DNA from: a virus
Direction: 5' to 3' (one strand)
Length of the DNA: 23,723 bases
Virus record (IMG/VR): IMGVR_UViG_3300044825_000668
Span: 1 to 23,723 of that record
The position numbers and the translations under genes were made by a program. Shown piece after piece: positions 1 to 23,723 of the stretch. Numbering within the stretch: the first letter of the stretch is position 1; each line of letters opens with the position of its first letter. Below the pieces are notes generated by a model. It was not told where the DNA came from and did not search any database. It worked only from the letters and a program-made list of their open reading frames with translations.

Positions 1-135
1 CTTCATGTTCTTATTTAAAGAACTCTTGTTAATTTTTGGTCCTTTATCAATATGTTTAGGACCATCGTTTGGGTATACCTTTGCATCGGTTCTACCTTTT
101 TTAGCTACGCCATCTGCGTCTTTTTTATATCCCAT
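1..135 (-). CDS. Partial lysine-rich small phage protein (runs off the left edge)
   Basis: Reading the minus strand from the ATG at 135, an open frame of 45 codons continues past position 1 without a stop. The peptide is very basic and begins MGYKKDADGVAKKGRT, a variant of the ADG-x3-(R/K)GKT motif seen in four other small proteins of this window, but here at the N-terminus. A ribosome-binding sequence (AGGAG in TTAGGAGTTAAAA) lies just upstream, 10 nt after the stop of the preceding zinc-ribbon gene, so it belongs to the same late operon. Function unknown; a virion-associated or DNA-binding role is only inference from the charge and position. Confidence 0.6.
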   Translation of the reverse strand, partial: MGYKKDADGVAKKGRTDAKVYPNDGPKHIDKGPKINKSSLNKNMK

Positions 136-144
136 TTTTAACTC

Positions 145-570
145 CTAAGTTGTAGTTACTGTTACATTACCAACTAATACTGCTGGTGCCAAGTCATTTG
201 GGGTTAACCCTGCATCATTTGCCCTTGCACCACCTACAGGATTCCAACCCCACTGGATAATCCTACTACCTAACTCTGGACTACCAAACCCATCTGGCCC
301 AACACCCGTAATATTTATCTGCAGTCCACTTTGTCCAGAAACCTGATAACTAACATCTGGACGAGGTTCCCGTACAGCTTGTGGATCGTTGACCGGATAT
401 AAACCCAATTGTAATTGTGGATGATCTGGATCCCAACATGTTTTGCAAACTTTGACCCGGTACGGCTTAGTCTTAAGAGTCTGAATCCGTAACTCTTTAA
501 GCTTGTACCGTTGTGCGCATCTATCGCACTCGGCAATCGCATATTTTCCAGAGGCATACTTATTTGGCAT
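145..570 (-). CDS. Zinc-ribbon N-terminus with glycine/beta-rich tail, phage late-region protein
   Basis: 141 aa. The N-terminal 50 residues carry two CxxC pairs (C15/C18 and C42/C45) with basic residues between, a four-cysteine zinc ribbon. The rest is Pro/Gly-rich and predicted to be beta or disordered, ending in a VGNVTVTTT stretch typical of secreted or virion beta structure. I recognise this as a recurrent hypothetical protein of environmental tailed phages, found near the neck/tail genes; no activity is established. It is separated by only 6 nt from the preceding structural gene, so translation is likely coupled. Alternatives are a nucleic-acid-contacting virion component or a small assembly factor. 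Confidence 0.7.
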   Translation of the reverse strand: MPNKYASGKYAIAECDRCAQRYKLKELRIQTLKTKPYRVKVCKTCWDPDHPQLQLGLYPVNDPQAVREPRPDVSYQVSGQSGLQINITGVGPDGFGSPELGSRIIQWGWNPVGGARANDAGLTPNDLAPAVLVGNVTVTTT

Positions 571-576
571 AGCATA

Positions 577-1511
577 TTAACGGTAATAAAACATATTGCG
601 TGGGACAACCCGTAGCGCTGCTTTTTCCCGGTCTTCTTGCTCGGCTAACGTCCACTGCTGTTCATAGTCGGCTTTGAGCATCATAATTCTATTAGGATCA
701 ACCCCAGGCATTTTGACACTTAAGTGATAGGCCAATCCTGCAACCATGCAGGGGATAAAACGAAATGGAATGTCTTGAGTACGAATGCCAGACCCAGCAT
801 CTTGAATACGGCGCATACGATAATACACAAAAGTGTACTGATTACCAGGCGGATTTGGAGTTGGCCAAACATTAATACAAGGCAAATTATTTACAAAAAC
901 ATTAGCCCCATTTGAATGTGTAGTAGCCGTAGTGCCGTTTTGACCCCGCCACGCATTCAAAATTTGATTGCCTACAATATTTTGATATCCAATTGTTTCA
1001 TTCCCAACATTAATAAATCCTTGAGTTGGTAGATTTGACGCATTAGTTAGTGTAATGGTTGTCTGATCTGTAGAAGTTATAGCTGCCGCCAAGGTGGTCT
1101 GTGGGATGTTTGCTACGTTCCCAGACTGACGATTAATGAATACCTGAATAGGGCGTCCAGTGGCGTTTTTATTAGGTATTGTTAAGTAAGTAGATTCACT
1201 AATACGATTAATATTAATATCAATTTGATTTGTGCCTTCCCATTATTAGTACGGACAACCGTATCTAATAGGTCAATCGTATCTACCGGAATAGGATAAA
1301 TAGCCTGCCCAGTGTTCATTACAATCTGGCCCTGCTCAACAGTCCAAAGATTAATACCCCGGTTTGCCCACTCAATCGTTAGAAGATTTAAGCTACGACG
1401 AGCGGTACGAAAGTCATATCCAGAACGAGACTCAAGATTGCAACGTTCAAACGCCTCCTCAATGAGGTCATTCATATCCAAGTTGAAGGTACTTGTTCCT
1501 GTAGTGGACAT
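577..1511 (-). pseudogene. Structural (neck/tail-adaptor-like) protein gene split by a frameshift near 1239-1242
   Basis: Two reading frames together form one protein of about 310 aa. Frame A starts at ATG 1511 (MSTTGTSTFNLDMNDLIEEA) and is open to 1182, but after GKAQIK it degenerates into a low-complexity Leu/Ile run. Frame B is open from 1242 to 577; it has only a TTG at 1092 and no good start, and its upstream part reads EGTNQIDININRISES then TYLTIPNKNATGRPIQVF, a sensible continuation of frame A. A one-base loss in the GGG at 1239-1241 (or a -1 shift there) joins them. The family, as I recall it, is a single virion protein in environmental phages, with an N-terminal helical part (NDLIEEAFERC, SLNLLTIEWANRG) and a C-terminal part with RMRRIQDAG and FRFIPCMVAGLAYHLS. 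Function is not established; a neck or tail adaptor is inferred. The break may be a real mutation or a sequencing/assembly error. Confidence 0.75.
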
Positions 1512-1759
1512 TATTTAACCTTTCGGTATGACTTTACCTTTTGCTTTATTTTTTGGGGTTGTGACACGAACTGTTTTCCCTGAGCTTTTCCGGCTCGTTT
1601 TGCTCGAGTCGTTGCTGCGTACTCGGCGGGGCTTAGCGCTTGTATCGCTCTTTTTGGTAGATACCGCTCGCCTGTTTCGGACGACTTTTTTCCCGACTTG
1701 GTCGTCCACTTTTGGGCTGTCCAAGCTTTGAGGCTGCGTTGGGATTTTGCCAAAGCCAT
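1511..1759 (-). CDS. Small very basic phage protein (RYLP / SPAEYAATTRAKR family)
   Basis: 82 aa with about a third Lys/Arg. It contains SLKAWTAQKWTTKSGK, then GERYLPKRAIQALSPAEYA, then RAKRAGKAQGKQFVSQP, an arrangement I recognise from hypothetical proteins in the late region of many tailed phages. The stop TAA overlaps the ATG of the next gene (TAATG at 1509-1513), so translation is coupled. An overlapping frame (1515-1790) is also open, but it has no recognisable motif and would overlap this gene almost completely. GGAG sits 8 nt before the chosen ATG. The high charge suggests nucleic-acid contact inside the head or during assembly; this is inference. Confidence 0.75.
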   Translation of the reverse strand: MALAKSQRSLKAWTAQKWTTKSGKKSSETGERYLPKRAIQALSPAEYAATTRAKRAGKAQGKQFVSQPQKIKQKVKSYRKVK

Positions 1760-1786
1760 TAAATAATCTCCAGAACCAAGTTATCT

Positions 1787-2050
1787 TCACTTTTTCTTTA
1801 GCTTCGACAAAGTCTGAGCTAACCTCGCACGTTGTCCCATTTTACCGGGCTTCTTAGCCGCAGCAGCTAGTTTTTTAGCAGGGATCTTCTCGCCCTTCTT
1901 AACACCCATGGCTTGTTTTAAAGCACCAGGTTTTTTAATAGCAGACTGAATCCAATTAACCTTGCCACCTTTTTTAAAAACGCCTTTACCTTTTAGGATG
2001 TCAGCACGAGTAACCTTGCCATCACCAGTTAAATCAGGAAAATCAGCCAC
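1787..2050 (-). CDS. Small basic phage protein with an N-terminal EF-hand/dockerin-like loop
   Basis: 87 aa from a GTG at 2050, preceded by a strong AAGGTGGAGG at 5-nt spacing; a GTG at 2062 would lie inside that ribosome site. Residues 2-14 (ADFPDLTGDGKVTRADIL) match a calcium-binding EF-hand/dockerin loop: Asp, Thr, Asp, Gly and a final Asp at the expected positions. The remainder, with NWIQSAIKKPGALKQAMGV, KKGEKIPAKKLAAAAKKPG and RARLAQTLSKLKKK, is a basic domain that recurs in environmental phages, often near virion genes. It lies in the run of overlapping basic genes. Metal binding is plausible from the loop; a role in the particle is inferred. Confidence 0.75.
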   Translation of the reverse strand: MADFPDLTGDGKVTRADILKGKGVFKKGGKVNWIQSAIKKPGALKQAMGVKKGEKIPAKKLAAAAKKPGKMGQRARLAQTLSKLKKK

Positions 2051-2330
2051 GATAACCTCCACCTTTTTCTTTGTAACGTTTTGCTAAGAGCTGCGCTTTA
2101 CGAGCAGACCATTGACCCGCCGCAGTACCTTGTACAGCAGATGCTTTAATACTCTCAAATAAAGCCTTGCGCATACCAGGCTTCGTATAGTTACCAGCTT
2201 TATTAACGCTAGAAGTTTTACCACCTTCTTTGTACATATCGACTTCATCAGGATTATCCCTACGACGAATAACCTTACCTTTAGGCATTTTGGATGGGTT
2301 TATGGCGCCCATGCCACGACTGGCTCTCAT
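2043..2330 (-). CDS. Small basic phage protein (MRASRGMGAI family)
   Basis: 95 aa. It starts MRASRGMGAINPSKMPKGK and later has KEGGKTSS, GNYTKPGMRKALFESIKA, GQWSARKAQLLAKRYKEKGGGY. This combination recurs in hypothetical proteins of many tailed phages and is usually embedded among virion genes. Its start forms an ATGA overlap with the stop of the gene at 2327, and its 3' end overlaps the start of the next gene, so it is part of a translationally coupled chain. Highly basic, no cysteines, no membrane segment. Function unknown; a head-internal or assembly role would fit. Confidence 0.8.
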   Translation of the reverse strand: MRASRGMGAINPSKMPKGKVIRRRDNPDEVDMYKEGGKTSSVNKAGNYTKPGMRKALFESIKASAVQGTAAGQWSARKAQLLAKRYKEKGGGYRG

Positions 2331-2587
2331 ACGATTTTGCCCCGAGTTTTACCACGCATCGCACAACCATCTGCACGGGATGAAGCTGTGCCGCCTTTTT
2401 TCATCGGTCTTACTCCACGAGTAGCTTCTCTTCGAGCTTCTTTTTCTGCTTCGTCTCCAGCATCACTTGCAGCATACGCAGCTTTTCTAGGATTTAAAGG
2501 CCAGTTTGTTTTATCTGACTCGTATTCCTTTTTTGCCTTTTCTTCAGCAGCTTTTCGTATTGCTTTTGGGTATTCTGTATCAGCCAT
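2327..2587 (-). CDS. Small charged helical phage protein with C-terminal RADGCAMRGKTRGK motif
   Basis: 86 aa from ATG 2587; GAGGG 7 nt upstream supports this start over an in-frame ATG at 2620. The N-terminal two thirds is an alternating-charge helix (YPKAIRKAAEEKAKKEYESD, then EKEARREATRG). It is followed by MKKGGTASS and the C-terminal RADGCAMRGKTRGKIV. The same tail motif ends several neighbouring proteins. The stop overlaps the next start (ATGA). Function unknown. The shared tail suggests a common binding surface or localisation signal, which is inference from recurrence only. Confidence 0.75.
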   Translation of the reverse strand: MADTEYPKAIRKAAEEKAKKEYESDKTNWPLNPRKAAYAASDAGDEAEKEARREATRGVRPMKKGGTASSRADGCAMRGKTRGKIV

Positions 2588-2589
2588 AA

Positions 2590-3048
2590 TCAAGCCCTCG
2601 TTTTTCCTCGTATGCAGCATCCATCAGCTCTTTGGGATGCAGTTCTCACTTTGCCACCAGCTTTATAGTTCTTCGTGATGTCACGGTTTGATTTAGGCAT
2701 AGCACCGCCACCACGAGTCACAGGTTCACCAAACCGTTTATAAGTCCGCTCATCTTTAGCGGTAACACGATGCTCTTCAGCCATTTTGCTTAATTTAGCT
2801 CTAGCTTCTTCTGCCCCACTTAAATCCAAAGTGCCTTGTCCAGCTTTAGCAGCTTTATTACGCTCTCTGGTTGTTTGCTTAGCTTCTTCGGCTTTAGTTT
2901 CAGCTTCTCGCAAAATAGCACGCTCCTTAGCCTTTTCTTTAGCTTTCTGAACTTCTTCAGCGCTTTCAGTAGGCAATTCAGATAAAGCCCGCATTACCTT
3001 TTTAGGCTGCTCGGGTTCATCAAAATCAAAGGAGCCTTGTGTAGCCAT
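2590..3048 (-). CDS. Coiled-coil basic phage protein with C-terminal RADGCCIRGKTRA motif
   Basis: 152 aa starting MATQGSFDFDEPEQPKK, just after the stop of the preceding gene. Residues about 28-75 form an Ala/Glu/Lys/Arg-rich helix likely to be a coiled coil. A basic segment follows with FGEPVTRGGGAMPKSNRDI, then NYKAGGKVRTAS and the terminal RADGCCIRGKTRA. The Gly-Gly-Lys stretch followed by the RADGC..RGKT tail is the signature shared with neighbours at 2327, 3049 and 3721. No known enzyme motif. It could be an assembly or virion-internal protein; this is not established. Confidence 0.75.
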   Translation of the reverse strand: MATQGSFDFDEPEQPKKVMRALSELPTESAEEVQKAKEKAKERAILREAETKAEEAKQTTRERNKAAKAGQGTLDLSGAEEARAKLSKMAEEHRVTAKDERTYKRFGEPVTRGGGAMPKSNRDITKNYKAGGKVRTASQRADGCCIRGKTRA

Positions 3049-3549
3049 TTAGCAAGCCTTTTTGCCTTTAGCCATGCCGCCATAAGACATTTTGATTTGT
3101 TTAGCTTTGGTTTTGCCTTTCACAGCAACACCATCAGCAGACTTATGTCCAGCAGACAAACCGCCAGAAGCCATCTTTTTGCCATGCATACGCTTCTCAT
3201 GACCCTTAACAGCTTTGGCTGCTACCTTTTTCATCATGGGCTTATCTTTTGCAATATCCGAATGTTTCATTACTCCACCTTCCTTTTTGCCAACATACTT
3301 GGTTACGCTCTCGTTAGGGACATTAAGCTTGTAACCAAACTTACTACCAAAACGAGTCCTTGGTTTATTAATTTGATTCTGACCGCCGTACGTATATCCA
3401 GTGCTACCGCCAGTACCAAACCGTTTGCCTTTATCGGCAGTTAAAAATTCCTCGCCAACAGAACGAGGCACTCCTACTCTTTTAGCAAATGCAGGGTTTT
3501 TAGCCACTGCTGCCATAAAATTATGTTGTTTTTTACTTACGCTTGGCAC
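3049..3549 (-). CDS. Two-part basic phage protein: SKKQ-type N-terminal module and ADG..KGKT tail
   Basis: About 166 aa from a GTG at 3549, giving MPSVSKKQHNFMAAVAKNPA, the usual start of this family; an in-frame ATG at 3582 is the alternative and would overlap the holin gene more. The N-terminal module (to about residue 45) reads KKQ..FM..VA.N then GVPRSVGEEFLTADKGK. The middle is Gly/Tyr/Asn-rich. From residue 94 (MKHSDIAKDKPMMKKVAAK) a Met/Lys/His-rich segment follows, ending with SADGVAVKGKTKAKQI. An in-frame ATG at 3270 has its own GGAAGGTGGAG sequence, so a shorter second product is possible. Overlaps the holin stop by 17 nt. Function unknown. Confidence 0.7.
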   Translation of the reverse strand: MPSVSKKQHNFMAAVAKNPAFAKRVGVPRSVGEEFLTADKGKRFGTGGSTGYTYGGQNQINKPRTRFGSKFGYKLNVPNESVTKYVGKKEGGVMKHSDIAKDKPMMKKVAAKAVKGHEKRMHGKKMASGGLSAGHKSADGVAVKGKTKAKQIKMSYGGMAKGKKAC

Positions 3550-3724
3550 GTTTAATCCACTCTTGAACTGTATCCGTTTCATAAATTCGGATACCTGTCC
3601 AAACAATCGTAAATAAAGCAGCGATAGCGGGCAAAATTTCCACAAGGGCTCCTATTACAGTTATTACAGACAGCCCATCTAGGATGTGCTTTGTCCCTTC
3701 ACTAAAATGCTCTTTCATACTCAT
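3533..3724 (-). CDS. Holin-like small membrane protein
   Basis: 63 aa. A short charged N-terminus (MKEHFSEGTKHILDG) is followed by hydrophobic residues about 18-48 (LSVITVIGALVEILPAIAAL then FTIVWTGIRIYE). This can form two short transmembrane helices with a Leu-Pro turn, and a basic tail ends the protein (WIKRAKRK). Size, hydropathy and the SEGTKHILDGLSVIT / IVWTGIRIYETDT wording match small phage holins found in environmental tailed phages. A holin forms inner-membrane lesions that release endolysin at lysis. No endolysin or spanin is found in this window. The start overlaps the previous stop (ATGA); an ATG two codons in is equally possible. Confidence 0.75.
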   Translation of the reverse strand: MSMKEHFSEGTKHILDGLSVITVIGALVEILPAIAALFTIVWTGIRIYETDTVQEWIKRAKRK

Positions 3725-4041
3725 ACCATCTTACCTTTGGTTTTTCCTCGCACTTCGCATCCACCACCTCGAACCTTACCACCTTCAGCGCAATTCCAAG
3801 CCCGTAAAGACTTATTAATGCGAGAGTTTGGATCATTAGCAGTTTTAGCAGAAGTTAGTTTCTTTTTCATACCCTTCATACGGGCGCAGAACGAATCACG
3901 GCGGGGGCCGCCTTCGGGTTGTGGGGCTTTTAGCCCCGGTTTGCCTGGGTTAGCACGGTTGTAAGAAGCCCTGCCCTTAGCGTTCAAACCACCACTTGGG
4001 TTTTTACCTTCTTTGCGTTGCCATGCTGGAGTCTTAGCCAT
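3721..4041 (-). CDS. AWQRKEGKNPSGGLNAKGR-type phage protein
   Basis: 106 aa. It begins with TPAWQRKEGKNPSGGLNAKG and ASYNRANPG, continues with RRDSFCARMKGMKKKLTSAK, ANDPNSRINKSLRAWNC, then EGGKVRGGGCEVRGKTKGKMV. I recognise the first 85 residues as a widely distributed phage protein of unknown function (DUF6321-like, from memory and unchecked). The tail is the local GGK + C..RGKTKGK signature. The conserved Ser/Asn/Arg/Cys pattern with no membrane segment suggests a compact basic domain. Translationally coupled to the holin by an overlapping stop/start. Confidence 0.8.
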   Translation of the reverse strand: MAKTPAWQRKEGKNPSGGLNAKGRASYNRANPGKPGLKAPQPEGGPRRDSFCARMKGMKKKLTSAKTANDPNSRINKSLRAWNCAEGGKVRGGGCEVRGKTKGKMV

Positions 4042-4519
4042 AAAACACCGTTGCAGTTACAGATGGCCCGCAGCCTACAAACATGCCATTTTTTAAATAA
4101 ATACCTTCGCCTGGAATTAGAACAGGTAGTCCTACCGTGCTATAAGTATCAAGTTGTAAATTAATTTTGCTATAAGCAGAAACATTACCTGATGTAGAAA
4201 TCGAATTTGCTGCAGTTACAGTAAAAGTATCGGGGTCTACAAGGGTAATTGCATACACGCCATCTCTTGAATTACCAGTAGTAAAGTCAAGAAAAACACG
4301 CTGCCCGTTAGTAAAACCATGTGCAGTAATTGTGCAAGTAATCGTGTTGGTTGTTTGGCTATAAGTTCCAGACTTCACTACAGTTGGATCACAAACCGCA
4401 ATGTTACGCAACGATGACGTAGCGCTTGTCACTGTGATGCACTTTAACCGCACAGGTTGCTGAGTTACAACGGTTCCTGTGCTGGATACACGGGTAGATT
4501 TAACGTCATATTGCATCAT
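4034..4519 (-). CDS. Beta-rich virion protein, downstream member of a tandem duplicate
   Basis: 161 aa, starting at ATG 4519 or the adjacent ATG. The middle (about residues 50-110) is a Thr/Val/Gly-rich beta module: SGTYSQTTNTITCTITAHGF, TNGQRVFLDFTTGNSRDG, DTFTVTAANS, TSGNV. The C-terminal part (LQLDTYSTV..PVLIPGEGIYLKNGMF...ATVFYG) matches the next gene at 4529 segment by segment. HG(F/L)(T/S)NG..V.L.FT.G modules are common in phage virion and fibre proteins. No enzyme motif. Likely a surface or decoration-type virion protein; the exact position in the particle is unknown. Ends 8 nt inside the next gene. Confidence 0.75.
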   Translation of the reverse strand: MMQYDVKSTRVSSTGTVVTQQPVRLKCITVTSATSSLRNIAVCDPTVVKSGTYSQTTNTITCTITAHGFTNGQRVFLDFTTGNSRDGVYAITLVDPDTFTVTAANSISTSGNVSAYSKINLQLDTYSTVGLPVLIPGEGIYLKNGMFVGCGPSVTATVFYG

Positions 4520-4528
4520 GGTCTATTC

Positions 4529-5017
4529 CTATCCGTAGAAAATAGTCATGGTTACGGTAGTAGACGGTAACAAGCAAAATAACCCTTCTGTTGCAAGAAT
4601 ACCCTCACCAGGAATCAACGTATAAAACGAAGTCCCACTTGAGCAGTCTAGCTCAGTAAGAATCTTGGGGTATAGAGTTACGTCGCCACTAGTCGTTAAA
4701 CTTGCTGTAGTTACAGTAAATGTATTAGTCGTTACGTTTGCTACAGTATAAGAGTCGTCCACCGCTGTACCGCTAGTAAAGTTAAGTCCTACTACATCAC
4801 CATTTGACAAACCATGGTTAGCAATAGTCACAGTACAGGTTGTTGAACCTGGAATATCGTAGGTTCCAGTTAAAGCGCCAGCGGTGTCTACCACACACGA
4901 ATTAAATGTAGTAGACGTAGATGGCGATATAACAATACCTTTTAAGCGGGTTCGCCCGTTATACGCAAGCGATGAGCTTGTTGCATGGTACGACAGAACG
5001 TCTGTTTGCATACCCAT
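4529..5017 (-). CDS. Beta-rich virion protein, upstream member of a tandem duplicate
   Basis: 162 aa, nearly the same length as its neighbour. It starts MGMQTDVLSYHATSSSLAYN with GRTRLKGIVIS. The inserted beta module reads GTYDIPGSTTCTVTIANHGL, SNGDVVGLNFTSGTAVDD, NTFTVTTASL, TSGDV. The C-terminus LTELDC..GTSFYTLIPGEGI then MTIFYG is the same framework as the downstream copy. It has AGGAG 5 nt before the start. The outer framework without the insert resembles short virion proteins of related phages, so the HG.SNG module looks like an insertion into an older scaffold. Probable virion surface protein. Confidence 0.75.
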   Translation of the reverse strand: MGMQTDVLSYHATSSSLAYNGRTRLKGIVISPSTSTTFNSCVVDTAGALTGTYDIPGSTTCTVTIANHGLSNGDVVGLNFTSGTAVDDSYTVANVTTNTFTVTTASLTTSGDVTLYPKILTELDCSSGTSFYTLIPGEGILATEGLFCLLPSTTVTMTIFYG

Positions 5018-5029
5018 AGGGGTCTCCTA

Positions 5030-5518
5030 TTAGACGTTTTCTGCGCCAGTATCAGCTACGAAATAACGAATAATTCCAGAGCAGTTACCAGAAGCTACAC
5101 CGTTAGCTGCGGTAGTTACAACAACCAAGTTGGTTGCATTAGCTACGTTACCAACAGAAGCGCCAGCGCCAGAAGTGCCAATAGTAAAGTTAGCACGGGA
5201 AGCGGTAGAGCCACCATCTAATAAGCCTTTAGCTACAGGAGTTCCAAGAGTTGTGCTTTGTCCTGGGCCAACTCCGACTAATGGGGTAAACCCTAAGTCA
5301 ACAGCGCCAGTACCAGTTTCGGTAATGGTAACGTCAGTAACGATAGCGCCAGCTGGGAGGATCAAAGCCTCGGTGCCATCAGAATTGGTTACGTTTGCGC
5401 TTGCTGCGCAGTTAGAGATAAAAAACTGAGCTGCCATAACCATGGAGCCAGCAGTTGCAGTACGGGTTTGATCTCCACCAGTGGAGCGCCATACGCTAGA
5501 GGTAGTTGCTAAAGTCAT
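5030..5518 (-). CDS. Ala/Thr/Gly-rich virion protein
   Basis: 162 aa, Cys-poor, with an Ala/Gly/Thr/Val composition typical of a beta-sandwich virion protein. It includes SVWRSTGGDQTRTATAGSMV, AAQFFISNCAAS, ALILPAGAIVTDVTI, GSTASRANFTIGTSGAGASV and a C-terminal SGIIRYFVADTGAENV. The last part resembles endings of decoration or minor capsid proteins. It is the first minus-strand gene after the plus-strand cassette, so it probably needs a promoter within 5519-5677. AAGGA lies 8 nt upstream of the ATG. Role inferred from composition and neighbours. Confidence 0.7.
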   Translation of the reverse strand: MTLATTSSVWRSTGGDQTRTATAGSMVMAAQFFISNCAASANVTNSDGTEALILPAGAIVTDVTITETGTGAVDLGFTPLVGVGPGQSTTLGTPVAKGLLDGGSTASRANFTIGTSGAGASVGNVANATNLVVVTTAANGVASGNCSGIIRYFVADTGAENV

Positions 5519-5677
5519 GTTAATTGTCCTTCGTACAAAGATCCGCCTGTCAATTGTGTACGCATCTGCTGGGGCAGTTTGACAGACTCATCACCCAGAT
5601 GTGTAGATATTACTACTTTTTTAAGGTTCTGCAACTTCTTTTTGATATAAATACAATAAATACATACAGGAGCCCCT

Positions 5678-5824
5678 ATGAGCGCATGGTTAATTATTGT
5701 CACGGGTTTGATATACGCCTATATTGCTATTGAACAGGGTATCAAAGGTAACGTGCCCATGGCGGTCGTATATAGCGGCTATGCCTTTTCTAATGTCGGG
5801 TTATATATTCTGGCAACAAAATGA
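5678..5824 (+). CDS. 48-aa small membrane protein with two hydrophobic segments
   Basis: ATG at 5678 with AGGAG 6 nt upstream; 48 codons then TGA, the last bases overlapping the ATG of the next gene (ATGA). The translation begins MSAWLIIVTGLIYAYIAIEQ and ends YAFSNVGLYILATK, giving two predicted membrane helices separated by a short loop (GIKGNVPMA). I have seen similar short proteins in other environmental phages, with no known role. It opens a three-gene plus-strand cassette that interrupts the minus-strand late genes. A second lysis component or a superinfection-exclusion protein are possibilities, neither shown. Confidence 0.7.
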   Translation: MSAWLIIVTGLIYAYIAIEQGIKGNVPMAVVYSGYAFSNVGLYILATK

Positions 5825-6483
5825 ATAAGATCGAAGTCGACCTAAAAGCTTTGCCATCAGATGTTAGGGCTTGGGTCGAGTTTGAAGTTATGGCTAGTAA
5901 CGCCCATGATATTGCCGTACACCTCCAACGCAAAAAGCAAGTACGTATGGACGGGATTATGGTGTCGGGGTTCTTTTGCAGCCACACAGATAGACTGTTT
6001 GTGGCTGGGCTATCCAAGGATTGGATACCCATTATGGTCCATGAAACCTGCCATCGTGACCAGTATACCGAGCAAGCCAAGGTCTGGAACGCAACCGTAA
6101 AAATTGATGGTGAAGATCAGGATCCTTTAACCGTTATGCACGACTGGTTAGAACACAAAATTGAACTTGGCCCATATAAAACAAAGCAAATGCTTGTTGG
6201 CGCTATGAATGTAGAACTAGATTGTGAACGCAGGGCGGCTAAGAAAATAGATGAGTTTTACCTACCGATTAATCTCAAAGAATACATACAAAAAGCTAAT
6301 GCTTATGTGTACTTTTACTTAGCAATGCAACACACTCGGGAGTGGTACCCTAAGGGTAAAGCCCCATTTTCACTGCCAGAAGTATGGACTAAGATGCCTG
6401 CTGACTTTGATAACGACTATACAAAGTTACCTAAAAAAATCAAGAACTTAATTTTGAGACATTCATACAATATGCGAGTTTGA
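5821..6483 (+). CDS. Putative zinc metallopeptidase-like protein (HETCH motif)
   Basis: 220 aa. The motif IMVHETCHRDQY at residues 71-82 is an HExxH zinc site (H74, E75, H78). A downstream conserved acidic helix (VELDCERRAAKKIDEF, about 131-146) is a candidate for the third ligand. N-terminal residues give WVEFEVMASNAHDIAVHL and C-terminal residues KIKNLILRHSYNMRV. There is no signal peptide, so it should act in the cytoplasm. Similar short HExxH phage proteins are annotated as hypothetical; substrates are unknown. Coupled to the upstream membrane protein and the downstream HNH gene by overlaps. Whether it cleaves protein is unproven. Confidence 0.75.
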   Translation: MNKIEVDLKALPSDVRAWVEFEVMASNAHDIAVHLQRKKQVRMDGIMVSGFFCSHTDRLFVAGLSKDWIPIMVHETCHRDQYTEQAKVWNATVKIDGEDQDPLTVMHDWLEHKIELGPYKTKQMLVGAMNVELDCERRAAKKIDEFYLPINLKEYIQKANAYVYFYLAMQHTREWYPKGKAPFSLPEVWTKMPADFDNDYTKLPKKIKNLILRHSYNMRV

Positions 6484-6851
6484 TGCCTTACAAGGATCTA
6501 AAGGACCCAAAACGAAAAGAAACATACAAACGATACTACGCAAAACACGGATACAAAGTAAAAGCTGCTACTGCCAAACGCCGCAAAGAAGCACGGGAAA
6601 AATGGCAAGATTATAAGAAAACTTTGTATTGTGTAGAGTGTGGGCAAAAGCACCCTGCAACTTTAGATTTTCACCACGTTATCAAAGATGATAAAAAAGT
6701 AGTCACGGATTTAATTAGAAACGGACAGCTCAAACGAGCCATGGAAGAAGTCCAAAAATGTGTTGTTTTATGCGCAAACTGCCACCGCATTCATCACTGG
6801 GAAGAAATAAGAGCTAAAAGAAAAGCTAAAAAAGCAGCAAGAAAGAAATAA
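6483..6851 (+). CDS. HNH homing-type endonuclease
   Basis: 122 aa from ATG 6483, which overlaps the TGA of the previous gene; a TTG at 6480 is in frame but unlikely. A basic helical N-terminus (KRKETYKRYYAKHGYKVKAA) precedes the HNH core: C50-VE-C53, then LDFHHV (H64/H65 with the preceding Asp) and CVVLCANCHRIHH (C97, C100, H104). The paired cysteines bind structural zinc and the His cluster is catalytic in this family. Free-standing HNH genes in phages cut DNA and spread as mobile elements; some assist packaging. Position in an inverted cassette inside the late module favours a mobile role, by inference. Confidence 0.85.
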   Translation: MPYKDLKDPKRKETYKRYYAKHGYKVKAATAKRRKEAREKWQDYKKTLYCVECGQKHPATLDFHHVIKDDKKVVTDLIRNGQLKRAMEEVQKCVVLCANCHRIHHWEEIRAKRKAKKAARKK

Positions 6852-6875
6852 AAAACCCCACCTGGTAAGGTGGGG
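6850..6875 (-). terminator. Rho-independent terminator of the capsid operon
   Basis: On the minus strand the stem CCCCACC / GGTGGGG with loop TTACCA is followed directly by TTTTTT. The 7-bp G/C-rich stem plus U-tract is a classic intrinsic terminator. It lies 26 nt past the major capsid gene stop. On the plus strand the same stem follows the HNH gene but has no U-tract after it, so it acts mainly on the minus-strand transcript. Confidence 0.9.
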
Positions 6876-6900
6876 CTTCTCGTTGGAACAAGGACCTTGT

Positions 6901-7809
6901 TTAGGCGCCTTGTGAACCAAACATACCGAGAGGATCGGACCAGCCGAAGCTATAACGCTCACGAGCCTTGTAACGTACGTTACCAGTATCGAAGTCACCG
7001 TCCATAGAATTCTGGAGCGGAACACGAACGAAATGCTTCATACCGTTAGGTACATCAGTGGTCAAGTACCAAGCATTGGTGTCGGTCAAGAAGTGGTTAA
7101 TGGTATAACCCTCTGGAATCGAACCGTTGTTCTTGATTGCATTGATGTCGTTGTCGTTTGTACCAACACGGAGTTCGGTTTCTAGCAAACGAGTTGCAAC
7201 GAACTGCAGTGCAGGTGGAACAATCAACTTACGTGGCTTAGCAGCGATCAACAGACCACGCTCATCAGTCCACAAGCTGATTTGAATAACGGCGGCTTCC
7301 AAAGAAGTCTCGTTAAGGTCAGCAGGGGTTGTTGGAACGTTGCTGTTAACACCACCAGATACGAGCGGATGGTTAGCGTTAAATAAAGAAACGCCGTCAC
7401 CACCTGGGTATCCGTTGTCAAAGCCGTTGTTTAATACAGAAGCAGCACGGACTTGCTTGGTATAAGCCATGGAACGAGCGAGTGCCTTGGTATAACGAGC
7501 TGAGAGGCTGTCATACAAGTTATCTTCAATAGCTTCTTCAGTTAAGCTGAAGCCTTGAGCGATCGTTACGTGGGTATAGCGAGCTGTCCAAGCCTCTTGA
7601 CCATTGTCATAAGCAATTGGTGCACCCTCGTTTTTCACGGGAGCAGCACTAAAACCTGATAACTTGGTCTCTTCTTCGAAGGAACGCTCAGAGGTCTCGG
7701 TTTCGTAGATCTCTTTGTGTTCTTCACCATATCTTGCATACTCTAAGCCAAACAAAGCGTTAAGGCCCGGTAGCAACTCTTTAAGTAGTTGTGCACGAGA
7801 AATAGCCAT
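6901..7809 (-). CDS. Major capsid protein
   Basis: 302 aa. It starts MAISRAQLLKELLPGLNALF, continues with ARYGEEHKEIYETETSERSF and ETKLSGFSAAPVKNEGAPI, and ends RERYSFGWSDPLGMFG. This layout fits the HK97-fold major head proteins of the Mu gpT-like type: an N-terminal helix, an extended-loop region around EETKLSGF, and LFNANHPLVSGG about the middle. The strong AAGGAG with 7-nt spacing and the last position in the head operon before a terminator fit high expression. Confidence rests on family recognition plus position after portal, scaffold and decoration genes. It forms the icosahedral shell. Confidence 0.85.
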   Translation of the reverse strand: MAISRAQLLKELLPGLNALFGLEYARYGEEHKEIYETETSERSFEEETKLSGFSAAPVKNEGAPIAYDNGQEAWTARYTHVTIAQGFSLTEEAIEDNLYDSLSARYTKALARSMAYTKQVRAASVLNNGFDNGYPGGDGVSLFNANHPLVSGGVNSNVPTTPADLNETSLEAAVIQISLWTDERGLLIAAKPRKLIVPPALQFVATRLLETELRVGTNDNDINAIKNNGSIPEGYTINHFLTDTNAWYLTTDVPNGMKHFVRVPLQNSMDGDFDTGNVRYKARERYSFGWSDPLGMFGSQGA

Positions 7810-7820
7810 TTATATGCTCC

Positions 7821-8450
7821 TTAAGCTGTGTAATCGTTAGCCTCACCAGCAACTAAGTACTGATGATTGTTGAACTTAACTACAACTTCACGGAAAGTCG
7901 TAGCGCTTGCTGCAGTATCAGGTACTACGGCAATAACACGTAGTGGGAGAGCTGCTGCATTGCCTTGTGCATTAGTTGCATAGACAGATACACCAGAATC
8001 ACCAGTGGTGTTAGAACCAGAACCTTGACGAACTGCAATGTTAGTACCAACGATGCTTTGGTTAACAGTAGTAACGGTAGCGTTACCGCTGAAAGTTACA
8101 GCAACTTTGAAAGCAGCCATAGGATCATCAACTACGTAAGCAATAGCGCTGGTAGCAGCAGCATTGCCAGGATAGTATTGAGCCTGAACGGTTTGACCTT
8201 GAGCGTTAACATACTGAACACCAACAAAAACACCAACGGTGTTGTTTGCAGCGGCGGTAGTAGAGTCAACAGTTACGGTCGATTTTTCAATCTCGCCACC
8301 TGCAGCAATACGGACGATGTCGCCGTTGTAGATTGGGGTGTTATAAGCAGAGTCGATAGGAATCTGACGAATAGCACCGGCATAGGGTAGTCCATCTACA
8401 CGGTTAATCGGCTGTAAGCCGTAGGGAGCTGAAACGGTTGGATAAGCCAT
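7821..8450 (-). CDS. Head decoration or structural protein (PYGLQPINRVDG-type)
   Basis: 209 aa, beta-rich and Ala/Thr/Val/Asn-rich. The N-terminus reads TVSAPYGLQPINRVDGLPYA, then PIYNGDIVRIAAGGEIEKS, NNTVGVFVGVQYVNAQGQTV, a pattern common to phage structural proteins placed directly before the capsid gene. It is 11 nt upstream of the major capsid protein gene and has a strong AGGAG. A decoration protein stabilising the shell is the likeliest role; a second capsid-associated protein is the alternative. Confidence 0.75.
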   Translation of the reverse strand: MAYPTVSAPYGLQPINRVDGLPYAGAIRQIPIDSAYNTPIYNGDIVRIAAGGEIEKSTVTVDSTTAAANNTVGVFVGVQYVNAQGQTVQAQYYPGNAAATSAIAYVVDDPMAAFKVAVTFSGNATVTTVNQSIVGTNIAVRQGSGSNTTGDSGVSVYATNAQGNAAALPLRVIAVVPDTAASATTFREVVVKFNNHQYLVAGEANDYTA

Positions 8451-8472
8451 TTATAAACTCCTAAATTAAAAA

Positions 8473-8922
8473 TTAAGAACCTTTTCCAAAGGAACTTGTA
8501 GTTTTCTGTTCATTAAACAGAGGCATACGAGTGTCGCTTTGGCGCATAAGAGTGTTCTCAACAGCTTCCATTTGAGCGTTAGATTGAGCGGAATAATATT
8601 TGTTCCGTTGCTCAACAAACTCAACAGGAGTCTTGCAGAGTAACAACCCGCCAATCTCAATATTGTCTTTATATCGACTATTGGGATCGACTAGCATTTG
8701 AAATTTTGGTTGTTCTTCAATACGTACAGGTTCCCATCCTTCTCTGAGTTTGGCAGATAAGTTACGTGGGTCTGCTTGATTTAAAGATGCAACACGAATC
8801 CACCGGTAAGCATAACCAGCCTGTTTGTCGGGTTCTGGTAATAACTCTGGAGGAGCCCAATGCGTGGGGCGCTCCACTGCGGTGCGTTTGTCTAATTCAC
8901 GAGTCAGTCTGTTTTCAGCCAT
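8473..8922 (-). CDS. Head-module protein of unknown function (WAPPELLPEP / GYAYRWIR)
   Basis: 149 aa from ATG 8922, which has GGAGG 6 nt upstream; an in-frame start at 8955 lies inside the scaffold gene. It contains THWAPPELLPEPDKQAGYAY, RWIRVASLNQADPRNLSAKL, REGWEPVRIEEQPKF and YKDNIEIGGLLLCKTPVEF, ending in a helix NAQMEAVENTLMRQSDTRM. This is a conserved hypothetical in the head module of environmental phages, between scaffold and capsid. The conserved Trp/Arg-rich core suggests a folded domain binding another head protein. Its start overlaps the scaffold stop by 8 nt. Role not established. Confidence 0.75.
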   Translation of the reverse strand: MAENRLTRELDKRTAVERPTHWAPPELLPEPDKQAGYAYRWIRVASLNQADPRNLSAKLREGWEPVRIEEQPKFQMLVDPNSRYKDNIEIGGLLLCKTPVEFVEQRNKYYSAQSNAQMEAVENTLMRQSDTRMPLFNEQKTTSSFGKGS

Positions 8923-9916
8923 TTGAAGCCTCCAATTTACGTTGTTCACGGGCATAAATCTCTGGTGTTAGTCCTAATTTCTTAATTAGGGCCATCTGGG
9001 TCTGTTTTAGACGTACCTGTTTGGAGGACGTCGACCTAGTCGCCGGAGCTACAACCGTTGCGGGCTTTGCTTTTGCTTGAGCTGTTTGTGGCTCTGCTTC
9101 TGGCTCTGCCTGACTACTTTCTTCCTCGGTATCGAAATACTCTGGAAACTTTTTGCGCATTGTTTTGTCAATGTGCTTGAAGTACTTATCGGTGCCTACG
9201 ATTGTTGGACCATACTCATCAATAAGTTCTTCATGAATACCTACAGCAAAATTTGACATGGCTTTTTTGGAACCATACCAAGGATTTTCATCCAACCAAG
9301 CTTGTGTTTTGGCATCAATCTTGGGAGCTTCTTGCTGCTTTTGTGTTATTTGTACATCATTTTCCTGCTCTTGTAAAGCAGATGGTTTGAAGTTCTTAGC
9401 TTGCTGTGCTTTGAAAGTAGCTTCTGAGACTTTGGCTTGAGCTTCTACAATCCGCTCCGTATCACCAGAATCTAATGCTTCTTTATATTCACGCTTAGCC
9501 ATAGCTAGTTCAGCCTCGGCTGCGTTTTGCACAGTTTCGATATAAGTCTTTTCACCGGCGGTATATTGAGCACGAAGCTTTTTATTCTCGTCGGCTAGGC
9601 GTTGTGCAAGTGCAATAGCTTCTTGTTGTTCACGCAAAGCTGCTTCTTTAGCACGACGCTCATCGTTCCAAACCTTCTTATATTGCTTGATACGCTCCTT
9701 CTGAGCTCTGGGATCTAGCTCTTCTTGGTCTTCATCAGCAACTTCCAGCTTTTTAACAATTTCCTCTGGCATCGGCTTAACATTCCGATCTTCAGGGGGT
9801 GTGTCATCCTCGATGATGTACTCAGGTTCATCCGCTGCAGCTTCCTGCTCTACGGGTTTACCCTTAGTTTCTTGCTCATCGGGAAACTTAAATTCTTCTT
9901 TTTCCATTTCAGGCAT
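8915..9916 (-). CDS. Scaffold-like head assembly protein
   Basis: 333 aa, acidic, low in hydrophobic core, with long predicted helices. The N-terminal 60 residues are Glu/Asp/Pro-rich. Residues about 80-175 form a coiled coil (KQYKKVWNDERRAKEAALRE, EAELAMAKREYKEALDSGD). A Pro/Ala/Gln linker precedes a basic tail with RLKQTQMALIKKLGLTPEIY. Composition, length and position between portal and capsid match phage scaffolding proteins, which template the procapsid and are then expelled or cleaved. No protease domain is seen, so a separate protease would be needed if cleavage occurs. AAGGAG precedes the ATG. Confidence 0.75.
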   Translation of the reverse strand: MPEMEKEEFKFPDEQETKGKPVEQEAAADEPEYIIEDDTPPEDRNVKPMPEEIVKKLEVADEDQEELDPRAQKERIKQYKKVWNDERRAKEAALREQQEAIALAQRLADENKKLRAQYTAGEKTYIETVQNAAEAELAMAKREYKEALDSGDTERIVEAQAKVSEATFKAQQAKNFKPSALQEQENDVQITQKQQEAPKIDAKTQAWLDENPWYGSKKAMSNFAVGIHEELIDEYGPTIVGTDKYFKHIDKTMRKKFPEYFDTEEESSQAEPEAEPQTAQAKAKPATVVAPATRSTSSKQVRLKQTQMALIKKLGLTPEIYAREQRKLEASNG

Positions 9917-9927
9917 GATTTAGCTCC

Positions 9928-10386
9928 TTATATAAATTTACGGGTTATGCCACGTGGATCCTCAACAACGGCCTCTACCGAGTCGTCATTAATAATCCTG
10001 AACTCTTTGCCATGAATAACTAGGCGAGTTCCGGCATTCGGTCTTACTAAAACAAAATCTCCGGGCTTACACCAAGGTCCTGTTGGGAACCTAGATGGGT
10101 CCTTATAACAATCCGGACCAAGTTCAATTACGAAAAGAATCGTAGTAAGAATCTCGTCCTTCTTGATTAAGTCATCCGGTTTAAATAGCTCAGACCCCTC
10201 AAATTGCTTTTCCACGTCGGGGATAGCGCATAGGATGCGATAGCCTTGTGGTTTAGGAAGCTGTCTGCCTCTTTGCTCAATGGGAATGTACTCATCGCTG
10301 TTGATCGATGGCATCGGGTTTCCAAGAGCGTCTGTTATTACTATTTGCTTCTTATCGGGGTTTGTGCCGATGAAGGCTTCACTCAT
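9928..10386 (-). CDS. GroES-like (Cpn10 / gp31-type) co-chaperonin
   Basis: 152 aa from ATG 10386 (GGAG 7 nt upstream; an ATG at 10416 lies further inside the previous gene). An N-terminal extension of about 50 residues precedes the Cpn10 beta-barrel: GYRILCAIPDVEKQFEGSEL, LFVIELGPDCY, KPGDFVLVRPNAGTRLVIHG, KEFRIINDDSVEAVVEDP. The stretch GSELFKPDD aligns with the GroES mobile loop, where a hydrophobic tripeptide contacts GroEL. Phage co-chaperonins such as T4 gp31 adapt host GroEL to fold the capsid protein. Location between portal and scaffold supports that role. Insertion of WCKPGD and a PSRFPTG loop makes it longer than host GroES (about 97 aa). Confidence 0.8.
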   Translation of the reverse strand: MSEAFIGTNPDKKQIVITDALGNPMPSINSDEYIPIEQRGRQLPKPQGYRILCAIPDVEKQFEGSELFKPDDLIKKDEILTTILFVIELGPDCYKDPSRFPTGPWCKPGDFVLVRPNAGTRLVIHGKEFRIINDDSVEAVVEDPRGITRKFI

Positions 10387-10573
10387 CAGATTTCTCCAAT
10401 CTTTGTTTAAGGTCACTTATTTCTGAAAGTGCAATCAGCAGACCTTTTATCTGACCGCACATGTGTTGGTACTCGTCGTAGTTTTTGGCTGCGCCGGCAC
10501 CTAGACTCTCTTCCAGGGATTTGGCCTGTTCACCTAGCTTTTGGGCTAAGTGGTCGAGATATTTATCAATCAT
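10379..10573 (-). CDS. Small helical protein between portal and co-chaperonin
   Basis: 64 aa, almost entirely predicted helix: MIDKYLDHLAQKLGEQAKSL, GAGAAKNYDEYQHMCGQIKG and LLIALSEISDLKQRLEKSDE. The heptad-like pattern suggests a dimeric coiled coil. Its start overlaps the portal stop (ATGA) and its stop overlaps the co-chaperonin start by 8 nt, so it is co-translated with both. Function unknown. A portal-associated or assembly factor is suggested only by position. Confidence 0.7.
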   Translation of the reverse strand: MIDKYLDHLAQKLGEQAKSLEESLGAGAAKNYDEYQHMCGQIKGLLIALSEISDLKQRLEKSDE

Positions 10574-13056
10574 TTACGTTTCTCCGTAGCACGGGTGCGT
10601 GCCATTTGATCTCTAGACTTGGCAATATCTACACCAATCCTAGTTCCTTCAAGCTGCTGCTTAGCAACAAGATTTGCCTTGTCTTGCTCAGCTTTAGCTC
10701 CAATCTGTGCTCCAGCAATTCGCTCTTGCGACTTGATACGCTCTTCTTCAAGTCTAATCTGGTCGGCTTTAGCTGCGGCATCAACTGCAAGTTTTCTTTC
10801 TTTAATACCAACTTCTGCCTGCTTAATCTGAAGTTCTTGCTGTTGCATTTGAATAATCGGATCTTGCGCTGCTTGCTGTGCGGCTTGAGCAGCTGCTTCG
10901 TTTTGATTGCGCTGCAACAACATTTGTGCAGCTTGTGCTGCCAGTTGTGATACACGTACTTCAAGTTCTTCTGGCATAACCTTGTCATCATCCTCATCGT
11001 TTGGATGATATGGCAAGTCAATACCCATCTGAGCTTCCATCTGTTTGCGATACTCAAACGCAATATGCTCATTAATATGAGCCATCATTGCAGCCTGCAT
11101 AGCTTGAGCGTTGGGGTTTTGTCCAACTAACTGCATAATCTTTGGATCTTGTATAGCAGCCATATGCGTTGCAATGTGTGCTGGATGATCTTGATATAAG
11201 AATGCTTTAACTGGCTTCATCATGAGAATGTTCTGATTCTCAGTGATGGGGTCCTCAGGCTTTTGGTCCTCAGGTAACTTAACTAGCTTCTGAGCATTTT
11301 TAATACCCAACACATCAAGCATCTGGCGATGGAGTTGTGGGAGGTTATATATCTGTGGTGCACCTTGAGCTAGCTGCAATACAGCTTGGTATTGTGTAAT
11401 CTTCTGAGCCATGGTTGCTGCGTTTGGGTCAGAGACTGGAATGACATCGACGTTGTCATAGTCACTCTTCTTAGCACGTGGGCTACCAACATCTGGTTCG
11501 TAAGTGTAGGTATCTGGAGTGTAATCCCTAATGATGTCTCGAAGTAACCGAAGCTCCTCTTTGAATGAATAGTGGATGCGGGCTTGTACAGCGGACATTA
11601 CTTTCAATGTACGCTCCAGAATCGCTAATGTTGTTCCAACCGGTGCTTGCGCACTCATGTCGGAAATCTGAAGATCTGCTGCAGAAGCAAAGCGACGACC
11701 TTCTTCGATGATCTTATCCATCAGCCCAGCTAATACCATGCTAGGTTCTTTGTACGGTAATGGTAAGAAGTTATCCCGCATTGTTCCAGCGGGTACATCT
11801 ACATCACGCCACTCTCCTGGTGCTATCGGCGTGTCATCTCCTTTGACTCGCATGCCCCGAGCTTTGAAGCCGCCTGGTAAGTTAGACAAGCTTCCTGCAT
11901 CAACCAATTGCCGGAGGATTGAAGTACCAGATTTAGCAAACGCCCCGATGAGGTGAATAAGACCAAAGCAGTAGAAACCAAAACCGGGAATATAACCATA
12001 ATGCACAAAATGCGAACGCTTCTTCTTATGCTCATCTTCTGGCCTCCAGTTACGACGAATGGCAAGAATAGTACCATTAGCCTTCTCGATGGTGACGATG
12101 TAGGGTAGTGCTATACCTGTCGGCTTACCATTTTTGTCTACATCTTCATATCCGTCTAAGTCCAGATCTACCTGCATTTCAAGGAGCTTGTAGCGATCAT
12201 CTACTGACGCTCTAAAGCCCATCTTCTCTGCAATCTTCTTCTCTACTTCATCGAACGCATCAACAGGTTCTGGCAACTCGACATCACGATAGAAGCCTGC
12301 GTGTTGCAACTTCTTAACCTCATTAGGAGTCTTGCGCATAACATGCGTGACTCGTGGTGAACTAGCTAAATCAGTTGCACCATAAGGCACAACCAAATCT
12401 TCCGCCGGTACAAACATTGACACTTGTCGCCCAAGACTTGGATCAAAATAAACTTTTTTGAACGCATTACCAGATAGTCCCAAGCCCCAGAGCATGCGCT
12501 CATGCTCAGGTCTAAACTCAGGCATTTTTTCTGTGAGTTGATAGTTCATGTCATCACCAACTCGTTCAGCAGCGTCTTTCTTTTCTTGGGTTTCTTTACC
12601 AATAATGACGGTCTTTACTGGACCCATGGCTGGGAATGTCTCCATAATGGTCTCTGCTTGAAAGCGCACTAGAGTCTCGGATAGTAGTGGGTGATACACA
12701 CCACATGCGCCTTCCCATGGCTCAGCACGTTCTTCAATAGTCATACCTAATAGTTGTAGCCCATCTACGTATGTCTGCATCCAGTCTTTGCGGCTACTGA
12801 TGTCTTCATCAAAGTCACCCGCTAACTCACTTGCCAGCATTTGTAACTTGTCTTCACTCATGTACTCGGCTAAGTTGGCATCAAAGTCCTTATCACTAGG
12901 CTCTTCCTCTTCGATACGCAAGATGGGTTGCCCATCAATACCAATCTCAACGGCTTCTGGATCTTCGATCTCAATCTCGATCTCCGGACCTTCTTCAAGA
13001 ATCGGCATTGCGCCTAACCCCATCGGGGCTTGTGATAGTGCTTTATCTATTGCCAT
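10570..13056 (-). CDS. Portal protein with long Gln/Ala-rich C-terminal helix
   Basis: 828 aa. The core carries portal landmarks: PWEGACGVYHPLLSETLVRF, MLWGLGLSGNAFKKVYFDPS, FVPAEDLVVPYGATDLASSP and GTTLAILERTLKVMSAVQA. The family is the P22-type large portal that forms a dodecameric ring for DNA entry and tail attachment. From about residue 640 the protein is Gln/Ala-rich and then a long charged helix (IQMQQQELQIKQAEVGIKER and onward to EKRK at the end). This agrees with the elongated helical barrel of P22-like portals. The N-terminus is acidic (EIEIEIEDPEAVEIG). It lies directly downstream of the large terminase. Confidence 0.9.
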   Translation of the reverse strand: MAIDKALSQAPMGLGAMPILEEGPEIEIEIEDPEAVEIGIDGQPILRIEEEEPSDKDFDANLAEYMSEDKLQMLASELAGDFDEDISSRKDWMQTYVDGLQLLGMTIEERAEPWEGACGVYHPLLSETLVRFQAETIMETFPAMGPVKTVIIGKETQEKKDAAERVGDDMNYQLTEKMPEFRPEHERMLWGLGLSGNAFKKVYFDPSLGRQVSMFVPAEDLVVPYGATDLASSPRVTHVMRKTPNEVKKLQHAGFYRDVELPEPVDAFDEVEKKIAEKMGFRASVDDRYKLLEMQVDLDLDGYEDVDKNGKPTGIALPYIVTIEKANGTILAIRRNWRPEDEHKKKRSHFVHYGYIPGFGFYCFGLIHLIGAFAKSGTSILRQLVDAGSLSNLPGGFKARGMRVKGDDTPIAPGEWRDVDVPAGTMRDNFLPLPYKEPSMVLAGLMDKIIEEGRRFASAADLQISDMSAQAPVGTTLAILERTLKVMSAVQARIHYSFKEELRLLRDIIRDYTPDTYTYEPDVGSPRAKKSDYDNVDVIPVSDPNAATMAQKITQYQAVLQLAQGAPQIYNLPQLHRQMLDVLGIKNAQKLVKLPEDQKPEDPITENQNILMMKPVKAFLYQDHPAHIATHMAAIQDPKIMQLVGQNPNAQAMQAAMMAHINEHIAFEYRKQMEAQMGIDLPYHPNDEDDDKVMPEELEVRVSQLAAQAAQMLLQRNQNEAAAQAAQQAAQDPIIQMQQQELQIKQAEVGIKERKLAVDAAAKADQIRLEEERIKSQERIAGAQIGAKAEQDKANLVAKQQLEGTRIGVDIAKSRDQMARTRATEKRK

Positions 13057-13067
13057 ATACGCCTGCC

Positions 13068-14639
13068 TTATACGTTGTAGTAACCTTTGTTACGTCTGGA
13101 TCTAAACTCTAGTGGCTCGTCTTCTTCATCGGAGTCTAGCGGTATAAACCCACCTCTTCTAAACCGCAGCATCGCTTGGGTCATCGAGTCAACCAAGTCA
13201 TCATGGTCTCCGCTTGGAAACGACGCTACCTCTTCAACTAATTCTTCCGCCCACGAGGTATTTGGAACCCAAACCCTCCCACTTGCAAATATATCAGCAA
13301 CTGCGTTCAAACGGGCAATTTTATCGTTACCTTTTGATGGAACGTATTCCTGAACAGGTATACCCATTTGTCTAAGTTCAAATACTAGTGGTGCCCCCGA
13401 CGCTTTAGCTTCTACTATTAGACAGTCTGGTTCCCACTCTTTATAGTGTTCCATCGCTTTCTGTTTTAGCTCTGGAAACTCCATCCGCTCTTTAAATGCA
13501 TTGAGCAGAATTATATTCGGGACATCTATCCCTCTAGCGTTGGGTTGGTAGAACACTCCCCAAGTAGTACAAGCGCAGTAGTCTGACCGCTGAGTCTTCA
13601 AAAACGCCGTATCCCAAGACTGTATAGTGAACTCGCAAAACGGCGGCGTCTCATGCTCCCAGATATTCCACCATTCTCGTTTAATGATTGCGCTCACGTC
13701 CGAGGTCGGCGCTTGCATATATTGTGCCATCCACTTGGCATTGGGCAACTCGGTCTTTAGAGCAGTTAACTCCTTTAAACTCCAAAAGTCAGGCCACAGC
13801 GGCAAGCCATCGGGCAAAATTGCAGGAAACTCAATGACTTCCCACTTCTCACCACTGCGTTGTTCGGCGGCTTTTACTACTTGTGCAGTCAAATCCTTCT
13901 TTGACCACCGTGTCATCACAATAATGATGGATCCCCCTGGTTGTAGACGCTGACGAGGGCCTGATGTATACCACTCATATACTTTGTCATAGACTTCTGG
14001 GTTGCTCTCGGCTAAGGTTGCCTCTTGTTCCGAGTGAGGGTCGTCAATAATGAGGATATCCGCACCTTTACCCGTGACAGCACCACCCACACCGATAGCA
14101 AAATAGTCTCCCCCCTTGTTTGTTGCCCACCGCCCAGCAGCTTTAGAGTCAGCCTGTAGTCCAACTCCAGGGAAGATAGTCTTATAAACGTCGGAGTCCA
14201 CAAGATTACGGACTTTACGTCCGAAGCCAACTGCAAGCTCGGCTGTATGAGAAGTCTGAATAATCTTTTTCTGTGGATACTTACCCAAGAACCAAGCTGG
14301 TAACAAGTATGAAGCAAACTCAGACTTAGTATGACGAGGAGGCATGTTAATAATAAGTCGCTTACACTCTCCAGCCGCAACTCGCTCAAAGGCTGCTGCC
14401 ATTTCATCGTGGTGGGCTCCTTCTATAAAGTTAGGCCAGACTTTTTTGACAAAAGCCATGAAATTATCTTGCGCATCCTCGGTATCCACCTTTTCTACGG
14501 TGTCACCAAGCTTCTCATACCAAACACGCAGGTCAGCTTCGCCTAAATTATCTAAGTTATCAGCTAAAAACTGTAATTCAGCCGGAGTTAAATCGACTTT
14601 TTCGACTTTTTGTATATTTTGAGAAACAATTTGGCTCAT
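13068..14639 (-). CDS. terL: Terminase large subunit
   Basis: 523 aa. ATPase motifs: Walker A variant PPRHTKSE at residues 100-107 (after RLIINM), Walker B ILIIDDP at 195-201, and VMTRW (241-245) as motif III. Nuclease residues of the RNase H-like domain: D343 (SWDTAF), E410 (LIVEAKASG) and D481/D484 (GDHDDLVDS). All expected catalytic acids are present. It pumps DNA into the procapsid at the portal and cuts concatemers. The start overlaps the stop of the upstream gene (ATGA). Packaging type (headful or cohesive) cannot be told from this alone. Confidence 0.95.
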   Translation of the reverse strand: MSQIVSQNIQKVEKVDLTPAELQFLADNLDNLGEADLRVWYEKLGDTVEKVDTEDAQDNFMAFVKKVWPNFIEGAHHDEMAAAFERVAAGECKRLIINMPPRHTKSEFASYLLPAWFLGKYPQKKIIQTSHTAELAVGFGRKVRNLVDSDVYKTIFPGVGLQADSKAAGRWATNKGGDYFAIGVGGAVTGKGADILIIDDPHSEQEATLAESNPEVYDKVYEWYTSGPRQRLQPGGSIIIVMTRWSKKDLTAQVVKAAEQRSGEKWEVIEFPAILPDGLPLWPDFWSLKELTALKTELPNAKWMAQYMQAPTSDVSAIIKREWWNIWEHETPPFCEFTIQSWDTAFLKTQRSDYCACTTWGVFYQPNARGIDVPNIILLNAFKERMEFPELKQKAMEHYKEWEPDCLIVEAKASGAPLVFELRQMGIPVQEYVPSKGNDKIARLNAVADIFASGRVWVPNTSWAEELVEEVASFPSGDHDDLVDSMTQAMLRFRRGGFIPLDSDEEDEPLEFRSRRNKGYYNV

Positions 14640-15256
14640 TTGACCTCTTTAACCTCAACGTCAACCGCTTCTTCTTTTGGTTTTAGCTGCGCTAGACGAC
14701 TTTCTGTCTTACTTTTGTTCTCAATCTGTTGTTTTTGCATAAGTTGTGCAATTCTTTCCTTAATCGCAGCCTTCAACTCCTCGCTAGTGCGGTGCGTAAT
14801 AGTGATTTCAGCACGCTCAGTGAACAAATCTGATGCTTTTCCTAGTAATTCCAAGGCTTTGAGCGCTGTTTTGTTATCTTCGTCCTTGCTAATTTCCATC
14901 AATCTGTTGACTACGATGGTCCGAACCTGAATTTTGTCTGCGACAACCTGCTTTTCGTACTCAGATATATAGTCACCCAGTTTTAATGCCACATTGACAT
15001 TCTTTAACGCAACTTCGTTTGCGCCGGGTTTCTTATCTTTATCTTCTTGTGCTGGGTCTACCTGCATACGCTCGAACATTTCTTTAGCTTTTGCGTCTTC
15101 TTCAGGCGACACGCTAGTCTCGAGGCCGAGTTCTCGTAGCAGAAGTGCAGTGTTACCGGCGATCTTGGCTCGCTCAGTCATATTTTTGCCACCCTTACTA
15201 TAGTGCGGGGCAACAGGTATCGGTTTGTCGAGGTTTGGCTCAACGGGTATAGGCAT
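14636..15256 (-). CDS. Putative terminase small subunit
   Basis: 206 aa from ATG 15256 (AAGAAGG 4 nt upstream). An ATG at 15181 with AAGGGTGG upstream is an equally good start and would remove a Pro-rich 25-residue head (PIPVEPNLDKPIPVAPHYSK). The remainder is helical and charged: IAGNTALLLRELGLETSVSP, NVALKLGDYISEYEKQVVAD, MEISKDEDNKTALKALELLG, ELKAAIKERIAQLMQKQQIE, with a basic tail. It is the first gene of the late operon, overlapping the large terminase start, the usual place of the small subunit. The ALKALELLGKASDLFTER segment resembles known small-terminase oligomerisation regions. Confidence 0.65.
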   Translation of the reverse strand: MPIPVEPNLDKPIPVAPHYSKGGKNMTERAKIAGNTALLLRELGLETSVSPEEDAKAKEMFERMQVDPAQEDKDKKPGANEVALKNVNVALKLGDYISEYEKQVVADKIQVRTIVVNRLMEISKDEDNKTALKALELLGKASDLFTERAEITITHRTSEELKAAIKERIAQLMQKQQIENKSKTESRLAQLKPKEEAVDVEVKEVK

Positions 15257-15915
15257 ACAACCTTCTTGTCAGGTATATATGTGCGGAGTTTAGCAGGAAT
15301 TTGTAAAAAGAAAAGGGGTGTAGATTTGGCAGCTGTTTCGTGTAACGTGGAAAGCCGCAAAAACCGTTACTTGCTGCATCCTCTAGTGGCGGCTTAACCA
15401 CCCCGCAAAATAATATACACCAAGGAGACGGGACTCCAAAATATTTGGTGGGGGGCCATTTCGCTATTAACGCAGCTGTACTTCCCATGGAAAAAAGTAG
15501 ACCCCCCGGGGGGTGTAAGTTTAAATGAAAGTTTGGTTGCTGTATGTTTTAGGTTATGTATTACGTGAGAATAGGATAATTTAAAAGGGTGACAAAAAGT
15601 CGGGCTCATTTTTAAATTGCGTAATTGGTTGTGCAGATTATTGTGTATATATCGTTCTAGGTTCCATCAACTGTTATTTGGGGGGTCAGGTAGTGGTGGG
15701 GTGTGAACTTGCCAAAAATTTTATGGGCTATGCCTAGTTGTAATTAAATACTCCAATGCTAGTTATGTGGTCGAAATTTTTTTTGACCCTTTCGGCTCGG
15801 CTCGGCTTGTGTGCGGTTGTAGTCGTTTGCCTGTAAAAATCCTACACTATTACATTGGTTCAGGTAATATAAAGGTATGGGGTAATCAAGCCCTATATTA
15901 TTTGCGAGGTGCATT
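15257..15915 (+). other. Divergent non-coding region between late and early arms
   Basis: About 660 bp separate the minus-strand late operon from the plus-strand arm. No convincing gene is present on either strand; the open frames found are short, lack ribosome sites and look random. The region contains a perfect 14-bp palindrome ACCCCCCGGGGGGT (15501-15514), G6 runs at 15450-15455 and 15680-15685, an inverted repeat AAGCCGC (15352-15358) / GCGGCTT (15389-15395), and three tandem CGGCT units (15793-15807). Weak promoter-like hexamers occur (TTGGTT 15625 with TATATA 15646, 15-nt gap), but no good sigma70 match is seen for either arm. Regulatory signals for both arms are expected here. Confidence 0.6.
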
Positions 15916-16101
15916 ATGACTAGAGGTATTTGGGTAGTTGAATGGATAAGTGGTAATGAAATGCTTACTAAGTTTTTTCATTATGAATCAGACGCTAGAA
16001 AGTTTTGCCAAGATTTATATAACGAGTGCCTGATTGTTGGTGATGTGTTCCGAGATGATTACAGGGTTTATTCTGATCTCGCTGAGCAAGGTTTATTGTA
16101 G
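15916..16101 (+). CDS. 61-aa phage protein of unknown function
   Basis: Begins MTRGIWVVEWISGNEMLTKF and ends RVYSDLAEQGLL, with an aromatic-rich N-terminal half, one Cys near the middle and a predicted alpha/beta fold. GAGGTG lies 6 nt before the ATG. It is the first plus-strand gene after the divergent gap and is separated from the following gene by a leader that holds a 31-bp palindrome. No family recognised. Early-phase phage genes of this size are often host-takeover factors; that is context only. Confidence 0.65.
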   Translation: MTRGIWVVEWISGNEMLTKFFHYESDARKFCQDLYNECLIVGDVFRDDYRVYSDLAEQGLL

Positions 16102-16136
16102 TGCGGTTTGAGGGTTGCCGATTCAGCCCTCGCTTT

Positions 16137-16167
16137 GCACAATTCAAGGTCGTATCTTGGTTTGTGC
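16137..16167 (+). promoter_or_regulatory. 31-bp interrupted palindrome, copy 1
   Basis: Arms GCACAATTCAAGG and TCTTGGTTTGTGC around the centre TCGTA. In RNA the arms pair over almost the full length, with one U-U mismatch and two G-U wobbles. It ends 20 nt before the ATG at 16188, just ahead of its ribosome site. It is followed by GTTTTT, but without a strong G/C stem it is unlikely to be a terminator. Confidence 0.75.
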
Positions 16168-16187
16168 GTTTTTATGGAGATGTAATC

Positions 16188-16919
16188 ATGCCAAATAAGG
16201 CAAATACTAAAGTAGTAAACCCTTTTGAGGGTGTAGTGAATCAGGTTGTAAATCCCGATGGTTCTGTCGTTCCTGTGCAGTATGTGGCTAATCCTGCTGA
16301 GGTCTATAACTTATCGGCTGAGGAGTTTGCCGATTTGACGGATTTAGCAGAGGATTGGTTCAATGGTTGCGACCTACTCGGCAAAGGTAAAACCTTGCGT
16401 TCTGATACCGCCAAGGCTATCAAGAAAATGCTTGGTGAGTTGCCTGAGTTTGCCAAGTATCACGCCTACCGCCAAGCATTTATCAATCAAATGCTTAGTT
16501 CGGGCAAAACCAAGAACGATACCTCGGCTGGTCAGATGTGGAACGAGTTGATCGATTTGGTGCGTGATATATGCAAACCCTTTGCTATACCCAAATCACC
16601 CAAGGCTAATGCTCAGCGTATGCAGTCAAAGCGAGATCAGGAACGCAAGGCGTTGGAATCGCTTAGTGATGATGAGTTGCTGTCGGCTTTGGCTAATTAC
16701 ACTGATAGCAAACAGTTCACCAAGTGCAATATGGTGCAGACTGTATTGACTCAGCGTGAAAAACTTAGGGTTAAAAATGACCCCAAGTTAATCAAGGCTC
16801 AAGAGGAATTGAAAGCCAAGCGGGATTCGATTATTGCAGATGTTCGCAAAATTAAATCTATGGATCACCTAGCCAAGATCCAATCATACATGGCTCAGTA
16901 TGTTCCTAAAGTTGTCTAA
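16188..16919 (+). CDS. 243-aa phage protein of unknown function
   Basis: Start at ATG 16188 with GGAG upstream (TATGGAGATGTAATC); an ATG at 16101 in frame would run through the palindrome and is unlikely. The N-terminal 45 residues are beta-prone and repeat Asn/Val/Pro (KVVNPFEGVVNQVVNPDGSV). The rest is helical: LSAEEFADLTDLAEDWFNGC, LRSDTAKAIKKMLGELPEFA, then a Lys/Glu-rich C-terminal coiled coil (KAQEELKAKRDSIIADVRKI). No catalytic motif recognised. Tandem terminators follow immediately, so it ends a transcription unit. Confidence 0.7.
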   Translation: MPNKANTKVVNPFEGVVNQVVNPDGSVVPVQYVANPAEVYNLSAEEFADLTDLAEDWFNGCDLLGKGKTLRSDTAKAIKKMLGELPEFAKYHAYRQAFINQMLSSGKTKNDTSAGQMWNELIDLVRDICKPFAIPKSPKANAQRMQSKRDQERKALESLSDDELLSALANYTDSKQFTKCNMVQTVLTQREKLRVKNDPKLIKAQEELKAKRDSIIADVRKIKSMDHLAKIQSYMAQYVPKVV

Positions 16920-16935
16920 TTAGTCAGTTTTACCA

Positions 16936-16959
16936 AGCCCTCGAAAGAGGGCTTTTTTT
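16936..16959 (+). terminator. Rho-independent terminator 1
   Basis: Stem AGCCCTC / GAGGGCT with the tetraloop GAAA, followed by seven T. It lies 17 nt past the stop of the 243-aa protein gene. A GNRA tetraloop and a 7-bp stem make a strong intrinsic terminator. Confidence 0.95.
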
Positions 16960-16960
16960 C

Positions 16961-16987
16961 GCCTAGCATTTTTGCTAGGCTTTTTTT
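16961..16987 (+). terminator. Rho-independent terminator 2 (tandem)
   Basis: Stem GCCTAGCA / TGCTAGGC with loop TTTT, followed by seven T, starting 1 nt after the first terminator. A tandem pair of this kind insulates the upstream unit from the control region downstream. Confidence 0.95.
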
Positions 16988-17075
16988 ATTTCTTCACCCT
17001 CTTTAGTTCCCTATCTCAATAGGGAACGGTCATTGTAGCAACGCAATAGCCCTTTCTGACTTCGGGCTTTTTGAC

Positions 17076-17096
17076 TTATGCTGGAGTCCAGCATAA
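17076..17096 (+). promoter_or_regulatory. 21-bp near-perfect palindrome
   Basis: TTATGCTGGA then G then TCCAGCATAA: 10-bp perfect arms with a single central base. Not followed by a T-run, so not an intrinsic terminator. Size and symmetry suit an operator for a dimeric repressor, or a site in an origin. No second copy seen in the window. Confidence 0.6.
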
Positions 17097-17124
17097 CAAA
17101 ATTTATTTTGTTTGTCAAGCGTGC

Positions 17125-17456
17125 ATTGTTCTAAAAAACCCCCCTATTGTTCTGTATTGTTCTATGCCCTTGGAACATTCCTAACCCCTTGATTTAACTA
17201 AGTTTTATTGCGTTTTTTGGGGTATTGTTCTATTGTTCTGTCAAACTACAAACGCCAACTTTTTTTAGCCCTTCGAGAGACCCCCTTCGCATAGTGCAGA
17301 GGTGTTCCAAAGAAAAATTTGCCCCCCTTAATATAATCTAATAGAACAATAGAACAATATACTAAAACTAACCGCAAAGCCAATACCAGCATGGTTTTCT
17401 ATTGTTCTATCGCACATAGAACATTATCGAACATTACGAACAATACACAGAACATT
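17125..17456 (+). repeat. Array of ATTGTTCT / AGAACAAT repeats (iteron-like)
   Basis: Eight exact copies of the octamer, counted on both strands: forward at 17125, 17146, 17156, 17224, 17232 and 17401; reverse at 17343 and 17351. Five variants (GAACATT or GAACAAT) at 17173, 17419, 17429, 17438 and 17450. Close pairs are spaced 8-12 bp, roughly one helical turn. The array is about 330 bp and stops about 60 bp before the promoter. This is the pattern of iterons in origins or of cooperative operator sites. Confidence 0.8.
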
Positions 17457-17515
17457 CAACCCACAAAGCCCATGCCTACACACGCACACACAAGTAAAAT
17501 AAATCCTACAAACTC

Positions 17516-17544
17516 TTGACAAAGTAAGGTATTTGTGGTATACT
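17516..17544 (+). promoter_or_regulatory. Sigma70-type promoter
   Basis: A perfect -35 TTGACA (17516-17521), a 17-bp spacer and a -10 TATACT (17539-17544). Predicted transcription start is near 17551, giving an 89-nt leader that contains a 31-bp palindrome before the ATG at 17640. This is the clearest promoter in the window and should be read by host RNA polymerase, consistent with early transcription. Confidence 0.9.
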
Positions 17545-17590
17545 TAAAGAATGGGATATCGTCTAAATTTTTTGCAACCAAACCCAACCC

Positions 17591-17621
17591 GCACATTTCA
17601 AGTTCCCATCTTGATTTGTGC
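17591..17621 (+). promoter_or_regulatory. 31-bp interrupted palindrome, copy 2
   Basis: Arms GCACATTTCAAGT and TCTTGATTTGTGC around centre TCCCA; the arm variants are swapped relative to copies 3-5, as if the element were inverted. It lies about 40-70 nt downstream of the predicted transcription start, inside the leader, and ends 5 nt before AAGGAG of the next gene. Confidence 0.75.
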
Positions 17622-17639
17622 AACACAAGGAGATGTTAT

Positions 17640-17906
17640 ATGTATCAAGCAAAGTTTCAAACCAACACCGCATACGATACGCACATACTATGCACCGTAT
17701 GTCATTTCCCCAAAGTCACCCAAGGTCGCTACGACCACCTCAAAAGCATCAAACAACGCATTACTTGTCATGCCTGCGGTGAGAAGATTGCCGAGCAAGA
17801 ATCCCGCAAAAAGCAAAGCCGAGTATTACCCATCAACAAAAGCACCCCGACTTACATCAGCGACCCTGAGATGCTCAAGCAACTAAACCCAAAGAGGACG
17901 ACATGA
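17640..17906 (+). CDS. Zinc-ribbon small phage protein
   Basis: 88 aa. Start ATG 17640 with AAGGAG 7 nt upstream; a longer frame opening at 17535 begins before the predicted transcription start and is excluded. Two CxxC pairs (C18/C21 and C43/C46) enclose a basic loop (KVTQGRYDHLKSIKQRI), forming a four-Cys zinc ribbon. The tail is Lys/Arg/Ser/Pro-rich. Such ribbons bind nucleic acid or protein. It is the first gene after the strong promoter, and its stop overlaps the next ATG (ATGA). Confidence 0.75.
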   Translation: MYQAKFQTNTAYDTHILCTVCHFPKVTQGRYDHLKSIKQRITCHACGEKIAEQESRKKQSRVLPINKSTPTYISDPEMLKQLNPKRTT

Positions 17907-18268
17907 ACAGGCTACTAACAACAGAAAAACTACGGCAAGAAGTAGACGAAATATGGACAAAAACCCAAGCCTATGAAAAAGGCTACCAAGAAGGAAAGGA
18001 ATACCAAATGAGTGAACCAAGAGAACCAAGATTTGAAGATGATTTTGATTGCGATACCGACCCTCAAGAACCCATGCCACCCGCATGGTTTGAAACCACT
18101 ATCGAGGACATTGCAATCATGAAGTCCCACATCTACGCACAAGAGTATGACCCACACGCAGGCAGGGTCGTGCAAAAGGGCAATTACGCAGAAATCAAGG
18201 AAGCATACAAGGCGGGCTTTCTTGATGGCTTTACCCACCGCCTAACACAACTTAACACAGGAGAATAA
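17903..18268 (+). CDS. Acidic 121-aa phage protein of unknown function
   Basis: Starts MNRLLTTEKLRQEVDEIWTK and continues YEKGYQEGKEYQMSEPREPR, then an acidic stretch (FEDDFDCDTDPQEPMPPAWF) and a C-terminal helix EIKEAYKAGFLDGFTHRLTQ. The two Gly-Tyr/Gly-Phe repeats (EKGYQEGKEYQ and KAGFLDGFTHR) resemble each other. No family recognised. Coupled to the zinc-ribbon gene by overlap. Confidence 0.65.
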   Translation: MNRLLTTEKLRQEVDEIWTKTQAYEKGYQEGKEYQMSEPREPRFEDDFDCDTDPQEPMPPAWFETTIEDIAIMKSHIYAQEYDPHAGRVVQKGNYAEIKEAYKAGFLDGFTHRLTQLNTGE

Positions 18269-18270
18269 GT

Positions 18271-18453
18271 ATGACTACCTTCACAACCGAAGACCGCATC
18301 AATGCGGAAAAAACTCAAGAACTTCAAGCCGAGATACGCAATCTCAAGATCGAACTCAAGCACCAAAAAGAACGGGTCGAGAATTGGAAAGCGGCATACG
18401 ACAAAGTCATGGACTACAACAAGAAACTCCTCGCAAAGGGGTGTGACAAATGA
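18271..18453 (+). CDS. 60-aa coiled-coil protein
   Basis: Almost entirely helical with charged heptads: FTTEDRINAEKTQELQAEIR then IELKHQKERVENWKAAYDKV and DYNKKLLAKG. AGGAG lies 7 nt before the ATG. The stop overlaps the start of a 29-aa membrane peptide (ATGA). Function unknown; a dimerising partner of neighbours is possible. Confidence 0.65.
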   Translation: MTTFTTEDRINAEKTQELQAEIRNLKIELKHQKERVENWKAAYDKVMDYNKKLLAKGCDK

Positions 18454-18539
18454 AGTCGTTTTTGCAGATAGGGTTATTCCTACTCATGATCGCCGTATGC
18501 GTAGTCTTGTGGTCAATCAAGTTGGAGTATGGGTTATGA
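18450..18539 (+). CDS. 29-aa single-pass membrane peptide
   Basis: ATG 18450 overlaps the stop of the previous gene; 29 codons then TGA, which itself overlaps the next ATG at 18536. The translation starts MKSFLQIGLFLLMIAVCVVL and ends WSIKLEYGL, giving one clear transmembrane helix with a Lys at the inside end. ATGA overlaps on both sides argue that it is translated in the chain. Role unknown; candidates are a small membrane effector or toxin-like early peptide. Confidence 0.6.
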   Translation: MKSFLQIGLFLLMIAVCVVLWSIKLEYGL

Positions 18540-18721
18540 CTGAATACTACAAGGGACAACGCATTAGTGAGTTGTTGGGTGAGATTGACAGGCTGACCAA
18601 GATATTGGACACCTTCAAATTCGAGACCCTAAACCAAGCCGAGCAAGACCATGTGACCAAAGCGTTCTCGCAAATGGCAATCATGAAAGCCAAACTCACC
18701 GCATTACAGGGGGAGAAATGA
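18536..18721 (+). CDS. 61-aa helical phage protein
   Basis: Starts MTEYYKGQRISELLGEIDRL, then ILDTFKFETLNQAEQDHVTK and FSQMAIMKAKLTALQGEK. A longer open frame begins at 18302, but the overlapping ATGA at 18536 and the upstream membrane peptide define the start. Helical, with likely coiled-coil ends. No family recognised. Confidence 0.6.
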   Translation: MTEYYKGQRISELLGEIDRLTKILDTFKFETLNQAEQDHVTKAFSQMAIMKAKLTALQGEK

Positions 18722-18966
18722 CTTCCATGCGACTAGCCAAGCGAAGGTATCAGATGGAAATGCTGTTGGTTGATGCCCTACCAGATGAGCCACCAAGCCC
18801 TCAAACTATTCTTGAGAGTGCCGTAAATCGAGCAATCGAGGATTTGCAACAGGCTCAGGCAAGGGGTATTGATCGCCGACACAAAGACATATTGATTTGG
18901 AAGGCGTGTTTTGATTTGCAACAAGCAAGGGAGAAAGCAAATGAAGCAAAAAAAGATAGTAGTTGA
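18718..18966 (+). CDS. 82-aa helical phage protein
   Basis: Starts MTSMRLAKRRYQMEMLLVDA, then ILESAVNRAIEDLQQAQARG and DRRHKDILIWKACFDLQQAR. Amphipathic helices with a basic N-terminus. The start overlaps the previous stop (ATGA) and the 3' end overlaps the next gene by 26 nt. Unknown function. Confidence 0.6.
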   Translation: MTSMRLAKRRYQMEMLLVDALPDEPPSPQTILESAVNRAIEDLQQAQARGIDRRHKDILIWKACFDLQQAREKANEAKKDSS

Positions 18967-19201
18967 AGGCTTAGATATGACCACATACACAGGGACAGAA
19001 GACCCATACCATGTGGTGGGTAGAACTTATCGAACCGCAAGCGAGGCATTTAGAGATGCAGAGTATGCGTGTGCCATAGAAAAGCACACCTCAGACTTTC
19101 GCCATGCAGTTAGTTGGTTCTCGGATTTCTTTATGACTTTATTTATGGGTGGGTGTGCCATAGCCCTCCCAGTGTTGTTTGTTTTATGGCTAACCAAGTA
19201 G
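18941..19201 (+). CDS. Small membrane-anchored protein
   Basis: 86 aa from ATG 18941 (AAGGGAG upstream); an ATG at 18911 gives a longer frame inside the previous gene. A soluble N-terminal part (KIVVEGLDMTTYTGTEDPYH) with a helix TASEAFRDAEYACAIEKHTS precedes a C-terminal membrane helix (FFMTLFMGGCAIALPVLFVL). A tail-anchored topology is likely. A 31-bp palindrome starts 2 nt after the stop, so this gene closes a sub-cluster. Function unknown. Confidence 0.65.
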   Translation: MKQKKIVVEGLDMTTYTGTEDPYHVVGRTYRTASEAFRDAEYACAIEKHTSDFRHAVSWFSDFFMTLFMGGCAIALPVLFVLWLTK

Positions 19202-19202
19202 T

Positions 19203-19233
19203 GCACAAATCAAGACCTAGTCTTGAAATGTGT
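19203..19233 (+). promoter_or_regulatory. 31-bp interrupted palindrome, copy 3
   Basis: Arms GCACAAATCAAGA and TCTTGAAATGTGT around centre CCTAG. As RNA it gives a 5-bp outer stem, a 2x2 A/A internal loop and a 6-bp inner stem. It starts 1 nt after the stop of the preceding gene and ends 24 nt before the ATG at 19258. A TTTTTT run follows this copy only, so weak termination is possible here. Confidence 0.75.
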
Positions 19234-19257
19234 TTTTTAACTAACCAAGGAGTAATT

Positions 19258-19743
19258 ATGAATCAAGAAGCAAATGCAGTATTAGAAAAAGCGAAGTCTA
19301 ACTTATCAGCACCCGACTTCAAAACCATGTCCATCATGGAATCCACTAAGTGGTGTGTAGAGCGTGGCTACGATAAGCCTGCGGATATTTCAAGTATCAC
19401 AGGTAAAAAAGCAGGGGTTATTAGCACCGCCTTGTGGAAGATCCGCAACCCCAAGAGGGTCAAGGTTCTAGCCCGTCGTGCCGCTAAGAAAAAAGCGGCG
19501 GCTAAAAAGGGTAGCCCTGCCGTTATGAAGACCAAGAAACCCAAGGTCAAGAACGGCTACTACGCAGATGGTATGGAGACCCCATGGCTAGATGCGATAA
19601 AGCGTCAGGGTGTTTTCCCTGAGTTTGTAAAACCAAGAAGTCTTGAGATTGCAGACAACGCACTACTCGTTGCAGAGAATCGCAGGCTCAAGGTTTTGGT
19701 CGAGCACTACGAGTCCTTACTTTTCGGTAAGGGAGGCAAATGA
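19258..19743 (+). CDS. Basic helix-turn-helix-like phage protein
   Basis: 161 aa from ATG 19258 (AAGGAG upstream); the frame is open from 19114 but that part contains the palindrome. Residues about 25-65 read MESTKWCVERGYDKPADISS, ITGKKAGVISTALWKIRN, shaped like a winged or helix-turn-helix DNA-binding segment. A Lys/Ala-rich linker follows (ARRAAKKKAAAKKG), then PWLDAIKRQGVFPEFVKPRS and a C-terminal coiled coil ALLVAENRRLKVLVEHYESL. A DNA-binding regulator is inferred; a nucleoid-type protein is the alternative. Confidence 0.65.
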   Translation: MNQEANAVLEKAKSNLSAPDFKTMSIMESTKWCVERGYDKPADISSITGKKAGVISTALWKIRNPKRVKVLARRAAKKKAAAKKGSPAVMKTKKPKVKNGYYADGMETPWLDAIKRQGVFPEFVKPRSLEIADNALLVAENRRLKVLVEHYESLLFGKGGK

Positions 19744-20735
19744 TGTATAGATCCTCGATGTATAACTCAGCAAGACTGCCGAGTATTGCCAATTACGACA
19801 TGGCTAAGAGGATCTACCAAGAGGCTCGACCCATTCGTGGGCGATACCCTGAGGAGAGACCGCTTGGTAAGAACCGCAGATACTCATGGATGCAGATACA
19901 TGAACGGGTAAGAAGCATAGAGTCCGAGGGTAATCCCGTAGGCGAGTATGTCAAGACCTATGCGTGTCAGTTGTATAGCACCGACTGTGTGGAGTTCTTT
20001 CCCAACAACGAGGTAGTCATTCGTGTGAACTATTGGCGGGGTCCGACAACTCTCATGTTCATAAACCATACGCTAAAGGAATACATTGGCGAGATTGGTT
20101 CAGAAGGGCATAAGTGGTATTTCATCAATAAGAATGGTGAAGCATATCCTATGCCGACTGGGCATGGAACTGAGATGCGGGTCAAGTTCATTGATGGGTA
20201 TGGGTATCGACCACTCGAAGTTAAAGAGGAATACAAATGCAAGGTTCGCAGGAAAGAGATGAACCGACTGCGTAAGTATTACTCCGACTTCATCGAGTAT
20301 GGCAAGACTATGCTCATGGCAGACGAGAAACTTGGTGATTGGAAATACTTATCCAAGAACCGAGAAGAACTCGGACTCAGAGTCGATAGGTATTGTGGCT
20401 ATGATGTGTGGTCACACTACGACTCGAAGACGGATAAGCAACTCGAAGTTAAGATTGCCGACCAACGCAGTAGACTCATGCAACTTGTGCAACAAGCCAT
20501 GGAGAAGAACGACCTTGAACTCAAGCGGAAGTTAATGCTTGCGGTTGCTCAGATGAGAGGTAGTTATTACTACGGCGGTGGTAATGGTAATGATTATGCC
20601 GCTACTTCTGTTGCTTTTGTCTCAGCGTTCGAGGAGATCATGAAGTATCACCATCACGATGTAGTGTTCGAGAGAATACCGCAACCGATTGGTGTGCCCT
20701 TCCGTGATCGCAACGATAAGTATGTCCCGCAGTAA
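19740..20735 (+). CDS. 331-aa phage protein of unknown function preceding the MoxR gene
   Basis: Starts MMYRSSMYNSARLPSIANYD, in an ATGATG that overlaps the previous stop. Aromatic- and Arg-rich: RRYSWMQIHERVRSIESEGN, DCVEFFPNNEVVIRVNYWRG, SEGHKWYFINKNGEAYPMPT, then a charged helix RRKEMNRLRKYYSDFIEYGK and LVQQAMEKNDLELKRKLMLA. The middle is beta-rich and the C-terminal half helical. No motif recognised. The gap to the MoxR gene holds palindrome copy 4, so it may be a separate unit, although order suggests related function. Confidence 0.7.
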   Translation: MMYRSSMYNSARLPSIANYDMAKRIYQEARPIRGRYPEERPLGKNRRYSWMQIHERVRSIESEGNPVGEYVKTYACQLYSTDCVEFFPNNEVVIRVNYWRGPTTLMFINHTLKEYIGEIGSEGHKWYFINKNGEAYPMPTGHGTEMRVKFIDGYGYRPLEVKEEYKCKVRRKEMNRLRKYYSDFIEYGKTMLMADEKLGDWKYLSKNREELGLRVDRYCGYDVWSHYDSKTDKQLEVKIADQRSRLMQLVQQAMEKNDLELKRKLMLAVAQMRGSYYYGGGNGNDYAATSVAFVSAFEEIMKYHHHDVVFERIPQPIGVPFRDRNDKYVPQ

Positions 20736-20766
20736 ACACAAATCAAGATCGTATCTTGAAATGTGC
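20736..20766 (+). promoter_or_regulatory. 31-bp interrupted palindrome, copy 4
   Basis: Arms ACACAAATCAAGA and TCTTGAAATGTGC around centre TCGTA (the same centre as copy 1). It begins directly after the stop of the 331-aa protein gene and lies 40 nt before the ATG of the MoxR gene. The right arm includes TTGAAA, and TATTAA follows 16 nt later, a weak promoter-like pairing not shared by other copies. Confidence 0.75.
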
Positions 20767-20806
20767 GTAGTCTATTTTATTAACTTAATTAAACAAGGAG
20801 TATTAA

Positions 20807-21901
20807 ATGTCTGAAGTAATTTTGAACCGCCTTTGCACACTTAAAGAAGCAGAGGACATGATTGTAAGCATGGGTGAGGGTGCAACATTTCACTTGATGG
20901 GTGAACCGGGGGTCGGTAAGACTTCTATGTTTAGGAATATCGTAGAACGCACAGGGTATCGTGGAATCTACATTGATGCACCGAACATTGAACTCGGCGA
21001 ATTGGGTATTCCGATCCCAAATCACGAGACCAAGACCACCCATATCTATCCTAACGAGCAATGGGGTTTTCATATTGATGAACCTAAAGTGATCTTCATT
21101 GACGAGTTTACCAAGGCTCATCAGTCAGTTAAGAATATGCTACACCCAATGCTTAATTCACCACGCATGGTCATGGGTATCCCCTTACACAAGAAAGATA
21201 TAGTCGTAACGGCGGGTAATTACACCACCGATGGTGTGGGCGATAACATGATGAGCCATTCTCGTAATCGTATCAGCGTAATCAATATTAAGAAACCCAA
21301 CGCAGGCTTCAATATTGATGGTTCAGTTGATAAAGATTCGTGGGGCGAGTGGGCTTTGCGTAATGAGATCGCACCTGAGATCTTGGCGTGGGTTAAGGAA
21401 ACACCGCAGGCTTTGGCATCTTATCTTGACGCAGGTCAGAATGGGAACAAATATATCTTTAATCCTAAAGAGGTGCAACGGTCATTTGTTTCTCCCCGCT
21501 CGCTTGAGCGTGCTTCAAACATTCTCAAGAAACGCAACGAGTTCACCGAGAACGCAGTTATCTGTGCACTCGAAGGCACAATCGGTGCACCAGCAGCACG
21601 AGATCTTATGGCTTTTGTTGCAGTTGCAGATAGTTTGCCAACATGGGAGTCCATCATTAAAGACCCCAACAACGCAGTAGTTCCGAGTAGTCCTGCGGCT
21701 TTGTGCCTCTTGGCTTTCTCAGCAGTTCAGAAGGTTGATCGTCAAACGATTAGTAAGTTCTTTGAGTATCTCAAGCGGACACCCAAGGAGTTGCAATCCG
21801 TATTCTGCTTATCAGGCATGAAAGACGATGAGAAGAAGAAGTTGTTTTTTACTAGTCAGTCATTCGTAGATTGGATGCGGACTAATCAATATCTATTTTA
21901 A
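20807..21901 (+). CDS. MoxR-type AAA+ ATPase
   Basis: 364 aa. Walker A GEPGVGKT at 32-39, Walker B VIFIDE at 95-100, sensor 1 in VVTAGNYTTD (N138) and arginine candidates in SHSRNRI (about 153-155). The C-terminal helical lid is followed by a region KEVQRSFVSPRSLERASNIL. MoxR ATPases form hexamers that remodel partner proteins and usually act with a VWA-domain protein encoded beside them, as here. AAGGAG lies ahead of the ATG. Partners and substrate in the phage are unknown; a role in remodelling a host or phage complex is inferred. Confidence 0.9.
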   Translation: MSEVILNRLCTLKEAEDMIVSMGEGATFHLMGEPGVGKTSMFRNIVERTGYRGIYIDAPNIELGELGIPIPNHETKTTHIYPNEQWGFHIDEPKVIFIDEFTKAHQSVKNMLHPMLNSPRMVMGIPLHKKDIVVTAGNYTTDGVGDNMMSHSRNRISVINIKKPNAGFNIDGSVDKDSWGEWALRNEIAPEILAWVKETPQALASYLDAGQNGNKYIFNPKEVQRSFVSPRSLERASNILKKRNEFTENAVICALEGTIGAPAARDLMAFVAVADSLPTWESIIKDPNNAVVPSSPAALCLLAFSAVQKVDRQTISKFFEYLKRTPKELQSVFCLSGMKDDEKKKLFFTSQSFVDWMRTNQYLF

Positions 21902-21911
21902 GGAGATGTAA

Positions 21912-22205
21912 ATGAATCCAAGTGATTTCATAGAAATGACAGGTCGCAATAAAGAAGAGATTGATGCTCTGTTCAAGAAAGCCAACGAACTCAGAGAGGT
22001 GCTAGGCACTTACTTTGAGAAAGAGGAACTTGAGGTAGGCATAGTTGCATCTGTTCTCATGTCCATGTTAGTCGACATAATGATTCAAAACGAAACACCG
22101 CCACATCATGCAATTCTGATGTTTGGCACATTGGTTGCGTCTAAGTATGCAGACGAGGAAGAAGACGAAGCCGACAACGAAGGAGAAAACAAATGGCAAA
22201 ACTAA
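21912..22205 (+). CDS. Small acidic protein between MoxR and VWA genes
   Basis: 97 aa. N-terminal helices (SDFIEMTGRNKEEIDALFKK, NELREVLGTYFEKEELEVGI), a hydrophobic helical segment (ASVLMSMLVDIMIQ) and an acidic tail (YADEEEDEADNEGENKWQ). Starts 10 nt after the ATPase stop with AAGGAG, and overlaps the VWA start by 13 nt, so the three are one unit. A linker, inhibitor or adaptor for the pair is plausible; no family recognised. Confidence 0.75.
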   Translation: MNPSDFIEMTGRNKEEIDALFKKANELREVLGTYFEKEELEVGIVASVLMSMLVDIMIQNETPPHHAILMFGTLVASKYADEEEDEADNEGENKWQN

Positions 22206-23452
22206 CTGCTGAACAACGCATCGAGAGATGCCATGTGCAGATGATGAAGCATAGGAACTTTGCTTTGTTCTCAGGCTTGTTCATGATCGGTAAGGTAAGC
22301 GTGGTTGATGAATCACTACCCTATACTGCTCAGACCAACGGGCTTGATGTGAACTACGGCAGAGAGTTCGTGGATAGTTTGAATGACAAGCAGTTGTCGT
22401 TCCTTATCCTACATGAGAATATGCACAAGGCTTATCGGCATCTGATCGTGTGGGAAAAACTATACAAGCAGAACCCTGTGCTTGCGAACATGGCTTGCGA
22501 CTATGTGATTAACTTGCAGATTTACGACTACGATCCTCATCAGGAAGTCACCGAGTTTCCCACAACGCCTGACGGCAAGAATCTTGGTTGCATGGATGAA
22601 GCGTATCGTGGCATGGATGCACATCAAGTCTTTCTAAAACTTGTGCAGAAGTATGGCAAAGATGCAGGCAAACCCAAGGTCATTGTGATTGGTGATGATG
22701 GTAAGGGTCAAGTCGAAATTGTAGAGACTACTGACTTACCTGAAGGACTAGACGATCACGATTGGGAAGGTGCTGAGTCTATGTCAGACCAAGAGAAGGA
22801 GAGCCAAGCCAAAGAAATCGAGTCTGCTTTGCGGCAAGGTTCTATTCTTGTGGGCAAGATGGGTGGTGATGTTAGTCGCAACATTAGTGAAATGCTTGTG
22901 CCTAAGATAAATTGGAAAGATGCTCTGCGTGAGTTTGTGAAGTCAGTCACGCAAGGCAAAGACCAAACCACTTGGCGTAGATTGCACAAGAGATACATAG
23001 CCTCGGACATTATCATGCCGAGTAGTTATGACGAGAAGGTCGGTGGCATCATCATTGGCATCGACACATCGGGATCAATCGGAAGTGCTGAACTTACGCA
23101 GTTCTTGTCAGAGGTGAAGTCCATCTGTGATGAGGTATGCCCTGAGTTCATTGATGTGTTGTATTGGGATACCCATGTGGCATCGAGAGAAACATACCAA
23201 GGTAGTGAGTTATCTAACTTGGTTGAATCTACGAAGCCTGCGGGTGGCGGTGGGACTGAGCCTGCCTGTGTGCCCAAGTATATGAAGAAGAATCATATGA
23301 AAGCCGAGTGCTTGCTCATGCTAACCGATGGATTCATTCCTAATCAAGAACCAAGTAATTGGGAAGTTGGAATGCCTATCTTGTGGTGCGTGAAAGGCAA
23401 TAACCATTTTAACGAAACCAAAGTTGTAGGAAAGGTGGTGCATGTTGAGTAA
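22193..23452 (+). CDS. VWA-like protein with N-terminal putative metallopeptidase domain (DUF2201-type)
   Basis: 419 aa. The N-terminal domain has HENMH (H74, E75, H78), an HExxH zinc motif, with D103 in ACDYVINL as a possible third ligand. The C-terminal VWA-like domain has an intact metal-ion adhesion site: DTSGS (D291, S293, S295), T355 in GGGGTEP and D379 in LTDG. An acidic linker (about 180-215) separates them. Proteins of this layout pair with MoxR ATPases in bacteria and phages. Metal-dependent binding to a target delivered to the ATPase is the expected role; peptidase activity has not been shown to my knowledge. Confidence 0.85.
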   Translation: MAKLTAEQRIERCHVQMMKHRNFALFSGLFMIGKVSVVDESLPYTAQTNGLDVNYGREFVDSLNDKQLSFLILHENMHKAYRHLIVWEKLYKQNPVLANMACDYVINLQIYDYDPHQEVTEFPTTPDGKNLGCMDEAYRGMDAHQVFLKLVQKYGKDAGKPKVIVIGDDGKGQVEIVETTDLPEGLDDHDWEGAESMSDQEKESQAKEIESALRQGSILVGKMGGDVSRNISEMLVPKINWKDALREFVKSVTQGKDQTTWRRLHKRYIASDIIMPSSYDEKVGGIIIGIDTSGSIGSAELTQFLSEVKSICDEVCPEFIDVLYWDTHVASRETYQGSELSNLVESTKPAGGGGTEPACVPKYMKKNHMKAECLLMLTDGFIPNQEPSNWEVGMPILWCVKGNNHFNETKVVGKVVHVE

Positions 23453-23606
23453 TCAGAAACGGGTGAATGTCTCGATTAACCCTGAGACCATGGAGTTGCT
23501 TACTATTGAGAGAAGTAAGTTGGCGGAGATCCTAGGCTTTACTCCGTCGTATTCTCAAGTAATACAACACATTATTAAATCTGCACAAACCAAGACCCAA
23601 TCTTGA
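23442..23606 (+). CDS. 54-aa ribbon-helix-helix-like DNA-binding protein
   Basis: ATG 23442 overlaps the end of the VWA gene by 11 nt, with GGAAAGGTGG upstream. The protein starts MLSNQKRVNVSINPETMELL, then TIERSKLAEILGFTPSYSQV and IQHIIKSA. A short strand (RVNVSI), then a helix and a second helix after GFTPSYSQ fit the Arc/CopG ribbon-helix-helix fold, which binds palindromic operators as a dimer of dimers. Its last codons overlap palindrome copy 5. It is a candidate regulator of the palindrome family; binding is inference. Confidence 0.65.
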   Translation: MLSNQKRVNVSINPETMELLTIERSKLAEILGFTPSYSQVIQHIIKSAQTKTQS

Positions 23607-23613
23607 AATGTGC
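23583..23613 (+). promoter_or_regulatory. 31-bp interrupted palindrome, copy 5
   Basis: Arms GCACAAACCAAGA and TCTTGAAATGTGC around centre CCCAA. It overlaps the last 24 nt of the ribbon-helix-helix-like gene and ends 19 nt before the ATG at 23633. Overlap with coding sequence shows the element is constrained by both uses. Confidence 0.75.
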
Positions 23614-23632
23614 ACTAATCAAGGAGAATCAA

Positions 23633-23723
23633 ATGAATAACTCAATTAGTATTGGATCATCAGCAATGCTTGTCGAACTCAGTATCCGTAGTTGGACTGG
23701 TCGCAAGTTGGACAAGAGTGTGT
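23633..23723 (+). CDS. Partial phage protein (runs off the right edge)
   Basis: ATG 23633 with AAGGAG upstream; 30 codons are visible with no stop: MNNSISIGSSAMLVELSIRS then WTGRKLDKSV. The wording (SSAML VEL...WTGRKLDK) recalls a hypothetical protein of several environmental phages, as I remember it. Too short to say more. Preceded by palindrome copy 5, so it begins another sub-cluster. Confidence 0.6.
   Translation, partial: MNNSISIGSSAMLVELSIRSWTGRKLDKSV

Follow-up and report, generated by a model that had tools for sequence, protein, structure and literature searches.

Lineage-specific repeated dyads at common gene slots in a group of phages are candidate operators of early genes

The window analysed here, a 23,723-nucleotide stretch of viral DNA (IMG/VR record IMGVR_UViG_3300044825_000668), carries five copies of a 31-bp interrupted palindrome close to gene starts, and related uncultivated phages carry dyads of the same architecture and different sequence at the same gene slots. 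These observations point to a phage-made DNA-binding switch with an ever-changing specificity, i.e. one in which the slots are fixed and the word differs by phage. In our view the dyads are probably double-stranded DNA operators of a phage-encoded protein that would bind symmetrically and silence early transcription, with the protein cl1 as the best candidate.

Results

The five dyads are all on the plus strand and all have 13-nt arms, as described in the initial annotation. A search with the fixed positions, allowing up to three mismatches, gave exactly these five matches and none elsewhere in the window, compared with 0.01 expected from dinucleotide shuffles, a number well above chance. The exact consensus first proposed matches only three copies, that at 19203 ending in T and that at 20736 starting with A. 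The centres vary as reported (TCGTA, TCCCA, CCTAG, TCGTA and CCCAA for copies 1 to 5), and the reported mispairing in the middle of the arms was likewise observed, at position 7 in all five copies and at position 6 in four; copies 1 and 5 also show weak pairing or a mispair at position 8. The A-rich middle is on the plus strand in copies 3-5 and on the minus strand in copies 1-2.

Copy 1 (16137..16167) lies 20 nt from the ATG of the cl1 gene (16188..16919, plus strand), which encodes a mostly helical 243-residue protein, and copy 2 (17591..17621) lies 18 nt from the ATG of a gene for a small zinc-ribbon-like protein (cl47; 17640..17906, plus strand; ribbon assigned by eye, with CxxC pairs) and 46 nt past the -10 box of a strong predicted sigma70-type promoter, TTGACA-17-TATACT (17516..17544, plus strand). 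Copy 3 (19203..19233) is 1 nt from the preceding stop codon and 24 nt from the ATG of an HTH/coiled-coil-like gene (cl54; 19258..19743, plus strand; motif assigned by eye), and copy 4 (20736..20766), with a stop codon immediately before it, is 40 nt from the ATG of an AAA ATPase gene (phrog_1297; 20807..21901, plus strand). Copy 5 (23583..23613) is 19 nt from the ATG of a DUF3150-type gene, of which the window holds only the start (23633..23723, plus strand). It covers the last codons and the stop of an ORF for a 54-residue protein that resembles, by eye, the ribbon-helix-helix (RHH) fold (23442..23606, plus strand; no Pfam match at E 0.05), so its position is not a clean intergenic gap. The earlier placement of every copy 20-41 nt before an ATG that follows a gap thus stands with respect to proximity, the measured distances being 18-40 nt, but not with respect to the gap at copy 5.

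The window's gene for a DUF2201 metallopeptidase-like/VWA protein (phrog_1314; 22193..23452, plus strand) was the query through which 80 relatives were retrieved, giving 81 loci with the window. A dyad repeated at least three times, with centres of 2-8 bp covered by the search among relatives, is present in 58 of the 81, and in 49 of these 58 the half-site has two blocks like that of the window, i.e. an outer block, mostly nnACA, followed by three free, A/T-rich positions and a five-base inner block, with 3, 4 or 5 bp between half-sites depending on the phage. The sequences of the dyads are lineage-specific and their gene slots are common to the lineages; 33 relatives fall into 12 classes of block and centre length, the class labels and anchored consensus strings being set by hand and one locus (L143) being called long from a two-copy family. 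The inner block is of type CAAGA in the window and TGTCA in L109; L096 and L097, whose VWA proteins share 86% and 84% identity with that of the window, have blocks that differ from its own. The exact pattern matches 11 stretches in viral contigs, but the window's arms and spacing recur only in a 60-kb contig (L015), where copies 1 to 3 of the window are found identically spaced and no further copy occurs at up to two mismatches. The other ten stretches have different arms and one site each (one with a second site at one mismatch), by our own estimate about the chance number for a 16-base pattern. The initial annotation would have taken its absence in related phages that share the genes as evidence against the element: the exact sequence is missing in most relatives, but the architecture and slots are present.

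In 39 of 43 loci an element stands upstream of the AAA ATPase gene, making the position of copy 4 a conserved slot, and elements likewise precede the DUF3150-type gene in 33/42, a VRR-NUC-like gene (named by eye) in 34/36, the cl1 gene in 28/43, the zinc-ribbon-like gene in 23/41 and the cl54 gene in 9/15. None was found upstream of the cl18 (0/41), cl4 (0/39) or RHH (0/33) genes, and the VWA gene is preceded by one in just 3 of 46 loci. The proposed co-location with gene starts is borne out across relatives, by these slots and by the finding that 137 of 210 elements have a start codon with an SD-like word no more than 45 nt away, compared with 18% of 1050 random places. The association is weak in the short-dyad loci, where 50 of 131 copies have such a pair within 45 nt, compared with 16-34% of random places. 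In each of the eight contigs longer than 55 kb that were scored, the sites are confined to a single stretch no longer than 10.0 kb. Predicted promoters (score at least 11) precede 24 of the 210 elements, with 24-46 nt from the -10 box to the element, and the remaining 186 have no strong predicted promoter upstream. The dyads were rejected as phage-specific promoters, no aligned boxes being found around the 210 elements, and as classical lysogeny operators, no integrase being found in any of 12 records, which are possibly fragments.

The initial annotation left the choice between a dimeric DNA-binding protein and an RNA hairpin; the covariation check that it proposed supports action on DNA and opposes RNA pairing. 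Deviations in the arms comprise 166 one-arm changes, three complementary two-arm changes and four non-complementary two-arm changes. Arm pairing is below that of shuffles (z -3.6 for 199 elements in 29 loci; z -5.0 for 50 elements in seven loci; L016, which shares a contig with L109, and L015, L034 and L119 were set aside), and at an arm distance of 9 the same base on the same strand was seen 87 times versus 70.4. Inner blocks pair in 918 of 995 cases, but are near-constant within each phage, so that the pairing test speaks for the rest of the arm. Such pairing, the 18-40 nt spacing ahead of ATGs in the window and the frequent neighbourhood of an SD-like word and start codon are all as might be anticipated for a hairpin in a transcribed leader that is bound, cut or controls translation of the next gene; the scarcity of compensated changes, the deficit of pairing, the same-strand signal and the lack of any match in the window at Rfam gathering scores nevertheless make such a hairpin unlikely. 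On sequence evidence, arms without compensation favour DNA operators over RNA hairpins.

The best candidate reader of the dyads appears to be cl1, a fast-changing helical protein, by a link that is correlative. It was detected in all 35 long-element loci and in none of ten others (a weak match, E 7e-4, occurs in L155, a locus without a detected long element), and its distances follow element distances (Mantel r 0.65-0.68, n=33) more closely than do those of the VWA, ATPase, cl18, zinc-ribbon-like, cl10 and DUF3150-type proteins (r 0.10-0.31). Long elements are explained by two changes on the VWA tree, which leaves few independent events behind the co-occurrence. Some loci have more than one cl1 copy, L109 having two. 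For the last cl1 copy, the tree requires 11 element-class changes, the minimum for 12 classes, compared with 12 for the first cl1 copy, 11 for cl18, 12 for cl10 and 13 each for VWA and ATPase; for the 25 RHH loci every protein requires 7-9, and such counts separate the proteins little. The median pI of cl1 is 5.8 (n=48), with 13 values above 8 and 9.0 for the window copy. The predicted model (pLDDT 87.8, pTM 0.59) gave fold matches so weak (best Foldseek E 1.4 in the PDB and 0.08 among viral models; best VIA-align Z 4.5) that no family can be named, and its sequence has no significant match in Pfam or PHROGs. One 66-residue match, in a Planctomycetaceae MAG, was found in a genome collection, and three single queries against phages gave none, although so divergent a family could escape such a search. 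Short-dyad relatives and the Planktothrix phage Pag-Yong1 have dyads and no detected cl1, and so need another reader.

The RHH protein had been raised as a reader before, and the overlap of its gene end by copy 5, its detection in 26 of the 35 loci with long elements and in none of ten others, and the tracking of element distance by its own distance (r 0.61, n=25, near the value for cl1) are in its favour. For inner-block distance alone, r is 0.46 for RHH and 0.40-0.43 for cl1, and after partialling on VWA the correlations are 0.60 for RHH versus 0.46-0.50 for cl1. It was, however, not found in nine of the 35 loci, its gene is never preceded by an element, and the residues that we take to face DNA, from general knowledge of the fold, are K-N-S in L096, L097, L109 and L121 despite four different inner blocks; we accordingly consider it an improbable reader. 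These presumed contact residues do differ in L137, L138, L146 and L163. Two-fold sites are usual for Cro-like HTH_3 proteins, and a small protein of this type might read the inner dyad while another reads the outer blocks. HTH_3 matches in nine of 12 long records (four above the curated cut-off, not all one protein) and profile matches to a small HTH_3 protein in ten of 16 records would allow this, but the recognition helix VSRMTMYTWF is identical with CAAG-type (L015, there G001, and G014) and CGAC-type (G012) blocks, a finding on which HTH_3 was rejected as the specificity factor and which leaves the divided reading with little probability. The cl54 protein was also rejected as reader, being present in 16 of 35 loci with a recognition-like helix that, judged by eye, is not linked to block type. 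Least likely of all, and very improbable, is a role in recombination or module exchange, or in replication, rather than gene control: sites at module borders, variable centres and differing genes between slots fit such a role, whereas the position of sites before gene starts, on the operon strand within one early region, and the integrase result do not.

Discussion

We infer that a phage-encoded protein, as a symmetric assembly, would bind the dyads on double-stranded DNA, some just 3' of predicted sigma70 promoters and others ahead of later clusters in the same early region. Given this arrangement, the simplest action would be to block or silence early transcription at repeated points once the phage leaves the early stage. 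The inner block and its reader would change together between phages, and cl1, encoded directly behind copy 1, is probably self-regulated. It is possible, but not what we would expect on balance, that cl1 represents a new type of protein with sequence-specific DNA binding, so easily re-tuned that all the early-region operators, at fixed slots, were repeatedly rewritten among the members of one phage group. Several actinophage clusters are described as having start-associated repeats, with no reader or function named in the descriptions consulted, so cl1, if confirmed, would be an assigned reader for such repeats, and its loci would form a natural library of a regulator and many operators changing together. 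The 49 long-dyad loci, with many blocks at the same slots, make both the DNA-versus-RNA and the reader questions testable.

A literature search did not find a description of the dyad element, although many subscription papers were outside its reach and one may be in print. Cluster EG Microbacterium phages have 8-10 copies of an inverted repeat, with no function assigned to it, and, as here, several copies lie just 5' of start codons; that repeat spans 18 bp around a 2-bp centre and has a single sequence in all three phages (PMC7302621), as opposed to a two-block half-site (31 bp for the dyad in the window) and 12 hand-set classes among 33 relatives, and the arms of GATCAACC-NN-GGTTGATC differ from those of the window and of all 58 dyad families. 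The SAS/ESAS system of Cluster K mycobacteriophages likewise has inverted repeats 5' of many non-structural gene starts, with a consensus that varies between subclusters, but its repeat has 17-bp arms, a 4-13 bp spacer and a tie to the 13-bp ribosome-site-like SAS (PMC3203893); in a fixed-distance comparison around the 210 elements, we observed no conserved column. The 17-bp palindrome of Cluster O mycobacteriophages, with 34 copies in Corndog that are denser towards one genome end, shares a free centre (3 bp), but is loosely tied to starts, has about one third of its copies within genes and has invariant arms (PMC4351075). Stoperators of Cluster A mycobacteriophages resemble the dyads in their many genomic sites and phage-specific motifs, with motif distance correlating with repressor distance, but they are asymmetric, 13 bp long and predominantly in a single orientation, and serve a monomeric repressor (PMC6550527, PMC9283540); the elements here are two-fold dyads, with the middle in either polarity among the window's copies. 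A repressor-bound stoperator halts transcript elongation, an activity for which the dyads may be compared by position.

Similar in gene arrangement is Pag-Yong1, in which terminase and portal genes run leftwards and ATPase, DUF3150-type and VWA genes rightwards, and in which 17 of 26 copies of the dyad GGTTCAG-N-CTGAACC, identified in this analysis, lie no more than 60 nt ahead of an annotated start. Its dyad is, however, short and single-block, the order of the DUF3150-type and VWA genes is reversed, and cl1 is missing from what was detected. The dyads appear to be a variant, with changing two-block half-sites, of the start-associated repeats already known in actinophages.

Results

The initial annotation placed copies of the 31-bp interrupted palindrome at 16137, 17591, 19203, 20736 and 23583; these positions are correct, and our scan of the window, a 23,723-base virus record from IMG/VR, with GCACA, CAAG, CTTG and TGTGC as fixed positions, gave exactly five sites at up to three mismatches and no sixth (0.01 in shuffles). 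The 60-kb contig L015/G001 carries the first three copies at equal spacing and none elsewhere at up to two mismatches, and when 2.9 million viral contigs were scanned for the 16 fixed bases, the window's elements turned up in one contig, near-identical records possibly being excluded. The window also holds a TGTTCT/AGAACA box array (17120-17450), upstream of the predicted promoter at 17516, and a TTATGCTGGAGTCCAGCATAA dyad near 17077, with similar dyads in the viral contigs L096, L099 and L109.

The window's exact sequence is rare, whereas the dyad system is not. Relatives collected through the VWA/DUF2201 gene (the best 80 of 221 confirmed) bear their own repeated dyads, differing in sequence from the window's: GGACA-nAG-TGTCA (L099, L107-L110, L113, L116, L118, L126), TCACA-AAT-CGAAA (L104), AACA-nnn-CGACA with a 4-bp centre (L101-L103, L105, L106), ACT-TnG-CGACA (L112, L115, L131-L133), GGACA-AAG-TTACA (L121-L125, L136), GGACA-nnC-TTAG with a 4-bp centre (L117, L119, L129), and further types beyond these six. 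The bait protein (window 22193-23452) has the PHROG 1314 label 'HNH endonuclease', copied in many phage records; Pfam gives a metallopeptidase-like and a VWA-like domain.

A dyad family of at least three copies was present in 58 of the 81 loci searched, which include near copies such as L120-L125, whose VWA proteins are identical; 49 of the 58 are long class, defined by three or more outer columns that are well conserved, and nine short class (at most two), e.g. CCTAACA-N-TGTTAGG. Among 210 distinct elements (odd centres only, centre-aligned), the strongest left-arm columns are an outer A (205/210) and C (193) and an inner C (188) and A (177), mirrored in the right arm; no flanking column is prominent, and the window's blocks sit one base farther from the centre than in this pooled alignment. 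L137 mixes inner blocks within one phage (TTACA, AGACA, ATACA, TGACA, GTACA) and is perhaps in mid-change of specificity. The short-dyad relatives L157 (2299-14641), L162, L165, L151, L159 and L173 hold 5 to 22 copies of CCTAACA-N(1-2)-TGTTAGG (0 in shuffles); the candidate reader protein, cl1 (window 16188-16919), was not detected in them.

The association with gene starts proposed for the window extends to its relatives, a Shine-Dalgarno-like word and start codon lying within 45 nt of 137/210 elements, compared with 18% of random places (n = 1050). A sigma70-type promoter score in the 75 nt upstream exceeds the 95th percentile of shuffles for 35 of the 210, and a predicted promoter scores at least 11 for 24, with 24-46 nt between -10 box and element. 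Seven loci hold two elements each behind a predicted promoter scoring at least 11, mostly, by eye, one ahead of cl1 and the other ahead of a zinc-ribbon-like gene or its preceding small gene; the other elements have no prominent predicted promoter upstream.

For 46 long-class loci we counted the genes that have an element ending no more than 150 nt ahead of them: the AAA ATPase gene (39/43), a VRR-NUC-like gene named by eye (34/36, mostly at 74-119 nt), the DUF3150-type gene (33/42), cl1 (28/43), the zinc-ribbon-like gene (23/41) and the HTH/coiled-coil-like cl54 (9/15). VWA has one in 3/46 loci, and none was found there for the gene families cl18 (0/41) and cl4 (0/39) or for RHH, the ribbon-helix-helix-like 54-aa protein of window 23442-23606 (0/33). 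Eight contigs between 55 and 67 kb long were scored, each with its record's own weights and, for G001, G017 and G020, over the first 60,000 bases only; in each of them all sites fall within a single region no longer than 10.0 kb, with three in G001, near the contig end, and 5-11 in G016-G021 and G031. Smaller records have 2-7 sites each, and G027 has zero in its first 20 kb, the only part scored.

The initial annotation gave an RNA hairpin equal standing with a dimeric DNA-binding protein. RNA pairing predicts that a change in one arm is matched in the opposite arm; in 199 elements from 29 loci (columns at least 70% conserved within a locus) there were 166 one-arm changes, three complementary two-arm changes and four non-complementary ones. 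Relative to shuffles in which right arms were permuted among the copies of one phage, pairing was low (2007/2587 observed vs 2046.8, z -3.6), also in 4-bp-centre phages (476/700 vs 508.9, z -5.0). No deficit was seen for the inner block by itself (918/995 vs 912.8, z +1.2), which its near-constancy explains. The preponderance of one-arm over complementary changes and the pairing below shuffles suggest that the arms are individually read, which favours the DNA half of that proposal over the hairpin. Additional pairing seems, if anything, to be disfavoured, perhaps owing to harm from stable hairpins in leaders.

Among families in at least three of 16 records, only cl1 occurs in 35/35 long-element loci that extend 7 kb or more upstream and in 0/10 others; the labels were hand-set, 34/35 being later confirmed by the dyad-family search (L143 has a two-copy family), and 6/10 "other" loci bear short dyads. 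Next are RHH (26/35) and the families cl48 (22/35) and cl45 (20/35), each 0/10 in the others. L155, not part of the test set, gives a weak cl1 match (E 7e-4). Two cl1 copies are present in L099, L107-L110, L113, L116-L119, L121, L122, L126, L129, L137 and L139; in several TGTCA phages (L107, L108, L109, L113, L118) the first lies upstream of all detected elements.

The distance between elements is correlated with that between cl1 proteins (r 0.65-0.68, n = 33; partial on VWA 0.66-0.69) and with that between RHH proteins (r 0.61, n = 25; partial 0.59), other values being 0.31 (cl18), 0.26 (zinc-ribbon-like), 0.26 (the family cl10), 0.24 (DUF3150-type), 0.16 (VWA) and 0.10 (ATPase). The 12 element classes require 11 changes, the minimum possible, when placed on the tree of the last cl1 copy; the first cl1 copy requires 12, VWA 13, ATPase 13, cl10 12, zinc-ribbon-like 14 and cl18 11. 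Restricted to the 25 loci with RHH, the count is 7-9 for all proteins, so it separates them little, and the long class changes twice on the VWA tree, which limits independence. L099 (TGTCA) and L104 (CGAAA) lie close together on the VWA tree, but the cl1 of L099 groups with those of other TGTCA phages and that of L104 with those of the window and of the CGACA phages with a 4-bp centre.

Discussion

Our results make cl1 a candidate reader of the dyads. Its AlphaFold model is almost all-helical (pLDDT 87.8, pTM 0.59), fold searches with the model gave no convincing match, and cl1 proteins are on the whole not basic (median pI 5.8). A further proposal, that cl1 is an unmatched, sequence-specific and easily re-tuned DNA-binding protein whose operators have been rewritten many times at fixed slots, is possible but somewhat doubtful, the more so because for the inner block only the RHH correlation (0.46, partial 0.60) slightly exceeds that of cl1 (0.40-0.43, partial 0.46-0.50), which adds a little weight to RHH as reader. 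Even so, we consider RHH an unlikely reader.

Read symmetrically on DNA, sites placed behind promoters and again at the head of later gene clusters would resemble distributed roadblocks; alternatively, the reader may be an activator or a DNA-looping protein.

Our literature searches found no description of the window-group elements or of the dyads of Planktothrix phage Pag-Yong1 (L217, OL906435.1), a named phage with a layout similar to that of the window group. Pag-Yong1 has 26 copies of GGTTCAG-N-CTGAACC (at most two mismatches) in 40.8 kb of its sequence, compared with 0.1 per shuffled sequence, and 17/26 lie within 60 nt ahead of an annotated start. Three deposited records share a length of 65,014 bp and carry different phage and host names. 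Start-associated or repeated elements are described as having no known function in actinophage Clusters EG, K, EF and O (PMC7302621, PMC3203893, PMC4351075), and correlated repressor and site distances are reported for the Cluster A stoperators (PMC6550527). The dyads described here are like those stoperators in possible role, but unlike them in form.
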